Position numbers and translations under genes: made by a program | Shown here: positions 1 to 64,000 of the stretch, piece by piece | Layout of the letters: the number at the start of each line of letters is the position of its first letter | How positions within the stretch are numbered: the first letter of the stretch is position 1 | Notes under the pieces: model-generated | The model's database searches: none | What the model saw: only the letters and a program-made list of their open reading frames with translations | Told to the model about the DNA's origin: nothing | From: Sphingomonas sp. Leaf34 | GTDB taxonomy: Bacteria > Pseudomonadota > Alphaproteobacteria > Sphingomonadales > Sphingomonadaceae | Length of the DNA: 64,000 nt | NCBI RefSeq assembly: GCF_001421805.1 | Contig: NZ_LMLC01000001.1 | Coordinates: 806,001-870,000 of the forward strand | Direction of reading: 5' to 3'

Positions 1-292
1 CGCGGCGCTCGGTGCGCTTTTCGAACACCATCTCTAGCGCGATCAGGAACAGCATGATGCCGCCGGCGATGCGGAAGCTCGCAAGGCTGATGCCCAACCC
101 TTTCAGCAACGCCTCGCCGAACAGCGCGAACACGAACAGGATCGCCGCCGAGACGCCGACCGCGCGGATCGCCATCGCCCGCTTCTGCGTCGCCGACGCG
201 CTCGCCGACAGTCCGGCATAGATCGGCGCGCAGCCGGGCGGATCGATGACCACGAAGAACGTGATCAGCGACGAGATATAGAGTTCGATCAC
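1..292 (-). CDS. MarC family integral membrane protein (C-terminal part outside the window)
   Basis: Reading leftwards from a GTG at 292 gives about 97 residues that run off the window edge. The product begins with a hydrophobic segment containing [13 protein letters not shown], followed by [16 protein letters not shown], the repeat-like motifs of the MarC/YhgN family of polytopic inner-membrane proteins (function unsettled; once called multiple antibiotic resistance, some annotated as amino acid transporters). The GTG overlaps the folD stop codon as GTGA, so translation is probably coupled to folD. It is the last visible member of the yggT-DUF167-folD-marC operon. Too short for the threshold of a simple ORF scan because it is cut. 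Confidence 0.85.
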
Positions 293-1164
293 AGGCTCGA
301 CTCCTCGATCGCGACGCCTTCGCGGCGCCCTGCCGAGACCAGAGTATTGCGCAACAGGCACGCGATCGTCATCGGCCCGACGCCCCCCGGTACCGGCGTG
401 ATGGCGCCCGCGACGTCGACCGCGCTCGCAAAGTCGACGTCGCCGACCAGCCCCGTCTCGGTCCGGTTGATGCCGACGTCGATCACCGTCGCGCCGGGTT
501 TGAGCCAGTCGCCCTTGATCATCTGCGGGATCCCGACCGCGGCGACGACGATGTCGGCGCGGCGGATATGTGCGGGCACGTCCTTCGTCCGGCTATGGAC
601 GACGGTGACGGTGCAGCTTTCGCCGAGCAGCAGTTGCGCCATCGGCTTGCCGACGATGTTCGAGCGCCCGACGACGACCGCCTCGAGCCCGCTCAGGCTC
701 GGCAACACGCTCTTGAGCAGCAGCACGCAGCCGAACGGCGTGCAGGGCACGAACCCCGGCAGTCCGGTCGCGAGACGGCCGGCGTTGATCGGGTGGAAGC
801 CGTCGACGTCCTTGTCGGGATCGATCGCCGATATCACCGCCTGCTCGTCGATATGCTTGGGCAAGGGCAGCTGGACCAGGATGCCGTCGATCGCCGGATC
901 GGCGTTGAGCGTCGCGACCAGCGCCAGCAGGTCCTCGGCCGACACGTCGGCGGGCAGCCGGTGCTCGATGCTCTCCATCCCCGCCTCGCGCGTCGCTTTG
1001 CCCTTCGAGCGGACATAGACGCTGGAGGCGGGATCCTCGCCGACCAGCACCACGGCAAGGCCGGGCGCGCGGCCCGCCTGTGTCCGAAAGGCGGTGACGC
1101 CCTCTGCGATACGGGCCCGGAGGCCGGCGGCGAAGGCCTTGCCGTCGATGATGGTCGCGCTCAT
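289..1164 (-). CDS. folD: Bifunctional methylenetetrahydrofolate dehydrogenase / methenyltetrahydrofolate cyclohydrolase
   Basis: FolD interconverts 5,10-methylene-, methenyl- and 10-formyl-tetrahydrofolate in the cytoplasm, using NADP. The 291-residue length is normal. Visible signatures are YVRSK at 50-54 (catalytic Tyr and Lys), GILVQLPLP at 94-102, the NADP-binding loop GRSNIVGKP at 166-174 and [10 protein letters not shown] at 257-266. The ATG overlaps the stop codon of the upstream DUF167 gene (ATGA), and its own stop overlaps the GTG of marC, so it is in the middle of a tightly coupled four-gene operon. It is one of three folate genes in the window, with folP and folK, which lie far apart. 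Confidence 0.98.
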
Positions 1165-1472
1165 GCCCGCGGCCCATAGAGCGCGGACGCGATTTCCGCC
1201 AGCGTAGCGACATCGCCGGCGATATGCAGGCGCTTCAGCCGCGCGGTTTCGCCCGAGACGATCGTCACCGCGCGCTTGGGCACACCGAAGCTCTTGGCAA
1301 CGAGCGCAACCAGTCCGGCGTTCGCGGCACCATCGACGGGCGCCGCCGCCAGGCGCGCGGCAAGATGCTCGGGGGTGCCGGCGGCGAGCATATCGCGGCC
1401 GCCGCGCGGGGTTACCCGGACGGCAATCGCCAAGCCGTCACCGACCGCGCGCCAGGCAGCCGGTCCGTTCAA
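1161..1472 (-). CDS. DUF167 (YggU) family protein
   Basis: About 103 residues if translation starts at the TTG at 1472, which overlaps the stop codon of the yggT-like gene as TTGA. The open frame extends further upstream, but that part only shadows yggT. The core VRVTPRGG, then [32 protein letters not shown], matches the small alpha/beta DUF167/YggU fold, whose molecular role is unknown. Its neighbour YggT is a classic genomic partner of YggU in many bacteria, which supports both calls. It ends in an ATGA overlap with folD. The start codon choice is inference. Confidence 0.88.
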
Positions 1473-1771
1473 TAAGCCGCGACGAGATAGTTCTGCGCGA
1501 TGTTCGGGATGACGATGTTGGTCAAGATGTAGAGGATCAGCAGCACGACCAGCGGCGACAGGTCGAGCGCGCCGAAATCGGGCAGGATCCGACGGATCGG
1601 GCGATAAAGCGGCTCGGTGATCTTCTGCAGCGCGTTCCACACCGTGCGGACGAAATCGCTCTGCGTGTTGATGACGTTGAACGCGATCAGCCATGACAGC
1701 ACCGCCTGGATCACGATGACCCACCAGACGAGATTGAGCAGCAATTGGACGATCTGAAGAAGGGCGATCAA
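1469..1771 (-). CDS. YggT family membrane protein
   Basis: A small integral membrane protein of about 100 residues with two hydrophobic blocks (LLLNLVWWVIVIQAVLSWLI and LSPLVVLLILYILTNIVI) separated by the loop TEPLYRPIRRILPDFGALD, which is the YggT hallmark. YggT proteins are linked to cell envelope or osmotic functions but have no firm biochemical role. I prefer a TTG start at 1771, preceded by GGAG at suitable spacing, because the family normally begins right at the first helix. An upstream ATG at 1852 would add 27 residues of unlikely sequence. First gene of the yggT-DUF167-folD-marC operon. Confidence 0.87.
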   Translation of the reverse strand: MIALLQIVQLLLNLVWWVIVIQAVLSWLIAFNVINTQSDFVRTVWNALQKITEPLYRPIRRILPDFGALDLSPLVVLLILYILTNIVIPNIAQNYLVAAY

Positions 1772-1888
1772 GGCGTGGGTCTCCGCTGGTGTATTGCTGA
1801 TATAAGGGGGCGGAGGGAGAACGAGAAGGCCTGTGATGTTGCTGGATTGCACGTGACGATTTCAGCCGCACCTGCCGCCCCGAGTCCC

Positions 1889-1969
1889 GTCATCCTGGGC
1901 TCGACCCAGGATCCAGAGCCACGAAGATTACCTTTTGAGGCTCTGGATCCTGACTTTCGTCAGGATGAC
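1889..1969. repeat. REP-like palindromic element, family A
   Basis: About 80 bp in which two small hairpins face each other. Each is built on GTCATCCTGA...TCAGGATGAC, and an inner GGATCCAGAGCC / GGCTCTGGATCC pair joins them. The same element recurs at 2970-3049, 28570-28650 and 40615-40695, with a half copy at 5174-5207, always between genes. Here it lies between yggT and argB. In function it may act as a transcript-end structure. Confidence 0.9.
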
Positions 1970-1992
1970 GGGGGTGAAAGGCGGCTCGTCCC

Positions 1993-2910
1993 CTACCGCG
2001 CCGCGCCCGTCGCGCTCACCAGCGTGCCCGCGCCCTGCTTGGTGAAGATCTCGAGCAGCATCGCATGCGGCACACGGCCGTCGATGATCACCGCGGCGTC
2101 GACGCCCGACTGGACTGCGGCGACGCAGGTTTCCAGCTTGGGGATCATCCCGCCCGTCACCGTGCCGTCGGCGCGCAGTTCGGCGATCCGCGCCGGATCG
2201 AGGTCGGTCAGCAATTCGCCCTCCTTGTCGAGCACGCCGACGATATCGGTCAGCAGGAAGAAGCGCGCGGCGCCCATTGCCGCCGCGATCGCGCCCGCCA
2301 TCGTATCCGCATTGATGTTGTAGGTGTGACCATCGGCGCCGATGCCGATCGGGGCGATCACCGGGATGATGTCGGCGGCGATCAGCGTATCGAGGATCGT
2401 CCGGTCGACCGCGATCGGCTCGCCGACGAAGCCCAGGTCGACATGGCGTTCGATCCCCTGGAGCTTGTCGGGCTCGCGACCATGGCCGACCTTCTGCGCG
2501 AGGACGAGGCCGGCGTCCTTGCCCGAGATGCCGACCGCGCGGCCCCCCGCCTGGCCGATCCAGCCGACGATTTCCTTGTTGATCGAACCCGCGAGGACCA
2601 TTTCGGCGATCTGCGCGGTCTCCGCATCGGTCACGCGCAGGCCGTCGACGAAACGCGATTCGACGCCGAGCCGCTTGAGCATCGCGCCGATCTGCGGCCC
2701 GCCGCCATGCACCACGACCGGGTTGATGCCGACCGCCTTCAGCAGCACCATGTCCTCGGCGAAATCGCGCTGCAGCTCGGGGTCGCCCATCGCATGGCCG
2801 CCATATTTCACGACGAACGTCTTGCCCGCATAACGCTGCAGATAGGGCAGCGCCTCGGTGAGCGTTTCGGCCTTGGCGAGCAGGGCGGGATCGGGCGTGT
2901 GATCGGTCAT
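1993..2910 (-). CDS. argB: Acetylglutamate kinase
   Basis: ArgB phosphorylates N-acetylglutamate with ATP, the second step of arginine synthesis. The 305-residue protein has the amino-acid kinase fold: [11 protein letters not shown] near 33-43 (phosphate-binding Lys and Gly), [10 protein letters not shown] at 66-75 for the substrate, and a later [13 protein letters not shown] segment typical of the family end. It stands alone, not in an arg cluster, and is bracketed on both sides by complete family A repeat elements, so it is probably transcribed on its own. The ATG at 2910 fits the usual N-terminal length. Confidence 0.97.
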
Positions 2911-2969
2911 CCGCGTCCCTTAGCCAGTGCGGGGGATTAGCGAAAGCCGGACCGCATATCACCAATTCC

Positions 2970-3049
2970 GTCATCCTGACGAAAGTCAGGATCCAGGGTA
3001 ACGGGCGGCGTCCCTCGTGGCTCTGGATCCTGACTTTCGTCAGGATGAC
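2970..3049. repeat. REP-like palindromic element, family A
   Basis: Second complete family A copy, between the start of argB and the end of the queuosine-precursor transporter gene. Both outer hairpins have the form GTCATCCTGACGAAAGTCAGG and its complement. With 1889-1969 it flanks argB. Confidence 0.9.
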
Positions 3050-3088
3050 GCAGGCACGGACGTCAGGATGCCGGGCTTGGTGAAACGA

Positions 3089-3736
3089 TTAGCCCCGGTC
3101 CAGCCACCGCCCGAGCTTCACGAAGAACGTGATCATGAACGGCACCAGCACGATCGACAGCACGACCTTGGTCAGCATCTGCCCCGCCATCAGCTCGACG
3201 ATCGGCCGCGCGCCGAGGAACGAGATGGTGATGAACAACACCGTGTCGATCACCTGCGAGACGATGCTGGCGATCATCCCGCGCAGCCACACCAGCTTGC
3301 CCTCGCCGCCGCCGACCTGCCCCGCAAGCTTGGCGAAGATCAGCACGTTGAGCGTCTGCGAGATGCCGTAGGAGATCAGCCCCGCCATCATCATCCGCGC
3401 GCCCTGCCCGACGACGATCGGAAACGCGTCGACCGCGGGCGGGTACATGCCGGGATCGTGCGGCAGCGCGAGCACCAGCTGGATCAGCGCGGCGGACACC
3501 AGCAAGGGTATGAACCCGAGGCGGACCAGCAGCGTCGCGGTCTTCTGCCCGTGCAGCTCGGCGATCGCGCTGCTGAGCACGACCAGCAGCAGGAATGCGA
3601 AGATCCCCGCCTCGACCGCGAGCGGGCCGAGCGCGACCTGTTTGACCCCCAGCACGCCGGCGATGCACACCATGCCGCCATACAGCACGGAGAATATGAA
3701 GAGCGAACGCGGGAACGCGGGAAGGTCTGTATTCAT
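3089..3736 (-). CDS. yhhQ: Queuosine precursor transporter (YhhQ/VUT family)
   Basis: A polytopic membrane protein of about 215 residues. Motifs such as SSAIAELHGQKTA, GLISYGISQTLNVLIFAKL and IDTVLFITISF fit the VUT/YhhQ family, which imports preQ0/preQ1 for queuosine tRNA modification. The ATG at 3736 directly precedes MNTDLPAFPRSLF. An upstream in-frame ATG would add 34 residues of poor, arginine-rich sequence and is unlikely. The gene ends in a hydrophobic segment followed by KLGRWLDRG. It is not in an obvious operon. Transport specificity is inferred from the family. Confidence 0.88.
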   Translation of the reverse strand: MNTDLPAFPRSLFIFSVLYGGMVCIAGVLGVKQVALGPLAVEAGIFAFLLLVVLSSAIAELHGQKTATLLVRLGFIPLLVSAALIQLVLALPHDPGMYPPAVDAFPIVVGQGARMMMAGLISYGISQTLNVLIFAKLAGQVGGGEGKLVWLRGMIASIVSQVIDTVLFITISFLGARPIVELMAGQMLTKVVLSIVLVPFMITFFVKLGRWLDRG

Positions 3737-3898
3737 CGCCGCGGACGCTAGCGAAAACGCGCGCGCCGTCAAATGACAAGCGGGGGCGAAAACCGGCCTG
3801 TCCTCAAATGACTGGCGACTAGCGCCCGCCCGTGTCATGTCGGCCGCTTGCGCAGCCGGGGGGCCGCGTGTGTCATCGTACGAGAACGCAGGGCGTCC

Positions 3899-5164
3899 AT
3901 GGAAAGACTAGTCATCGGCCTGGGCGGTATCGCCGTCATCCTCGGCATCGCCGTGCTATTGTCGAGCGATCGCCGGGCGATCCGCCTGCGCATCGTCGGC
4001 GCCGCCTTCGCGCTGCAGGCGGGCATCGCCGTCCTCGTGCTCTATTCCAGCTTCGGCAAGGTCGTGCTCGGCGAGATGTCGGGCGGCGTCGCCAACCTGC
4101 TCGGCTATTCGCAAAAGGGCACCGAGTTCCTGTTCGGCAAGATGGCGACCCCCGAAATCGGCGGCCAGAGCTTCGCGATCGCTGCGCTGCCGGTCATCAT
4201 CTTCTTCGCCAGCCTCGTCTCGATCCTCTATTATCTCGGCATCATGCAGTTCGTCGTGCGCTGGGTCGGCGGCGGGATCGAGAAGGTCATCGGCGTCTCG
4301 AAGGTCGAATCGCTGTGCGCCGCGGCGAACATCTTCGTCGGCCAGAGCGAATCGCCGCTCGTCATCCGCCCCTATCTCGCAGGCCTCACGCCGGCGCAGC
4401 TGTTCACGGTGATGACCAGCGGGATGGCCGGCGTCGCGGGCACCATCCTCGCCGCCTATGCGTCGATGGGGATCCGCATCGATTATCTGCTCGCCGCCAG
4501 CTTCATGGCGGCGCCCGGCGGCATCCTGATGGCCAAGATCATCATGCCCGACCGCGTCACCCCGCCCGAGGGCGAACTCGCGCTCGGCGACCTGCCCGGC
4601 GAATCGTCGGCTGGCGAACCCATGCCGCAGGCGACGCACGACGAGGAAAAGCCTGCCAACCTGATCATGGCCGCGGCGCAGGGTGCGCAGACCGGCGTCC
4701 GCCTCGCGGTCGCGGTCGGCGCGATGGTGCTGGCGTTCGTCGCGCTGGTGGCGCTCGCCAACGGCCTGCTCGGCGGGCTCGGCAACATGATCGGCCTGCC
4801 CGGGCTCAGCTTCCAGGGCCTGCTCGGCTATCTCTTCGCGCCGATCATGTTCCTGCTCAACGTGCCCTGGAACGAGGCGGGCATCGCGGGCGGGCTGTTC
4901 GGGCAGAAGATCGTGCTGAACGAATTCGTCGCCTACATCTCGCTCGGCACGCAGCAGGGGCTGAGCGCACGCACGATCGCGGTGATCACCTTCTCGCTCT
5001 GCGGCTTTGCCAACTTCTCGTCGATCGCGATCCAGATGGCGGTGACGGGCAGCCTGGCCCCCAACCAGCGGCCGATGATCGCCAAGCTCGGCCTGCGCGC
5101 GCTGGCCGCGGGCAGCCTCGCCAACCTGATGTCCGCCGCGCTCGCGGGGCTGCTGATCAGCTGA
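3899..5164 (+). CDS. Concentrative nucleoside transporter (NupC/CNT family)
   Basis: A 421-residue inner-membrane protein of the CNT family, which takes up nucleosides with protons or sodium. Family hallmarks are visible: VFLFGKMATPEIGG-like text near the first third, GQSESPLVIRPYL (substrate-binding hairpin), TSGMAGVAGTILAAYASMG, and near the end CGFANFSSIAIQMA. The ATG at 3899 (MERLVIGLGG) starts directly on the first membrane helix. The 17 upstream codons of the open frame look non-coding. A family A half-palindrome and a possible terminator follow the stop codon, so it is probably monocistronic. Confidence 0.93.
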   Translation: MERLVIGLGGIAVILGIAVLLSSDRRAIRLRIVGAAFALQAGIAVLVLYSSFGKVVLGEMSGGVANLLGYSQKGTEFLFGKMATPEIGGQSFAIAALPVIIFFASLVSILYYLGIMQFVVRWVGGGIEKVIGVSKVESLCAAANIFVGQSESPLVIRPYLAGLTPAQLFTVMTSGMAGVAGTILAAYASMGIRIDYLLAASFMAAPGGILMAKIIMPDRVTPPEGELALGDLPGESSAGEPMPQATHDEEKPANLIMAAAQGAQTGVRLAVAVGAMVLAFVALVALANGLLGGLGNMIGLPGLSFQGLLGYLFAPIMFLLNVPWNEAGIAGGLFGQKIVLNEFVAYISLGTQQGLSARTIAVITFSLCGFANFSSIAIQMAVTGSLAPNQRPMIAKLGLRALAAGSLANLMSAALAGLLIS

Positions 5165-5173
5165 GTCGCCCTC

Positions 5174-5207
5174 CTCTGTCATCCTGACTTTCGTGAGGAT
5201 GACAGAG
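5174..5207. repeat. Half family A palindrome behind the nucleoside transporter
   Basis: A single hairpin CTCTGTCATCCTGA / its complement, with twelve-base arms, starting 10 bases after the stop codon at 5164. It is one half of the family A element and could protect or end the transcript. Confidence 0.7.
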
Positions 5208-5287
5208 GTTGAGACGACAGGGCCGGGACGACACGGCGCGTAGAACGCAATCGGACTCGCCGCCTTTCGGCGACGAGCCCGACGCCA

Positions 5288-5322
5288 CTGCCTTTCGGGG
5301 GAGAGGAGGCAGCTCTCTTTTA
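5288..5322 (+). terminator. Possible terminator downstream of the nucleoside transporter
   Basis: A stem CTGCCT / AGGCAG encloses a G-rich loop and is followed by CTCTCTTTTA on the plus strand. The T tract is imperfect and the stem only six bases, so this is a weak call. It lies between the convergent nucleoside transporter and fasciclin genes. Confidence 0.35.
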
Positions 5323-5332
5323 TTATAGTCGA

Positions 5333-5887
5333 TTACGGCAGCATCACCGTGTCGATAACGTGAATAACGCCGTTCGACTGCATGACGTTGGCGATCGTGA
5401 TCTTACCTTGGTGGCCCTTGCCGTCCATGATGCCCCATCCCATGCCGACCTTCTTGAACATCAGCGGCTCGCCCTGCACGGTGGTGTAGGTCGCGGTGCC
5501 GCCGTTTGCCTTCGCCTTGGCGGCGATGTCGGCCGCGGTGATCGTGCCGGGGACGACGTGATAGGTCAGGACCCCAGCGAGTTGCGCCTTGTTCTCGGGC
5601 TTGAGCAGCGTGTCGACGGTGCCGGCGGGCAGTTTCTTGAACGCGGCGTTGGTCGGCGCGAACACCGTGAACGGACCCGGACCCGACAGCGTCTCGACGA
5701 GGCCTGCAGCCTTCACCGCGGCGACGAGCGTCGTGTGATCCTTCGAATTGACCGCGTTCTCGACGATATTCTTGGTCGGGTACATCGCGGCACCACCGAC
5801 CATCGGGTTGGTCTTGGCAGCAACGAGCGTGCTACCGCTGGCGACGACGGCAACGGCGACGATTGCCGTACGGAAAACATGATTCAT
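5333..5887 (-). CDS. Secreted fasciclin (FAS1) domain protein
   Basis: 184 residues. The N-terminus is a clear signal peptide (FRTAIVAVAVVASGSTLVAA), so the mature protein is exported. The rest is one FAS1 domain: TLVAAVKAAGLVETL, the H1 box GPFTVFAPTNAAFKKLP, LTYHVVPG, and the H2 region SNGVIHVIDTVMLP. FAS1 domains mediate adhesion or extracellular interaction, and the exact role here is unknown. The ATG at 5887 has a good AGGAGAG ribosome-binding site. An earlier in-frame ATG at 5980 would destroy the signal peptide. Single gene, convergent with the nucleoside transporter. Confidence 0.95.
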   Translation of the reverse strand: MNHVFRTAIVAVAVVASGSTLVAAKTNPMVGGAAMYPTKNIVENAVNSKDHTTLVAAVKAAGLVETLSGPGPFTVFAPTNAAFKKLPAGTVDTLLKPENKAQLAGVLTYHVVPGTITAADIAAKAKANGGTATYTTVQGEPLMFKKVGMGWGIMDGKGHQGKITIANVMQSNGVIHVIDTVMLP

Positions 5888-5966
5888 GGCATCTCTCCTG
5901 CGCGGAGCCTGTGTGCGGCGCCACTGCCGGAGATACGCGCCGTCTGATGGAAGGATGCAGGCGCCA

Positions 5967-6905
5967 TCAGATAGTTGCAACGAGTTTGGACCAAGCGGCG
6001 CTCTCGTCCTCGTACCGCCGCATGACCGCTAGGTCGGTCGCGATCGCGGTCTCCAGATCGACCTCGACCGAGCCGCTCCACTCGAACGTCGCATTGCCCG
6101 ACAGCGTCACCATCGCCGCCGCATTCGCCTGCGCGCGGACGAGCCCGCCCTTGTTGAACACGGTCGTCTGCGTGTCGTACGCAATCCGCCCGGTCAGGCA
6201 CGCGGCATAGGTCGACGCCGCCATCGCGCTGCCGCAACTGTCGGTGAGCCCAACCCCGCGCTCGAAGGTGCGCACGAAAAGGTCGCGCCCCCGCAGCTCG
6301 ACGAAGCTGACATTCGCGCGATTGGGCAGCCAGTCGGGCGCGGCCTCGCACGCTCCGCCGACGCAGACGAGTTCGGCCTCGTCGATCGCGTCGACGAACG
6401 TCACGAGATGTGGATTCGGCATCGCCACTGCAGTGAACGCGCGCGGCGTCGGCAAGCCGGCGATCGGCGCGTCGACGACCCGGTCCACCCCCACCGCCAT
6501 CGGCCATGCGGCGACGTCGAGCGAGGCCGGCCCCGCAATCTCGCGGACGGTATAGACGCCGGCCGCGATATCGGCATCGCGCACCACTACCGCATCGCTC
6601 GTCTTGAGCAGCGCGGTCGCGGTCTTTGTGCCCGTCGCGGCGAACCCCGCGCGCGCTACGCACCGCAGCCCGTTCAGGCACGTCTCGGATTCGCTGCCGT
6701 CGGAATTGAACATCCGCATCCCGAACGCGTGATCCGCATCGCCATCGGTGAGCAGCAACAGCCCATCGCCGCCAACCGGGCCGTCGCGATCCGCGAGCGC
6801 CCGCGCGACCGCCGCCCACGCCGCATCGCCGAGCGTCGACGCGCGCGCGTCGATCAGCGGGAAATCATTACCGGACCCATGACATTTTACGAGATCGAAG
6901 CGCAT
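5967..6905 (-). CDS. dapF: Diaminopimelate epimerase
   Basis: DapF converts LL- to meso-diaminopimelate for lysine and peptidoglycan synthesis, using two catalytic cysteines. The 312-residue protein starts MRFDLVKCHGSGNDF, the canonical opening. A second ATG three codons upstream (6914) is also possible. The first catalytic region reads ETCLNGLRC where most enzymes have MCGNG, and the second reads TDSCGSAMAAS. Both cysteines are kept, but the Gly after the first one is replaced by Leu. The protein is about 35 residues longer than the E. coli enzyme, mainly through a middle insertion. Alone on its strand next to the DUF6456 gene. Confidence 0.87.
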   Translation of the reverse strand: MRFDLVKCHGSGNDFPLIDARASTLGDAAWAAVARALADRDGPVGGDGLLLLTDGDADHAFGMRMFNSDGSESETCLNGLRCVARAGFAATGTKTATALLKTSDAVVVRDADIAAGVYTVREIAGPASLDVAAWPMAVGVDRVVDAPIAGLPTPRAFTAVAMPNPHLVTFVDAIDEAELVCVGGACEAAPDWLPNRANVSFVELRGRDLFVRTFERGVGLTDSCGSAMAASTYAACLTGRIAYDTQTTVFNKGGLVRAQANAAAMVTLSGNATFEWSGSVEVDLETAIATDLAVMRRYEDESAAWSKLVATI

Positions 6906-6944
6906 GCTTGCCATCTAGTCATGCGACTGCGCCAAAGCGAGCGC

Positions 6945-7421
6945 CTAACCGATCGCATACTGCGCCGCCACCCGATCGAGCGCGAGCGTCAGCACCAGCC
7001 GCCCCGCCCGCGCCGGCCATTGCAACGCCTTCTCCGCGACGGGCAGACCCTCGCCCGCGCAGACCACGCGCCACAGGATATCCGCGAGCCCCGGCCCCGC
7101 CGCCGCCAGCGCCGCGTCGAACCGCGCCTTTGCCGCGATCTGCGCCGACGTCGGATCGAGCCCGTTATGGCCGCCGTCATACCGGGCGCCATCGACCCGC
7201 TCCGCCCAGCGCATCGTCACGCTCGGCGCGATCGACGCGCGCTCGTAGTCGGCGCGCAATCGCTCCCCCGCCGCGAACTGTCGCGCGTTGACCAGCCCGC
7301 GCGCGCGCAGCCACCCGAGCGGCGATTCGGCCAGATTTACTGTCACCGTCCGCCCGCGCCGAGGCCCCGACGGCAGCGGCACGCCCTCCGAATCGATCGA
7401 CCGTTCTACCAATTCGCGCAT
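6945..7421 (-). CDS. DUF6456 domain protein
   Basis: 158 residues with no signal peptide or membrane segment. The segment SPLGWLRARGLVNARQFAAGERLRADYERA...PSVTMRW matches the alphaproteobacterial DUF6456 family, often annotated as a helix-turn-helix or replication-related protein. The function is unknown. It is divergent from the XRE regulator gene that starts 84 bases away, so the two may share a regulatory region. Confidence 0.8.
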   Translation of the reverse strand: MRELVERSIDSEGVPLPSGPRRGRTVTVNLAESPLGWLRARGLVNARQFAAGERLRADYERASIAPSVTMRWAERVDGARYDGGHNGLDPTSAQIAAKARFDAALAAAGPGLADILWRVVCAGEGLPVAEKALQWPARAGRLVLTLALDRVAAQYAIG

Positions 7422-7505
7422 CCACCGTCTCCCTTACTCATAGCGATTGCCATATCGGCACGGTTGTAGGACAGAAGAATAACCCATCTGGTTTGGAGCC
7501 TGTCG

Positions 7506-8066
7506 ATGATCACCGCCATCCGCCAAGTTCGCCGTGCCAAGGGCCTGACGCTCGAGGATGTCGCGCGGCGCTGCGTCCCGCCGACGACGGCGCAGACGAT
7601 CGGCCGGCTTGAAACCGGCACGCGCACCGTCTCGGTCGGCTGGCTCAACCGCATCGCCGCCGCGCTGGGCGTCGAAGCCGCCGATCTCGTCACGCTGCCC
7701 GACCGCGCCGACCTGCCCGTCACCGCGATCCTCGATGCGCGCGGCGCACACGCCCCCCGGCGCACCGCGACGGTCGCGCCCCCGCAGGTCGCATCGGGCC
7801 AGATCGCTCTGACGGTATCGTGTGGCATCGGCGACTATCGCGCGGGCGACGTGATCTGGTGTGCGATGGTCGCGCCCGAGGAGTTTGCGACCGCGTTCAA
7901 CCGCGACGTGCTCGTCCCGCACCCCGCAGGCCGGTTCGTCTTCGGACGGCTGATCGGATGCGGCGACGGCGTCACCCTGTTGCCGCCGGGCGCGGGCACG
8001 CAGCCGCAGACGATCGAGGACCCCGCCTGGATCGCGGTCGCGATCCGGCTCGTCCGCGACCTGTGA
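7506..8066 (+). CDS. XRE family transcriptional regulator
   Basis: 186 residues. An N-terminal Cro/C1-type helix-turn-helix fills residues 1-60 (IRQVRRAKGLTLEDVARRC...QTIGRLETGTRTVSVGWLNRIAAALGV). The C-terminal part has LPDRADLPVTAILDA and a beta-rich stretch with VIWCAMVAPEEFATAFNRDV that could be a small ligand-sensing or cupin-like domain. Targets are unknown. It faces away from DUF6456 and is followed by the tRNA-Val gene on the opposite strand. Confidence 0.88.
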   Translation: MITAIRQVRRAKGLTLEDVARRCVPPTTAQTIGRLETGTRTVSVGWLNRIAAALGVEAADLVTLPDRADLPVTAILDARGAHAPRRTATVAPPQVASGQIALTVSCGIGDYRAGDVIWCAMVAPEEFATAFNRDVLVPHPAGRFVFGRLIGCGDGVTLLPPGAGTQPQTIEDPAWIAVAIRLVRDL

Positions 8067-8082
8067 CGATCGAATGCAGGGA

Positions 8083-8158
8083 TGGTGGGCGATGACGGGC
8101 TCGAACCGCCGACATTCTCGGTGTAAACGAGACGCTCTACCAACTGAGCTAATCGCCC
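8083..8158 (-). tRNA. tRNA-Val (anticodon TAC)
   Basis: A complete 76-nt cloverleaf. The acceptor GGGCGAT pairs with ATCGCCC, followed by a templated ACCA end. The D arm is GCTC/GAGC. The anticodon loop TTTACAC gives TAC (valine, GTA codons) on a TCTCG/CGAGA stem. The T arm is GGCGG TTCGAGC CCGTC (one G-T pair). Confidence 0.97.
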
Positions 8159-8222
8159 CCTCTCGGGTCGACGTGCGATGCCAAAGCCCGGCGGCCGGGG
8201 CAAGCTAAAAGGGCGGGCACCG

Positions 8223-9164
8223 TCATGGAATCCGCAGATTCGCCCCTGTCGTGGCCAGGATATACCCCCGCATCGCCTCGCTTGCGCGCTCGGAAAGCGC
8301 CATGAACGCGCGTCGCCGGTCGTGCATGTCGGGGCGGCGTTCGAACAGCCCCGTGTCGGTCATCCGCGCGATCCAGCGCAGTGCGGTGGTGGGTGCGACC
8401 GCGGCGGCGATGCACAGGCTCGACACCGAGACCCGCGCCTGTTCGAGTTCGGCGGCGTAGAGGTCGAGCAGCATGTCCCAGCCCGGATCCTCAAACAGCG
8501 CGGTGCCGAAAAACTGGTCGCGCAACCGCCGCGCGCGGATCGCCCGCCGGACGTCTGCAGCACTCGGCGTGGCGAGCGACGGCGGCGCGCCGTAGCGGGT
8601 CGTCCGGTCGCCGACGATCGGCGCGGCGGGTGCATCCCCCGCAAGCTCCGCACGGGTCAGCCGCGCGAGCGCCTCGGCGATCCGCGCGACCTCGGTGTTC
8701 AGCCGCTCCAGTCGCATGCCATCGGTCTCGCGCCCGGTATCGAACACGCCCGCAGGACTGCGCGTGCGCTCGACGGCGACCACGATGGCCGCCAAGCAGT
8801 CCGCGACGCCGGGATCGACCAGCAGCGTCGTGCCGCCGCCCAGGGTCGCCGCCGAGACCGCATCGATCTGGTCGGCATCCAACGCGACCACCAGCGCGGC
8901 CTCCAGAACGGCCGCGCGCGCGACGATCCGCGGCAGATGGTCGGCAAGGACGGCGGCGTCCACCCCCGCCGCCTCGACCACCACCACCTGCGGCGTGGCG
9001 TGAAGGGCGAACGGCGCCTGCCACCCGATCCGGGCGACGATCCGCCCGTCGACCGCCGCCAGCGCGGCGGCGAAACAGTCGGGTGCGCCCTCTGCCGTGA
9101 TCAGGATCGCATCGATCCCGGTGTCGTACCGCGTATCGGAAGGGGCGTCGTCGAGTGGGGTCAT
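8223..9164 (-). CDS. MarR-type winged-helix regulator with an N-terminal alpha/beta domain
   Basis: 313 residues. The C-terminal third (from about 215: RRLRDQFFGTALFEDPGWDMLLDLYAAEL, then SVSSLCIAAAVAPTTALRWIARMTDTGLFERR) is a winged helix-turn-helix of the MarR kind found often in sphingomonads. The N-terminal half has alternating beta and alpha segments (QVVVVEAAGVDAAVLADHLPRI, AALVVALDADQIDAVSAATLGGGTTLLVDPG) that resemble a degenerate response-regulator receiver without the usual acidic pocket. It may therefore be a phosphorylation-independent regulator. Target genes are unknown. Downstream of pntB on the same strand but with a gap of 111 bases. Confidence 0.75.
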   Translation of the reverse strand: MTPLDDAPSDTRYDTGIDAILITAEGAPDCFAAALAAVDGRIVARIGWQAPFALHATPQVVVVEAAGVDAAVLADHLPRIVARAAVLEAALVVALDADQIDAVSAATLGGGTTLLVDPGVADCLAAIVVAVERTRSPAGVFDTGRETDGMRLERLNTEVARIAEALARLTRAELAGDAPAAPIVGDRTTRYGAPPSLATPSAADVRRAIRARRLRDQFFGTALFEDPGWDMLLDLYAAELEQARVSVSSLCIAAAVAPTTALRWIARMTDTGLFERRPDMHDRRRAFMALSERASEAMRGYILATTGANLRIP

Positions 9165-9275
9165 GGCTATCTCCGCTGGGTTGCGAAGACTAGCCTCGGC
9201 GATCGCCAGAATTACACCCGAACTGGAACGAGTTTCGTTGAAGTTGGGGAACCTTCGCGAGACGAGGCCGATCGC

Positions 9276-10769
9276 CTAGTCGAGCGCCTTGACGATATCC
9301 TCGACCATCTTCTTGGCATCGGCGAGCAGCATCATCGTATTGTCGCGGTAAAACAGGTCGTTATCTACCCCTGCATAGCCGACGCCACCCATTGATCGCT
9401 TGATGAACAGCACCGTCTTGGCCTTTTCCACATCGAGCACGGGCATGCCGTAGATCGGCGAGGCCTTGTCGGTCTTGGCGGCGGGGTTGGTCACGTCGTT
9501 GGCGCCGATCACGAACGCGACGTCGGTCTGCGCGAACTCGCTGTTGATGTCCTCGAGCTCGAACACGTCGTCATACGGCACGTTCGCCTCCGCCAGCAGC
9601 ACGTTCATATGCCCCGGCATGCGCCCCGCGACCGGGTGGATCGCGTATTTCACGCGGACGCCCTCGGCCTTCAGCTTGTCGCCCATCTCGCGCAGGACGT
9701 GCTGCGCCTGCGCCACCGCCATGCCGTAGCCGGGGACGATGATGACCTGCTCGGCCTGGCTCATCAGGAACGCGGCGTCCTCCGCCGAACCGCGCTTCCA
9801 CGGACGATCGATCGCCGTGCCGCCGCCGCTGGTATCCGCGACCGCGCCGAACCCGCCGGCGATCACGCTGATGAAGCTGCGGTTCATCGCGCGGCACATG
9901 ATGTAGCTCAGGATCGCGCCCGAGCTGCCGACCAGCGCACCGGTGATGATCATCGCGCTGTTGTGGAGCGTGAAGCCCATCGCGGCGGCGGCCCAGCCCG
10001 AATAGGAATTGAGCATGCTGACGACCACCGGCATGTCCGCGCCGCCGATCGGGACGATCAGCAGGAAGCCGATGGCGAAGCTCAGCAGCGTGATCGTCCA
10101 GAAGATCCACGCCGACTGGTCGGTCACGAAATACCCGATCAGCCCGAGGATGCCGGCGAGCAGCGCGAGATTGATGACGTGGCGCCCCGGCAGCATGATC
10201 GGCTTGCCGCCCATGTTGCCGTTGAGTTTCAGGAACGCGATCACCGAGCCCGAAAACGTGATCGCACCGATCGCGACGCCGAGCCCCAGCTCGATCCGGC
10301 TGACAGGGTGGATCACCGCGAAAGGCTGGCCGATCATCGGCACGACGAGGTCGGAAATCCCGAACGCCTGCGGGTTGAGATAGGCCGCGACGCCGACGAG
10401 CACTGCAGCGAGCCCGACGAGGCTGTGGAACGCGGCGACGAGCTGCGGCATCGCGGTCATCGCGATCTTTTTCGCGGTGACTAGGCCGATGATGGCGCCG
10501 ATCACTATGGCCGCGAGAATTTCGGCAATCGTTAGCGCATCGTAAGTCCACGTTTCCCCGTAAAGGTCGGCGCGATCGATCATCCCTCCCGCGACCGGCA
10601 CATGCGTCACCAGCGTCGTCACGACCGCGATCGTCATCCCGATAATACCGAAGCGGTTGCCGCGCTGGCTCGACGCCGGGCTCGACAGCCCGCGCAGCGC
10701 GAGGATGAAACACACCCCCGCGACCAGATAGGCGAGCGATGCCCAGGGGCTGACCGTCAGTTCATGCAT
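9276..10769 (-). CDS. pntB: NAD(P) transhydrogenase subunit beta
   Basis: The 497-residue membrane subunit of proton-translocating transhydrogenase, which couples hydride transfer from NADH to NADP+ with the proton gradient. The N-terminal half has multiple membrane segments. The C-terminal NADP-binding domain III carries VIIVPGYGMAVAQAQHVLREM, IHPVAGRMPGHMNVLLAEANVPYD, VIGANDVTNPAA and the closing KRSMGGVGYAGVDNDLFY. It is the last gene of the pntAA-pntAB-pntB operon (27 bases after pntAB), the three-polypeptide arrangement seen in Rhodospirillum. Confidence 0.97.
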   Translation of the reverse strand: MHELTVSPWASLAYLVAGVCFILALRGLSSPASSQRGNRFGIIGMTIAVVTTLVTHVPVAGGMIDRADLYGETWTYDALTIAEILAAIVIGAIIGLVTAKKIAMTAMPQLVAAFHSLVGLAAVLVGVAAYLNPQAFGISDLVVPMIGQPFAVIHPVSRIELGLGVAIGAITFSGSVIAFLKLNGNMGGKPIMLPGRHVINLALLAGILGLIGYFVTDQSAWIFWTITLLSFAIGFLLIVPIGGADMPVVVSMLNSYSGWAAAAMGFTLHNSAMIITGALVGSSGAILSYIMCRAMNRSFISVIAGGFGAVADTSGGGTAIDRPWKRGSAEDAAFLMSQAEQVIIVPGYGMAVAQAQHVLREMGDKLKAEGVRVKYAIHPVAGRMPGHMNVLLAEANVPYDDVFELEDINSEFAQTDVAFVIGANDVTNPAAKTDKASPIYGMPVLDVEKAKTVLFIKRSMGGVGYAGVDNDLFYRDNTMMLLADAKKMVEDIVKALD

Positions 10770-10796
10770 ATCGCGTCCCCTCGCCTGGCGTGCCGC

Positions 10797-11114
10797 TCAC
10801 TTGCTCGAAGCGGGCGCGACCGGCCGTTCCTTCTTCTTGTACATCGCCAGCATCCGCGCGGTGACCGCAAAGCCACCGAAGATGTTGACGCTCGCCAGCA
10901 CCACCGCGACCAGCCCGAGCGCCTTGGCGACGCCCGACCCGGCACCGATCCCGGCAGCGGCGGCGGCGATCAGCGCGCCGACGATGATGACGCTGGAGAT
11001 CGCATTGGTCACCGCCATCAGCGGCGTGTGCAACGCGGGCGTGACCGCCCAGACGACGAAATACCCGACGAAACACGCCAGCACGAAGATCGACAGGATC
11101 GCGATAAAGTCCAT
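10797..11114 (-). CDS. pntAB: NAD(P) transhydrogenase subunit alpha part 2
   Basis: A 105-residue membrane protein with three hydrophobic segments (FIAILSIFVLACFVGYFVVW, TNAISSVIIVGALIAAAA, VAVVLASVNIFGGFAVTARML) ending in MYKKKE, the standard alpha-2 subunit that forms part of the proton channel with PntB. The start codon overlaps the stop of a 45-codon ORF (TAATG). In related operons this gene follows pntAA closely. Here about 580 bases with a DUF559 gene and repeats separate them. Confidence 0.95.
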   Translation of the reverse strand: MDFIAILSIFVLACFVGYFVVWAVTPALHTPLMAVTNAISSVIIVGALIAAAAAGIGAGSGVAKALGLVAVVLASVNIFGGFAVTARMLAMYKKKERPVAPASSK

Positions 11115-11251
11115 TATTCGGTTCCCAATTCTCTCACGCTGCGGCGCGTGTCGCCATCAACGGCCCGAAGCTCTCGGATCACGACATCATAATCTCGAGG
11201 TTTCATCGTCCGCTCCACAAGAGCCATAGACGCAACACTGCCGTACATCAT
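11114..11251 (-). CDS. Small ORF (45 aa) coupled to pntAB
   Basis: An ATG at 11251 follows GGGGAGGA and gives 45 codons ending in ELGTE, with the stop codon overlapping pntAB as TAATG. The middle (MKPRDYDVVIRELRAVDG) is charged and probably helical. The ATG also overlaps the stop codon of the DUF559 gene (ATGA), and both the start and its ribosome-binding site lie in the left repeat arm of that cassette. It may be an old resident of the pnt operon whose start was replaced by the insertion, or just a coupling peptide. I recognise no family. Confidence 0.5.
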   Translation of the reverse strand: MMYGSVASMALVERTMKPRDYDVVIRELRAVDGDTRRSVRELGTE

Positions 11252-11637
11252 TCCTCCCCGGCACGGGGAGGGGGACCGGCCGCAGGCTGGTGGAGGGGGC
11301 GGGCCGCAGACGACACGATCATCGTCACCACGGCCTCGATATCCCCCAGCACGTCGCCGGCGGCCACACGCAGCACCCGGTGGCCATTCTGCTCTAAAAA
11401 TCGGTCGCGATCGGTGTCGCGCTGGAGGCGATCGCCGCGGCCGTGGAATTCGCCATCGACCTCGACCGCCAGCTTGGCAGCGGCGCAGTAGAAGTCGCAG
11501 ACGTAGGGACCGATGGGATGCTGGTGCCGGAATTTGAAGCCGGTCTTCTGTCCTCGCAGATGCTCCCAAAGCAGCACCTCGGGAAGGCTCATCTTGCGGC
11601 GCAGTCGGCGCGCCAGCGATACTTCAGGACGCAGCAT
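11248..11637 (-). CDS. DUF559 (Vsr/restriction-like) endonuclease-family protein
   Basis: 129 residues. Residues 4-105 match DUF559, a PD-(D/E)XK/Vsr-like nuclease-fold family: LRRKMSLPEVLLWEHLRG, FKFRHQHPIGPYVCDFYC with the metal-site Asp, LAVEVDGEFH with the Glu-x-Asp, and FLEQNGHRVLRV. Its last 15 or so residues (PAAGPPPRAGEE) are encoded by a repeat arm. The gene sits precisely between two inverted repeat arms (11251-11301 and 11641-11694) within the pnt operon. Natural substrate unknown; DNA cleavage is inferred from the fold. Confidence 0.88.
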   Translation of the reverse strand: MLRPEVSLARRLRRKMSLPEVLLWEHLRGQKTGFKFRHQHPIGPYVCDFYCAAAKLAVEVDGEFHGRGDRLQRDTDRDRFLEQNGHRVLRVAAGDVLGDIEAVVTMIVSSAARPLHQPAAGPPPRAGEE

Positions 11638-11694
11638 AGGCGGGACGCCCCCTCCACCGGCTGCGCCGGTCCCCCTCCCCGTGCCGGGGAGGAA
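11251..11694. mobile_element. Putative DUF559 cassette bounded by inverted repeat arms
   Basis: The left arm (11251-11301) and right arm (11641-11694) are inverted copies, each with an outer hairpin CCTCCCCGGCACGGGGAGG, an inner small hairpin and a purine run GGAGGGGGCGG. The DUF559 gene fills the space between them. The right arm begins three bases after the pntAA stop codon. The same arm order occurs in gene-less elements at 24353-24475, 40711-40835, 42533-42657 and 54686-54812. No transposase and no target duplication are visible, so mobility is inference. Confidence 0.55.
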
Positions 11695-11696
11695 TA

Positions 11697-12818
11697 TCAC
11701 GACGTGAGCCGCGCGTTCACGATTTTGCCGCCTTGGGTCAGGCGGATCGCGTCGCCGATCTCGGCGTCGAGCACCGGTCGCCCCGCGTCCTTGTCCCAGA
11801 ACGCGCTCAGGAAATTGAACAGGTTGCGGCTGAACAGCGCGCTCGCGTCCGCCGCCAGCCGCGACGGCACGTTGCGGTGGCCGACGATCGTCACGCCGTT
11901 CACGACGACCACCTCGCCCGCGACCGAACCCTCGACATTGCCGCCCTGCTCGACCGCGAGATCGACGATCACCGAGCCCGGCTTCATGCTGGCCACCTGC
12001 GCCGCCGAGATCAGCCGCGGCGCCGAGCGCCCGGGAATCAGCGCGGTCGTGATGACGATATCCTGCTTGGCGATGTGCCCGGACACGAGCTCGGCCTGCG
12101 CCGCCTGATATTCGGGCGACATCTCGCCGGCATAGCCGCCCGTCCCCTCGCCTTCGATCCCTGCGACATTCTCGACGAAGATCGGCTTGGCGCCGAGCGA
12201 CTGGATCTGCTCGCGGGTCGCGGCGCGCACGTCGGTCGCCGACACCTGCGCGCCCAGCCGCCGCGCGGTCGCGATCGCCTGGAGCCCGGCGACGCCGACG
12301 CCCATCACGAACGCCTTGGCCGCACTGATCGTGCCCGCCGCGGTCATCATCATCGGGAAGGCGCGGCCATATTCGGCGGCCGCGTCGAGCACCGCCTTGT
12401 AGCCCGACAAGTTCGACTGCGACGACAGGATGTCCATCGACTGCGCGCGCGTGATCCGCGGCATGAATTCCATCGCCAGCGCCTCGTACCCGGCCGCGGC
12501 ATAGGCCTCGACGCGGGCGCGCTCGGCGAACGGGTTGAGGCTGGCGACGATCCACGCGCCCGGCGCCACGCCGCCGAGCGTCGCCGGATCGGGGCCCTGC
12601 ACGCCAAGCACGATGTCGGCCCCCGCCAGCGTCGCCGCGCGATCCCCGACCGACGCGCCTGCGTCGGCATAGGCGGCGTCCGCGATCGAGGCGGTCTCGC
12701 CGGCGCCCGTCTCGACCGCCAGCGTCGCGCCGAGCGCGATGAATTTCTTGACCGTTTCCGGCGTCGCGGCCACCCGCCGCTCGCCGTCCGCTTGCTCTTT
12801 CAGGACGGCGATCTTCAT
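11697..12818 (-). CDS. pntAA: NAD(P) transhydrogenase subunit alpha part 1
   Basis: The 373-residue soluble NAD(H)-binding subunit (domain I). Family signatures include MKIAVLKEQADGERRVAATPETVKK at the start, AMEFMPRITRAQSMDILSSQ near 120-140, the dinucleotide-binding GVGVAGLQAIATARRLGA and TALIPGRSAPRLI. It lacks the membrane part, which is the separate pntAB, as in the three-subunit type. The ATG at 12818 lies 4 bases after the stop of the aa3-oxidase subunit IV gene. The DUF559 cassette starts immediately behind its stop codon. Confidence 0.97.
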   Translation of the reverse strand: MKIAVLKEQADGERRVAATPETVKKFIALGATLAVETGAGETASIADAAYADAGASVGDRAATLAGADIVLGVQGPDPATLGGVAPGAWIVASLNPFAERARVEAYAAAGYEALAMEFMPRITRAQSMDILSSQSNLSGYKAVLDAAAEYGRAFPMMMTAAGTISAAKAFVMGVGVAGLQAIATARRLGAQVSATDVRAATREQIQSLGAKPIFVENVAGIEGEGTGGYAGEMSPEYQAAQAELVSGHIAKQDIVITTALIPGRSAPRLISAAQVASMKPGSVIVDLAVEQGGNVEGSVAGEVVVVNGVTIVGHRNVPSRLAADASALFSRNLFNFLSAFWDKDAGRPVLDAEIGDAIRLTQGGKIVNARLTS

Positions 12819-12822
12819 GGCG

Positions 12823-12945
12823 TTACGAAATCAGCCAGATGACGAGCGCGACGACCAGCGCGCACCCGACCGCGCCCCATTTCATCATGCCGGTCACGCT
12901 CGAATAGGTCGCCACATGCGCCTTCATGTCTCCGTTGCCGGCCAT
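12823..12945 (-). CDS. aa3-type cytochrome c oxidase subunit IV
   Basis: A 40-residue ORF, MAGNGDMKAHVATYSS..., then VTGMMKWGAVG and a single membrane helix CALVVALVIWLIS at the end. This matches the bacterial aa3-oxidase subunit IV family, a one-helix peptide found in the crystal structures of Rhodobacter and Paracoccus oxidases. It lies just upstream of pntAA, an arrangement common in alphaproteobacteria, and is probably the first gene of the pnt operon. A CAGGA sequence precedes the ATG. It is easily missed because of its size. Confidence 0.88.
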   Translation of the reverse strand: MAGNGDMKAHVATYSSVTGMMKWGAVGCALVVALVIWLIS

Positions 12946-13101
12946 GGTTCCTGCCCCTGTCCTCTGGCCCCGATCTCGGGGCGTCATCCTCTATGACGCC
13001 GACCTTAACCCGCACATCCGAGATCGCCAAGCACGACATTTAAGGCGCCCTTTACTCGGCTGGGCTATTGCACGTACCGGAACGGGACAGGATTCGCCAC
13101 G

Positions 13102-14514
<1,413 letters not shown>

Positions 14515-14602
14515 GGGAATGTCGGAGCCCGATGGAAAACGACCGTGCTACTGGTGGTCTTAGCGGATGGAAGGCCGACCAGAGCACTGGCATGTTGGCG
14601 CA

Positions 14603-15040
14603 ATGACAGACGATCCGGACCTCCGCTTCCTTGGCCTGTCTCTCTGGATCGATGGGCACCAGTTCCCTGACGCAGACGACTATTGGGACGCCAACTGGCT
14701 CCTCATTCGGGCCCGCATGGAAACAAACGGAGCCCGTATTGAGTGCAATGGGCCGATCCTGATGACCGCCGATATTAGTAGGTTTCGGGATCAACTCGCT
14801 ATCATGGTCAAGACGCTCAAAGGAGAAGCGGCTCTACAGCCGCTCGAGCCCGACCTCAAAGTCGTTCTAAGGATCCAGAGCAAAGGTCAGGTTGAGGCGA
14901 CAGTAGACATTACGCCGGATCACATGACTCAGCAGCATTCTTTTGCCCTGGATGCCGATCAAACCTATCTGCCAGCGCTGATTGATTCATGTGATGCGCT
15001 TTTGACGCGCTTTCCCATCAAGAACACAGCCAAGATATGA
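14603..15040 (+). CDS. WapI-like immunity family protein (orphan)
   Basis: 145 residues from the ATG at 14603. An ATG at 14567 would add 12 more. The pattern DDYWDANWLLIRARMETNGARIEC, a middle acidic/aromatic segment, and LDADQTYLPALIDSCDALLTRFP resembles the WapI/DUF-type immunity proteins that protect against contact-dependent toxins. No toxin, VgrG or RHS gene lies nearby. Codon use is plainly less G+C-rich than in the neighbours, from about 14530 to 15170, which suggests recent transfer. The family call is from motif memory only. Confidence 0.6.
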   Translation: MTDDPDLRFLGLSLWIDGHQFPDADDYWDANWLLIRARMETNGARIECNGPILMTADISRFRDQLAIMVKTLKGEAALQPLEPDLKVVLRIQSKGQVEATVDITPDHMTQQHSFALDADQTYLPALIDSCDALLTRFPIKNTAKI

Positions 15041-15207
15041 CCGAACAAAGGTTATTTGGCACTGCCAGGGGTGAGGAACGTCCGACAATGGGCGGTTGTT
15101 GACAGCCAAGGAAACCCGTCACTTGCTCAGCAAACAGCGACTCTTCACCACCCACTGCATCGTGACGGTTCAGCATGCTCGCACAACCGCGCCGTCTGAC
15201 GGCCAGC

Positions 15208-16092
15208 CTACCAGAGCACGCCCTTTTCGGGCGTCAGCGGTTCGGGTGCCGGGTCGCCGATCGCCTGGAGCAGGTCGATCTCGATCGTCCGGCACATCGC
15301 GTTGAGCGGCACGTCGTGGATCGTGTCCGCGAACGGGTCGACCAGGTCGTCGCCGATCTGCAGCACCGCCAAGAACATCAGTCCGGCGATCGTCGAGCCG
15401 ACCGGCGTCGCGTAACCCAGCGTCTCGACCAAGCCGATCGGCAGCAGGACGCAGAACAGTCGGGTGAACAGGCTCGGGAAGAAGCGGTACTGGTTGGGGA
15501 GCGGCGTGTTCTTGATCCGCTCCATGCCGCCCTGCGCGTTCGCGATGTCGACGAGAATCGCCTCGAACTGCGTCTGCTGGATCGTGTCGATCCAGCCGTT
15601 GCGCCGTGCAATGTCGATCCGTCGGCCGGTACCGTCGAGCAGGCCATTGGCGATATTGGTACGCTCGAGCGCGAACGACGCCTCCTCCTTCGACAGGAAG
15701 CGCAAGACTTCGGGCGCTGGGGGCTGCTTGCGCAACTGACAGCGCAGCGCGTTCACATAGGCGATCTGGCGAAGCACGATCGTCCGCTTCATGTCGTGCC
15801 CTTCGGGCTCGGGCAGCATGTTGCGCGCCATACGCGCGAGGTTGCGCGAGGCGTTGATCATCAGACCCCACAGGCCACGGCTTTCCCACCAGCGTTGATA
15901 GGCAGAGTTATCGCGGAAGCCGAGGAACAGCGCGAGTGCGGTGCCGAACAGGGTAAGCGGCAGCGCGGGCGCGTGGAATGGCAGCACATAATAGGTGACC
16001 GTGACGATCACGTCCCAGACAAACAGGCCGAGCAGCGGGCGCCAGACCTCGCTCAGAATCTGGCTCATGCGGGGTGTTGCGGTAACGATCAA
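15208..16092 (-). CDS. Bestrophin family ion channel
   Basis: 294 residues of the bacterial bestrophin (UPF0187) family, which forms pentameric chloride or cation channels in the membrane. Visible hallmarks are GFRDNSAYQRWWESRGLWG near 58-77, membrane segments around 20-50 and 205-245, and TPVGSTIAGLMFLAVLQIGDDLVDPF, the selectivity and neck region. The ATG at 16092 gives a short cytoplasmic head before the first helix. Monocistronic in appearance, between the transferred immunity-like gene and folP. Confidence 0.93.
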   Translation of the reverse strand: MIVTATPRMSQILSEVWRPLLGLFVWDVIVTVTYYVLPFHAPALPLTLFGTALALFLGFRDNSAYQRWWESRGLWGLMINASRNLARMARNMLPEPEGHDMKRTIVLRQIAYVNALRCQLRKQPPAPEVLRFLSKEEASFALERTNIANGLLDGTGRRIDIARRNGWIDTIQQTQFEAILVDIANAQGGMERIKNTPLPNQYRFFPSLFTRLFCVLLPIGLVETLGYATPVGSTIAGLMFLAVLQIGDDLVDPFADTIHDVPLNAMCRTIEIDLLQAIGDPAPEPLTPEKGVLW

Positions 16093-16159
16093 GCGGGCGG
16101 CTCCTTGTTCACGCGGCGTTTAATGCGCGAAGTCGCGTTTCGCTGCAATGCGGCGACGA

Positions 16160-17218
16160 TCAGCCCCCGACAAGCGACTGATCGCGCAGCCCGCGCCAGA
16201 TCCTGACCGCCTGCACCGTCTCGGCGACGTCATGGACGCGCAGGATCTGAACGCCCGCTTCCGCCCCCTTCACCGCCAGCGCGAGCGAGCCGGCGAGGCG
16301 CCGGTCGACCGGCGCCTCGTTCGAGAGCGCGCCGATCAGCCGCTTGCGGCTGGCGCCGAGCATGATCGGGCAGCCCAGCCCGTGAAAGATCGCGAGACCG
16401 TTCAGCAGCGCGAGATTCTCCGCGAGCGTCTTGCCGAAGCCGATGCCGGGATCGACGATGATCCGCGAGCGATCAACGCCGCCCGCGACGACTGCGGCGA
16501 TGCGCGCCTCGAGCCAATCGAAGACGTCGGTCAGGACGTTGGCATAGCCGCCATCGCCATGACCGCCCTTCTTCGGGTCGGGCGAGTGCATCAGCACGAC
16601 CGGGCAGCCGCTTTTCGCGACCACGCCGAGCGCGCGGTCGTCCCACAGCAGCGCGGCGACGTCGTTGACGATATGCGCGCCCGCGGCGAGCGTGGCCTCC
16701 ATCACCGCGGCCTTGCGCGTGTCGACCGAGACGATCGCACCGGCGCGGGCGAGGCGTTCGACGACGGGGACGAGGCGTTTGATCTCGTCGCCTTCCCAGA
16801 CCGCCGCCGCGCCGGGGCGCGTCGATTCGCCGCCCACGTCGATCAGCGTCGCGCCCGCCGCCGCCATGTCGATCCCGGCGGCAGCCGCCGCGGCGGGGTC
16901 GTCGACATGCTTGCCGCCGTCGGAGAAGCTGTCCGGGGTGACGTTGAGAATGCCGGCGACGACGGGCTGGTCGAAGCGGAGCGTGCGGTCGCCGAGCTGG
17001 AGGGCGGCGCGGGGAGCGGTGATCGTCGCGTGGAGATGCGCCGCGCGCGCGCTCAACGTCGCGACGTCGGCGACCGGGATTGTCCTTCGGGTGCGGCCTT
17101 CGATCACCTCATAGGCGGCGAACCACTGCATGCCGCCCGCGAGGCGTGCGACGGCGCCGTCGGCGTGCCCGATCGGGGTGTCGACGAACTGGACGGGGCG
17201 GAGGTGGAGGCTGATCAT
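16160..17218 (-). CDS. folP: Dihydropteroate synthase
   Basis: FolP condenses dihydropterin pyrophosphate with p-aminobenzoate and is the target of sulfonamides. In the 352-residue protein the synthase domain begins near residue 83 with VVAGILNVTPDSFSDGG. DVGGESTRPGA follows (pterin and sulfonamide site), then NDVAAL, VLMHSPDPKKGG (often MHMRG-like), DPGIGFGK and GASRKRLIG. The first 80 residues are an N-terminal extension common in alphaproteobacteria. No other folate gene is adjacent. A family D repeat lies upstream. Confidence 0.96.
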   Translation of the reverse strand: MISLHLRPVQFVDTPIGHADGAVARLAGGMQWFAAYEVIEGRTRRTIPVADVATLSARAAHLHATITAPRAALQLGDRTLRFDQPVVAGILNVTPDSFSDGGKHVDDPAAAAAAGIDMAAAGATLIDVGGESTRPGAAAVWEGDEIKRLVPVVERLARAGAIVSVDTRKAAVMEATLAAGAHIVNDVAALLWDDRALGVVAKSGCPVVLMHSPDPKKGGHGDGGYANVLTDVFDWLEARIAAVVAGGVDRSRIIVDPGIGFGKTLAENLALLNGLAIFHGLGCPIMLGASRKRLIGALSNEAPVDRRLAGSLALAVKGAEAGVQILRVHDVAETVQAVRIWRGLRDQSLVGG

Positions 17219-17263
17219 GATCCCCTTTTCCCCAAATCCGCATGCCGTTCAAACGGCTAATCC

Positions 17264-17367
17264 CGTTCGTCCCGTATAGGCATCGAGCGCGTCGAAATGC
17301 CGTATCGAGGGACATGTACCTCGATACGAGCCCTCGACTACGCTCGGTCTCTACTCGGCACGAACGG
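17264..17367. repeat. Palindromic element, family D
   Basis: About 100 bp beginning CCGTTCGTCCC and ending GGCACGAACGG, with ATCGAG and TCGATACG motifs inside. It lies between folP and ccrM. Similar elements are at 27404-27552, 28436-28506 and 59971-60040, all between genes. Confidence 0.75.
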
Positions 17368-17374
17368 CAATTCG

Positions 17375-18526
<1,152 letters not shown>

Positions 18527-18555
18527 TTATCACCCCCATAGCGGCGAAATTGTCC

Positions 18556-18691
18556 GACTCCGTCAAGCAAACAATCGTTAACGACGTTTCGGCGCGATTC
18601 CGTCGATGCGACCAATCGAGTCGCCGTCGTCCAGATATTGAGTCGTGGGAGACGTGCGGCTCAAGCCCTTGGGGTGTGGCGCGAAAGACTC
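18556..18691 (-). promoter_or_regulatory. GANTC-rich ccrM upstream region
   Basis: Five GANTC sites fall in 136 bases: 18556-18560, 18596-18600, 18618-18622, 18640-18644 and 18687-18691. A TTAAC half-site lies near 18579-18583 and resembles half of a CtrA box. In Caulobacter the ccrM promoter is controlled by CtrA and by methylation of GANTC in its leader, so a similar loop is plausible here. Which bases form the -35 and -10 boxes is not resolved. Confidence 0.55.
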
Positions 18692-19319
18692 AGTTCGTCG
18701 CTTCCTTTGCGAAAAGTCCCTCGCGCGCCAGATAGGCCGCGGCGACGGGGGCGAAACTGCGGCGGTGAATCGGCGTGGGGCCGTGGTCGCGGAGCGCCTT
18801 CATGTGATGTGCGCAGCCGTAACCCTTGTTCGAATGCCAGTTATATTCGGGGTGGACGTCGGCGGCGGCGATCATGATCAGGTCGCGCGTGTGTTTGGCG
18901 ACGATCGAGGCGGCGGCGATCGACAGCGATTTCGCATCGCCGCCGACCAGCGGGGTGGCGGGGTAGGTCCAGCGGGGCAAGCGGTTGCCGTCGACGAGGA
19001 CGTGGCCGGGCGCGTGGCCGAGTTCGGTGGCGAGCGCATCGACCGCGAGCGTCATCGCCTTCATCGTCGCCCAGTAGATGTTGAGCGTGTCGATCTCGTC
19101 GGGCTCGACGATGCCGATGCCGACGATCGCACAGCCTTTCAGCCGCGCGCAGAGCCGTTCGCGTTCGGAGGCGGAGAGCTTTTTCGAATCGTCGATGCCG
19201 CGGGGGACGCCTTTGGCGGGCAGGATCACCGCGGCGGCGACGACCGGGCCGGCGAGCGGACCGCGGCCGGCTTCGTCGACGCCGGCGACGGGGCCGACGC
19301 AGAGCTTTTCGTGTTTCAT
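18690..19319 (-). CDS. rnhB: Ribonuclease HII
   Basis: RnhB cleaves the RNA strand of RNA-DNA hybrids and excises single ribonucleotides. The 209-residue protein has the active-site sequence AGVDEAGRGPLAGP at 12-25 (Asp, Glu), IDDSKKL at 42-48, VDGNRLP at 109-115 (catalytic Asp), KSLSIAAASIVAKHTRD and YGCAHHM near the end. The ATG at 19319 overlaps the thiD stop codon (ATGA), so it is coupled to thiD. An in-frame ATG three codons earlier is also possible. Confidence 0.97.
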   Translation of the reverse strand: MKHEKLCVGPVAGVDEAGRGPLAGPVVAAAVILPAKGVPRGIDDSKKLSASERERLCARLKGCAIVGIGIVEPDEIDTLNIYWATMKAMTLAVDALATELGHAPGHVLVDGNRLPRWTYPATPLVGGDAKSLSIAAASIVAKHTRDLIMIAAADVHPEYNWHSNKGYGCAHHMKALRDHGPTPIHRRSFAPVAAAYLAREGLFAKEATN

Positions 19320-20176
19320 GCCGGGCATTTGCGGTCTTTCAACTGGTCGAATGGGCTGACACCGAGTGCGTGCCCCATCGGACCGTGCCCTGCACCCAGC
19401 CCCGGCGCGTGGGCAAGCGCGGCGCGGACGAACGCGATCGCGCGCGCGATGGCTGCGTCGAGCGGCATGCCCTGGCCGAGCCCGGTGGCGATGCCGCTGG
19501 CGAGCGTGCAGCCGGTGCCGTGCGCGTGGCGCGTTTCGATGCGGGGATTGATCCAGCGCGTTTCGCCGGCGTCGGTGACGAGACGGTCGGTGATGTGCTC
19601 GCCCTCTGCGTGGCCGCCCTTGATCAGCACGGCCGGGCCGAGCGCGCGCACGGCGGCCTCGCCGCCGAGTGCGGTGAGTTCGGGGAGGTTGGGGGTGACG
19701 AGCGTGGCGATCCGCATGAGGCGGGCGAACGCGGCGATGGTCGCCGGGTCGGCGAGCACGGAGCCGCTGGTGGCGATCATGACCGGGTCGAAGATGATGG
19801 GGATGCGCTTGGCGAGACGACGGTCTTCCCCTCCTTGTTCTCCCGCGAAGGCGGGAGTCCAGACTGGGCCCCCGCCTTCGCGGGAGAACAGAGGGGTTAG
19901 GCGGTTGGCCACGGCATTGGCGGTTTCTGCCGAGCCGATCATGCCGATCTTTACCGCGTCGATGCCGATGTCGCTGGCCACCGAGTCGATCTGCGCGAGG
20001 ACGATGTCGGTGGGCACCGGGTGGACCGCCTGTACGCCCAGCGTGTTCTGCGCGGTGATCGCGGTGATGGCCGTCATCGGGTGGCCGCCGAGCATCGTGA
20101 CGGTCTTGATGTCGGCCTGGATGCCCGCGCCGCCGCCTGAATCGGAGCCGGCTATGATGAGGATTCTGGTGGTCAT
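19316..20176 (-). CDS. thiD: Hydroxymethylpyrimidine / phosphomethylpyrimidine kinase with a repeat-encoded insertion
   Basis: ThiD phosphorylates HMP twice in thiamine synthesis. Hallmarks are ILIIAGSDSGGGAGIQADIK at 5-24, FDPVMIATSGS near 129-139 and GHAEGEH followed by HAHGTGCTLASGIA. The protein is 286 residues, longer than usual by about 25-30. The extra stretch, residues about 94-122 (LFSREGGG...AFAGEQGG), is encoded by a perfect 20-bp palindrome of family F at 19836-19890 and lies between NAVANRL and RIPIIFDPV, where other ThiD proteins have a short loop. The reading frame is kept. The stop overlaps rnhB (ATGA). The first 10 or so residues after the ATG are family-typical. Confidence 0.95.
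   Translation of the reverse strand: MTTRILIIAGSDSGGGAGIQADIKTVTMLGGHPMTAITAITAQNTLGVQAVHPVPTDIVLAQIDSVASDIGIDAVKIGMIGSAETANAVANRLTPLFSREGGGPVWTPAFAGEQGGEDRRLAKRIPIIFDPVMIATSGSVLADPATIAAFARLMRIATLVTPNLPELTALGGEAAVRALGPAVLIKGGHAEGEHITDRLVTDAGETRWINPRIETRHAHGTGCTLASGIATGLGQGMPLDAAIARAIAFVRAALAHAPGLGAGHGPMGHALGVSPFDQLKDRKCPA
19836..19890. repeat. Family F palindrome inside thiD
   Basis: Perfect 20-base inverted arms (TGTTCTCCCGCGAAGGCGGG and its complement) around a 15-base centre. In frame with thiD. Related copies are intergenic at 31440-31520, 43597-43676 and 47458-47520. Confidence 0.92.
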
Positions 20177-20333
20177 CGGCGGGCTGCGGGAAAAGTGAAG
20201 TATAGGAAGTATAGACGCTCGCGCGGTTTGGTCGTGAGGCGGTTTGGGGCCGCTGCACGGGGTTTGGCGAGGGTGGAGGTCATCTGCTGGGCTATGGCAT
20301 AATCGGGGCGATGTAGGACAGGGCTATGCCCTG

Positions 20334-20447
20334 CCCCACCACCCCGGCGGAGGCCGGGGCCCAACCGGGAAACGCTGCTAACGGAGGGTAGCGGTCCGTT
20401 ACCTGGACCTTTCCAATTGGGCCCCGGCCTTCGCCGGGGTGGTAGAA
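20334..20447. repeat. Palindromic element, family B
   Basis: About 115 bp with outer arms built on CCACCCCGGCGGAGGCCGGGGCCCAA and its complement, and a variable centre. It fills much of the 292-base gap between DUF1272 and thiD. Other copies are at 31042-31142 (inside tsaC), 47521-47636 and 58868-58980. Confidence 0.88.
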
Positions 20448-20468
20448 GAGTCTGGTTGCGGGAGGACC

Positions 20469-20684
20469 CTAGTGCCGCCTGCCCGCGGCGGGCTTCTGCG
20501 GGGGCGCTTCGCCGAGCCGCGTCGGGCGGTCGAGCAGTTCGCCGCCGCAGTTGGGGCAACGCTCGTCGAGCGCGTCGGCGCATTCCGCGCAGAAGGTGCA
20601 TTCGAACGAGCAGATGAACGCGCCAGGTGCGTCCGCGGGGAGGTCCGCGGCGCAGCGTTCGCAGGCGGGGCGCATCTCGAGCAT
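20469..20684 (-). CDS. DUF1272 zinc-binding protein
   Basis: 71 residues with MRPACERCAADLP, then FICSFECTFCAECA and CPNCGGEL, that is at least eight cysteines arranged in pairs, plus a basic tail. This is the DUF1272 family, probably a small zinc ribbon protein of unknown function. Its ATG shares a base with the glmM stop codon (TGATG), so it is translationally coupled to glmM. Last gene of that transcript before a family B repeat. Confidence 0.9.
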   Translation of the reverse strand: MLEMRPACERCAADLPADAPGAFICSFECTFCAECADALDERCPNCGGELLDRPTRLGEAPPQKPAAGRRH

Positions 20685-22024
20685 CAGGCGGCCGCCTTGC
20701 GCACGGCGTCGCAGATCCGGTCGACGACGCGCTCGACCTGGCCGAGATCGTCGCCCTCGGCCATCACGCGGATCACGGGTTCGGTACCCGACGGACGGAT
20801 GACGAGCCGGCCCTTACCCGCGAGTTCGGCCTCGGCCTGCACGATCACCGCCTTCACCGACTCGTCGTCGAGCGGCTTGCCGCCGCCGAACCGGACGTTC
20901 TTGAGCAACTGCGGCAAGGGCTCGAACCGGTGCAGCACTTCGCCGGCCGGCGCGCCCGAGCGCTTGACCTCGGCGAGGATCTGGAGCGCGGCGACGAGGC
21001 CGTCGCCGGTCGTCGCATAATCCGACAGGATGATGTGGCCCGACTGCTCGCCGCCGACATTATAGCCGCTCGACCGCATCTTCTCGAGCACGTGGCGGTC
21101 GCCGACCTTGGTGCGCACCAGCCCCAGGCCCTGTGCCGCCAGATGCCGTTCGAGCCCGAGGTTCGACATGACCGTCGCGACCAGCCCGCCGCCGGCAAGC
21201 CGCCCCTGCCGCGCCCAGCTGGCCGCGATCGTCGCCATCAGCTGGTCGCCGTCGACGATCGTGCCGGTTTCGTCGACCACGATCAGCCGGTCCGCGTCGC
21301 CGTCGAGCGCGATGCCGATGTCCGCGCCGCTCGCGACCACCGTCTCGGCGAGCGTCTGCGGCGCGGTCGAGCCGACGCCGTCGTTGATGTTGGTGCCGTT
21401 GGGCGACACGCCGATCGCGACGACGTCTGCGCCGAGTTCCCACAAGGCGGACGGCGCGACCTTGTACGCGGCGCCGTTCGCGCAATCGATCACGATCCGC
21501 ATGCCGTCGAGGCGGAGATTTTCGGGGAAGGTCGACTTGGCGAAATGGATGTAGCGGCCCTGTGCGTCCTCGATCCGGCGCGCGCGGCCGATCTGGTCGG
21601 AGGTCACGAGCGGCACGTCGCCGTCGATCAGCGCCTCGATCGCGGCCTCGGCCTCGTCGGACAGTTTGTAGCCGTCGGGGCCGAACAGCTTGATGCCGTT
21701 GTCCGCATAGGGATTGTGGCTGGCGGAGATCATCACGCCGATATCCGCGCGCATCGACTGAGTGAGCATCGCGACCGCAGGCGTCGGCATCGGCCCGACC
21801 ATGACGACGTCCATACCGACGCTGGTAAAGCCTGCGACGAGCGCGGATTCGAGCATATAGCCCGACAGACGCGTGTCCTTCCCGATCACGACGCGGTGCC
21901 GGTGGTTGCCGCGCTGGAAATAGGCGCCCGCTGCCATCCCGACCTTCATCGCCATCTGCGCCGTCATCGGCGAGACGTTGGTGGCGCCACGAATGCCATC
22001 GGTGCCGAAATATTTCCTTGCCAT
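20684..22024 (-). CDS. glmM: Phosphoglucosamine mutase
   Basis: GlmM converts glucosamine-6-phosphate to glucosamine-1-phosphate on the way to UDP-GlcNAc for peptidoglycan and LPS. The 446-residue protein starts [13 protein letters not shown]. The active-site Ser102 lies in VMISASHNP, the metal loop is [17 protein letters not shown] follows in the middle third, and the C-terminal phosphate-binding [12 protein letters not shown] is present. The frame is open 28 codons further up, but the family start is at 22024. Coupled downstream to DUF1272. The divergent symporter gene starts 69 bases away. Confidence 0.97.
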
Positions 22025-22092
22025 CGCTTGTACTTTCCGTCCGGTATCGGGTTCGCCATCGCTGATAGCGCGATGCAACACGAAGGGCGAGC

Positions 22093-23329
22093 ATGTCGCA
22101 GGCAACACGGATATTGATCGCCCTGGTTGGTGGTATCGCGATCGGCATCGTCGCCGCCGCGCTGGCGCCGACGCAGGCGATCGCGGTGACCGCGGTGACG
22201 CAGCCGATCGGGTCGGCGTGGTTGCACGGGTTGCAGATGGTCATCGTGCCGCTGATCGTCTCGCTGCTGGTCACCGGGATCGGTGCGACCGCGGAAGCCG
22301 CGCGCGCCGGGCGGATCACGGTGCGCGCGCTGGCGATGATGGTCGCGATCCTGTGGGCGGTGACGATCATGTCCGCGCTGGTGACGCCGCTGCTGCTCGA
22401 GGCGTGGCCACTGCCGGCTGGCCTCGCGACCGCGCTGCGCACCGCGCTGACGACCAGCGCGCCGGTCGGGACGGTGCCGGGGATCGGTGCGTTCTTCGAT
22501 ACGATCGTGCCGACCAACGTCGTGGCGGCCGCGGCGGGCGATGCGTTCCTGCCGCTGACGGTGTTCGCGCTGGCGTTCGCGTTCGCGGTCACGCAGCTGC
22601 CCGAGGCGCAGCGCAGCATCCTGACCGGGTTCTTCCAGGCGGTGGTCGACGCGCTGCTGATCGTGATCGGCTGGGTGCTGAAGCTCGCGCCGATCGGGAT
22701 CTTCGCGCTGGCGTATGGCGTTGGCGCGCGGACCGGGACGGCCGCGTTCGGTGCGCTGGTGCATTACATCGTCTGCGTCTCGGCGATCGGCGTGGTCGTG
22801 CTGATCGCGGCGTATCCGGTCGGGATGATCGGTGGGCGGGTGCGGTTCGCCGCCTTTGCGCGCGCGGTCGCGCCGGCGCAGGCGGTGGCGATCAGCACGC
22901 AGTCGTCGCTCGCGTCGCTGCCGGCGATGCTGAAGGGATCGGTCGAGCTGGGTGCTTCGCCTGCCACGGCGGGGATCGTGCTGCCGCTTGCGGTCGCGGT
23001 CTTTCGCGCGACCAGCCCGGCGATGAATCTGGCGGTGGCGCTGTACGTCGCGCATCTCGTCGGGGTGCCGATCGGGCCGGGGCAGCTCGCGGCGGGAATC
23101 GCCACCGCGGCGATCACGACGATGGGATCGGTGTCGTTGCCGGGGACGGTCAGCTTCATCGCCTCGGTCGCGCCGGTGGCGATCGCGATGGGCGTGCCGA
23201 TCGAGGCTTTGGGGCTGTTCATCGCGGTCGAGACGGTTCCCGACCTATTTCGCACCGTCGGCAACGTGACGATGGATACCGCCGTCACCATCTCCGTTTC
23301 AGCGCGCAGTGACGCCAAGGAGATTCCGC

Positions 23330-23355
<26 letters not shown>
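22093..23355 (+). CDS. Dicarboxylate / amino acid:cation symporter (DAACS family)
   Basis: 420 residues, polytopic, from the glutamate/dicarboxylate transporter family (GltP/DctA). Signatures are [33 protein letters not shown] (the serine-rich re-entrant loop), [22 protein letters not shown] and [16 protein letters not shown] with [26 protein letters not shown] at the end, the substrate and ion site. Substrate cannot be told from sequence. The last 26 bases overlap the start of the aldo/keto reductase gene, so the two are probably cotranscribed. Confidence 0.93.
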
Positions 23356-24322
<967 letters not shown>

Positions 24323-24352
24323 CCGCGTCCGCCTATTCGCGATACCTGCACC

Positions 24353-24475
24353 ATCCTCCCCCGCCAGGGGGAGGTGTCGTCGAAGGCGACGGAGGGGGCG
24401 GACACGGAACAAGCGTTTCGCGTACCGCCCCCTCCGTCAGGCTGCGCCTGCCACCTCCCCCTGGCGGGGGAGGAT
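24353..24475. repeat. Palindromic element, family C
   Basis: About 123 bp. The outer hairpin CCTCCCCCGCCAGGGGGAGG, an inner small hairpin and the purine run GGAGGGGGCGG are followed by a ~23-base spacer and the same modules inverted. Same architecture as the arms of the DUF559 cassette. Lies between the convergent aldo/keto reductase and peptide transporter genes. Confidence 0.92.
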
Positions 24476-24488
24476 TGAAGAGCAGGCC

Positions 24489-26282
24489 TTACTGGACGCC
24501 GTGCATCCACTTCTTGATCAGCGGCGAAATCAGCAGCAGCAGCACGCCGATCCCGGCCGAGACCAGCCCGATCGTCCAGAACACGCCCGCATAGGTGTCG
24601 AGGCTGACCTTCAAATTGGTCACCTGCCCGCCGACCGTCTCGACGCTCGCGACCTGCGCGACGATGCCCGCGACATATTGCGCGACCGAGATCGACAGGA
24701 ACCACACGCCCATCATCAGCCCGACCACGCGCGCGATCGACAGCTTGGTGATCATGCTGAGCCCGACCGGCGAGATGCAGAGCTCGGCGAACGAGTGGAT
24801 GAAGTAGAGCCCCGCCAGCCACCAGATCGCGACCTTGAACGTCGGCCCGACCATGCTCGCGCCCCAGACGAGGAACAGGAAGCCGACGCCGACGCCGATC
24901 AGCGCGATGCCGAACTTGACCGGGATCGACGGCTCGATGCCGCGGGCGGCCAGCTTGGTCCACAGGATCGACATCACCGGCGCAAGCGCGACGATGAAGA
25001 ACGCGTTGAAGAACTGAGTCTGCCCGGCCGAGATGCTGAACAGCCCGAACACGCTGAGATCGGTGTTGCGATCCGCAAACAGGGTCAGCGACGAGCCGGC
25101 CTGCTCGAACAGCGTCCAGAACACGACGTTGAACACGATCAGCACCATCGCCGCGAGCATCATCTGGAACTCGCGCCGCTCGCCATTGACGAACGACCAG
25201 ATCAGGATGCCGGGCACCGCGATCAGGAACGTGCCGAACAGCAATTTGCCCATCAGCGACAGCGAGGCGATGTAGCCGACGATCCCGGAACCCGGCACCG
25301 GCGGCTCGGCATTCATCAGGTTGACGAACAGCAGGTAGAAGATCGGGATGCCGAGCAGCGCGAGCGCATAGATGCCGAGCGCGCGGTCGGGGCCGCTGCG
25401 CACCGGCGGCTCGCCATATCCGTTCAACTTGCCGCCATCGAACTGGATCAGCGTCCACGAGAACAGCATGCCGATCGCCGCCAGACCGAAGCCGGCCCAC
25501 CAGCCGAACGCGACCGCGAGGAACGGGCAGAGCAGCTGCGAGAACAGCGAGCCGAGGTTGATCCCCATGTAGAAGATCGTGAACCCGGCATCGCGGCGCT
25601 TGTCGCCCTGCGCGTAAAGCTCGCCGACCATGGTCGAGATGTTGGGCTTGAAGAAGCCGTTGCCGACCGAGATCATGCACAGAGCGAGCAGCATGATCGT
25701 GACGTAGAAGCTGTTGCGTTCCGCGCCGGATTCGAAGCCGCCCTTTTCGACCGTCCGCGCGGTCGATCCGTCGGCCGCGAGCAGCGAGACGGTGCCGTCG
25801 TCATTGCCCTTGATCTTCAGCTTGTTCGCGCCGTCGACGAGGTAGCGGACCTCGCTGTCGGCCTGTTCGACCACCTGGATCTCGTAGCGCTGGTTGGCGA
25901 TGGTCGCATAGGGCTTGGCGGTCTCGCCGCCGAAGCACAGCAGCAGATAGCCCATCGCCATGATGATCGCGCCGAACTTCACCGCGCGCTTCGAGCCGAG
26001 ATACTGGTCGGCGAGATAGCCGCCGACCAGCGGCGTCAGATACACCAGCGCGGTGTAGCCGCCGTACAGGCCGGTCGCCTCGCGATCGCCGAACACGAAA
26101 TGCTTGGTGAGATACAGCGTGAGCAGCGCGCGCATGCCGTAATAGCCGAACCGCTCCCACATCTCGGTGGTGAACAGCCGCGCGAGCTGCCGTGGGTGCC
26201 CGAACCAGGTTTCCCCGGCGGCCGGATTGATATGGGTGATATCCGGCTCTCGCGGGGTATCCGCGGTCGGGGTGTCCACCAT
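24489..26282 (-). CDS. Proton-dependent oligopeptide transporter (POT/PTR family)
   Basis: 597 residues, about a dozen or more membrane segments. The POT hallmark EMWERFGYYGMRALLTLYL at 41-59 includes the ExxER proton-coupling motif, and GGYLADQYLGSKRAV and FKPNISTMVGELYAQGDKRRDAGFTIFYMGINLGS are the two family signatures. It takes up di- and tripeptides with protons. An unusually long hydrophilic insert (about residues 140-195, DGANKLKIKGNDDGTVSLLAADG...) sits before the central signature, in what would be a periplasmic or cytoplasmic loop. Single gene. Confidence 0.95.
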   Translation of the reverse strand: MVDTPTADTPREPDITHINPAAGETWFGHPRQLARLFTTEMWERFGYYGMRALLTLYLTKHFVFGDREATGLYGGYTALVYLTPLVGGYLADQYLGSKRAVKFGAIIMAMGYLLLCFGGETAKPYATIANQRYEIQVVEQADSEVRYLVDGANKLKIKGNDDGTVSLLAADGSTARTVEKGGFESGAERNSFYVTIMLLALCMISVGNGFFKPNISTMVGELYAQGDKRRDAGFTIFYMGINLGSLFSQLLCPFLAVAFGWWAGFGLAAIGMLFSWTLIQFDGGKLNGYGEPPVRSGPDRALGIYALALLGIPIFYLLFVNLMNAEPPVPGSGIVGYIASLSLMGKLLFGTFLIAVPGILIWSFVNGERREFQMMLAAMVLIVFNVVFWTLFEQAGSSLTLFADRNTDLSVFGLFSISAGQTQFFNAFFIVALAPVMSILWTKLAARGIEPSIPVKFGIALIGVGVGFLFLVWGASMVGPTFKVAIWWLAGLYFIHSFAELCISPVGLSMITKLSIARVVGLMMGVWFLSISVAQYVAGIVAQVASVETVGGQVTNLKVSLDTYAGVFWTIGLVSAGIGVLLLLISPLIKKWMHGVQ

Positions 26283-26400
26283 GCTTACGCTCCCTAATAC
26301 TCGTTCTGGCCGCCGTCGGTCGCGGCGTCGTTATGTGCGCGCAACTTAACGACAAAGCCCGGACTGTAAATATCGCAGGGCAAAGCCTATCTCCCATGCC

Positions 26401-26976
26401 ATGCTCAACGATCGTTCCACGCCGCTGTCGCTGCTCGCCACCCGCCGCTCGGGCAAGCCGCGCGACCTGATTGCGCCCGGCCCCGATTCCTATCAGCTGG
26501 CGACGATCCTCGAGATCGCGGCACGGACGCCCGATCATGGCAAGCTGGCGCCGTGGCGGTTCGTCGTGGTCGGCGACGACCACCGCAAGGCGCTGTCGAC
26601 GCTGATCACCGACGCGTACCTCGCCGAGCGTCCCGACGCGTCGCGGCTTGAGCTGGAGTCGCTCGACCAGTTCGCGCACCAGGCGCCGACGCTGGTCGTC
26701 GTCCTGTCGTCGCCCAAGGAGAGCAAGATTCCGCTGTGGGAGCAGGAATTGTCGGCGGGCGCGGCGTGCATGAACCTGCTGCACGCGGTCCATGCCGAGG
26801 GGTTCGCGGGCGGCTGGCTGACCGGCTGGGCGGCGTTCTCGGATGCGGTGCGCGATGCGTTCGGTTCGCCGTCGGAGCGGATCGCGGGCTTCATGTTCAT
26901 CGGCACGCCGTCGCGTGCGCTCGACGAACGGCCCCGCCCGGATATGGCACGGTTGGTAAGCCATTGGGGATCCTAA
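26401..26976 (+). CDS. Nitroreductase family protein
   Basis: 191 residues of the flavin-dependent nitroreductase fold: STPLSLLATRRSGKPRDLIAPGP at the start, ARTPDHGKLAPWRFVVVGDD near 41-60 (FMN site), and SAGAACMNLLHAVHAEGFAGGWLTGW in the middle, close to the YdjA/RutE-like branch. Substrate unknown. It precedes the GntR regulator gene by 38 bases and could share its control. Confidence 0.9.
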   Translation: MLNDRSTPLSLLATRRSGKPRDLIAPGPDSYQLATILEIAARTPDHGKLAPWRFVVVGDDHRKALSTLITDAYLAERPDASRLELESLDQFAHQAPTLVVVLSSPKESKIPLWEQELSAGAACMNLLHAVHAEGFAGGWLTGWAAFSDAVRDAFGSPSERIAGFMFIGTPSRALDERPRPDMARLVSHWGS

Positions 26977-26998
26977 GGACTCGACTATTCGCCCGATT

Positions 26999-27014
26999 GC
27001 TGTATTAGAACAGC
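26999..27014. promoter_or_regulatory. Palindrome GCTGT-N6-ACAGC directly before the GntR gene
   Basis: Inverted arms GCTGT (26999-27003) and ACAGC (27010-27014) around ATTAGA end at the base before the ATG of the GntR gene. The position suits an autoregulatory operator, which is inference. Confidence 0.4.
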
Positions 27015-27371
27015 ATGACAGCGCTCAGCAGCGACGACAGCCCCGTATATATCCGTCTCCGCAGCACGATCGCCGCCGGGATTCTCCGAGGTGACTATCG
27101 CGCGGGGGACCAGTTGCCGTCGGTCCGCGCGTTTGCCGCCGAGCAGGGCGCGAACCCGCTGACGGTCGCCAAGGCGTATCAGAGCTTTCAGGATGACGGT
27201 TATGTCGAGGTCCGCCGCGGCGTCGGGATGTTCGTGATGCCGGGCGCGGCAGAGGCGTTGCGGATCGCCGAGCGCGAGAATTTCGTGACGACGCAGTGGC
27301 CGCGGATCCTTGGGCATATCGAGTTGCTCGGGCTGAACGCGCGCGACCTGCTGGAACGCGAGCGGGTCTGA
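27015..27371 (+). CDS. GntR family regulator (YtrA-like)
   Basis: 118 residues with only the GntR winged helix (PVYIRLRSTIAAGILRGDYRAGDQLPSVRAFAAEQGANPLTVAKAYQSFQDDGYVEVRRGVGMFV) and a short helical tail, which is the YtrA subfamily layout without a ligand domain. Such regulators usually repress an adjacent ABC transporter operon, but none is present here. The nearest partner is the nitroreductase gene just upstream. A palindrome abuts the start codon. Confidence 0.93.
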   Translation: MTALSSDDSPVYIRLRSTIAAGILRGDYRAGDQLPSVRAFAAEQGANPLTVAKAYQSFQDDGYVEVRRGVGMFVMPGAAEALRIAERENFVTTQWPRILGHIELLGLNARDLLERERV

Positions 27372-27403
27372 ACGCGCGCGAGCCGTTCGCCTGTGACCCA
27401 AAT

Positions 27404-27552
27404 CCGTTCGTCCTAAATAGTCATCGAGCAGGCGCGACGCGGCGTATCGAGCGGACGTATCGAAGGACAGGTCGGCGCACGGAACCCATGCTTCGATACG
27501 CGCCCTCGATACGCTGCTGACGCAGCTACTCGGTCGCTACTCAGCACGAACG
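27404..27552. repeat. Palindromic element, family D (long copy)
   Basis: Begins CCGTTCGTCCTA and ends CAGCACGAACGG, with internal CTTCGATACG and CGTATCGA sequences. Fills most of the gap between GntR and the arylamine N-acetyltransferase gene. Confidence 0.7.
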
Positions 27553-27582
27553 GAAGTTAGGTTGGAAGCCCCTTCCGGGCCT

Positions 27583-28401
27583 TCAGAACAGCCCTAGCGC
27601 GGCGACATCCTCGACGCTCAGGTCGATCCCGAACAACAGGCTCATGCGGATCCGGTACACGCGCGGATCGGTGATCTCGCCGACCGTCGTGTCGGTGCCC
27701 GACCGACGACGATAGTTGCGGCCGATCAGCGACGCGAAGCCATTGGGCAGGACGACGCTGGCGATCGGGGTGTGGGTGAAGCGGCTGGACGGCGCGGTCG
27801 ACGTCCAGTGGTTGGACAGCGCGAGATCCGCGTCGAACACCGGCGCGAGCGTGAAGCTGTATTGCGGTTGAAACCCGTCGCCTGTCCCGCGCCCATCGGT
27901 GGTCATGTGATCGCCGTCGCGCAGCAGCATCCAGCCGCTGTCGGTCGCTTCCAGCCGGAAGCGGGCGCCATCGGGCGCGGTTGCCTCGGCGCCGTCCGCC
28001 AGCGGGAGGACCGGCGTGTAGCTGCCGCCGAAACCGGTATCGGCGATCCAGTCCTGCCCTTCGATCGTGACGAGCGCGAAGGTGTGGGTCTGCGGTGGCG
28101 GTACGTCGGTCGCCGCGTACCAGACGCGCGCGAGCAGCGGGCGGGCGGTGAAGCCGAGCTCGGCGAGCGCGTCGAGGAACAGGCGGTTATGCTCGAAACA
28201 ATAGCCGCCGCGGCGCGCGGTGACGAGCTTGGCGAACACCGATGCGCTGTCGATCGCGATGCCGCGGCCGAGCACGACGTCGAGATCCTCGAACGGGATT
28301 GCGAGGCGATGCGCGTGCTGGAGGCGGCCTAGACCGATCGAGTCGAGCGTCGGCCGCGCGGGCATGGCGACACGGGTGAGATAGGCGTCGAGGTCGAACA
28401 T
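27583..28401 (-). CDS. Arylamine N-acetyltransferase
   Basis: 272 residues. NAT enzymes move an acetyl or acyl group from CoA to arylamines or hydrazines through a Cys-His-Asp triad. Cys68 is in RGGYCFEHN, His106 in PPQTHTFAL and Asp121 in WIADTGFGG. The C-terminal part (HFTHTPIASVVLPNGFASLIGRNYRRR-like) is typical. The gene is flanked by two family D repeats and is apparently monocistronic. Confidence 0.94.
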   Translation of the reverse strand: MFDLDAYLTRVAMPARPTLDSIGLGRLQHAHRLAIPFEDLDVVLGRGIAIDSASVFAKLVTARRGGYCFEHNRLFLDALAELGFTARPLLARVWYAATDVPPPQTHTFALVTIEGQDWIADTGFGGSYTPVLPLADGAEATAPDGARFRLEATDSGWMLLRDGDHMTTDGRGTGDGFQPQYSFTLAPVFDADLALSNHWTSTAPSSRFTHTPIASVVLPNGFASLIGRNYRRRSGTDTTVGEITDPRVYRIRMSLLFGIDLSVEDVAALGLF

Positions 28402-28435
28402 CTGGTTTTCTGTATCCCTTTTCCCGCCCCCCTTA

Positions 28436-28506
28436 CCGTTCGTGCCGAGCGAAGTCGAAGAACGTGCGTGTGGGACCTGCCCTTCGACTTCGCTCAGGGC
28501 GAACGG
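28436..28506. repeat. Palindromic element, family D (short copy)
   Basis: Arms built on CCGTTCGTGCCGAGCGAAGTCGAAG and, inverted, CTTCGACTTCGCTCAGGGCGAACGG. Upstream of the arylamine N-acetyltransferase gene. Confidence 0.8.
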
Positions 28507-28569
28507 ACGGTGGGGAGGATCGAACGGGGGTAGAAGGCAATGTACGAGGGCGGGCCCCTACCCCACCCT

Positions 28570-28650
28570 GTCATCCTGGGCTCGACCAAGGATCCAGAGC
28601 CACGGACGCCGGTGCACGGGGCTCTAGATCCTGACTTTCGTCAGGATGAC
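28570..28650. repeat. REP-like palindromic element, family A
   Basis: A complete family A copy just downstream of the acyl-CoA dehydrogenase stop codon, with the same GTCATCCTG...CAGGATGAC outer arms and GGATCCAGAGCC inner part. Confidence 0.9.
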
Positions 28651-28670
28651 GGGGCTTGATTATGCCCCGC

Positions 28671-30383
28671 TCAGGCCGCGAACAGGTCCGCTTCGATCGC
28701 GTACAGCACCGCCGCGCTGGCGTTGGCTGCCGCATTCAGCCCCATCGCCTCGGGGACGATCTGGTCGAGGTAGAAGCGCACCGCCGCGGTCTTCATCCGG
28801 CCGAAATCGTCGGTGCCGGCAACGCCGCCCTGCCGCTCCATGAGCCAGCCGCAAGTCGCTACCGACAGCATCGTCAGGAACGGATAGCTCGCCGCCAGCT
28901 TGTCGTCGGCGTCCGCGGTCGCGAGACGGCGGCCGATCGCGTCGCACGCGTCGACCAGCGCGAGCAGCCGCTCGTCCTTCGACTCGGCGCGGATGTCGGC
29001 GATCAGCGCGGCGAACGCGCCGCCATTGTCGAGGCCGAGCTTGCGCCCAACCAGATCGGCCGCCTGGATGCCATTGGTGCCTTCGTAGATCGGCGTGATG
29101 CGCGCATCGCGGAAATACTGCGCGGCGCCGGTTTCCTCGACATAGCCCATGCCGCCATGCACCTGGATGCCGAGCGAGGCGACCTCGTTGCCCAGATCGG
29201 TGCCGTGCGCCTTGGCGAGCGGGGTGACGAGTTCGAGCCGGTTGCGCGCGGCGTGATCGCCCATGTTGGCGCGATCGACCTGCCCCGCCGCGTAGTAGAC
29301 CAGCGCACGCGCCGCCTGGGTCTGCGCCTTCATCCGCATCAGCATGCGGCGGACGTCGGGATGCTCGACGATCTTGACCGACTCCTTGTTCGGCGAGCCC
29401 GCGCGCGCCGATTGGACACGGTCGAGCGCATAGGCGACCGCGCCCTGCGTCGCGCCCTCGGCGACCTGGACGCCCTGCAGCCCGACGTTGAGGCGCGCAT
29501 TGTTCATCATCGTGAACATCGCGCGGATACCGCCCAGCTCCGCGCCGATCAGCTCGCCGATGCAGTCGTCATGGTCGCCGAAGCTCAGCACGCAGGTGGG
29601 GGACGCATGGAGCCCCATCTTGTGCTCGATCGAGACGACGCGGACGTCGTTGAAGTCGCCCGGTGTGCCGTCGTCCTTGAGGCGGTATTTCGGCACGAGG
29701 AACAGCGAGATGCCCTTGGTCCCGGCGGGGGCACCCGGCGTCCGTGCGAGGACGAGGTGGACGATGTTCGGCGCCATGTCGTGGTCGCCGAACGAGATGT
29801 AGATCTTGGTGCCCTTGATCGACCACTTGCCGTCACCGAGCGGCGTCGCGGTCGCGCGGAGGGCGCCGACGTCGGAGCCCGCCTGCGGTTCGGTCAGGTT
29901 CATCGTGCCGGTCCATTCGCCGGTCGCGAGGTGCGGTAGGTAGAGCGCCTGCTGTTCGGGGCTGCCGTGGTGCTGGAGCGCCTCGATCGCGCCGACGGTC
30001 AGCGTCGGGCAGAGCGCGAAGCCCATGTTCGCCGAGCCCAATGTGTCGAGCACCGCGGTCTGGATCGCGAAGGGGAGGCCCTGCCCGCCCCATTCCTCCT
30101 CGACGCCGATCGTACCCCAGCCGCCTTCGACATAATCCTTGTACGCCTGTGCGAAGCCGTCGGGCATGACGACGCCGTCGGGGGTCCATTTCGCGCCGAC
30201 GGTGTCGCCGGTGCGGTTGAGCGGCGCCCATTCGCCGGCGGCGAGCTGGCCGACGCCTTCGAGGACCGCGTCGACGACGTCGTCGCTGGCGGCGGCATAG
30301 CGTTCGGTCTCGGCGAGTTCGCCGATCCGTACGACATGGTCGAGCACGAAACGCTGTTCGGTGGTTGCTGGAGTGAAGGCCAT
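28671..30383 (-). CDS. Acyl-CoA dehydrogenase with C-terminal extension
   Basis: 570 residues, FAD-dependent. The family core is visible: EEEWGGQGLPFAIQTAVLD, MNLTEPQAGSDVGALRATA with the FAD-contacting Thr, YISFGDHDMAPNIVHLVLAR, and in the C-terminal domain IVEHPDVRRMLMRMKAQTQAARAL and IQVHGGMGYVEETGAAQYFRDARITPIYEGTNGIQAADL. A further ~120-residue tail is like the DmdC/AcdA-3 group that handles 3-methylthiopropionyl-CoA or other short-chain acyl-CoAs. Substrate unproven. Divergent from tsaC with only 46 bases between start codons. Confidence 0.93.
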   Translation of the reverse strand: MAFTPATTEQRFVLDHVVRIGELAETERYAAASDDVVDAVLEGVGQLAAGEWAPLNRTGDTVGAKWTPDGVVMPDGFAQAYKDYVEGGWGTIGVEEEWGGQGLPFAIQTAVLDTLGSANMGFALCPTLTVGAIEALQHHGSPEQQALYLPHLATGEWTGTMNLTEPQAGSDVGALRATATPLGDGKWSIKGTKIYISFGDHDMAPNIVHLVLARTPGAPAGTKGISLFLVPKYRLKDDGTPGDFNDVRVVSIEHKMGLHASPTCVLSFGDHDDCIGELIGAELGGIRAMFTMMNNARLNVGLQGVQVAEGATQGAVAYALDRVQSARAGSPNKESVKIVEHPDVRRMLMRMKAQTQAARALVYYAAGQVDRANMGDHAARNRLELVTPLAKAHGTDLGNEVASLGIQVHGGMGYVEETGAAQYFRDARITPIYEGTNGIQAADLVGRKLGLDNGGAFAALIADIRAESKDERLLALVDACDAIGRRLATADADDKLAASYPFLTMLSVATCGWLMERQGGVAGTDDFGRMKTAAVRFYLDQIVPEAMGLNAAANASAAVLYAIEADLFAA

Positions 30384-30429
30384 CGCATCCTCTTATCGCT
30401 ACGGTTTGGACCCGCTATACGCCTGTGGA

Positions 30430-31434
30430 ATGACCCGTCCACACCCTCGGATTTTACCCTACGGCACGGCCGCGATCGCCGAAGCCGCCGCGCTGATTCG
30501 CGACGGCGGACTCGTCGCGGTGCCGACCGAGACGGTGTACGGGCTCGCCGCGGACGCGACGAATGCCGAGGCAGTGGCGCGGATCTATGCCGCCAAGGGG
30601 CGCCCGAGTTTCAATCCTTTGATCGTGCATGTCGCCGATCTGGCGGCCGCGGAGCGGATCGCGGTGTTCGATACGGACGCGCGCGCGCTCGCCGCGGCGT
30701 TCTGGCCGGGGCCGCTGACGCTGGTGCTGCCGGTGCGCAGCGGTTCGGGGATCGCGGCGCTGGTGACCGCGGGGTTGGAGACGATCGCGATCCGGGTGCC
30801 GCGGCACCGGGCGATGCAGGAGGTGATTGCCGCTTCGGGGCGGCCGTTGGCGGCGCCTTCGGCCAATGCGAGCGGGGGGATTTCGCCGACGATGGCAGCG
30901 CATGTCGCGACGAGTTTGGGGGGCAACGTTCCGCTGATTCTCGACGACGGTGCGACCGAGGCGGGGCTTGAATCGACGATCGTCGCGGGGCGGACGGTGC
31001 TGCGGCCCGGGCCGGTGACGGCGGAAGCGCTGCTAATGCACCTCCCAGACGAAGGCCGGGGCCCAATTGGCACGTCGGATGTAACGGAACGCGGCGCACA
31101 TCATAGCCGCCCCCCAATTGGGCCCCGGCCTTCGCAGGGGGGAAATACAGTCACCGCGCCGGGGCAGCTCGAAAGCCACTACGCGCCGATCAAGACGCTT
31201 CGGTTGCATGCAATCGATGCGGAACCCGGCGAGTGGCTGATCGGGTTTGGCGACGTGGCCGGCGACGTATCGCTCTCCGCATCGGGAAACCTGGTCGAAG
31301 CCGCCGCGAAGCTGTTCGATCTGCTGCACGCCGCCGACGCGAACGGCAGTGCGACGATCGCCATCGCACCGATCCCTGCGCACGGCATCGGCGAAGCGAT
31401 CAACGATCGCCTGCGCCGTGCCGCGCATCGCTGA
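30430..31434 (+). CDS. tsaC: Threonylcarbamoyl-AMP synthase (Sua5 type) with a repeat-encoded linker
   Basis: 334 residues. It makes threonylcarbamoyl-AMP for the t6A37 tRNA modification. The YrdC domain spans about 10-200 (GGLVAVPTETVYGLAADA, KGRPSFNPLIVHV, SANASGGISPT, ESTIVAG). The Sua5 domain follows from about 245 (QLESHYAPIKTLRLHAI). The linker between them, residues about 205-238, is encoded by a family B palindrome (31042-31142) that keeps the reading frame. The ATG at 30430 is chosen over an open frame extending 23 codons further up. Confidence 0.94.
   Translation: MTRPHPRILPYGTAAIAEAAALIRDGGLVAVPTETVYGLAADATNAEAVARIYAAKGRPSFNPLIVHVADLAAAERIAVFDTDARALAAAFWPGPLTLVLPVRSGSGIAALVTAGLETIAIRVPRHRAMQEVIAASGRPLAAPSANASGGISPTMAAHVATSLGGNVPLILDDGATEAGLESTIVAGRTVLRPGPVTAEALLMHLPDEGRGPIGTSDVTERGAHHSRPPIGPRPSQGGNTVTAPGQLESHYAPIKTLRLHAIDAEPGEWLIGFGDVAGDVSLSASGNLVEAAAKLFDLLHAADANGSATIAIAPIPAHGIGEAINDRLRRAAHR
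31042..31142. repeat. Family B palindrome inside tsaC
   Basis: Perfect 20-base inverted cores (GAAGGCCGGGGCCCAATTGG at 31051-31070 and its complement at 31114-31133) with a 43-base centre, inside the linker of tsaC and in frame. Intergenic relatives at 20334-20447, 47521-47636 and 58868-58980. Confidence 0.92.
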
Positions 31435-31439
31435 CTCCT

Positions 31440-31520
31440 GTTGCACCGCGGAGGCGGGGGCCCAGAAGTCAGGTTGTAGTCCGGTATTGGGCCGTCCCCC
31501 CGCGTCCGCGGGGGAACGGC
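31440..31520. repeat. Palindromic element, family F (diverged)
   Basis: CCGCGGAGGCGGGGGCCCAG facing CCCCCCGCGTCCGCGGGGG across a ~40-base centre, between the convergent tsaC and msrA genes. Confidence 0.7.
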
Positions 31521-31524
31521 TATC

Positions 31525-32067
31525 TTACGCGTTCACCGCCGCCTTCGACCGTGCCGCGAAGCTCTTGCGCAGCTTCTGCAGCTTGGGCGGGATCACCGCC
31601 ATGCAATAGGGGTTCGAGCGGCCCGAGGTTTCCCAGTAATCCTGGTGATAGCCCTCGGCCTCGTACCACGTATCCATCGGCTCGATCGTCGTGACGATCG
31701 GCTTGGGCGAGTCAGCCTGCGCGCGCTCGAGGGCCGCCTGCATCTCGGTCTTCTGTGCGTCGTCCGCCGGGAACATCGCCGAGCGATATTGCGTGCCGAC
31801 GTCGTTGCCCTGCCGGTTCAGCGTCGTCGCGTCGTGCGTCGCGAAGAAGATGTCGAGCAGGTCGCCAAGCTTCAGTTGCTCGGGATCGAAGCCGATCCGG
31901 ATCGCCTCGGCATGACCGGTGTCGCCGCCGCAGACCTGCTTGTAGGTCGGATTGGGCACGTGCCCGCCAATATAGCCGCTCTCGACGCTCTCGACGCCGA
32001 TCACGTCCTTGAACACAGCCTCGGTGCACCAGAAGCACCCGCCGGCCAGCGTTACATAATCCGTCAT
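31525..32067 (-). CDS. msrA: Peptide-methionine (S)-S-oxide reductase
   Basis: 180 residues. MsrA reduces methionine-S-sulfoxide in proteins and free methionine. The catalytic [11 protein letters not shown] lies at residues 9-19 (Cys11), then [24 protein letters not shown], and [15 protein letters not shown] near the end. There is no signal peptide, so it is cytoplasmic. The ATG at 32067 has AAAGGAG in front. A longer frame upstream is not used. Divergent from galE. Confidence 0.97.
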
Positions 32068-32126
32068 CACGATCTCCTTTCTCCCAAGATAGGAAGTCGC
32101 TACCGCGCAACAAAGAGGAGATGCGT

Positions 32127-33140
32127 ATGATCGATGGTCCAAAGCTCGACGGCAAGGTTATGGTTACCGGCGGCGCCGGCTATATCGGCAGCCACGCGGT
32201 GCTGGCGCTGCTCGACGCGGGATATGAGGTCGTTGTGGTCGACAATCTGGTCACCGGGTTCGACTGGGCGGTCGATCCGCGCGCTACGCTGGTCGAGGCG
32301 AACGTCGCCGACGACGCGACGGTGCGCGCGGCGATCCGGACGCACGGCGTTCGCGCGATCATGCATTTCGCCGGCTCGGTGGTGGTCCCCGAATCGGTCA
32401 GCGATCCGCTCAAATATTACCGCAACAACACCGCCGCCAGCCGCGCGCTGATCGAGAGCGCGGTGGTCGAGCATGTCCCCCACTTCATCTTCTCGTCGAC
32501 CGCCGCGACCTATGGCACGCCCGAGAAGGTGCCGGTCGCGGAAGGCGATCCGACAGTGCCGATCAACCCGTACGGCATGTCGAAGCTGATGACCGAGGCG
32601 ATGCTGCGCGACGTCGCCGCGGCGCATCCGATGAACTATGCGGCGTTGCGCTACTTCAACGTCGCGGGCGCGGATCCGCAGGGGCGCAGCGGCCAGTCGA
32701 CGGTCGGTGCGACTCACCTGATCAAGATCGCGGTCGAGGCGGCCACCGGTAAGCGAAGCCATGTCGGCGTCTACGGCACTGACTTCTCCACCCCCGACGG
32801 CACCGGCGTGCGCGACTATATCCACGTCACCGACCTTGCCGCCGCGCATGTCGCCGCACTGGAAGTCCTGGTCGCCGAGCCTGGCAAGAGCCACACGCTC
32901 AACGCCGGCTACGGCAAGGGATTTTCGGTGCTCGACGTGCTCGATGCGGTCGACAAGGTCACCAACCGGACGATCGAGCGGCGGTTCGAAGGGCGGCGCG
33001 CGGGCGATCCGGCGATGCTGATCTCGGACAATCGCGCGATCCTGGAACGGCTCGACTGGACGCCACGTCACGCCGATCTCGACGGGATCGTCCGCGACGC
33101 GCTGGCGTGGGAGCGCGCGCTGGCCGAGAAGGGCCGGTGA
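32127..33140 (+). CDS. galE: UDP-glucose 4-epimerase
   Basis: 337 residues of the extended short-chain dehydrogenase fold: NAD-binding [17 protein letters not shown] near 13-29, [18 protein letters not shown], the catalytic SSTAATYG and INPYGMSK (Tyr and Lys), and the sugar-binding [18 protein letters not shown]. It interconverts UDP-glucose and UDP-galactose for exopolysaccharide or LPS. The ATG at 32127 is preferred over one at 32121, because GAGGAG ends directly before 32121 and is correctly spaced for 32127. Its stop overlaps the next gene (GTGA). Confidence 0.96.
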
Positions 33141-33970
33141 GACTGCGCTCGCTGCTGTTCGTGCCGGGCGACCGGCCCGAGCGGATGGTCAAGGCGCGCG
33201 GCCTGGGGGCGGACGCGCTGATCCTCGATCTGGAGGATTCGGTCGCGCCCGCGGGCAAGGCCGCGGCACGCGCGCATGTCGCCGCGGCCCTCGCCGAACC
33301 GCGGACGGTGCCGCTGTTCGTGCGGATCAATCCGCTCGATTCGGGGCTGGCGGACGACGACCTTGCGGCGGTGCTTGCAGGCAAGCCGGATGGCATCGTG
33401 CTGCCCAAGGCGGAAGGCGCGGCCAGCCTAGCCGCGCTCGACGCCAGGCTGAGCGGCGACACCGTGATCCTGCCGATCGCGACCGAAACGCCTGCGGCGA
33501 TCTTCATGCTCGGGAGCTATGGCGGCGTCACCGACCGGCTCGTCGGGTTGACCTGGGGCGCAGAGGATCTGCCCGCCGCGATCGGCGCGGCGACCTCGCG
33601 TGAGGCGGACGGATCGTACACCGCGCCGTATCAGCTCGCGCGGTCGCTTACGCTGTTCGGCGCGCATGCCGCGAGGGTGGCGGCGATCGAGACCGTCTAT
33701 CCCGATTTCCGCGATCTCGACGGGCTTGCCGCCTATGCCGCGCGGGGGCGGCGCGACGGCTTCACGGGCATGATGGCGATCCACCCGAGCCAGGTCGCGG
33801 TGATCAACGCCGCGTTCACGCCGTCGGCCGAAGATCGCGCCAAGGCTCAGGCGATCGTCGACCTGTTCGCCGCAAATCCGGGCGCGGGCGCGCTGCAGAT
33901 CGAGGGCAGGATGGTCGACGCGCCGCATCTGAAGGCGGCGAAGGCCGTGCTAGCGCTCGCCGCCGATTGA
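33137..33970 (+). CDS. CitE-like (HpcH/HpaI) CoA ester lyase
   Basis: 277 residues from a GTG that overlaps the galE stop codon. The CitE-type beta-barrel motifs are LLFVPGDRPERMVKARGLGADALILDLEDSVAP with the metal-binding Glu/Asp, FVRINPLDSG, VLPKAEG, and LTWGAEDLPAAIGA, followed by GMMAIHPSQVAVINAAF. Such enzymes are citrate-, malyl- or citramalyl-CoA lyases. Exact substrate unknown. The coupling to galE is odd for metabolism and may be fortuitous. The end overlaps the PAP2 gene by 21 bases, convergently. Confidence 0.9.
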   Translation: MRLRSLLFVPGDRPERMVKARGLGADALILDLEDSVAPAGKAAARAHVAAALAEPRTVPLFVRINPLDSGLADDDLAAVLAGKPDGIVLPKAEGAASLAALDARLSGDTVILPIATETPAAIFMLGSYGGVTDRLVGLTWGAEDLPAAIGAATSREADGSYTAPYQLARSLTLFGAHAARVAAIETVYPDFRDLDGLAAYAARGRRDGFTGMMAIHPSQVAVINAAFTPSAEDRAKAQAIVDLFAANPGAGALQIEGRMVDAPHLKAAKAVLALAAD

Positions 33971-34678
33971 GGTGCGCACGCGCGCGGTCGCCAGCCACCA
34001 GGCGAGCGCCCACAGCGTGCCGAAGCTCCACCCGGCCAGCACGTCGCTCGGCCAGTGCACGCCAAGATACACGCGGCTGCAGCCGATCGCGCCGACCAGC
34101 AGGATCGCGACGACGAGCATGTACGCGCGAGTCGCGCGATCCTGCGTCACCTGCGAGGCGAGACCGGCGAGCGTCAGGTAGACGATCGCGCTGTTCGCCG
34201 AATGCCCGCTCGGGAAGCTCATATGCGTGACGGTGACGAGGTGCGTGACGATGTCGGGACGCGGACGCGCGACGTGCAGCTTGACCAGCTCGACGACGAC
34301 GTTGCCGGTGATGCTCGACGCGACGATCGCGAGCGCGGTCAGCCAGAGCCGCTGGACGAGCAAAAGGCCCGCGACGATCACCACCACGATCGTCAGGACG
34401 ATGCCACCGCCGAGCGCGGTGACGTCGGACGCGACCTTGGGCAGCCATGACGGCCCCCCCCAGGCGCGCAAGCCGAGGATGATCGACCGGTCGAACGCGA
34501 ACGGCCAGTGATCGACCGCGAGACCGACGAGCAGGATGAGGATGATGCCGACCGCCGCGACCGACGCTCCTGCGAAAACCCTGGGCAGGTGGCGCCTTTC
34601 GCGATGCGGCGGAAGCGCGGCGATCACGGCCTCAGGGGAATGCGGGCGTGGTCCTGGATTCGGGCGGTCGGGTATCAT
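33950..34678 (-). CDS. PAP2 superfamily phosphatase
   Basis: 242 residues, several membrane helices. The lipid-phosphatase motifs are KLHVARPRP (C1), SFPSGHSANS (C2) and SRVYLGVHWPSDVLAG (C3), so the catalytic His and Arg are all present. It dephosphorylates lipid or polyprenyl phosphates at the membrane. The ATG at 34678 overlaps the end of the upstream membrane protein gene by 47 bases, so it belongs to that operon. In mycobacteria a PAP2 protein is next to the UbiA-type phosphoribosyltransferase and is thought to remove the 5-phosphate from its product. Confidence 0.9.
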   Translation of the reverse strand: MIPDRPNPGPRPHSPEAVIAALPPHRERRHLPRVFAGASVAAVGIILILLVGLAVDHWPFAFDRSIILGLRAWGGPSWLPKVASDVTALGGGIVLTIVVVIVAGLLLVQRLWLTALAIVASSITGNVVVELVKLHVARPRPDIVTHLVTVTHMSFPSGHSANSAIVYLTLAGLASQVTQDRATRAYMLVVAILLVGAIGCSRVYLGVHWPSDVLAGWSFGTLWALAWWLATARVRTSIGGER

Positions 34679-36089
34679 GTCGCGTATCTAGCGACCGGGC
34701 TCGACCGGACAAGGTACGGCCGCACCGTTCGACACCCACTATCCCGATCAGCACGAGCAGCCACACGATCCGGCTCTGGTAGCGATCGGCCGGTCCCGAC
34801 AGGATCCCGCAGATCGCCGCGTTGGCGACGACCGTGACGAGGACGAGGACCACCAGCGCGGTCATGCGCCGATCGCCGTGCCGGATCGCCGCCCAGAGGA
34901 AGACCGGCGCGGCCAGCGACATCAGCAGCGCGATCACCCGGTCCGGCGCGATCGCCAGCCGCTGCAGCACCCCGCGTTGTTGCCGCGACGTATCGAACGC
35001 CCCGCCCGTGCCCGAGAAATACCGATGGATCTGCTGCACCAAGAGCATGCGCGGGCGATACGCGACCATCCCGTCCGCGGCGCGCGCGTCGATTAGCTGA
35101 TCGCGCCAGCCCAGCACGGCGATCCGCAGCGTCCCGCCGGGGTCGTCGTGGAGCACGCGTCGGGCGAACGCGCCCTCCTCGGCCCGAAACGCGACCGGGC
35201 TCGCAATCTCGAGCGGAGCGCGCGGACTGTCCGCGGCCCAGAGGTAATCCTGGCCCGGCTGGGGTCGCCGTGGATCGTCGACGAAGCCGCGAACGCGGCA
35301 CAGTCGCCACGTCTCGGTCCGGCAGATCCGTGCGAGTACGGGTTGGCCGATCCCACCGTCGAAGGTTCGTGCGACCAGGAACTGGTTCGATTCCAGGCTG
35401 GGGCGGAAGCTGTCGACGACGATGAGGCTGACGGTGCACAGACCCAGAATCGCGACCAGCAACGCCGCCAGCGCCGGGATCACGCCCCGTACGGCCGCGC
35501 GCCCGCCGTCCTGCCAGAACAGCACCGCGCCGCCCGTGACGATCAGCGCGGCGGCAAGCGGAATATGGCTGAGATGCAGCGCGATCAGTCCGGTCGCGAC
35601 CGCCGCCAACAGCCACACGCGCAGCTGCGTACCGGGCGCGAACAGCAGCAGGTACAGCGTCAGGGCCAAGAGCGACGTGAACAGATCGGGCATCACCTGC
35701 CCGGTGAACCACGGCAGGCTGCTCGACACCGCCAACACCGCGATCGTCACGATCAGCATCACCGCCGACCGCCGCATCGTGACCGCGACGAGCACCTGAC
35801 CGATCAGCCAGGTCGCGAACAGCGCCTGCGCGCCGGCCACGGACCACAGACCCAACAGCCGCACGAACGGCGCGATCATCAGGCCATAGGTGATCGGCCG
35901 ATCGAGCAGATAGCGAAATTCGGTCGCGACCCGCAGATAGCCGCCGCTGTCCGAAAAGAGCAGCGGATAGCCATTGGCGAGCGCGATCCACGTCAGCAGG
36001 AGGGCACCGATCCCGTGCGCGGCGATCCAGGCCAGCACGGGCCCCCGCGGCGTCGACCGGACGCCGGCTTCCGTTTCAGCAATGCGCAC
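34632..36089 (-). CDS. Polytopic membrane protein, candidate GT-C glycosyltransferase
   Basis: About 485 residues from a GTG at 36089, which has AAGGGG six bases upstream. An ATG at 36119 is an alternative. It has many hydrophobic segments. The N-terminal part reads LANGYPLLFSDSGGYLRVATEF, an acidic/aromatic loop after the first helix, where GT-C enzymes hold their catalytic Asp. A hydrophilic domain lies near residues 240-360, and the C-terminus is basic. I see no named family. It is sandwiched between a UbiA-type polyprenyl pentosyltransferase and a PAP2 phosphatase, which makes a lipid-linked-sugar role likely. Confidence 0.65.
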   Translation of the reverse strand: MRIAETEAGVRSTPRGPVLAWIAAHGIGALLLTWIALANGYPLLFSDSGGYLRVATEFRYLLDRPITYGLMIAPFVRLLGLWSVAGAQALFATWLIGQVLVAVTMRRSAVMLIVTIAVLAVSSSLPWFTGQVMPDLFTSLLALTLYLLLFAPGTQLRVWLLAAVATGLIALHLSHIPLAAALIVTGGAVLFWQDGGRAAVRGVIPALAALLVAILGLCTVSLIVVDSFRPSLESNQFLVARTFDGGIGQPVLARICRTETWRLCRVRGFVDDPRRPQPGQDYLWAADSPRAPLEIASPVAFRAEEGAFARRVLHDDPGGTLRIAVLGWRDQLIDARAADGMVAYRPRMLLVQQIHRYFSGTGGAFDTSRQQRGVLQRLAIAPDRVIALLMSLAAPVFLWAAIRHGDRRMTALVVLVLVTVVANAAICGILSGPADRYQSRIVWLLVLIGIVGVERCGRTLSGRARSLDTRHDTRPPESRTTPAFP

Positions 36090-36166
36090 CAAATTCCCCT
36101 TGAGCGTCGAACAATACATTATGCCTGAGCGCGGGCGAAAAGGCCGCGCATGTCCTGCGCCGGGCG

Positions 36167-37627
36167 TCAGACGATTGCGCGGAAGGGGATGAACTTCGCC
36201 GCCAGCAGGATCGCCGCCAAGATCGCCCCGACCGCCAGGCTGGTGCGATCGGTCAGCGCGAACGCGACCGGATCGCTGTCGACTTCGCCCCTTCGCCCCA
36301 TCATCCAGATCCGGTTGAGCCAATAGAGCAGCGGCAGCGGCAACAGCCAGAGCAGCGCCGGGCTGGCATAGCTGTTGCCGCGCGCCATCGCTTCGGCGAA
36401 CAGCGCGAGCACGAGAATCGACACCATCCCCGCGGCGACGCCATTCATCGCCACGATCCCTTCGTCCGACGGGATGTAGCCGCGGCCGCTCAGCAGTTCG
36501 TGCGCAGCGCGCGTACTGCCGCGCAGCTCGACATAGCGCTTGAGATAGCCGAGGCTGAGGAACAGGAAGATCGAGAACAGCAGCAGCCAGAACGACACCG
36601 GCACCATGATCGCCGCAATCCCGACGATGATCCGGATCGTATAGAGACACGCGAGCGTCAGCACGTCGGCGATGATCGCCGCCTTCAGCCGGATGCTGTA
36701 CGCCAGCGTCAGTCCGCAATAGCCGGCAAGCGCGACCAGGCTCGCCGGGCCGAGCAATATTCCGCCCAGCGCCAGCCCCAGCGACACGCCGACGACGGCG
36801 GCGGCGAGCGCGGTCGGGATCGTCAGCGCACCCCATGCGATCGGCCGATACCGTTTGCGGGCATGGCCCCGATCCGCATCGATATCGAGCACGTCGTTGA
36901 CCAGATAGATGCTCGACGCGATCAGTGACAGGCAGACAAAGGCGACCAGCCCCCTGGCGATCTGGACCGGCTCGGTCAGCTGGCCCGACGTGATCAGCGG
37001 CACCAGCACGAGGATGTTCTTCGCCCATTGATGCGGGCGCGCGGCCTTTGCGAGCATGCGCAGCGTGCCGGACGCCGCGGCCAGGCGGACCTGCCCGGAG
37101 ACCCCGGTGTCGATTCCCACGGTGTAGGCGGTGCGCGCGGCTTGCCAGAGCGGGCGATCGGCGGACGAGTCCCCGACATAGTCGAACGTCCGCCCGTCGA
37201 GCAGCGCGCGGATCGCCGCAAGCTTGGCCGCGCCCTTGCGGTTATGCCGGCGGCTGCTGGCGATGATCGCGTCGAACGGCCCGACGACGGCCGCGACCCG
37301 GCGCGCGGTGCGCCAATGCGCCGCCGTGGCGAGGATCACCGGGCGCCCGGCACCGCGCGCCGCGGCGATCACGCCGAGCACCTCCTCACGGTACGACAGC
37401 CGCGCCGCGTCGACCGGGACGCGCCTGGCGAGCACCGTCTTGATCGCCGCCGGCCCTGCCAGAAGGCATCGCAGGATGGCGAGCAGGACGGCGACGCGGC
37501 GGATGCCCCTGACCAAGGCTTCGATGGCGACGTCGCCGCGGATCAGCGTGTTGTCGAGATCGACGACCAGCGCCACGCCATCGCCCCGCAGCGCGTTCGG
37601 GCGCGTATCATCCTGATCCGACGCCAT
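36167..37627 (-). CDS. UbiA prenyltransferase with N-terminal HAD domain (DPPR-synthase-like)
   Basis: 486 residues, two domains. Residues 15-175 are a HAD phosphatase-like domain (VVDLDNTLIRGD at 21-32; Lys-containing segment; VGDSSADRPLW at 151-161). Residues 195-486 are a polytopic UbiA domain with RPHQWAKN at 197-204 and YLVNDVLDIDADRGHARKRYRPIA at 241-264. RPxQWxKN plus that Asp-rich helix are the hallmarks of decaprenyl-phosphate phosphoribosyltransferase (Rv3806c type), which attaches PRPP ribose to polyprenyl phosphate. HAD fusions of this type are known in arabinosylation loci. The ATG at 37627 is chosen. A longer frame to 37822 looks unreal. Confidence 0.85.
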   Translation of the reverse strand: MASDQDDTRPNALRGDGVALVVDLDNTLIRGDVAIEALVRGIRRVAVLLAILRCLLAGPAAIKTVLARRVPVDAARLSYREEVLGVIAAARGAGRPVILATAAHWRTARRVAAVVGPFDAIIASSRRHNRKGAAKLAAIRALLDGRTFDYVGDSSADRPLWQAARTAYTVGIDTGVSGQVRLAAASGTLRMLAKAARPHQWAKNILVLVPLITSGQLTEPVQIARGLVAFVCLSLIASSIYLVNDVLDIDADRGHARKRYRPIAWGALTIPTALAAAVVGVSLGLALGGILLGPASLVALAGYCGLTLAYSIRLKAAIIADVLTLACLYTIRIIVGIAAIMVPVSFWLLLFSIFLFLSLGYLKRYVELRGSTRAAHELLSGRGYIPSDEGIVAMNGVAAGMVSILVLALFAEAMARGNSYASPALLWLLPLPLLYWLNRIWMMGRRGEVDSDPVAFALTDRTSLAVGAILAAILLAAKFIPFRAIV

Positions 37628-37884
37628 TGTTTTCTCGACGTTCACGCGATCCACCGGATACCGCCGAGACCTGCCGCCATGATCCGCAAAATTCCGTCGT
37701 CCCGCTGTGTCGCCACTATATCGCACTACTCGCACATTGCCGTTAAATAACGATTGCGCAGTCCCAATCATGGACATGTAGGGCAGGATTGCGCGCCACG
37801 AATTGACAGGCGGTGCGCGCACCCTAGTGGCGAAGACCTAGTAACGAAGATGGCGCGCATGTCGCCACCAGGGGGAACGCGGAC

Positions 37885-39234
37885 ATGCACGACGGCGGCG
37901 CGATACGGGATGCGGCCGCGCGCGATGTGCAGGCGCGGTGGGTCGCGATCGTCGCGCTCGTCCTGCACCTGTCGATCCTGCCCTACGACATCATGACCGG
38001 ATTCCGCGCGTTCACTTGGGGTGATCGCGGGATGGAACGGCTGATCACGCTGAAGGGCTTTGTCGGCCAGCAGGGATCGACGATCGCATGGCTGACCGAT
38101 GCGCCGATCGTACCGGGCGAATATCTGTTCGCGGCGCTGCCGTGGCGGCTGGGCGGACCGATCGGCGTGATCCTGGTCCAGATCGCGCTGGCGGTCGGTG
38201 CCGGCTGGCTGGTGGCGCGGATCGCGGGGCGGCTGATCCCGTGGCGACGCGCCGCGCTCGGCTGCGGGCTGCTCTATGTGTTGCTCCCCCAGAACATCGC
38301 CTTCCCGCATCAGCTGGTCACCGAAGCGATCGCGACCCCATTGTGCGTCGCCTGGCTCGCGCTCATTCTGGCAGGGGTGCGCGGCGGGCGGATCGCGCCG
38401 TTCCTCCTGGCGGGGCTGTGCATCGGCCTCGCCATCTTCATCCGGCCGGTGATCGCGGCGATGCTGCCGATCGCCTTCGTCCTGGCGCTGCTCATGCCTG
38501 CCGCGCGTGCGCATTTGCGCACGCCGGGACTCTATGCGATGGCCGCGGTCGGCATGGCCCCGCTGCTGCTCTGGACCGCCTTGTCGTCGGCATATACGGG
38601 GCAGATCGGCTACAATAAGGGCGGTAGCGCCAATCTCGGCTGGAACCTGCAGAGCAAGGCGCAGATCACCGAAAAGGCCAACGGGATCAGCCCGCCCGCC
38701 GACCTGCAGGGCGGCGGCGGCATCTCGGTGCGGCGCTTTCTCGAGGAGGTCGCCCTGCACAAGCCGGCATTTGCCAAGGCGTTCCTGCTCGACACCGTCA
38801 CGGTGTTCGTGCGCGGCAATTCGAGCAAGATCAGCGTCGATTATCTCGGCATCGACCGCAATCCGGCCGGCTGGCGTCACGAACTGATCTACGCGAAGGA
38901 TGCGCAGCGCAGCCGGTCGAGCAACGTGCTCAACCCGGTCTATGTGATCGAGGCGATTGCCTCGGTCCTGACCGGGCTGTTCTTCGCGTTCTGCGTCTGG
39001 CAGGCGGTGCGGATCGGCTGGGATCTGATCCGCGGACGGCCCGCGCCATCGCCCGAATGCGTCTTCCTCGTCATCATCGCTGCGGCGTGGCTGATCACGG
39101 TGTTCGTCAGCGCGCAGATCGTCAACGAGGCGCAGGGTCGGCTGCGCAATCCGGCCGAGGCCGCCTTCATCCTGTTCGCGGCGATGGCGCTGGCATCGCG
39201 CAATCGCACGCTCGGCGCCGCGACTGTGGTGTGA
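37885..39234 (+). CDS. Polytopic membrane protein, GT39-like glycosyltransferase candidate
   Basis: 449 residues with about ten hydrophobic segments. After the first helix comes GFRAFTWGDRGMERL, an acidic loop in the position of the catalytic Asp of PMT/GT39-type enzymes. PHQLVTEAIATPLCVAWLAL and a later hydrophilic luminal domain (LGWNLQSKAQITEKANG to DRNPAGWRHEL) follow. It is divergent from the HAD-UbiA gene, with about 257 bases between them, and probably acts on the same lipid-linked sugar. The ATG has AGGGGG upstream. Family placement is by topology, not a clear motif. Confidence 0.7.
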   Translation: MHDGGAIRDAAARDVQARWVAIVALVLHLSILPYDIMTGFRAFTWGDRGMERLITLKGFVGQQGSTIAWLTDAPIVPGEYLFAALPWRLGGPIGVILVQIALAVGAGWLVARIAGRLIPWRRAALGCGLLYVLLPQNIAFPHQLVTEAIATPLCVAWLALILAGVRGGRIAPFLLAGLCIGLAIFIRPVIAAMLPIAFVLALLMPAARAHLRTPGLYAMAAVGMAPLLLWTALSSAYTGQIGYNKGGSANLGWNLQSKAQITEKANGISPPADLQGGGGISVRRFLEEVALHKPAFAKAFLLDTVTVFVRGNSSKISVDYLGIDRNPAGWRHELIYAKDAQRSRSSNVLNPVYVIEAIASVLTGLFFAFCVWQAVRIGWDLIRGRPAPSPECVFLVIIAAAWLITVFVSAQIVNEAQGRLRNPAEAAFILFAAMALASRNRTLGAATVV

Positions 39235-39240
39235 TGCCGA

Positions 39241-39316
39241 TGGTGGGTCCGCCGGGGCTCGAACCCGGGACCTCTCGATTAAAAGTCGCTTGCTCTACCA
39301 ACTGAGCTACGGACCC
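39241..39316 (-). tRNA. tRNA-Lys (anticodon TTT)
   Basis: A 76-nt cloverleaf with acceptor GGGTCCG/CGGACCC, encoded CCA end, D arm GCTC/GAGC, anticodon loop CTTTTAA (TTT) and T arm CCGGG TTCGAGC CCCGG. Just downstream of the GT39-like gene, on the other strand. Confidence 0.97.
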
Positions 39317-39337
39317 CCGCCATCGTGGACCGCGCAC

Positions 39338-39847
39338 CTAGTCGCGCGGGTGCCGTCGGTCAACCATCTGTGCCAATTGGCGGATCGTCCGATGGGTCAG
39401 CGGATCGCGCCAAGCGGGCACGAGGCGCGCGAGCGGGCCGAGCACGAAGCTGCGCGTGCGGAACGCGGCGTGCGGCACGGTGAGCCCGCGCGACGACCAG
39501 GTGCCGCCTGACCAGAGGACGATGTCGAGGTCCAGCACGCGGCTGCCCCAGCGGCGACCGGGGCGGCGGCCGAAGCTGCGTTCGATCCGTTTGAGGCGGA
39601 CCAGGAGCGCGGCGGGGTCCTCCGGCGTTTCGATCAGCGCGACGGCGTTGGCGTAGCGGCGGTTCGACGGCCCGAGCGGTGCGCTGGTGACGGTCGGCGA
39701 CCGTGCGACGACAGCGCCGAGTGCCTCCAGCGCGGCGGCGATCTCGCGCTCGGGGCTCCCGTGACGGCCGCGGCGATTGGAGCCGAGCGCGATCGCATAG
39801 ATCGTCGGGGCGCGCGCGATCATCGGGTGCGGGGTTGCAGGCGACAT
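39338..39847 (-). CDS. folK: HPPK: 6-hydroxymethyldihydropterin pyrophosphokinase
   Basis: 169 residues. FolK transfers pyrophosphate from ATP to hydroxymethyldihydropterin, the step before FolP. The family marks are YAIALGSNRRGR near the start, SNRRYANAVALIET for the pterin, and RRWGSRVLDLDIVLWSG with the metal-binding Asp pair, then VPHAAFRTRSFVLGPLARLVP. It lies 22 bases from tRNA-Lys and is divergent from the family 5 UDG gene. Separate from folP and folD here. Confidence 0.96.
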   Translation of the reverse strand: MSPATPHPMIARAPTIYAIALGSNRRGRHGSPEREIAAALEALGAVVARSPTVTSAPLGPSNRRYANAVALIETPEDPAALLVRLKRIERSFGRRPGRRWGSRVLDLDIVLWSGGTWSSRGLTVPHAAFRTRSFVLGPLARLVPAWRDPLTHRTIRQLAQMVDRRHPRD

Positions 39848-39869
39848 TTGGTCCGCCTAGCGCAATCCT

Positions 39870-40604
39870 ATGGATTCCACACCTTACACCACCGAGCTCC
39901 CCGAAACCGACGACGAGGCCGGCGCGGTCGACGTCACGACGGTCTTCGCGCCCGTCGCCGCGCTGCCCGAGACCGAGCCGTCGCGTGATTGCCCGCTCTG
40001 CCCCCGCCTCGTCGGGGTGCGCGAGCAATTGCGGGCCGAGTTCCCAACCTGGTGGAACGCGCCCGTGCCCGCGTTCGGCGATCCGGCGGCGTGGCTCGGC
40101 ATCATCGGCCTCGCGCCCGGCAAGCACGGCGCGAACCGCACGGGCCGCGCGTTCACCGGCGATTATGCGGGGCAGTTCCTGTACGAGACGCTGGGGCGGT
40201 TCGGGCTCGCCACCGGTACCTATGGCGCCAAGGCCGAGGATGGGCTGGCGCTCGACGGTGCGATCATCCTCAACGCGGTGAAATGCCTGCCGCCGGAGAA
40301 CAAGCCGACGCCGGAAGAAATCCGGACCTGCCGGCCGTTTCTCGAGACGCAGGCCGATGCGGTGCCGACCGCGCGCGTGTTCGTGGCGCTGGGGCATATC
40401 GCGCATCAGTCGGCGGTGAAGATGCTCGGCGGACGGCTGCCCAAGGCGCGCTTTGCGCATGGGGCGGAGCATGTGATGCCCGATGGGCGCATCCTGATCG
40501 ATAGCTTCCACTGCTCGCGCTACAACGTGAACACGGGGGTGCTGACCGCGGCGATGTTCGACGCGGTGTTCGCGCGGGCACTGGCGTTGCGCGAGACGGT
40601 TTGA
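39870..40604 (+). CDS. Uracil-DNA glycosylase, family 5 (UDGb type)
   Basis: 244 residues. Family 5 motifs are GLAPGKHGANRTGRAFTGDYAG near 100-120 (motif 1 plus loop) and DSFHCSRYNVNTG at about 212-224 (motif 2). CPLCPRL and NAVKCLPPENKPTPEEIRTC supply the four iron-sulfur cysteines. It excises uracil and some other damaged bases from DNA. The gene is on its own, and a separate family 1 ung is 3.1 kb away. Confidence 0.93.
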   Translation: MDSTPYTTELPETDDEAGAVDVTTVFAPVAALPETEPSRDCPLCPRLVGVREQLRAEFPTWWNAPVPAFGDPAAWLGIIGLAPGKHGANRTGRAFTGDYAGQFLYETLGRFGLATGTYGAKAEDGLALDGAIILNAVKCLPPENKPTPEEIRTCRPFLETQADAVPTARVFVALGHIAHQSAVKMLGGRLPKARFAHGAEHVMPDGRILIDSFHCSRYNVNTGVLTAAMFDAVFARALALRETV

Positions 40605-40614
40605 GACGCGTCTC

Positions 40615-40695
40615 GTCATCCTGACGAACGTCAGGACCCAGGGCAACCGAACGCGGTCCTGCTTGGCTCTGGGTCCTGACTTTCGTCAGGATGAC
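40615..40695. repeat. REP-like palindromic element, family A
   Basis: A complete copy 10 bases after the family 5 UDG stop codon, joined head-to-tail with a family C element. Confidence 0.88.
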
Positions 40696-40710
40696 GGACG
40701 GACGCACTCA

Positions 40711-40835
40711 ATCCTCCCCCGCAAGGGGGAGGTGGCTGGCGCTTGCCAGACGGAGGGGGCGGTCGGGGAAACGTCTGTTCCGTGTCCTCCCCCTCCGTCA
40801 CCTTCGGCGACACCTCCCCCTGGCGGGGGAGGATC
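40711..40835. repeat. Palindromic element, family C
   Basis: About 125 bp with the same outer hairpin, inner hairpin, GGAGGGGGCGG run and inverted second half as the copy at 24353-24475. Between the convergent UDG and MBL-fold genes. Confidence 0.9.
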
Positions 40836-40844
40836 TACCGGGTG

Positions 40845-41882
40845 TTACTCGATCACCCAGGCCTCGCCGGCTTTGGGCGTCCGAAAGCGGTTCGTGGCGA
40901 TGTGCTCGCGGGCCAGTGCTGCGCGGAGGCGCTCGGGTGGCTCGTCGATGCCTTCCGAGGTCAGTTCGAACGTGCCCCAGTGGACGCCGATCGCATAGGC
41001 CGCGCCGAGCTGTTCGAACGCGGTCACCGCCTGGTCCGGCCCGATGTGATTGTCCGTCTCGTTCCCTGCGAAATGATACGCGCCGATCGGTAGGATCGCG
41101 AGGCGGACGGGTCCTGCACGGCGCGCCTCGGTGGCCCAGCGCATGTCGCCAGGTCCGGTGTCGCCCGCGAAATACAGGGTGCCGCCGGGCAGCGTCACGG
41201 TGAACCCCGCCCATAACGTCGTGTCGCGGTCGCCCAGGTCGTATTCGCTCCAGTGATGCGCGCGCACGACGATCACGTCGATGCCGGGCCGCAGCGACAC
41301 GCGCCCGCCCCAGTCGCGCGCTTCCGCATGGATGCCGTTCCGCGCGAGGATCTGGTCGTTGCCCAGGCCCGTCACGATCAGCGGCCTGTCGCGGTGCCAC
41401 AGCCGGCGCATCGCGTGCATGTCGAGATGGTCGCGGTGATCGTGGCTGAGCAGGATCAGGTCGATCTTCGGCAGGTCCTCCAGCCGCACGCCCGGCGCAC
41501 GGACGCGCTTCACGCCGAGGAACTGCACCGGCGACGAGCGTTCGAGCCACATCGGATCGGTGAGGATGTTGAGCCCCTGCGTCTGCACCAGCACGGTCGA
41601 ATGGCCGATCCAGGTGACGCGCATCGTCCGGCCCTCGACCTGCGCCGGCGGTCGCGACGGCGTGACGGGGATTTCGGGCCAAATGCGGTAGGGCGGCTTC
41701 ACCAGATTGCGCAGCAGCGCGACCGGACCTTGTTTCTGCTCGCCGATACTCCCCTGCACGCCGTCCGGATTGAAGAAGCGCGTCCCGTTGAAGTGATCGC
41801 TTGGCGGGATAGTGTTCACCGACGGTATCGCGCACCCGGCGAGCAGTGCGAAAGCAAGCAGGATCGAGCGGGTGCGGATCAT
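40845..41882 (-). CDS. MBL-fold metallohydrolase lipoprotein (NAPE-PLD-like)
   Basis: 345 residues. The N-terminus is a lipoprotein signal (ILLAFALLAGC, Cys17), so the enzyme is anchored in the envelope. The metallo-beta-lactamase fold is shown by VTWIGHSTVLVQ, the metal motif SHDHRDHLD (H147, H149, D151, H152), VVRAHHWSEYD, YFAGDTGPGD and AYHFAGNE, a pattern of the RomA/NAPE-PLD-like group. It may act on phospholipids or another phosphodiester. The substrate is unknown. A family C repeat follows the gene. Confidence 0.93.
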   Translation of the reverse strand: MIRTRSILLAFALLAGCAIPSVNTIPPSDHFNGTRFFNPDGVQGSIGEQKQGPVALLRNLVKPPYRIWPEIPVTPSRPPAQVEGRTMRVTWIGHSTVLVQTQGLNILTDPMWLERSSPVQFLGVKRVRAPGVRLEDLPKIDLILLSHDHRDHLDMHAMRRLWHRDRPLIVTGLGNDQILARNGIHAEARDWGGRVSLRPGIDVIVVRAHHWSEYDLGDRDTTLWAGFTVTLPGGTLYFAGDTGPGDMRWATEARRAGPVRLAILPIGAYHFAGNETDNHIGPDQAVTAFEQLGAAYAIGVHWGTFELTSEGIDEPPERLRAALAREHIATNRFRTPKAGEAWVIE

Positions 41883-41950
41883 GGCGCGCTGACGAATATG
41901 TCACCCGACCATCAGCGTCCAGTCACGCGCGGATGCATAGACCGACCGCC

Positions 41951-42526
41951 ATGGACGATGATTTTGAAGTGCGCGGGCTGCACGAGCAACTTTCGGAGGA
42001 GCGCGCCGCGGGCGGCGAGGCGTTCGACCAGCGGATCGCCTTGTTCACCGCGATCCTGGCGACGCTGGCGGCGGTCACCAGCTTTCTCGGCGGGCATACG
42101 CAGAACGAGGCGCTGCTCCACAAGAACGAGGCGGTGCTGATCAAGGCGCAGGCGTCAGATGCGTGGGGCTATTACCAGGCGGAGGATCTGAAGCGGCATA
42201 TCGCGCAGATGGAGGTCGATCTCGCCCCGCCCGGGGTCGATGCGACGCGGATGGCGACGCACCGCGCGGAGATTGCGCGGTACACGGCGCGCGGGACGGC
42301 GCTGAAACGGGAAGCGGAGACGCTCGACCGGCAATCGGCGATGGCGAACGGGGAATCGGACGAGGCGCTTCGGCCGCATACCAAACTGGCGCTCGCGGTA
42401 ACCGCGATCCAGGTGGCGATCGCGCTGGCGTCGATCACCGCGCTGACCGGGCGGCGGTGGTTGCTGTGGGTGGCGGGCGCGGCGGCGCTGGTCGGCGCGC
42501 TGCTGGCGGGGATGGCGTGGTTCTGA
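41951..42526 (+). CDS. DUF4337 membrane protein
   Basis: 191 residues. The N-terminus is hydrophilic, then FTAILATLAAVTSFLGGHTQNEALLHKNEAVLIKAQASDAWGYYQAEDLKRHI, which is the DUF4337 signature, and a C-terminal pair of membrane helices (LALAVTAIQVAIALASITAL and WLLWVAGAAALVGALLAGMAW) with a coiled-coil middle. Function unknown. The ATG at 41951 fits the family start better than the longer frame. Confidence 0.87.
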   Translation: MDDDFEVRGLHEQLSEERAAGGEAFDQRIALFTAILATLAAVTSFLGGHTQNEALLHKNEAVLIKAQASDAWGYYQAEDLKRHIAQMEVDLAPPGVDATRMATHRAEIARYTARGTALKREAETLDRQSAMANGESDEALRPHTKLALAVTAIQVAIALASITALTGRRWLLWVAGAAALVGALLAGMAWF

Positions 42527-42532
42527 TCTCTC

Positions 42533-42657
42533 GATCCTCCCCCGCCAGGGGGGGGTGGCACCGAAGGTGACGTAGGGGGAGGACACGGAACGGGGGGTCT
42601 CCTATCCTCCCCCTCCGTCTGGCAAGCCAGCCACCTCCCCCTAGCGGGGGAGGATTT
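42533..42657. repeat. Palindromic element, family C
   Basis: A 125-bp copy, seven bases after the DUF4337 stop codon, between convergent genes, with one substitution in the left outer stem compared with 24353-24475. Confidence 0.9.
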
Positions 42658-42661
42658 GGAT

Positions 42662-43522
<861 letters not shown>

Positions 43523-43596
43523 GGCGGCGCATATAATAAGCCGGGGCGCGTTGTGCGAGCCTTTCGCCTCGCATCGAGTGCCGCACGATCGCCGTC

Positions 43597-43676
43597 GCCT
43601 CGCGGCGGCGGGGGTCCAGGGTCGCGGGCGTTGCCCTGCGAGATCCTGGGCCCCCGCCGCCGCGGGGGAACAAGGC
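43597..43676. repeat. Palindromic element, family F
   Basis: CCTCGCGGCGGCGGGGGTCCAGG facing CCTGGGCCCCCGCCGCCGCGGGG. In the aguB-ung gap. Confidence 0.8.
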
Positions 43677-43719
43677 GCGCAGATTGACATGCCCCTGCCC
43701 GGTCCGACATGCGGCGGGG

Positions 43720-44418
43720 ATGATGACACCCGCCCTCCCGCCAAGCTGGCAGACGCTCGCCGCCGAGCTCGACGCGCCGTATATGCGCGACCTCGACGCG
43801 TTTCTGGAGGCCGAACGCGCTGCGGGCGCGCGGATCTTTCCTGATGACGCCGACCGGTTCCGCGCGCTCGACCTGACGCCGCTCGATCAGGTGCGGGTCG
43901 TGATCCTGGGGCAGGATCCGTATCATGGCGAGGGGCAGGCGCATGGGCTCAGCTTTTCGGTGCGCGAGGGGGTGCGGACGCCGCCGAGCCTCGTCAACAT
44001 TTACAAGGAGCTCGAGGCGGACCTCGGCATTCCGCGCGCGCGCCACGGCATGCTCGATCACTGGGCGGCGCAGGGCGTGCTGCTGCTCAACGCGGTGCTG
44101 AGCGTGCGGAGCGGCGAGGCCGCGTCGCACAGCAAGCGCGGGTGGGAGCGGTTTACCGATGCGGTCATCGCCGCGGTCAACGCGCAACCGAAACCGGTCG
44201 TGTTCCTGCTGTGGGGAGCGTATGCGCAGAAGAAGGCGGCGTTCGTCGACGATATCGCGACGGGCGGACGGCATCTGGTGATCGCGTCCGCGCATCCGTC
44301 GCCGCTGGCGGCACGGACCGGGTTCTTCGGATCGCGGCCGTTCAGCAAGGCCAACGCCTTTCTCGCTACCCATGGGCGCACCCCGATCGACTGGGCGCTG
44401 CCGGAGACCGACCGATGA
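43720..44418 (+). CDS. ung: Uracil-DNA glycosylase, family 1
   Basis: 232 residues (an ATG one codon later is equally possible). Motif 1 is [21 protein letters not shown] with the catalytic Asp in [14 protein letters not shown] and [12 protein letters not shown] follow; motif 2 is [16 protein letters not shown]. It removes uracil from DNA in base excision repair. The stop codon overlaps the next gene (ATGA), so a PhnA-like protein is translated with it. The frame is open upstream to 43684, but the family start is at 43720. Confidence 0.97.
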
Positions 44419-44741
44419 GCGACGACTATATCTATGACGAGGCGACCGGCGAGTGGGTCGCGGGCGGGGCTGCGACGACCGACGCAGCGGCTGGCGGGGC
44501 GGCTGGCGGGGCGGCGGACGACGGCGCGGTCGTGGTGCGTGATTCCGTCGGCAACGTGCTGGTGGACGGCGACCAGGTGACGCTGATCAAGGACCTGACC
44601 GTCAAGGGCGCAGGGCAGACCTTGAAGCGCGGCACACTGATCAAGTCGATCCGCCTGACCGGCGACGCACAGGAAATCGACTGTCGGTACGAAGGAATCA
44701 AGGGCCTGGTGCTGCGCGCGGAGTTTGTCCGGAAGCGGTGA
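44415..44741 (+). CDS. PhnA/YjdM-like protein lacking the zinc ribbon
   Basis: 108 residues from an ATG overlapping the ung stop codon. Residues 40-108 ([43 protein letters not shown]..., ending [10 protein letters not shown]) are the PhnA/YjdM C-terminal domain. In E. coli YjdM the first 40 residues are a four-cysteine zinc ribbon. Here that part is [16 protein letters not shown] followed by Ala-Gly-Ala repeats and has no cysteine. It is therefore a trimmed form. The phosphonate link of the name is historic, and the role is unknown. Confidence 0.87.
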
Positions 44742-44945
44742 CGCGCGACCTCGCCGTGCGTTTGCTCCACCCGATCTTCGCCGCGCTGGACGGGGTGCCG
44801 TCGTATCGCGCCCGTGAAGGTCGGCCGTCGCGCCGAGCTCTCGACCGCCAGCGCCTAGGCGGGCAGGACCTGGTTCGACTTGCCCGCCAAGACGCTGCCC
44901 GTGCGGTTCCGCCGGTCGGTTCCCGCGCGCCTTCGCCGCCGGGTG

Positions 44946-45338
44946 TCAGGTAAAGAACGGCGCCGCGATATCCGCGCGTACGCGCATCAGTCGCCCGGTT
45001 GCGCGGTCGAGCAGCGCCCAGGTCGTCACCGCCTCCAGCCTGACGCGGCCATCAGCCCCGACGAACCGCACATGCCGATCGAACCGCGCGCCTTTGGGTG
45101 CCCCCTCGACCCAGGTTTCCCCGACAACGGTCTCCCCCACGACGACGCTCCCGCGATAGTCGATCTCATGCCGCGTCACGACCCAGACATAGGCCAGCTT
45201 GTGGGCAGGCGGTGCCACCGCCTCCCAATGCGCCGTGGCGATGGCCTGGATCCACTGCACCCAGACCGCATTGTTCACATGCCCGAGCTCATCGATATCC
45301 GCATCCTCGGCGGTGATCGAGAGCGTGAACCGGCTCAC
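44946..45338 (-). CDS. Acyl-CoA thioesterase (hot-dog fold, 4HBT)
   Basis: 130 residues from a GTG overlapping the stop of oligopeptidase B (GTGA). The hot-dog thioesterase pattern is DELGHVNNAVWVQWIQAIATAHWEA with the catalytic Asp/Glu loop, YVWVVTRHEIDYRGSV and GVRLEAVTTWALLDRATGR. It hydrolyses acyl-CoA of unknown chain length. Coupling to the peptidase gene appears to be shared with related sphingomonads, but I cannot check. Intergenic 44742-44945 to the left contains nothing convincing. Confidence 0.9.
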   Translation of the reverse strand: MSRFTLSITAEDADIDELGHVNNAVWVQWIQAIATAHWEAVAPPAHKLAYVWVVTRHEIDYRGSVVVGETVVGETWVEGAPKGARFDRHVRFVGADGRVRLEAVTTWALLDRATGRLMRVRADIAAPFFT

Positions 45339-47389
45339 CCCGCCACGCCCAGCTGCCACAGCACGAACGCGTGTTCCTCCGCGCCCTCGCGCAGCGATTC
45401 GAACCGCCCCGACTTGCCGCCATGCCCCGCGCCCATGTTGGTCTTGAGCAGCAGGACGTTGTCGTCGGTCTTCATCCGCCGGAGCTTGGCCGCCCATTTC
45501 GCGGGCTCCCAATAGGTAACGCGCGGATCGTTCAGCCCGCCCGAAATGAACATCGGAGGATAGGCCTGCGCCTTGACGTTATCGTACGGCGAATACGACC
45601 GGATCAGCTTGAAAGCCGCCTCGTCCTCGATCGGATTGCCCCATTCGGGCCATTCGCCCGGCGTCAGCGGCAGCGTCTCGTCGAGCATCGTGTTCAGCAC
45701 GTCGACGAACGGCACGTCCGCGATCACCGCGCCCCAGAGCTCGGGATCGGAATTGACCACCGCCCCCATCAGCTCGCCGCCCGCAGAGCGGCCCGCAATC
45801 GCGATTCTGCCCGCCGACGTCCACTTCGCGTCGACCAGCGCCTTGGCGACATCGACGAAATCGTTGAACGTGTTCGCGCGCTTCTCCAGCTTGCCGTCGA
45901 GATACCATTGCTGGCCGAGGTCGTCGCCGCCGCGGATATGCGCGATCGCATAGGCAAAGCCGCGATCGAGCAAACTCATCCGCCCGGTCGAGAAGCCCGG
46001 CGGGATCGCATAACCGTACGCGCCATACGCATAGAGGAACACAGGCGCCGACCCATCACGCACGAACCCGGCCGGATACACGATCGACACCGGAATCTCG
46101 GTCCCGTCGCGCGCGGTGATCTTCAGCCGCTCGGTCGCGTATTTCGCCGCGTCGTAGCCGCTCGGGATCTCCTGCACCTTGAGCATCGTCCGCTCGCCGG
46201 TATCCACGTCGTAATCATACACCGTCCCCGGCGTGACCATCGACTCATACCCAAGCCGCAGCACGGTCATGTCGTATTCGGGGTTGTCGCCAAGACCCGC
46301 GACATAGCTCGCCTCGGGGAAGTTGATCCGCTTGCCTTCGGTCGGCGTCTCGTACCGGTGGATCGCGATCTGATCGAGCCCGTCCTCGCGCCCGTCGACC
46401 ACGAAGAAGTCCTGATAGCACTCCACCCCCGTCATGTAGAAATGCGGCGACGCCGGGATCAGCTCGGTCCACGCGCCCGGCTCCTCGACCAGCGCGGTGC
46501 ACAGCCGGAAATTCGGATCGACGTCGTTGGTGTGGATGAACAGCGTCCCGTCATGCTCGTCCACGTCATATTCGCGCCCGACCTTCCGCGCGGACACGAG
46601 GATCGGCACCGCCAGCGGCTCGTGCGCGGGCAGCAGGTAGATCTCGCTTGTAACATGGTCGCTCGTTGCGATCACGATCCACTTGCGCGAACTCGTCTCG
46701 CCGACGCCGACGCGGAAGCCCTCGTCCTCCTCATGGAACAGCACGACGTCGTCGGCGATCGGCGTCCCCAGCCGGTGGAAGCGCGCATTGTCGGTGCGCC
46801 ACTGCTCGTTCGCGAGGCCGTACAGGAAGCCCGCATCGTCCGCGGTCCAGACGATCTCGCTCAGCATGCCGGGGATCACGTCGGGCAGATGCGCGCCGGT
46901 CTCCAGGTCCTTGACCCGAACCTCGAACCGCTCGCTCCCGTTATCGTCGATCGCATAAGCGAGATACCGCCCGTCATTGCTGATCGAGAACGCGCCGAGC
47001 CGGAAATACTCATGGCCCTCCGCCAGCGCCGGCTCGTCGAGCAACAGCTCGTCGTCACCGCCCGCGACGGGCTTGCGCCACCATTTCTTGTACTGCCCGC
47101 CGGTCTCGTATGCGGTCCAGTACAGCCAGTCGCCATCCTTTTGCGGCACCGAGGATTCGTCTTCCTTGATGCGCGCCTTCATCTCTTCGTAGATCGTGTC
47201 GACCAGCGCGGTATGCGGCGCCATCTGCGCCTCGAAATACGCGTTCTCGGCCGCGAGATACGCCAGCACATCGGCGTCATCGACCTCGGGATAGTTCGGA
47301 TCCTTCAGCCACGCATAGGGATCCTCGATCGTCACGCCGTGCGTGGTGAAGCTGTGCGGGCGCTGGTCGGCGATAGGGGGTGTGGTCAT
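45335..47389 (-). CDS. ptrB: Oligopeptidase B (S9A)
   Basis: 684 residues, prolyl-oligopeptidase family. The N-terminal beta-propeller begins IADQRPHSFTTHGVTIEDPYAWLKDPNYPEV, and the C-terminal hydrolase domain has the triad in GRSAGGELMGAV (Ser near 532), SGGLNDPRVTYWEPAKW (Asp near 620) and MGAGHGGKSGRF (His near 655). It cleaves after basic residues in short peptides, in the cytoplasm or periplasm; no signal peptide is seen. Its stop overlaps the thioesterase gene. Two repeats lie upstream. Confidence 0.96.
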   Translation of the reverse strand: MTTPPIADQRPHSFTTHGVTIEDPYAWLKDPNYPEVDDADVLAYLAAENAYFEAQMAPHTALVDTIYEEMKARIKEDESSVPQKDGDWLYWTAYETGGQYKKWWRKPVAGGDDELLLDEPALAEGHEYFRLGAFSISNDGRYLAYAIDDNGSERFEVRVKDLETGAHLPDVIPGMLSEIVWTADDAGFLYGLANEQWRTDNARFHRLGTPIADDVVLFHEEDEGFRVGVGETSSRKWIVIATSDHVTSEIYLLPAHEPLAVPILVSARKVGREYDVDEHDGTLFIHTNDVDPNFRLCTALVEEPGAWTELIPASPHFYMTGVECYQDFFVVDGREDGLDQIAIHRYETPTEGKRINFPEASYVAGLGDNPEYDMTVLRLGYESMVTPGTVYDYDVDTGERTMLKVQEIPSGYDAAKYATERLKITARDGTEIPVSIVYPAGFVRDGSAPVFLYAYGAYGYAIPPGFSTGRMSLLDRGFAYAIAHIRGGDDLGQQWYLDGKLEKRANTFNDFVDVAKALVDAKWTSAGRIAIAGRSAGGELMGAVVNSDPELWGAVIADVPFVDVLNTMLDETLPLTPGEWPEWGNPIEDEAAFKLIRSYSPYDNVKAQAYPPMFISGGLNDPRVTYWEPAKWAAKLRRMKTDDNVLLLKTNMGAGHGGKSGRFESLREGAEEHAFVLWQLGVAG

Positions 47390-47457
47390 GCAGCGGTGTT
47401 AGCCGCGCCAAGGGTGGAAGCCAACGCTCGTCCCATTGGACGGAAGCCCCCACTCCA

Positions 47458-47520
47458 ATGTTTCCCCACGAAGGCGGGGACCCAGTCTGGGCTCCCACCT
47501 CCGCGGGAGAACAAGGCCTA
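47458..47520. repeat. Palindromic element, family F
   Basis: CCCCACGAAGGCGGGGACCCAGTC and an imperfect inverted partner ending GCGGGAGAACAAGG, upstream of oligopeptidase B. Confidence 0.75.
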
Positions 47521-47636
47521 CTCCACCACCCCGGCGAAGGCCGCGGCCCAATTGGAGAGGTCGCAGTAATGGAGCGCGTGCCTTCGTTAGCAGCTTCACC
47601 CAATTGGGCCCCGGCCTTCGCCGGGGCGGTAGAAAA
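47521..47636. repeat. Palindromic element, family B
   Basis: CCACCCCGGCGAAGGCCGCGGCCCAATTGG facing CCCAATTGGGCCCCGGCCTTCGCCGGGGCGG around a ~50-base centre, head-to-tail with the family F element. Together they fill most of the 407-base gap between ptrB and the aminopeptidase gene. No gene is seen in the rest. Confidence 0.88.
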
Positions 47637-47796
47637 CTTCGGTCGTGCCCCTGATTACTGTTTCCCCGCGAGAAAAAGGAAGCAGGAGCGCGGTCCGAAC
47701 ACAAACGCGCGGCTTTTCCCCGCGCTGTCACACGCAGACCATTTCTGGCAGAACGCGCCGCATCACCCCGACCTCGACCGACGAGAGACCCGCACA

Positions 47797-49608
47797 ATGC
47801 CGACCCAGAACGACCGCGCAGCCGACCGCTTAGCCGCCCTCCGCGCCCAGCTAACCGCCGATAACCTCGACGGTTTCGTCATTCCGCTGACCGACGAGCA
47901 CATGAGCGAATATGTCGGCGGCTACGCGCAGCGGCTCGGCTGGCTCACCGGCTTCGGCGGGTCCGCCGGGACCGCGGTGGTCCTCGCCGACCGCGCCGCG
48001 ATCTTCACCGATGGCCGCTACACGATCCAGGTCCGCGAGCAGGTCGATGGCGCGCATTGGGACTATGCCGACGTCCCCCAGACCAGCCCCGCCGCCTGGC
48101 TCGGCCAGCACGCGCCGGCAGGCAGCCGGATCGGCTACGACGCGTGGCTGCATACCGGAACCTGGGTCGCCGACGCGACCACCGCGCTCGCCGATCGCGG
48201 CGCCACACTCGTCCCGGTAACCGCCAACCCGGTCGACGCGATCTGGACCGATCGCCCCGCCCCCTCCCCCGCCAGGCTCACCGTCCAGCCCGATGAATTC
48301 ACCGGCGCCTCGTCCGCCGAAAAGCGCGCCGCGATCGCCGACTGGCTGGCCGAGCACAAGGCCGACGCGGTCGTCCTCACCGCGCTCGATTCGATCGCCT
48401 GGGCGCTCAACATCCGCGGCGGCGACGTCGACCACACCCCCGTCGCGCTCTCCTATGCGATCGTGAGCGCGGACGGCACCACCGACCTGTTCGTCGCCCC
48501 CGACAAGCTCGACGACGCGGTCCGCCAGCATCTCGGCAACGCGGTCCGCCTCCACGACCGAGAGGCTTTCGCTCCCGCGCTTGGCAACTACGCCGGCAAG
48601 CGCGTCGCCGCCGATCCCGAACGCGCCGTCGCCGCGATCACGCAGGCGCTCCAGGCCGGCGGCGCGAAGATCCTTGCACTGCGCGACCCCGTGGTGCTCG
48701 CAAAGGCGATCAAGAACCCGGTCGAGATCGGCGGTCACCGCGCCGCCTCCGCCCGCGACGGCGCCGCGCTTGCGCGCTTCCTGCGCTGGGTGGAGACCGA
48801 TTGCGTCAAGGGCGGCCAGACCGAACTGTCCGCCGCCGCCAAATTGCTCGCCTTCCGCGAAGAGACCGGCGTCCTGAAGGACACGTCGTTCGACACGATC
48901 TCGGCGACCGGCCCTCACGGCGCGATCCCGCACTACCACGTCACCGAAGAATCGAGCGCGCCGATCGAACCAGGCCAGCTCTACCTGATCGACTCCGGCG
49001 GCCAGTATGCAGACGGCACCACCGACGTGACCCGCGTCATGCCGATCGGTGATCCCACGCCCGAGATGCGCGACCGCTTCACCCGCGTCCTGAAGGGCCA
49101 TATCGGCATCGCCACCGCGGTCTTCCCCGACGGCACGATGGGTGGCCAGATCGACGCGTTCGCGCGCCGTCCATTGTGGGAAGCCGGGCTCGATTTCGGC
49201 CACGGCACCGGCCACGGCATCGGCGCCTATCTCGCGGTCCACGAAGGCCCGCAGCGGATCGCCGCGCCCAATTATCCCGGCGGCGCGGCGATGGAGCCCT
49301 TGCGCGCCGGCATGATGCTCTCGAACGAGCCCGGCTATTACAAGGCCGGCGAATACGGCATTCGCATCGAGAACCTGATCCTGATCGAACCGCGCGACAT
49401 TCCCGGTGCCGACCGCGCGATGCTCGGCTTCGAGACGCTCACCTTCTGCCCGATCGAGCGCACGCTGATCGATCCCGCGCTGCTGACGCCGCAGGAGCGC
49501 GCCTGGGTCGACGACTATCACGCAAAGGTGCTGGCCGTCCTGACCCCCGAGATGGCCGACGCGGCGGATCGCGCCTGGCTCGCCGCCAAATGCGCCCCGC
49601 TTAGTTGA
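47797..49608 (+). CDS. Xaa-Pro aminopeptidase (M24B)
   Basis: 603 residues. Residues 1-320 are the creatinase/aminopeptidase N-domains (RLAALRAQLTADNLDGFVIPLTDEHMSEYV, GSAGTAVVLADRAAIFTDGRYTIQ). The metallopeptidase domain holds the dinuclear metal site in DSGGQYADGTTDVTRV, GHGTGHGIGAYLAVHEGPQ, MLSNEPGYYKAGEYGIRIENL and LGFETLTFCPIER. It removes an N-terminal residue preceding proline. The ATG at 47797 is the family start; the frame upstream reads through repeats. Convergent with a 45-codon ORF, overlapping by 8 bases. Confidence 0.96.
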   Translation: MPTQNDRAADRLAALRAQLTADNLDGFVIPLTDEHMSEYVGGYAQRLGWLTGFGGSAGTAVVLADRAAIFTDGRYTIQVREQVDGAHWDYADVPQTSPAAWLGQHAPAGSRIGYDAWLHTGTWVADATTALADRGATLVPVTANPVDAIWTDRPAPSPARLTVQPDEFTGASSAEKRAAIADWLAEHKADAVVLTALDSIAWALNIRGGDVDHTPVALSYAIVSADGTTDLFVAPDKLDDAVRQHLGNAVRLHDREAFAPALGNYAGKRVAADPERAVAAITQALQAGGAKILALRDPVVLAKAIKNPVEIGGHRAASARDGAALARFLRWVETDCVKGGQTELSAAAKLLAFREETGVLKDTSFDTISATGPHGAIPHYHVTEESSAPIEPGQLYLIDSGGQYADGTTDVTRVMPIGDPTPEMRDRFTRVLKGHIGIATAVFPDGTMGGQIDAFARRPLWEAGLDFGHGTGHGIGAYLAVHEGPQRIAAPNYPGGAAMEPLRAGMMLSNEPGYYKAGEYGIRIENLILIEPRDIPGADRAMLGFETLTFCPIERTLIDPALLTPQERAWVDDYHAKVLAVLTPEMADAADRAWLAAKCAPLS

Positions 49609-49738
49609 GCGGCTCGTCCTCGGGCGCAGGCGCGGCACGCACGGCCCGCGCCTGCGCCTTGCGCCGTCGCAGGTTTTCGCGCAGCGCCGCCGCCATGCGC
49701 TCGGCCTTCTCCGCCGCCTTTCGATCCCTGTCGTCCAT
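49601..49738 (-). CDS. Small conserved basic protein (45 aa)
   Basis: MDDRDRKAAEKAERMAAALR, then ENLRRRKAQARAV and an acidic tail DEPLN. The AALRENLRRRKAQAR core recurs, from memory, in small alphaproteobacterial proteins often found near murA, and is probably one basic helix. Function unknown. The stop lies within the end of the aminopeptidase gene. Too short for many gene callers. Confidence 0.65.
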   Translation of the reverse strand: MDDRDRKAAEKAERMAAALRENLRRRKAQARAVRAAPAPEDEPLN

Positions 49739-49827
49739 AAATACGTCCTACATTGTGGCGGGACGCCTTGACAATCGGCCCGCCCTCGTCTCTTAGCCCC
49801 ACTCCGCCGGCAGCGATGCCGACGAGT

Positions 49828-49902
<75 letters not shown>

Positions 49903-49911
49903 TTTTTTAAT
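49903..49911 (+). terminator. T-run after tRNA-Thr
   Basis: The T-rich tract starting at 49904 directly follows the CCA end. The tRNA acceptor/T-arm structure may itself serve as the hairpin. Weak call. Confidence 0.4.
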
Positions 49912-50436
49912 GACTCGGCCGCCCTCAGGGGTGCCTGGGCGGGGCCCGGGCGTCGCGCCGCGATCGCCATCGCCGCCCCATCACCATCGCCGAACCGCGT
50001 CATCATGCGCCGGTACAGTTCAGCGGCGCTCGCAAGATCGGTCCCTCGCAAGATCGGTCCCTCGCAAGATCGGTCCCTCAAGCGTCAAGCAGGCGACGCA
50101 GTCCGACGGGATATTGCCCCGCGGCGTGGACGACGGGACGGCAATCTGGCCGATAGCAAATCTCGGTTCGACGCCAGGCTTACGCAGCACTGCGTCAGCT
50201 TGGGCTGTAGACGCCTCGTTCAGTTCGATCGCACCGGCTTCTGTATTGCGCGGACCGACGCCGACCATGCCGATGCCGCACCGTAAGCCCGGTCTTGCGG
50301 GGCCTAGTATTTATGCACCCGATGAACTGCCGACAAGACTAGCAACCTTTAGGAAAATTCGCTGGTTTGTCGTTTGGGATCAACAGGGTGTCGGCCACTC
50401 GGGCTGACTGTGTGACCCCCACCATAAGGGGCTTTC
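49912..50436. other. Gene-poor stretch behind tRNA-Thr
   Basis: About 520 bases with no convincing gene. On the minus strand a short frame (about 49880-50080) reads ELYRRMMTRFGDGDGAAMAIAARR, which looks like the tail of a 3-hydroxyisobutyrate-dehydrogenase-like protein, but no upstream part is found, so at most a remnant. It contains the 16-bp tandem repeat. Possibly an old insertion or deletion scar at the tRNA. Confidence 0.5.
50030..50077. repeat. 16-bp tandem repeat, three copies
   Basis: The unit TCGCAAGATCGGTCCC is repeated three times without a break. No coding frame runs through it that is supported. Not CRISPR: no spacers. Confidence 0.9.
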
Positions 50437-50799
50437 ATGTCACAGCGTCACAATTTTTCACGCGCCGGGGTATTTGTCGTCGGCATCGCGACGATCTCGC
50501 TCGCCGGTTGCGTCAATCCGTCCGCCAAGATCGCGACGTCGCTCGAAGGCTATGGCTTCCAGCCTGCCCAGTCGCAGTGCGTCGGCGATCGGCTCGAGGC
50601 AAATCTCTCGCTCGGCCAGCTTCAGCAGCTCGGCCGCGCCGCCAAGGCATCGCGCCAGGGCGACACGACGCCAGGCCGCTTGACCGCCAGCGATTTCGTC
50701 CGCGTATCCGCGCAGGTGAAGGACCCGAAGGTTCCGCTGGAAGTCGGCAAGGCCGCTGCAGCCTGCGGCATTCTGACCGATCCCGCCTCGCCACTGTAA
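50437..50799 (+). CDS. Small lipoprotein, unknown function
   Basis: 120 residues. A lipoprotein signal (GVFVVGIATISLAGC, Cys25) is followed by a helical domain: FQPAQSQCVGDRLEANLSLGQLQQLGRAAKA, then VPLEVGKAAAACGIL. Two further cysteines (in QSQC and AAAC) could form a disulfide. No named family recognised; similar short lipoproteins occur in sphingomonads. The mature protein is exported and membrane-anchored. Confidence 0.8.
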   Translation: MSQRHNFSRAGVFVVGIATISLAGCVNPSAKIATSLEGYGFQPAQSQCVGDRLEANLSLGQLQQLGRAAKASRQGDTTPGRLTASDFVRVSAQVKDPKVPLEVGKAAAACGILTDPASPL

Positions 50800-50892
50800 T
50801 CACGCCAACCGCGCCGCTGCACCCGCCCGAAACGGCGGGGCGGCGGCGTCATGTAAGACACGTCCCGGATGGGCGTTTCAGGAACACCACAC

Positions 50893-52338
50893 ATGCAAGA
50901 CGTAACCTATGCGGGCGATACGGTCGTATCGAATACCCGCGATTTCGGGGCGCAAGCCTGGAGCTATGTCGAGATCTGGACACCGCGGATCATCGCGGCA
51001 TTGATCATCCTCGTGATCGGCTGGGCGATTGCCCGCGCCGTGAAATGGGGCGTGGCGAAGCTCGTCAACAAGACGCCGCTTGCGCTGCACGCCAACGAGC
51101 CGAACGCCAGCCCGCGCAACCCGACCACGATCGGTGCACAGGTCGGTGATGCAGCCTATTGGGTGGTCCTGCTGATCGCGCTCTTCCTCGCGACGCAGCC
51201 GCTCGGGCTTGCTGGCGCGACCGGCCCGCTGGGGGACATGCTGCAGGGCTTCGGCCAGGCCGTCCCGCGGATCATTGGTGCCGCGCTCATCTTCTTCCTC
51301 GGTTATGTGCTTGCCAAGGTCGCCAAAAAGGCGATTGAGGCGGTCATTACGGCCAGCCATGTCGAGCGTTTCTCGACGCATGTCGGCGCCACGTCGCCGA
51401 CCGACCCGACGATGCTGCCGCGTACCATCGGCGGCATCGTGTTCGCGCTGATCATCATCCCGGTCTCGATCGCGGCACTCGACACGCTCAACATCGCGGC
51501 AATCTCGCAGCCGGCAACCGCCATGCTGCGCATCATCCTCGACGCGATCCCCCATGTCATCGCTGCCGGCATGATCCTCGCCGTTGCCTATGTCATCGCC
51601 AGGTTCGCATCGCGTCTGTTGACGCAGTTCCTGGCCACGACCGGCTTCGACCGGACGATCGGTTCGATCGGTATTTTCGGCAACGCGGAAAACCGCGCGC
51701 TTGGAACGACCGGTCCGTCGTTCGTGCCATCCAAGACAGTCGGCACCGGCGCGTTCGTCGCGATCCTCATCTTCGGTCTGATGGAAGCGTTCCGCCAGCT
51801 GAACTTCGCCTATGGCTCGCAGATCATGGCCGAGGTGCTGACGCTGTTCGGACAGGTCGTGTTCGGTGCGATCATCATCTTCGCATCGGTGGTCATCGCA
51901 CGGTTCGTGGCGCATGCGATCGAGCGTAATGGCGATCAGGGCACGCGCGTGGCGGCACCAGTCGTGCGGATCGCGATCATCGTGCTCGGCACCGCGATCG
52001 GCTTGCGCTTCATGGGTCTGGCTGACGACATCATCAACCTGGCATTCGGGTTGCTGCTCGGTGCGATCGCCGTCGCCTTCGCCCTGGCGTTTGGCCTGGG
52101 TGGTCGCGACGCGGCCGGGAATGCCGTCAAGCGGATGCTCGACGGTACCAGGTCGACAAACGACCGCGACGATCGGACGATCGACGGCGACCGTATGGCG
52201 ACGTCGGGTCTGGCTTCGACGCGCACTGCCTCGGACAGCGACCCGGTCCGGAAGGACGATCGCCAGGACGCCCACCAGGACGACCGCCAAAACGACCGGA
52301 TCGACGCGCGGGACCCCATCGACCGCCCGTTGATCTGA
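50893..52338 (+). CDS. Mechanosensitive-channel-like TM-helix repeat protein
   Basis: 481 residues from the ATG at 50893 (an ATG at 50869 has no ribosome-binding site). It has several repeats of the conserved TM helix seen in CmpX/MscS-like proteins: PRIIAALIILVIGWAIARAVKWGVAKLV, PRIIGAALIFFLGYVLAKVAKKAIE, and FGAIIIFASVVIARFVAHAIERN. A glycine-rich segment FALAFGLGGRDAAG ends the membrane part. The C-terminal 65 residues are a charged, Asp/Arg-rich tail (DDRQDAHQDDRQNDR). No MscS beta domain is present. It is upstream of a CsbD stress gene. Confidence 0.85.
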   Translation: MQDVTYAGDTVVSNTRDFGAQAWSYVEIWTPRIIAALIILVIGWAIARAVKWGVAKLVNKTPLALHANEPNASPRNPTTIGAQVGDAAYWVVLLIALFLATQPLGLAGATGPLGDMLQGFGQAVPRIIGAALIFFLGYVLAKVAKKAIEAVITASHVERFSTHVGATSPTDPTMLPRTIGGIVFALIIIPVSIAALDTLNIAAISQPATAMLRIILDAIPHVIAAGMILAVAYVIARFASRLLTQFLATTGFDRTIGSIGIFGNAENRALGTTGPSFVPSKTVGTGAFVAILIFGLMEAFRQLNFAYGSQIMAEVLTLFGQVVFGAIIIFASVVIARFVAHAIERNGDQGTRVAAPVVRIAIIVLGTAIGLRFMGLADDIINLAFGLLLGAIAVAFALAFGLGGRDAAGNAVKRMLDGTRSTNDRDDRTIDGDRMATSGLASTRTASDSDPVRKDDRQDAHQDDRQNDRIDARDPIDRPLI

Positions 52339-52373
52339 CCCTCCCTTCCCCAGTAAACGCAAGGAAACCGCGT

Positions 52374-52658
52374 ATGAACACCGATACCCTCAACGGCACC
52401 GCCACCAACGTCGGCGGCAAGCTCAAGGAAACGCTTGGCGGCGCGATCGGCGACACGTCGCTGCAGAGCGAAGGCGCTGCCGATCAGCTTGGCGGCACCA
52501 TCCAGAAGAGCGTCGGCCAGGCAAGGGATGCCGTTGAAGACTCTATCCGCCCGGTGCTCGACTATGTCCGCCAGTTCTCGAAGGAGCGCCCCTTCACCGC
52601 AGCAGCCGTAGCCGGCGTGCTCGGCATCGCGGTGATCAACACGCTGCGCGGCAAGTAA
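52374..52658 (+). CDS. CsbD-like stress protein with C-terminal membrane helix
   Basis: 94 residues. The N-terminal half (NVGGKLKETLGGAIGDTSLQSEGAADQLGGTIQKSVGQARD) has the CsbD pattern of a general stress protein. The second half (VRQFSKERPFTAAAVAGVLGIAVINTLRGK) is a DUF883-like membrane anchor. It lies 35 bases after the TM-helix gene and is probably in the same transcript, hinting at an envelope stress response. Function unproven. Confidence 0.88.
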   Translation: MNTDTLNGTATNVGGKLKETLGGAIGDTSLQSEGAADQLGGTIQKSVGQARDAVEDSIRPVLDYVRQFSKERPFTAAAVAGVLGIAVINTLRGK

Positions 52659-53061
52659 TACACCTAACGCCGAACTGATGCGCGGGGCAGCGTTCGCCGC
52701 CTCGCGCCTCTTCCCATCTACCGATGGACGACAGCAACCCCGGCACGCAGCATCGGCCCGACGCTGTACGTCGGCGGATGGGTGATGTCGCAGCTCTGGC
52801 TGTTCTGGATCGCACTGCTGAGGCGTGCCGCGGGAGCCGGGCTTCTCGGTCGCCGGCTGTTCGCGCATACCGATGAAGATCAGTCGCCCGGGCCGATTGG
52901 GGATACCCCGGTCGAACTGCTGGTCGCCGACGATCGCGGTGCCACACCGGGCGCGGGGCGAAGCAAGCTGCATCACCGGCGCTGGACACCCCGTCGTCCG
53001 ATGAACCATGATTACGGCCCGAACCCGATCAGCCTGTTGGTCTTGGGCGAGTGTCCCGAGT
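52659..53061. other. No gene seen
   Basis: About 400 bases between CsbD and the SMR gene. Open frames exist on both strands but have no family resemblance and no good start. No repeat of the named families. May hold decayed sequence. Confidence 0.5.
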
Positions 53062-53391
53062 TCAGTGCCCCGAAGCGTTCGAGAAGACGTTCATCACAAC
53101 GACGCCCGCGACGATCAGGCCCATGCCCGTGATAGCGGCCGCATCGAGCTTTTGCCCCTGGAACGCCCAAGCGACCGCCGAAATCAGGACGATGCCGGTG
53201 CCCGACCAAATAGCATAGGCGATTCCTGTCGGGATCGTTCGGAGGGTCAGCGACAGGAAATAGAAGGCGATACCATAGCCGACGACGGTAACGACGGTCC
53301 ACGGCATGCGGGTGAAGCCATTCGACTGTTTCATTGCCGACGTGGCGCAAACCTCGGAGACGATCGCGATCGCGAGCATGAGATAGTTCAT
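53062..53391 (-). CDS. Small multidrug resistance (SMR) transporter
   Basis: 109 residues, four membrane helices. The SMR signature is shown by [26 protein letters not shown], with the essential membrane Glu in helix 1, [28 protein letters not shown], and [16 protein letters not shown]. It exports quaternary ammonium or related cations with protons, or guanidinium in the Gdx branch. The ATG at 53391 is chosen over a longer frame. Single gene. Confidence 0.94.
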
Positions 53392-53852
53392 GCACGGCCT
53401 GTTAGCATAGCGAATGCGGCCAATGTGCGACGTTTGCACCCCGGGCGGAGTCCCGCTTTTGGCGGTCGCCATTCGGCCGCGCGAGCAACCGACCCGCTGA
53501 CGGCGATTCGCTGGCCGCTATCGACTCCCGGACGTCAGATGTCTGCTGATCCAGCGGTAGAGCGGCGCTCGGGCCACCGATCCGGGCGCTGATTGTCGAG
53601 AATCCCTGGTCACCGGGGTGGCCGGTTCTGGACGCTCTTCATGCGATCGCCGCCGCTGGTCCGACGTGGAATTTGCTGTCGGTGGCAGCCCGAAAATGCG
53701 CCGGAACGCGTGCCCGAACGCGCTCTGTGACGGGATGCCGTCTTTGCGCGGTCCGGCGCATCCCGCCGGATGCGATAGGCTCTATGCAGTCCAGGGAATC
53801 GTGATAGCCTCCCCGCCAGAGCAGGATGACCTGCCGACTTGGAGAGTGATGC
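53392..53852. other. No gene seen; probable promoter region of the small membrane protein gene
   Basis: 460 bases with no supported coding frame. The last part should carry the promoter and GGAGAG ribosome-binding site of the gene at 53853. Confidence 0.5.
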
Positions 53853-54029
53853 ATGGCAAACCACGGCGCAGCGCACGGGGATACGCGCAAGGACCATCAG
53901 GGGCTGATCTACATGATCGCCGGCGGCATCCTGGCCTTGGGGTTGGTATTGATGGCATTTTATGACCGTGCGGATGATCCAATGCCGATCGCGTCGGTGC
54001 AAAAACCGGCGCTTACCGCGCAGCGCTGA
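53853..54029 (+). CDS. Small single-span membrane protein (58 aa)
   Basis: MANHGAAHGDTRKDHQGLIY, then one membrane helix (MIAGGILALGLVLMAFY) and a polar tail ending LTAQR. A GGAGAG ribosome-binding site lies six bases before the ATG. Short membrane proteins with histidine-rich heads often belong to respiratory or envelope complexes, but no family is recognised. It is convergent with the GNAT gene. Confidence 0.6.
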   Translation: MANHGAAHGDTRKDHQGLIYMIAGGILALGLVLMAFYDRADDPMPIASVQKPALTAQR

Positions 54030-54040
54030 TCCTCGGATCG

Positions 54041-54601
54041 TCACCGCACGGCGGTGATGGATGGGGGATCCGTGCGGCGCGCAGTGCGGTCGAAGATGAG
54101 GATCGGCGCGTCGCGGTACACACCCGTGGTGCGCAGGCCGTAGCCCAGCCGTTCGGCAAGCCTGATCGAGGGGGCGTTGGCGGGATCGATGATGCAGGTC
54201 GTCGCGGGGATCCGCGCATCGGTCCAGGCGAGGATCGCGGCGAGCGCTTCGGAGGCGTAGCCTTGGCCATGCGCGTCGCCGGTCAGCGTCCAGCCGACTT
54301 CGGGACACGCATCGATCGAGGGCACGACCGCGCGGCGTGCCTCGATCAGGCCGAGCTCGCCGATCAGACGGCCGGCCGCGTCGCGCGCGACCCAGCTGCC
54401 GTAGCGGAACAGCGTCCACTGCCCGATCGCGCGCAGGAGGCGGATCCAGACGTCCTCGCGCGATCGCGGCTGGCCACCGATCATCGCGTAGACGCGCGGG
54501 TCGGACCACATCGCCGCGCAGTCGTCGAGGTCGGGTGCGGCGTGGCCGGTCAGCGTCAGGCGTGCGGTGGTGAGCGTGGGGGCGGCGGGGGACGTCTGCA
54601 T
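54041..54601 (-). CDS. GNAT family N-acetyltransferase (RimJ/RimL-like)
   Basis: 186 residues. The GNAT pattern is LTTARLTLTGHAAPDLDDCAAMWSDPRV at the start, GSWVARDAAGRLIGELGLIEAR, EVGWTLTGDAHGQGYASEALAAILAW (acetyl-CoA loop) and CIIDPANAPSIRLAERLGY. It belongs with RimJ/RimL-type acetyltransferases of protein or small-molecule targets. The substrate is unknown. A family C repeat lies upstream. Confidence 0.93.
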   Translation of the reverse strand: MQTSPAAPTLTTARLTLTGHAAPDLDDCAAMWSDPRVYAMIGGQPRSREDVWIRLLRAIGQWTLFRYGSWVARDAAGRLIGELGLIEARRAVVPSIDACPEVGWTLTGDAHGQGYASEALAAILAWTDARIPATTCIIDPANAPSIRLAERLGYGLRTTGVYRDAPILIFDRTARRTDPPSITAVR

Positions 54602-54685
54602 CGACGTACCGATACCGCGATTGGCAGGCGGAGGGGAACACCCCTCCCCCCTTCCCACGGCGACCAAGCCGCGCACGCACGCCTT

Positions 54686-54812
54686 CGATCGTCCCCCGCC
54701 TGGGGGAGGTGTCGCCGTAGGTGACGGAGGGGGAGGACACGCAACAGGCGTTTCCCTGACCGCCCCCTCCGTCTGGCAAGCGCCAGCCACCTCCCCCTGG
54801 CGGGGGAGGATC
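54686..54812. repeat. Palindromic element, family C
   Basis: About 125 bp, same modular order as 24353-24475, between the divergent GNAT and crtY genes. Confidence 0.9.
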
Positions 54813-54902
54813 ATAGGGGAGACCAGCAACGCAGGTTGTCTTCCGCCGTGATTGCTTCGCAAAGCCTGTTTTCGAGGCTCGCGCTTTGCGCTAGTCGGAG
54901 GC

Positions 54903-56069
54903 ATGGCATCGACGATCTCCTGCGACGTCGCGATCGTTGGCGCGGGTTTGGCCGGCGGGATGATCGCGCTGGCGCTCAAAGCGAAGCATCCGGCGCTCGA
55001 CGTGCGACTGATCGACTCAGCGCCGGTCGTCGGCGGCAATCATCTCTGGTCGTTTTTCGGCAGCGATGTCGCGCAGGCCGATCGCTGGCTCGTCGCGCCG
55101 CTCGTCGCGCATGCGTGGCGCGGCTATGACGTGCGGTTTCCGGCGCATGCGCGGACGATCGACGCGACCTATTATTCGATCGAGAGCGAGCGGCTCGACC
55201 GCGAGGTGCGGCGCGTGCTGCCGCCGCACGCGCTGATGCTCGGGCGCAAGGTCTCTGGCGCGAGCGCGACCGCTGTGGTGCTGGCGGATGGCGACCGGAT
55301 CGAGGCGACCGGCGTGATCGACGTGCGGGGCCCGGGCGACCTGTCGCTGCTCGATCTGGCGTGGCAGAAATTCGTCGGGCGCGAACTGGTGCTGAGCGCG
55401 CCACACGACAGCCCGGTACCGATGGTCATGGACGCGACCGTGCCACAGATCGACGGCTATCGGTTCGTCTATTGCCTGCCGTTCGCCGCGGACCGGATGT
55501 TCGTCGAGGACACCTATTACAGCGACACGCCCGATCTCGATGTCGAGGCGCTGACGACGCGAATCCATGATTATGCCGACGCGCGCGGCTGGGCGGTAGC
55601 GCAGGCGGCGCGGCATGAATCGGGCGTGCTGCCGGTTGCGATGGGCGGCGATTTCGAGGCGTATTGGCGCTCGGGCGGCGCCAAGGTCGCCAAGGCCGGG
55701 ATGCGCGCGGGGATGTTCCATCCGACCACGGGCTACTCGTTGCCCGACGCGGTGCGGACCGCGGCGATGATCGCCGGTCTCGGCGATTTCTCGGGCGCGG
55801 CGCTGCACGAGGCGACGCATGCGATGGCGCGGGCGACGTGGAAAAGCCGCGGCTTCTACCGGATGCTCGACACGATGTTGTTTCGCGCGGCGGAACCCGA
55901 GGAACGCTATCGCATCCTCGAGCGCTTCTATCGCCTATCGCCGTCGCTGATAGGCCGTTTCTATGCCGGACGCTCGACCCTCTCCGACAAGGCGCGGGTC
56001 CTGACCGGCAAGCCCCCCGTCCCCATCGTGCGCGCCGTCCGCGCCATCGCAGGCAGTATGTCATCATGA
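54903..56069 (+). CDS. crtY: Lycopene beta-cyclase
   Basis: 388 residues from the ATG at 54903. CrtY cyclises both ends of lycopene to make beta-carotene. The FAD/NAD-binding CDVAIVGAGLAGGMIALAL is followed by VVGGNHLWSFFGSDV, GYRFVYCLPFAADRMFVEDTYYSDTPDLD and GMFHPTTGYSLPDAVRTA. It is the first gene of the carotenoid cluster and overlaps crtI by ATGA. A good part of an open frame upstream is not used. Confidence 0.96.
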   Translation: MASTISCDVAIVGAGLAGGMIALALKAKHPALDVRLIDSAPVVGGNHLWSFFGSDVAQADRWLVAPLVAHAWRGYDVRFPAHARTIDATYYSIESERLDREVRRVLPPHALMLGRKVSGASATAVVLADGDRIEATGVIDVRGPGDLSLLDLAWQKFVGRELVLSAPHDSPVPMVMDATVPQIDGYRFVYCLPFAADRMFVEDTYYSDTPDLDVEALTTRIHDYADARGWAVAQAARHESGVLPVAMGGDFEAYWRSGGAKVAKAGMRAGMFHPTTGYSLPDAVRTAAMIAGLGDFSGAALHEATHAMARATWKSRGFYRMLDTMLFRAAEPEERYRILERFYRLSPSLIGRFYAGRSTLSDKARVLTGKPPVPIVRAVRAIAGSMSS

Positions 56070-57544
56070 AGACCGCAATAGTCATCGGCGCAGGGTTTGG
56101 CGGGCTGGCGCTCGCGATCCGGTTGCAATCCGCGGGCGTGCAGACGACGATCGTCGAGAGCCGCGACAAGCCCGGCGGGCGTGGCTATTATTGGGAACGC
56201 GACGGCTTCACGTTCGATGCGGGGCCGACCGTCATCACCGATCCCGATTGCCTGCGCGAACTGTGGGCGCTGAGCGGGCACGAGATGAGCGCGGACGTGA
56301 CGCTCGATCCGGTGCTGCCGTTCTACCGGCTGAACTGGCCCGACGGGACGAATTTCGATTATACCAACGACGACGTGCAGATGCGCGCCGAGATCGAGAA
56401 GCTGCATCCCGGGGACTGGGCGGGCTACGAGAAGTTCCTCGCCTATTCGGCGGGCGTCTTCCACGAGGGCTATGAGAAGCTCGGCCACGTCGCGTTCCTC
56501 GACTTCGGGTCGATGATCAAGGCGGCGCCGGCGCTGGCGAAATACCAGGCGTGGCGCTCGGTCTATTCGATCGTGTCGAGCTATGTGAAGTCGGAGAAGC
56601 TGCGCGAGGCTTTGAGCTTCCACACGCTGCTGGTCGGCGGCAACCCGATGACGACGAGCGCGATCTATGCGCTGATCCACAAGCTGGAGCGCGATGGCGG
56701 CGTGTGGTTCGCGCGCGGCGGGACCAACCGGCTGGTCGCGGCGTTGGTGACTCAGTTCGAGCGGCTGGGCGGCGTGCTGCGGCTCGACGATCCGGTAACG
56801 TCGATCGAGACGCTTGGCGACCGCGCGACCGGCGTGACGACCGCGAGCGGCTGGTCGGGTCAGGCCGATGCGGTCGCGGCGAACAGCGACATCATGCACA
56901 CCTATCGCGACCTGCTCGCGACGTCGCGCAGTGCCAAGCGCAAGACCGGGTCGCTCGAGCGGAAGAAATATTCGCCGTCGCTGTTCGTGGTGCATTTTGG
57001 AATCAAGGGCACGTGGCCGGGCATCCCGCACCACATGATCCTGTTCGGGCCGCGCTATAAGGGGCTGCTCGAGGACATTTACGACCACGGCGTGCTGTCT
57101 GAAGATTTCTCGCTGTACCTGCATCATCCGACCGTCACCGATCCTTCGCTGGCGCCGGAGGGGCATTCGACCTTCTATGCGCTGGCGCCGGTGCCGCACA
57201 TGGGGAAGTTCCCGGTCGACTGGGACGAGATCGCGCCGATCCTTGAAAAGCGCATCCTCGACGAGATCGGGCGGCGTTTGATTCCCGATATCCACGAGCG
57301 GATCGTCACGAAATTCTCGTACGCACCGAAGGACTTCGCGCAGGATCTGAATGCGCATCTGGGCTCGGCGTTCTCGCTCGAGCCGGTGCTGACGCAGAGC
57401 GCGTATTTCCGCGTGCACAACCGCGACGAGCATATTCCCAACCTGTTCTTCGTCGGCGCGGGGACGCATCCCGGCGCTGGGATTCCGGGAGTCGTCGGGA
57501 GCGCGAAGGCGACCGCGCGGCTGATGCTAGAAGGCGAGAAGTGA
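56066..57544 (+). CDS. crtI: Phytoene desaturase
   Basis: 492 residues. CrtI converts phytoene to lycopene in four dehydrogenations, using FAD. VIGAGFGGLALAIRLQSAG at 6-24 binds the cofactor, GGRGYYWERDGFTFDAGPTVITDP follows, and the C-terminal signature NLFFVGAGTHPGAGIPGVVGSAKATARLML is intact. The ATG overlaps the crtY stop codon. A hairpin lies after the stop codon. The usual length for bacterial CrtI is about 490-500. Confidence 0.97.
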   Translation: MKTAIVIGAGFGGLALAIRLQSAGVQTTIVESRDKPGGRGYYWERDGFTFDAGPTVITDPDCLRELWALSGHEMSADVTLDPVLPFYRLNWPDGTNFDYTNDDVQMRAEIEKLHPGDWAGYEKFLAYSAGVFHEGYEKLGHVAFLDFGSMIKAAPALAKYQAWRSVYSIVSSYVKSEKLREALSFHTLLVGGNPMTTSAIYALIHKLERDGGVWFARGGTNRLVAALVTQFERLGGVLRLDDPVTSIETLGDRATGVTTASGWSGQADAVAANSDIMHTYRDLLATSRSAKRKTGSLERKKYSPSLFVVHFGIKGTWPGIPHHMILFGPRYKGLLEDIYDHGVLSEDFSLYLHHPTVTDPSLAPEGHSTFYALAPVPHMGKFPVDWDEIAPILEKRILDEIGRRLIPDIHERIVTKFSYAPKDFAQDLNAHLGSAFSLEPVLTQSAYFRVHNRDEHIPNLFFVGAGTHPGAGIPGVVGSAKATARLMLEGEK

Positions 57545-57553
57545 CGCAGCGGC

Positions 57554-57597
57554 GTGGGGTGCGATGGTTGGCGATGGCGTAATGCCGTCTACCCCAC
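57554..57597 (+). terminator. Hairpin after crtI
   Basis: Arms GTGGGGT (57554-57560) and ACCCCAC (57591-57597), ten bases after the crtI stop codon. There is no T tract, so it could be a Rho-associated or processing structure. Confidence 0.35.
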
Positions 57598-57847
57598 CCG
57601 TCGCGCCGTTGCCGCAACGATAGCGTGCTGCCGAGATCAAGCTTCGACGTGTCGTGCCGGGACGATATGGTCCGGAATGGAAGTTGTTTGAGGACCATCC
57701 CCTCCTCACCCGTCACGCACCCCGTCCAGATGCCGCCTGTCTTGTTTTCAGACCGCCGAAACGGATGGGTCATCGATGGTAGCGCGCTGACGATCCCCTA
57801 CCCTCCCTGTCGAGCGGCCGCTCTGACCACGCAGGAAGGATCACGAC
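57598..57847. other. Leader region of the Cys-patterned peptide gene
   Basis: 250 bases with no coding frame supported. It probably contains the promoter of the peptide gene, whose GGAAGGA ribosome-binding site lies just before 57848. Confidence 0.45.
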
Positions 57848-58123
57848 ATGACGATCAAGGTAAACACGCAGGACTGGAACGCACTGACCGCCAGCGAGCA
57901 AAGCGAGATTTCGAGCATTATGAGCGCGCATTTCGACGGCGCGACGATCGAAGCGGCGGACGGCGGCACCGCGATAGCCGACGTCGGCGGCTTTTGCACG
58001 ATACTCTGCAACGCGGCCGAAGCCGCCGCGACCGCACTGTGCAGCAAATTGTCGGGCACCGCGCAGCAGGTCTGCGTTATCGCCGCGCAAACCGGCGGCG
58101 ATCTGTGCCGATCGAGATGTTGA
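57848..58123 (+). CDS. Cys-patterned peptide precursor (candidate bacteriocin or RiPP)
   Basis: 91 residues with a GGAAGGA ribosome-binding site. The first 48 residues (MTIKVNTQDWNALTASEQSE..., ending DVGG) are polar, probably helical and without cysteine, like a leader peptide with a double glycine at 47-48. The last 43 residues hold six cysteines at 50, 54, 65, 76, 87 and 91, i.e. spacings 3-10-10-10-3, a mirror pattern whose 11-residue steps put them on one helix face. Most are preceded by a hydrophobic residue. No modification enzyme is adjacent. Known families are not recognised. Confidence 0.75.
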   Translation: MTIKVNTQDWNALTASEQSEISSIMSAHFDGATIEAADGGTAIADVGGFCTILCNAAEAAATALCSKLSGTAQQVCVIAAQTGGDLCRSRC

Positions 58124-58262
58124 GCGACTGACCGTTCGAACCGACCCTGATCGGTCGGTTCGAACACCGCCCTGGCCACCACCCTCGCCACCGCGCCTGC
58201 CACGTCGTCGCGCAGGCACCAGCACGCTTGTGGCGCGGGCGTGCATCCCTTAGCGGTGCGCT

Positions 58263-58844
58263 ATGAAACGTCTTGCAGTCTATTGCGGGTCGGCGACGCC
58301 GGCTGATCCCCTCTATATCGAAGGCGCGCGCGCGCTGGGTCGGACACTGGCCGAGCGCGGGATAGGCCTCGTCTATGGCGGCGGACGGACCGGGCTGATG
58401 GGGGCGATCGCCGATGGCGCGCTCGAGCGCGGCGGCGAGGTGATCGGCGTAATCCCGCAGGCGCTGGTCGATGCCGAGGTCGCGCATCGCGGGCTGACCG
58501 AACTCCACGTCGTGCAGGGCATGCATCAGCGCAAACAGATGTTTACCGATCTTGCCGACGGGTTCGTGACGATCCCGGGCGGGACGGGGACGATGGACGA
58601 GTTGTGGGAGGCGCTGAGCTGGGCGCAGCTTGGCTATCACGCGGATCCGGTCGGGCTGCTCAACACCGCGGGCTATTACGACCATCTGATCGCGTTCTGG
58701 GAGAAGATGGGCGAGGTCGGGTTCCTGCGACCGCAGCACCGCGATCTACTGATCGTCGCGGATACGCTCGACGGGCTACTCGACCGGATGGCGGAGCATG
58801 TGCCGACGCAGCCGATCGTGCGGATGAACGCGTCGGATCTGTGA
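58263..58844 (+). CDS. LOG family protein (TIGR00730)
   Basis: 193 residues of the Rossmann-fold LOG family: LAVYCGSATPADPLYIEGARALGRTLAERG, VYGGGRTGLMGAIADG (phosphate loop), MHQRKQMFTDLADGFVTIPGGTGTMDELWEALSWAQLG with PGGxGTxxE, and PVGLLNTAGYYDHLIAF. Members hydrolyse cytokinin-type nucleotides or other nucleoside 5-phosphates. It lies between the peptide gene and crtB. Confidence 0.94.
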   Translation: MKRLAVYCGSATPADPLYIEGARALGRTLAERGIGLVYGGGRTGLMGAIADGALERGGEVIGVIPQALVDAEVAHRGLTELHVVQGMHQRKQMFTDLADGFVTIPGGTGTMDELWEALSWAQLGYHADPVGLLNTAGYYDHLIAFWEKMGEVGFLRPQHRDLLIVADTLDGLLDRMAEHVPTQPIVRMNASDL

Positions 58845-58867
58845 GCGTCTCGAGGTCTCACAATACC

Positions 58868-58980
58868 CTCCACCACCCCGGCCAAGGCCGGGGCCCAACT
58901 GGGGGACATGCGTTGGTGAGCGTTGCGCGTCTTAACTGCGGCCTTTCCGATTGGCTTCCGGCCTTCGCCGGGGTGGTAGA
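58868..58980. repeat. Palindromic element, family B
   Basis: CCACCCCGGCCAAGGCCGGGGCCCAACTGG faced by CTTCCGGCCTTCGCCGGGGTGG-type sequence, between the LOG gene and crtB. Confidence 0.85.
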
Positions 58981-58995
58981 GACTGGCGTGGCAGC

Positions 58996-59943
58996 ATGAC
59001 CTCCGCCCTCCCCACCCGCGCGGACACCGTTGCGGCGGCCAAGGAGTCCATCGCGAAGGGCTCGAAGAGTTTCGCCGCCGCCAGCCTGTTGTTCGACAAG
59101 CCGACGCGCGAGCGGGCGTGGCTGCTCTATGCGTGGTGCCGGCGGTGCGACGATATTGCCGATGGGCAGGATCATGGCCACGGCATGACCGTCGTCGCGG
59201 ACGCCCCCGCGCGGCTGATCGCCTTGTCCGCGATGACCGAGCAGGCGCTGGCGGGCGAGGTAGTCGGCGAGCCGGCGTTCGATGCGCTGCGGATCTTCGC
59301 GGCCGAAACGCGGCTGCCCAAGCGGTTCGCGCGCGATCTCGTCGCCGGTTTTGCGCTCGATGCGGAGGAATGGCGGCCGCGGTCGGAGAACGATCTCTAC
59401 AAATATTGCTACCACGTCGCGGGCGTCGTCGGGTGCATGATGGCGGTGGCGATGGGCGTCGATCCCGACGACGAGGATACGCTCGACCGCGCGTGCGACC
59501 TGGGGATGGCGTTCCAGCTCGCCAACATCGCGCGCGATATCGAGGAGGATGACCGCGTCGGGCGCTGCTATCTGCCTGAAGAGTGGCTGGTCGAGATGGA
59601 CTTTCCGCCGGGCCAGCACATGAAGCCGCCATTCCGGTCCCGGCTCGCCGTGCTGACGAAGCGGATGGCCGCGCGGGCGGCGGCGTTCGAGGCCAGCGCG
59701 CGGCAGGGGACGCCGGCTTTGTCGTTCCGCTCGGCCTGGGCGGTGTTGTCGGCAGCGGGGATCTACGGCGCGATCGGGCGGACGGTGGCGGCACGCCGCG
59801 AGCATGCGTGGGATTACCGCGTGACGACGTCGGGGGCACAGAAACTGGGCTTTATCGCCAAGGCGGCACGAGAATCGGCGCGGCGGGACCATCTGTACCC
59901 GCGGACGCCGCGCAATCCGGGGCTGTGGACGCGGCCGAGGTAG
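58996..59943 (+). CDS. crtB: Phytoene synthase
   Basis: 315 residues. CrtB joins two geranylgeranyl diphosphates head to head to make phytoene. The family motifs are KGSKSFAAASLLFDKPTRERAWLLYAWCRRCDDIADG with the DxxxD metal site, KYCYHVAGVVGCMM, and DLGMAFQLANIARDIEEDDRVGRCYLPEEW, the second Asp-rich motif. The ATG at 58996 gives the normal start. It is separated from crtYI by the peptide and LOG genes. crtE, crtZ and crtG are not in the window. Confidence 0.97.
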   Translation: MTSALPTRADTVAAAKESIAKGSKSFAAASLLFDKPTRERAWLLYAWCRRCDDIADGQDHGHGMTVVADAPARLIALSAMTEQALAGEVVGEPAFDALRIFAAETRLPKRFARDLVAGFALDAEEWRPRSENDLYKYCYHVAGVVGCMMAVAMGVDPDDEDTLDRACDLGMAFQLANIARDIEEDDRVGRCYLPEEWLVEMDFPPGQHMKPPFRSRLAVLTKRMAARAAAFEASARQGTPALSFRSAWAVLSAAGIYGAIGRTVAARREHAWDYRVTTSGAQKLGFIAKAARESARRDHLYPRTPRNPGLWTRPR

Positions 59944-59970
59944 CTGATCCCCTACCACTGCCCCCATACC

Positions 59971-60040
59971 CGTTTGGCCTGAGCGGAGTCGAAGGGACGG
60001 TGTTCGGGATCTGTGCTTGGAGTTCGCTCAGCACGAGCGG
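59971..60040. repeat. Palindromic element, family D
   Basis: CGTTTGGCCTGAGCGGAGTCGAAG faced by a diverged partner ending CTCAGCACGAGCGG, in the gap between crtB and the gene at 60082. Confidence 0.7.
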
Positions 60041-60081
60041 AAGGGGAAACTGCGCCGACCGACTGTCAGCCGAGCGGCGGA

Positions 60082-60312
60082 TCAGCCGCGCGTCTTGACC
60101 TTGCCCGTCGTTGCGAACTGCGCGCCTGCGGTGCGACAGTTGGCACCGATCATCGGATAGGGAACGTCGGTGTTCCGCGCGAGCTGGTCGGGCAGCGCCG
60201 CACGGCATTGCGCCATCGTTGCATAGCGAGCAGGAATGACGCGTGCCTCGGTGCAGGCCGTGTTGCCGTCACCGCAGCCCATGATGGCCATGACGTAGAA
60301 CAGCGGTTCCAT
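60082..60312 (-). CDS. Small conserved Cys-containing protein (76 aa)
   Basis: MEPLFYVMAIMGCGDGNTAC..., then EARVIPARYATMAQCRAALPDQL and YPMIGANCRTAG, with four cysteines spread so that two disulfides are possible. The N-terminal hydrophobic stretch may act as a signal or anchor. Similar short proteins occur in sphingomonads. Function unknown. A GGAG lies before the ATG at 60312. Confidence 0.7.
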   Translation of the reverse strand: MEPLFYVMAIMGCGDGNTACTEARVIPARYATMAQCRAALPDQLARNTDVPYPMIGANCRTAGAQFATTGKVKTRG

Positions 60313-60433
60313 TTCATTCTCCAGGGGATCGCGGTGGCCGACGCTGGACACGGTAACAAAAGCGACGAAGTGGCAGGATTGTTCCCCCAACTGGTTTCGC
60401 CAGGGCTTGACTGCTCCTACATCGCGTCGATCC

Positions 60434-62263
60434 ATGCCACCTGATACTTACACCTCCACCCGCGCGGACCAGCCGCTGCTGCCGACGCTCCGCCGTTTCC
60501 TGCCGTTCCTGTGGCCAGCCGGGCAGCCCAAGCTGAAGGCACGGATCGTTGTCGCGATGCTGCTGGTGATCGCGTCGAAGCTGGTCCAGGTGTTCGGCGC
60601 GGCGTTCACGCTGAAATATGCGGTCGACGCGATGGCGGGGAACGACCGCGGTGCGCTGACTCTCGTCGTGCTGCTGGTGGTCGGATATGCGGCGTCGCGG
60701 TTCGGGACGACGCTGTTCGACAATCTGCGCAACGCGGTGTTCGAGCGTGTCGGGCAGGATGCGTCGCGGCGGCTCGCCGCGCAGGTGTTTCGCCACCTGC
60801 ATGCGCTGAGCCTTGATTTCCATCTGTCGCGGCGAACGGGCGCGGTGACCAAAGTGGTCGAGCGCGGGACCAAGAGCATCGACACGATGCTATACTTCCT
60901 GCTGTTCAACATCGCGCCGACACTATTCGAACTCGTGCTGGTGCTCGGGCTGTTCTGGACCAAGTTCGGCTGGCCGCTGGTGATCGCCACCGTCGTGATG
61001 GTCGCCGGCTATATCGCGTTCACGCGGATGGTGACTGACTGGCGCAACGCACTGCGCGCGCGGATGAACGACCTCGATACCGGCGCGGTCGCGCATGCGG
61101 TGGATTCGCTGCTGAACTTCGAAACGGTCAAGTATTTCGGCGCGGAGGAGCGCGAGGCGAAACGCTACGACAGCGCGATCACGGCGTATTCGGAAGCTGC
61201 GGTGAAGAGCGAGAATTCGCTCGCGTGGCTGAACCTGGGCCAGGCGCTGATCACCAACCTGATGCTCGCGGGCGGCATGGGGTTCGTCGTGTGGCGGTGG
61301 AGCCGCGGCGAAGCGTCGGCGGGCGACGTGGTATTCGTGTCGACGTTGCTCGCGCAGCTGTTTCGCCCGCTCGACCTGCTGGGGATGGTGTATCGCACGA
61401 TCCGCCAAGGCGCGCTCGACATGGCGGCGATGTTCGACCTGATCGATACGCCCGCCTCCGTGATCGATGCGCGGGATGCGCCGGCGTTGACGGTGACCGC
61501 GGGGCATGTGCGGTTCGAGAATGTCTCGTTTGGTTATGACGCCGGCCGGCCGATCCTGCGCGACCTCGAACTCGATGTGCCGGCGGGATCGACGCTCGCG
61601 GTGGTCGGGCCGTCGGGGGCGGGCAAGTCGACGCTCGCGAGGCTGCTGTACCGGTTCTACGATTTGACGGGCGGGCGGATCACCGTCGACGGGCAGGATA
61701 TTGCCGAAGTGCGCCAGGCGTCGTTGCGCGCCGCGATCGGGATCGTGCCGCAGGACACGGTGCTGTTCAACGACACGATCGGGTACAACATCGCCTATGG
61801 TCGCGAGGGCGCCGAGATGCCCGAAGTCGAGTCGGCGGCGAAGGGTGCGGCGATCGCGGGCTTCATCGAGCGCCAGCCGCTGGGCTACGCGACTCGGGTC
61901 GGCGAACGCGGCCTGAAGCTGTCGGGCGGCGAGAAACAGCGCGTGGCGATCGCCCGGACGTTGCTCAAGAACCCGCCGATCCTGATCCTCGACGAGGCGA
62001 CGTCGGCACTCGACAGCCGCACCGAGGCCGAAATCCTCGACACGCTAGAGGCGATCGAGCGCGGTCGCACCACGATCGTGATCGCGCACCGTTTGTCGAC
62101 CGTGGTGCATGCCGACCAGATCGTCGTGCTCGAGGCGGGGCGCATCGTCGAGAAGGGCACGCATGGCGAGCTGCTGCGCCGGGAGGGCGTCTATGCGGAG
62201 ATGTGGAATCGCCAGGCGCAGGAGCGTGCGGGACAGGATGACGGGGCGCTGGCGGCGGAGTAG
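60434..62263 (+). CDS. Atm1-type ABC exporter (fused permease and ATPase)
   Basis: 609 residues. Residues 25-330 hold the membrane domain (about six helices) with LDFHLSRRTGAVTKVVERGTKSID and NYETVKYFGAEEREAKRYD-type text, diagnostic of the Atm1/HMT1 subfamily that exports glutathione-linked compounds, sulfur or metal conjugates. The ATPase has VVGPSGAGKSTLARLLYRFYD, LKLSGGEKQRVAIARTLL, LILDEATSALDSRTE and IAHRLSTVVHADQI. The ATG at 60434 is preferred over an upstream TTG. Confidence 0.93.
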   Translation: MPPDTYTSTRADQPLLPTLRRFLPFLWPAGQPKLKARIVVAMLLVIASKLVQVFGAAFTLKYAVDAMAGNDRGALTLVVLLVVGYAASRFGTTLFDNLRNAVFERVGQDASRRLAAQVFRHLHALSLDFHLSRRTGAVTKVVERGTKSIDTMLYFLLFNIAPTLFELVLVLGLFWTKFGWPLVIATVVMVAGYIAFTRMVTDWRNALRARMNDLDTGAVAHAVDSLLNFETVKYFGAEEREAKRYDSAITAYSEAAVKSENSLAWLNLGQALITNLMLAGGMGFVVWRWSRGEASAGDVVFVSTLLAQLFRPLDLLGMVYRTIRQGALDMAAMFDLIDTPASVIDARDAPALTVTAGHVRFENVSFGYDAGRPILRDLELDVPAGSTLAVVGPSGAGKSTLARLLYRFYDLTGGRITVDGQDIAEVRQASLRAAIGIVPQDTVLFNDTIGYNIAYGREGAEMPEVESAAKGAAIAGFIERQPLGYATRVGERGLKLSGGEKQRVAIARTLLKNPPILILDEATSALDSRTEAEILDTLEAIERGRTTIVIAHRLSTVVHADQIVVLEAGRIVEKGTHGELLRREGVYAEMWNRQAQERAGQDDGALAAE

Positions 62264-62330
62264 CTGGGGAATTTAACCTCGCGCGGCCGAGTTTTCTGCT
62301 CTGCCAGCGCGAGGAAATGATCGAGCCCGG

Positions 62331-63404
62331 CTAAGCGGGGATCGCGGGATCGAGTTCGCGCAGGCGCGTCTCGATCGCGTTCGAATATTGATAGATATGC
62401 GTGAGATCGGACAGCAGATGGCGCGTCTCGTCCTTCCCCGCGAACATCCCGAGATATTTGGTCGTGATGCCGTTGAAATGCATTCGCGCGATCGTCTTGC
62501 GATTATTGTCGTCGAGCAGGATCGCGCAATAGGACTTCGCATCTCGGACGATGACGCGCTTCGGATCAATCAGCCGCGAGGCGATCGCCTGGATGATGTG
62601 GAAACCCGAAATTTCCTCCTGCGTCGTGACGATGCCGTCGCCCTCCGACGGGTCGTCATCGGCGCCGACGGGCAGATCCTCGACCGGGCTCGACGCCTTC
62701 AACGCCGAGGAAAGCCGCTCGTTGACGAAATCGCGGATCAGCGCGGCAATTGCGGGGGAGAGCAGCTTGGCGAACCCGTCCTTGATCGCGGGTGTCAGCC
62801 GGCCGCCGTGCACGCGCTGCGCCATCATCCGGACGAACTCGTCGGAGGGCTCGGCGAACTCCTTTTCCAGTTCAAGACGGATCAGCGACTGCGTCTTGAG
62901 GCTGCCCGCCTCTTGGACGATCTTGTCGATGTCGAACGCCGCCTTGGTGAACTTCTCGAGCGTGCGGATGTCGCCAGGCTTGATCGCGTCCATCGTGAAG
63001 GTGAAAAACGGCTGGTCGTCCATCTTGTTCGGGCGTTCGATATCCGAATAGAATTGGTAGACGACGCCGTTGGTGAGGACCGCAAGACGGGCATCGGTGA
63101 CGCTGAAATAGCGGAACAGTTGCCCGGCGTGATTGACGTTAAGTTGCACCGAGGACGGCTTGCACTCGATCAGGATCGAGACCTTACCACCGGCGCAGAT
63201 CGCATAGTCGACCTTTTCGCCTTTCTTGGTGCCGACATCGGCGCTGAACTCCGGGACGACCTCGGATGGGTTGAACACGTCGTAGCCGAGTGACTGCAGG
63301 AACGGCATGACCAGCGCGGTCTTTGCCGCCTCTTCTGTCAGGAGAACCTCGCGGTGCTCGATCGTCCGTTTCTGCAGTTCGGCCAGCCTGATGCTCAGTT
63401 CCAT
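62331..63404 (-). CDS. Orphan protein with type I restriction HsdR N-terminal domain
   Basis: 357 residues. Residues 20-150 match the HSDR_N nuclease-fold domain: EEAAKTALVMPFLQSLGYDVFNPSEVVPEF, KVDYAICAGGKVSILIECKPSSVQLN (the Asp...Glu-x-Lys core) and LAVLTNGVVYQFYSDIE. The rest is helical with a C-terminal domain (AKSYCAILLDDNNRKTIARMHFNG) seen in stand-alone homologues. No HsdM, HsdS or helicase is nearby, so it is not an intact type I system. It may act in defence or repair on its own. The ATG at 63404 is the plausible start. Confidence 0.87.
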   Translation of the reverse strand: MELSIRLAELQKRTIEHREVLLTEEAAKTALVMPFLQSLGYDVFNPSEVVPEFSADVGTKKGEKVDYAICAGGKVSILIECKPSSVQLNVNHAGQLFRYFSVTDARLAVLTNGVVYQFYSDIERPNKMDDQPFFTFTMDAIKPGDIRTLEKFTKAAFDIDKIVQEAGSLKTQSLIRLELEKEFAEPSDEFVRMMAQRVHGGRLTPAIKDGFAKLLSPAIAALIRDFVNERLSSALKASSPVEDLPVGADDDPSEGDGIVTTQEEISGFHIIQAIASRLIDPKRVIVRDAKSYCAILLDDNNRKTIARMHFNGITTKYLGMFAGKDETRHLLSDLTHIYQYSNAIETRLRELDPAIPA

Positions 63405-63501
63405 GTGCGTCCCCCCGGGTGAACATGGGAGGATGCGGGCGCGCGGGCCGGCGGTCCATGGCCCGCGAGCGACAGACTGGCCGGAACTCGACCGAGTTCG
63501 C

Positions 63502-64000
63502 CTAGCCGCAGGTCAGTCGGACCTGTTTCGCGGGCTGGTCGAACACGATTTCGGAACAGTGGTCGAGCACGTCGGCGCCGAGCGTCAGGCGGTCGTGTTT
63601 GGGGTCCCGCTTGCGCTTGGCGGTGACGACGATCTCGTCGGGGTCGGGCGGGGCGGCGTCGGCCTCGCGGATCGACACGGCGCTGCCGACGTCGCTGGTG
63701 CGGACGCCGAGCGTTGCGAGCCGCAGCGGACCGACCGCGAGCGGGTCCGCGAGAGTCATCGTGCGAACGGGGCGGGTGATGCCGAAGGCGATCTCGACAC
63801 GCTCGGCGGTGCCCGTGAGCGTGCCGCGCTGCGCCTCGGCGATCAGCGACGCCGCGTTGGCGGTGACCGTGGTGCGCGGATGATAGGGATCGAAAAGGAC
63901 GCGGATCGGCTGGCCGCCGATCATGATCTGCGCGAACACGCCCGACAGCCGCCCGAACAGCCCGCCGCCATCGACCATCGGTAGTGCGACCGTCCGTTCG
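63502..64000 (-). CDS. Retropepsin-like aspartic protease family protein (start outside the window)
   Basis: At least 165 residues that enter from the right edge. The frame continues upstream past 63978 (ERTVALPMVDGGG), so the true start is beyond 64000. GGLFGRLSGVFAQIMIGGQPIRVLFDPYHPRTTVTANAASLI resembles a retropepsin-type domain with the Asp of the usual DTG in a degenerate FDPYHPRTT. Another part, LTLGADVLDHCSEIVFDQPAKQVRL, matches the C-terminal beta-strand. Probably a secreted or periplasmic protein of unknown role. Confidence 0.6.
   Translation of the reverse strand, partial: ERTVALPMVDGGGLFGRLSGVFAQIMIGGQPIRVLFDPYHPRTTVTANAASLIAEAQRGTLTGTAERVEIAFGITRPVRTMTLADPLAVGPLRLATLGVRTSDVGSAVSIREADAAPPDPDEIVVTAKRKRDPKHDRLTLGADVLDHCSEIVFDQPAKQVRLTCG

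What the first reader, a model, noticed from the sequence alone, without database searches (positions are those of the whole stretch)
57848..58123. Peptide with mirror-symmetric cysteine spacing (3-10-10-10-3)
Seen: cysteines at 50, 54, 65, 76, 87 and 91 in a 91-residue ORF, none in the first half, with a double glycine just before the cysteine part. Steps of 4 and 11 place them on one face of a helix. Inference: a leader plus core peptide, such as a disulfide-stapled helical bacteriocin or a RiPP substrate. It sits within a carotenoid cluster with no maturation genes.
Basis: partly seen in the sequence, partly recalled or inferred. Interest (0 to 1): 0.83.

Follow-up and report, generated by a model that had tools for sequence, protein, structure and literature searches.

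The report
Sphingomonas six-cysteine helical-hairpin peptide gene
A small, unnamed Sphingomonas gene encodes a leader-like part joined to a tiny predicted two-helix hairpin whose six mirror-placed cysteines face each other in three pairs; the gene is real and conserved in relatives, but its job, and whether it leaves the cell, are unknown.

Summary
The 91-aa ORF has Cys at 50/54/65/76/87/91. A profile found ten members, this one included, in 295 same-genus genomes. All ten keep six Cys with spacing 3-10-(9 to 11)-10-3; inside the Cys part length varies only at the turn. All lie between crtI and a LOG-family gene. The symmetry fits an antiparallel helical hairpin: AlphaFold predicts one (pLDDT 92.6 for the hairpin alone), and in ideal geometry only the nested pairing 50-91/54-87/65-76 brings all six together. 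The gene looks like its own transcription unit, and alleles are exchanged and lost at one site. 'Leader plus core' is plausible. The double-glycine/RiPP reading is not supported: the GG is not conserved, and the window's genome has no C39 peptidase, SPASM, LanC, MNIO or YcaO match. Best reading: an orphan family working like cystine-stapled alpha-hairpins, perhaps acting outside the cell. Main rival: a cytosolic thiol metal binder. No family library searched named it.

The parts
57848..58123 (+). CDS of the six-Cys hairpin protein, 91 aa
57848..57967 (+). N-terminal acidic, leader-like part (residues 1-40): predicted strand-helix-helix-strand at 2-36
   Evidence: AlphaFold model; charge; invariant V5, W10, Q18, I21, I24, F29, G31, T33, E35
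57965..57988 (+). disordered, length-variable linker (residues 40-47); its end is the first G of the non-conserved GG
   Evidence: pLDDT under 50 at residues 40-47; gaps and GG/GS/GN/NN variation
57992..58120 (+). six-Cys helical hairpin (residues 49-91), helices about 48-65 and 71-90, proposed Cys pairs 50-91, 54-87, 65-76
   Evidence: hairpin alone, pLDDT 92.6; geometry; pairing inferred
57833..57839 (+). Shine-Dalgarno-like AGGAAGG
   Evidence: a purine stretch at the same place in the other 9 members
57672..57680 (+). upstream box 1, CCGGAATGG (commonest family form TCCGAAACGG)
   Evidence: the motif was defined after seeing these sequences
57756..57764 (+). upstream box 2, CCGAAACGG, 84 bp after box 1
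   Evidence: the spaced pair occurs once in this genome, here, and its reversed control also once
57799..57804 (+). possible -10 element TACCCT (aligned with TAGCAT, TAGCGT, TAGCCT in relatives)
   Evidence: alignment; inference; no sigma-70 consensus site found
58134..58165 (+). 13-bp RNA hairpin just after the stop codon; stem letters differ between allele groups
56069..57544 (+). crtI-type desaturase (name by recall from the cluster), upstream neighbour in all 10 members
   Evidence: Pfam Amino_oxidase
58263..58844 (+). LOG-family (Lysine_decarbox) gene, downstream neighbour in all 10 members
   Evidence: Pfam
58996..59943 (+). crtB-type phytoene synthase
   Evidence: Pfam SQS_PSY

Best explanation
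A narrow Sphingomonas family of small two-part proteins. The N-terminal 35-40 residues form a small acidic folded unit that acts as a leader or tether; a floppy linker joins it to a 43-residue antiparallel helical hairpin. The six cysteines form three cross-helix pairs nested about the turn (50-91, 54-87, 65-76), which is why their spacing reads the same in both directions. Shown here: conservation, spacing, fixed gene order, purifying selection, allele exchange and patchy presence. Predicted: the hairpin. Inferred: that the pairs are disulfides and that the hairpin works outside the cytoplasm (an exported, protease-proof interaction or antagonism peptide), leaving by a route other than a double-glycine C39 exporter and without the radical-SAM (SPASM), lanthionine, MNIO or YcaO chemistry tested. 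It seems to be expressed on its own and not to be a part of the carotenoid pathway.
For: All 10 members keep six Cys; between C3 and C4 the length is 9, 10 or 11, while the steps 3-10 and 10-3 never change. AlphaFold gives a hairpin in the full protein (helices 49-65 and 71-89) and alone (pLDDT 92.6). Of 15 pairings in ideal two-helix geometry, only the nested one brings all three pairs together (best largest CB-CB found 2.7 A; next 6.3 and 6.4 A, the other twelve over 15 A). Leader-like charge split in 10 of 10. Upstream box in 10 of 10 and an RNA hairpin after the stop in 10 of 10. Accessory, fast-changing locus: 10 of 295 genomes, five changes on the flank tree, four forced by well-supported branches, protein identity 43% where crtI is 99% and LOG 96% (G000 against G018); allele tree conflicts with flank tree. 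Such turnover is expected of an interaction gene rather than of a pathway enzyme (inference).
Against: No signal peptide is evident by eye (no prediction program was run) and no exporter or oxidase was identified, so export and disulfides are unproved; in the cytosol the thiols would probably stay free. No independent second (immunity) gene was apparent in the crtI-LOG gap; the matching extra ORFs that one search lists were mostly frames overlapping the peptide gene, and this was not a proper coding test. The hairpin's net charge is -0.3 to +1.7, not strongly cationic. The full-length model is only fair (mean pLDDT 73.9) and rests on 7 sequences; an alanine-rich stretch favours helices in any prediction. 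The geometry test assumes two straight ideal helices. Patchy presence could also mean a dispensable gene of little effect.
Confidence: 0.45

Rival explanations
1. A cytosolic thiol protein: the hairpin, alone or as a dimer making a four-helix bundle, binds Cu(I), Zn or another soft metal through CX3C sites, or acts as a thiol redox switch.
For: No export signal seen by eye and no C39 exporter in the genome. Csp3 copper storage proteins recur among the weak fold matches, with 24-30% identity over 40-45 positions in most rows (14-21% over longer Csp alignments), and in Cu(I)-MtCsp3 eight Cu(I) sites are made by CXXXC motifs within one helix (PMC5171941, passages).
Against: No Pfam match over cut-off for four members; fold matches to Csp3 are no better than to unrelated helical hairpins (Z about 4); the two Csp3s described have 18 and 19 Cys plus conserved His, here six Cys and no His in the hairpin; allele exchange, patchy presence and fast divergence would be unusual for a storage protein (inference).
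Confidence: 0.3
2. A small regulator, adaptor or stress protein acting with the neighbouring crt or LOG genes.
For: All 10 members sit between crtI and LOG.
Against: 17 of the 30 nearest crtI loci have crtI and LOG only 182-197 bp apart and no peptide, so neither neighbour needs it; it has its own upstream boxes and a hairpin after the stop; the stretch just before the LOG start looks alike by eye in carriers and in the nine non-carriers printed.
Confidence: 0.15
3. A RiPP or double-glycine bacteriocin matured by unlinked known enzymes (C39 transporter, SPASM radical SAM, LanC, MNIO or YcaO).
For: Leader-like anatomy; GG at 47-48.
Against: None of the five families in the window's 100%-complete genome; carriers are not clearly enriched for any of them; GG near the first Cys in only 5 of 10 members.
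Confidence: 0.06
4. A chance open reading frame.
For: Short ORF; no family match.
Against: Nine homologues with aligned starts (one codon off in G303) and stops and all six Cys, indels in threes, dN/dS 0.09-0.42.
Confidence: 0.01

Closest known systems
Plant alpha-hairpinins (4C motif CX3CX4-20CX3C; 6C motif CX3CX3CX4-20CX3CX3C; PMC11591084, passages read)
   Same: Helix-loop-helix with mirror-placed CX3C pairs; hairpinins have two disulfide bonds.
   Different: Here the third pair lies 11 residues inside the CX3C pair, giving CX3C-X10-C-X9-11-C-X10-CX3C, which fits neither motif; bacterial; has a folded acidic N-part; disulfides not shown.
Glycocins with nested disulfides, including three-disulfide thermoglycocin and orniglycocin (PMC12457901, passages read)
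   Same: Bacterial leader-core peptides with two helices and two nested disulfides.
   Different: The third disulfide there makes a C-terminal loop; they are glycosylated and cut by a C39 protease; this genome has no C39 match.
Csp3 copper storage proteins (PMC5171941, passages read)
   Same: Cys from helices pointing into a bundle core, CXXXC within a helix; recurrent weak fold match.
   Different: Four-helix bundles with 18-19 Cys and conserved His; no sequence-family match here.
Neurotoxin B-IV (PDB 1vib), Vanabin2 (1vfi), saposins
   Same: Small helical proteins among the fold matches of the hairpin alone (Z 4.4, rmsd 1.9 over 43; Z 4.0, rmsd 3.2 over 43; saposins Z 3.3-4.2 over 44-45); that they are disulfide-braced is recalled.
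   Different: No sequence relation shown; Z at this level is common for helical pairs.

Membership tests
Double-glycine (C39/PCAT) leader peptide | conserved GG/GA/GS at the end of the leader | tested here: not met
   GG within four residues before the first Cys in 5 of 10 members, GS in 1, neither in 4
Double-glycine (C39/PCAT) leader peptide | C39 peptidase in the genome | tested here: not met
   PF03412: 0 in G000; 2 of 10 carriers, 7 of 17 non-carriers
Sactipeptide or ranthipeptide (SPASM radical SAM) | SPASM-domain enzyme in the genome | tested here: not met
   PF13186: 0 in G000; 1 of 10 carriers, 1 of 17 non-carriers
Lanthipeptide | LanC-like cyclase in the genome | tested here: not met
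   PF05147: 0 in G000; 1 of 10 carriers, 2 of 17 non-carriers
MNIO (DUF692) modified peptide | MNIO enzyme in the genome | tested here: not met
   PF05114: 0 of 10 carriers, 1 of 17 non-carriers
YcaO azoline peptide | YcaO in the genome | tested here: not met
   PF02624: 0 in G000; but 6 of 10 carriers and 7 of 17 non-carriers have one
Plant alpha-hairpinin | 4C or 6C motif as defined in PMC11591084 | tested here: not met
   spacing 3-10-(9 to 11)-10-3 in 10 of 10 against the motifs
Plant alpha-hairpinin | helix-loop-helix | tested here: met
   predicted only:
Plant alpha-hairpinin | cross-helix disulfides | not testable with these tools
   geometry allows three nested pairs; redox state unknown
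Glycocin | glycosyltransferase for the peptide | not tested
   the genome was not searched for one
Csp copper storage protein | sequence-family match | tested here: not met
   no Pfam match over cut-off for four members
Csp copper storage protein | Cys-lined four-helix bundle binding Cu(I) | tested here: inconclusive
   hairpin only; weak Csp3 matches, Z about 4; a dimer was not modelled

The most novel reading that the evidence does not exclude
A new bacterial peptide class: an exported three-staple helical hairpin carried by a folded acidic leader and released without any of the five usual RiPP enzyme families tested, so through an unknown route, and diversified among Sphingomonas species by swapping whole alleles at one chromosomal site.
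Probability: 0.2. Interest if true: 0.75.

Novelty: new variant of a known kind. Interest (0 to 1): 0.5.

Why it matters
It is an orphan, clearly selected small protein with a very regular cysteine design and no partner gene found so far. If exported, it would point to an undescribed export route in Alphaproteobacteria and to a compact, naturally varied scaffold of stapled hairpins; if cytosolic, it would be a minimal thiol hairpin for metal binding or redox sensing. Either way the natural lack of the gene in close relatives (short crtI-LOG gap) makes its function directly testable.

Tried and rejected
Sequence families: Pfam gave only sub-threshold hits for P0001 (DUF2807 E 0.033, aRib 0.29) and none for three relatives; NCBIfam none (P0001 only); PADLOC none (three members); PHROGs only E 0.15 or worse (three members). 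PDB by profile: best E 0.44. Plasmid and phage records: no match. Viral contigs: none confirmed. Genome contigs with one sequence: none confirmed; with the alignment: 6 loci, five Sphingomonas and one uncultured bacterium. Rfam over 57300-58400: none.

Wider profile searches: in the order sample only G000 of 396 genomes (84 genera) matched at E 0.001; in the class sample G000 and 3 others of 381 at E 0.01. Of those three I read two, L153 and L154, and neither keeps the Cys pattern; the third, L155, covers only profile positions 7-39 in a 609-residue frame and was not read. In these runs only 13 of the first-look candidates were scored in many genomes (17), so distant members could be missed. 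Hits at E 0.0023 and worse that cover positions 6-46 lie in longer frames; the four of these that I translated (L038, L039, L043, L050) look alike and read like TrbJ-type conjugation proteins (recalled), so they are not taken as relatives.

Fold searches: whole model against PDB best E 0.48, BFVD best E 1.1; VIA second look best Z 5.1; hairpin alone best Foldseek E 3.0 and Z 7.0 to a trypanosome surface protein: no clear relative. The N-terminal part was not modelled alone.

crtI-downstream stretches of 40 further relatives: no ORF with the six-Cys pattern; ORFs listed in ten of the longer gaps show nothing like it, one of these gaps (L146) being mostly masked. The start pattern used for LOG there was loose, so those gap lengths are rough. 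Other ORFs in the ten carriers' gaps were compared all against all: the listed matches are mostly frames overlapping the peptide gene or hits within one allele group; I saw no clear second gene, but this is not a coding test.

Synonymous comparison: 20 of the 36 crtI rows gave infinite dN because the crtI rows were not codon-aligned; I dropped the crtI columns and used LOG only; G298 was left out. G298 is 80% complete and its crtI end reads at 38% identity, probably frameshifted; it was left out of the 9-row flank tree but is in the 28-row tree. From the 28-row tree G160 was dropped because its LOG was cut, and G276, G222 and G029 were never put in because no LOG start was found within reach.

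Literature: searches listed no paper on this peptide; that is all I can say about print. Papers read by passages only: PMC8170138, PMC5171941, PMC11591084, PMC12457901. In PMC8170138 the antiSMASH table calls contig JACONT010000020 8580-33653 of S. albertensis, which covers this gene, 'terpene'.

Full report
WHAT IS THERE. The finding's ORF is exactly as described: 91 codons at 57848-58123 (+), cysteines at 50, 54, 65, 76, 87 and 91, GG at 47-48, with AGGAAGG ending eight bases before the ATG. Palindromic spacing of six cysteines is rare by chance (392 of 400,000 random placements in 91 residues; 1,839 of 400,000 within residues 50-91) and unique among the 280 six-Cys runs in the window's ORF-like stretches of 40 aa or more.

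IT IS A REAL, NARROW FAMILY. tblastn over 150 relatives found three clear homologues besides the window's own; a profile over 295 genomes of the genus found ten members including the window's (worst E 2.5e-31; the next hit is E 0.0023). All ten have six Cys with spacing 3-10-10-10-3 (seven members), 3-10-9-10-3 (two) or 3-10-11-10-3 (one). Starts and stops align (the start of G303 one codon off), indels are in threes, and whole-gene dN/dS is 0.09-0.42 in ten pairs. In the sampled order and class the profile found no further credible member, with the limits that not all first-look candidates were scored and one weak hit was not read. Carriers with record titles: Sphingomonas sp. Leaf20, S. albertensis, S. 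aurantiaca MA101b, Sphingomonas sp. A2-49, Sphingomonas sp. H160509 and an uncultured bacterium isolate; their coordinates match handles G074, G155, G158, G303, G298 and G071.

ONE CHROMOSOMAL SITE, PATCHY AND SWAPPED. All ten lie between crtI and a LOG-family gene (Lysine_decarbox, PF03641), crtI stop to LOG start 552-736 bp (Pfam for the window's genes). Of the 30 nearest crtI loci, 8 carry the gene, 17 have a short gap of 182-197 bp without it, and 5 have other arrangements. A tree of crtI end and LOG for 28 genomes (10 carriers, 18 not) needs five gains or losses, four of them forced by well-supported branches, and rejects the carriers as one clade (p-AU 4.8e-22). Since the deep branch G303 carries it at the same place, early presence with several losses is a simple reading, but exchange also occurs: the peptide tree puts G071, G264 and G298 with G158 and G270 (97/98) and rejects grouping them with G018 and G155 (p-AU 2.3e-7), while the flanks put G071 and G264 with G018 and G155 at 100/100 and reject the peptide's grouping (p-AU 0.026). 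Synonymous distance (simple Nei-Gojobori count, small numbers, often near saturation) is higher in the peptide than in LOG in 23 of 24 comparisons between the three allele groups {G000, G074}, {G018, G155} and {G071, G264, G270, G158, G303}; the exception is G074-G155 (0.76 against 0.84), and G000-G155 is close (0.76 against 0.57). Inside groups it goes both ways: G071-G264 0.02 against 0.20, G000-G074 0.27 against 0.47, but G018-G155 1.24 against 0.20. Protein identity can be 43% where crtI is 99% and LOG 96% (G000 and G018).

ITS OWN TRANSCRIPTION UNIT (INFERRED). Upstream of all ten lies a box TCCG-A/G-A-A/T-C/T-GG; a second box follows 62-84 bp later as a match to the same pattern (first T aside) in four members and as a degenerate, aligned one in the other six, then a TAGCAT-like element. 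The motif was defined after looking at these sequences. In a search of 14 genomes for the spaced pair (a slightly stricter pattern), 7 had one match each: four at the peptide gene (G000, G074, G018, G155) and three elsewhere (G158, G270, G303); the reversed control pattern matched once in each of three genomes, G000 among them. So the pair is rare, but not specific to this gene in every carrier. Directly after the stop there is an RNA hairpin in all ten, with different stem letters in different allele groups; against shuffles it is strong in five of the six tested (z -2.8 to -5.4) and not in G155 (z -0.8). No sigma-70 consensus promoter or T-tailed terminator was detected.

ANATOMY. AlphaFold with 7 sequences gives strand-helix-helix-strand for residues 2-36, disorder at 40-47 and a two-helix hairpin at 49-65 and 71-89 (mean pLDDT 73.9). 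The hairpin alone gives pLDDT 92.6 with helices at 48-65 and 71-90. The N-part is acidic in all ten (-3.5 to -7.5), the Cys part -0.3 to +1.7. The cysteine numbers sum to 141 in each nested pair (50+91, 54+87, 65+76). With two ideal antiparallel helices, 400,000 random geometries and all 15 pairings, only the nested pairing can place all three pairs close (largest CB-CB 2.7 A at best); the next two pairings reach 6.3 and 6.4 A, the other twelve stay above 15 A. Length changes in the Cys part fall at the turn. So the mirror symmetry is explained if the hairpin is real: each Cys has its partner straight across.

HOW IT MAY WORK. The pairing could be three disulfides (then the hairpin belongs outside the cytoplasm) or a thiol site for a metal (then inside). 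For export speak the leader-like anatomy, the allele turnover and the precedents of stapled hairpins; against it, I see no signal peptide by eye and found no exporter. The double-glycine route is contradicted: GG stands within four residues before the first Cys in only 5 of 10 members, and the window's genome has no C39 peptidase match. Four other RiPP enzyme families are also absent from it: SPASM, MNIO, LanC, YcaO. Carriers show no clear excess of any of the five (C39 2 of 10 against 7 of 17 non-carriers; SPASM 1 against 1; MNIO 0 against 1; LanC 1 against 2; YcaO 6 against 7). These tests do not cover glycosyltransferases, other radical-SAM types or general secretion, and a family search can miss diverged genes.

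AGAINST KNOWN KINDS. It works like alpha-hairpinins and nested-disulfide glycocins in layout, but its Cys spacing fits neither hairpinin motif, and its genome lacks the C39 transporter that glycocins use. Csp3 copper storage proteins are the main inside-the-cell analogy (CXXXC sites within helices; weak fold matches) but without sequence membership. I call it a new variant of a known kind: an unnamed family of Cys-paired alpha-hairpin proteins that matched no family in the libraries searched.

VERDICT. Observation confirmed; interpretation partly supported. Confidence (my estimates): real gene 0.99; antiparallel hairpin with nested Cys pairing about 0.75; exported stapled peptide about 0.45; cytosolic metal or redox role about 0.3.

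Noticed in passing
L059, L060, L062, L071, L073, L075, L077, L082 (crtI-LOG gaps of non-carriers): The short gap in genomes without the peptide is, by eye, largely an imperfect inverted repeat (for example GTTCACGCGGAGACGCGGAG ... CTCCGCGTCTCCGCGTGAAC in L071); G155 carries such a repeat as well as the peptide gene. The four repeat cores tried were not found in the window (+ strand pattern search).
   Followed up: partly
window 57812-57823 and the same place in several other alleles: A short palindrome sits just before the Shine-Dalgarno site with different letters in different alleles (GAGCGGCCGCTC, CGACCGGATACCGGTCG, CGACCGGACGTCCGGTCG), possibly an operator or mRNA stem.
   Followed up: no
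window 50029-50079: Perfect 16-bp tandem repeat, 3.2 copies of CTCGCAAGATCGGTCC.
   Followed up: no
window 60407-62263: ABC transporter (ABC_membrane and ABC_tran, no C39 domain reported) downstream of crtB; by recall it resembles Atm1-type exporters. A link to a thiol peptide was not tested.
   Followed up: no
L005, L032, L033, L034 (G071, G264, G298, G270): 200 bp upstream of the peptide: The upstream region is much poorer in G+C (46.5-50%) than its flanks (about 65%) in these four members (G158 52.5%), which would fit import.
   Followed up: no
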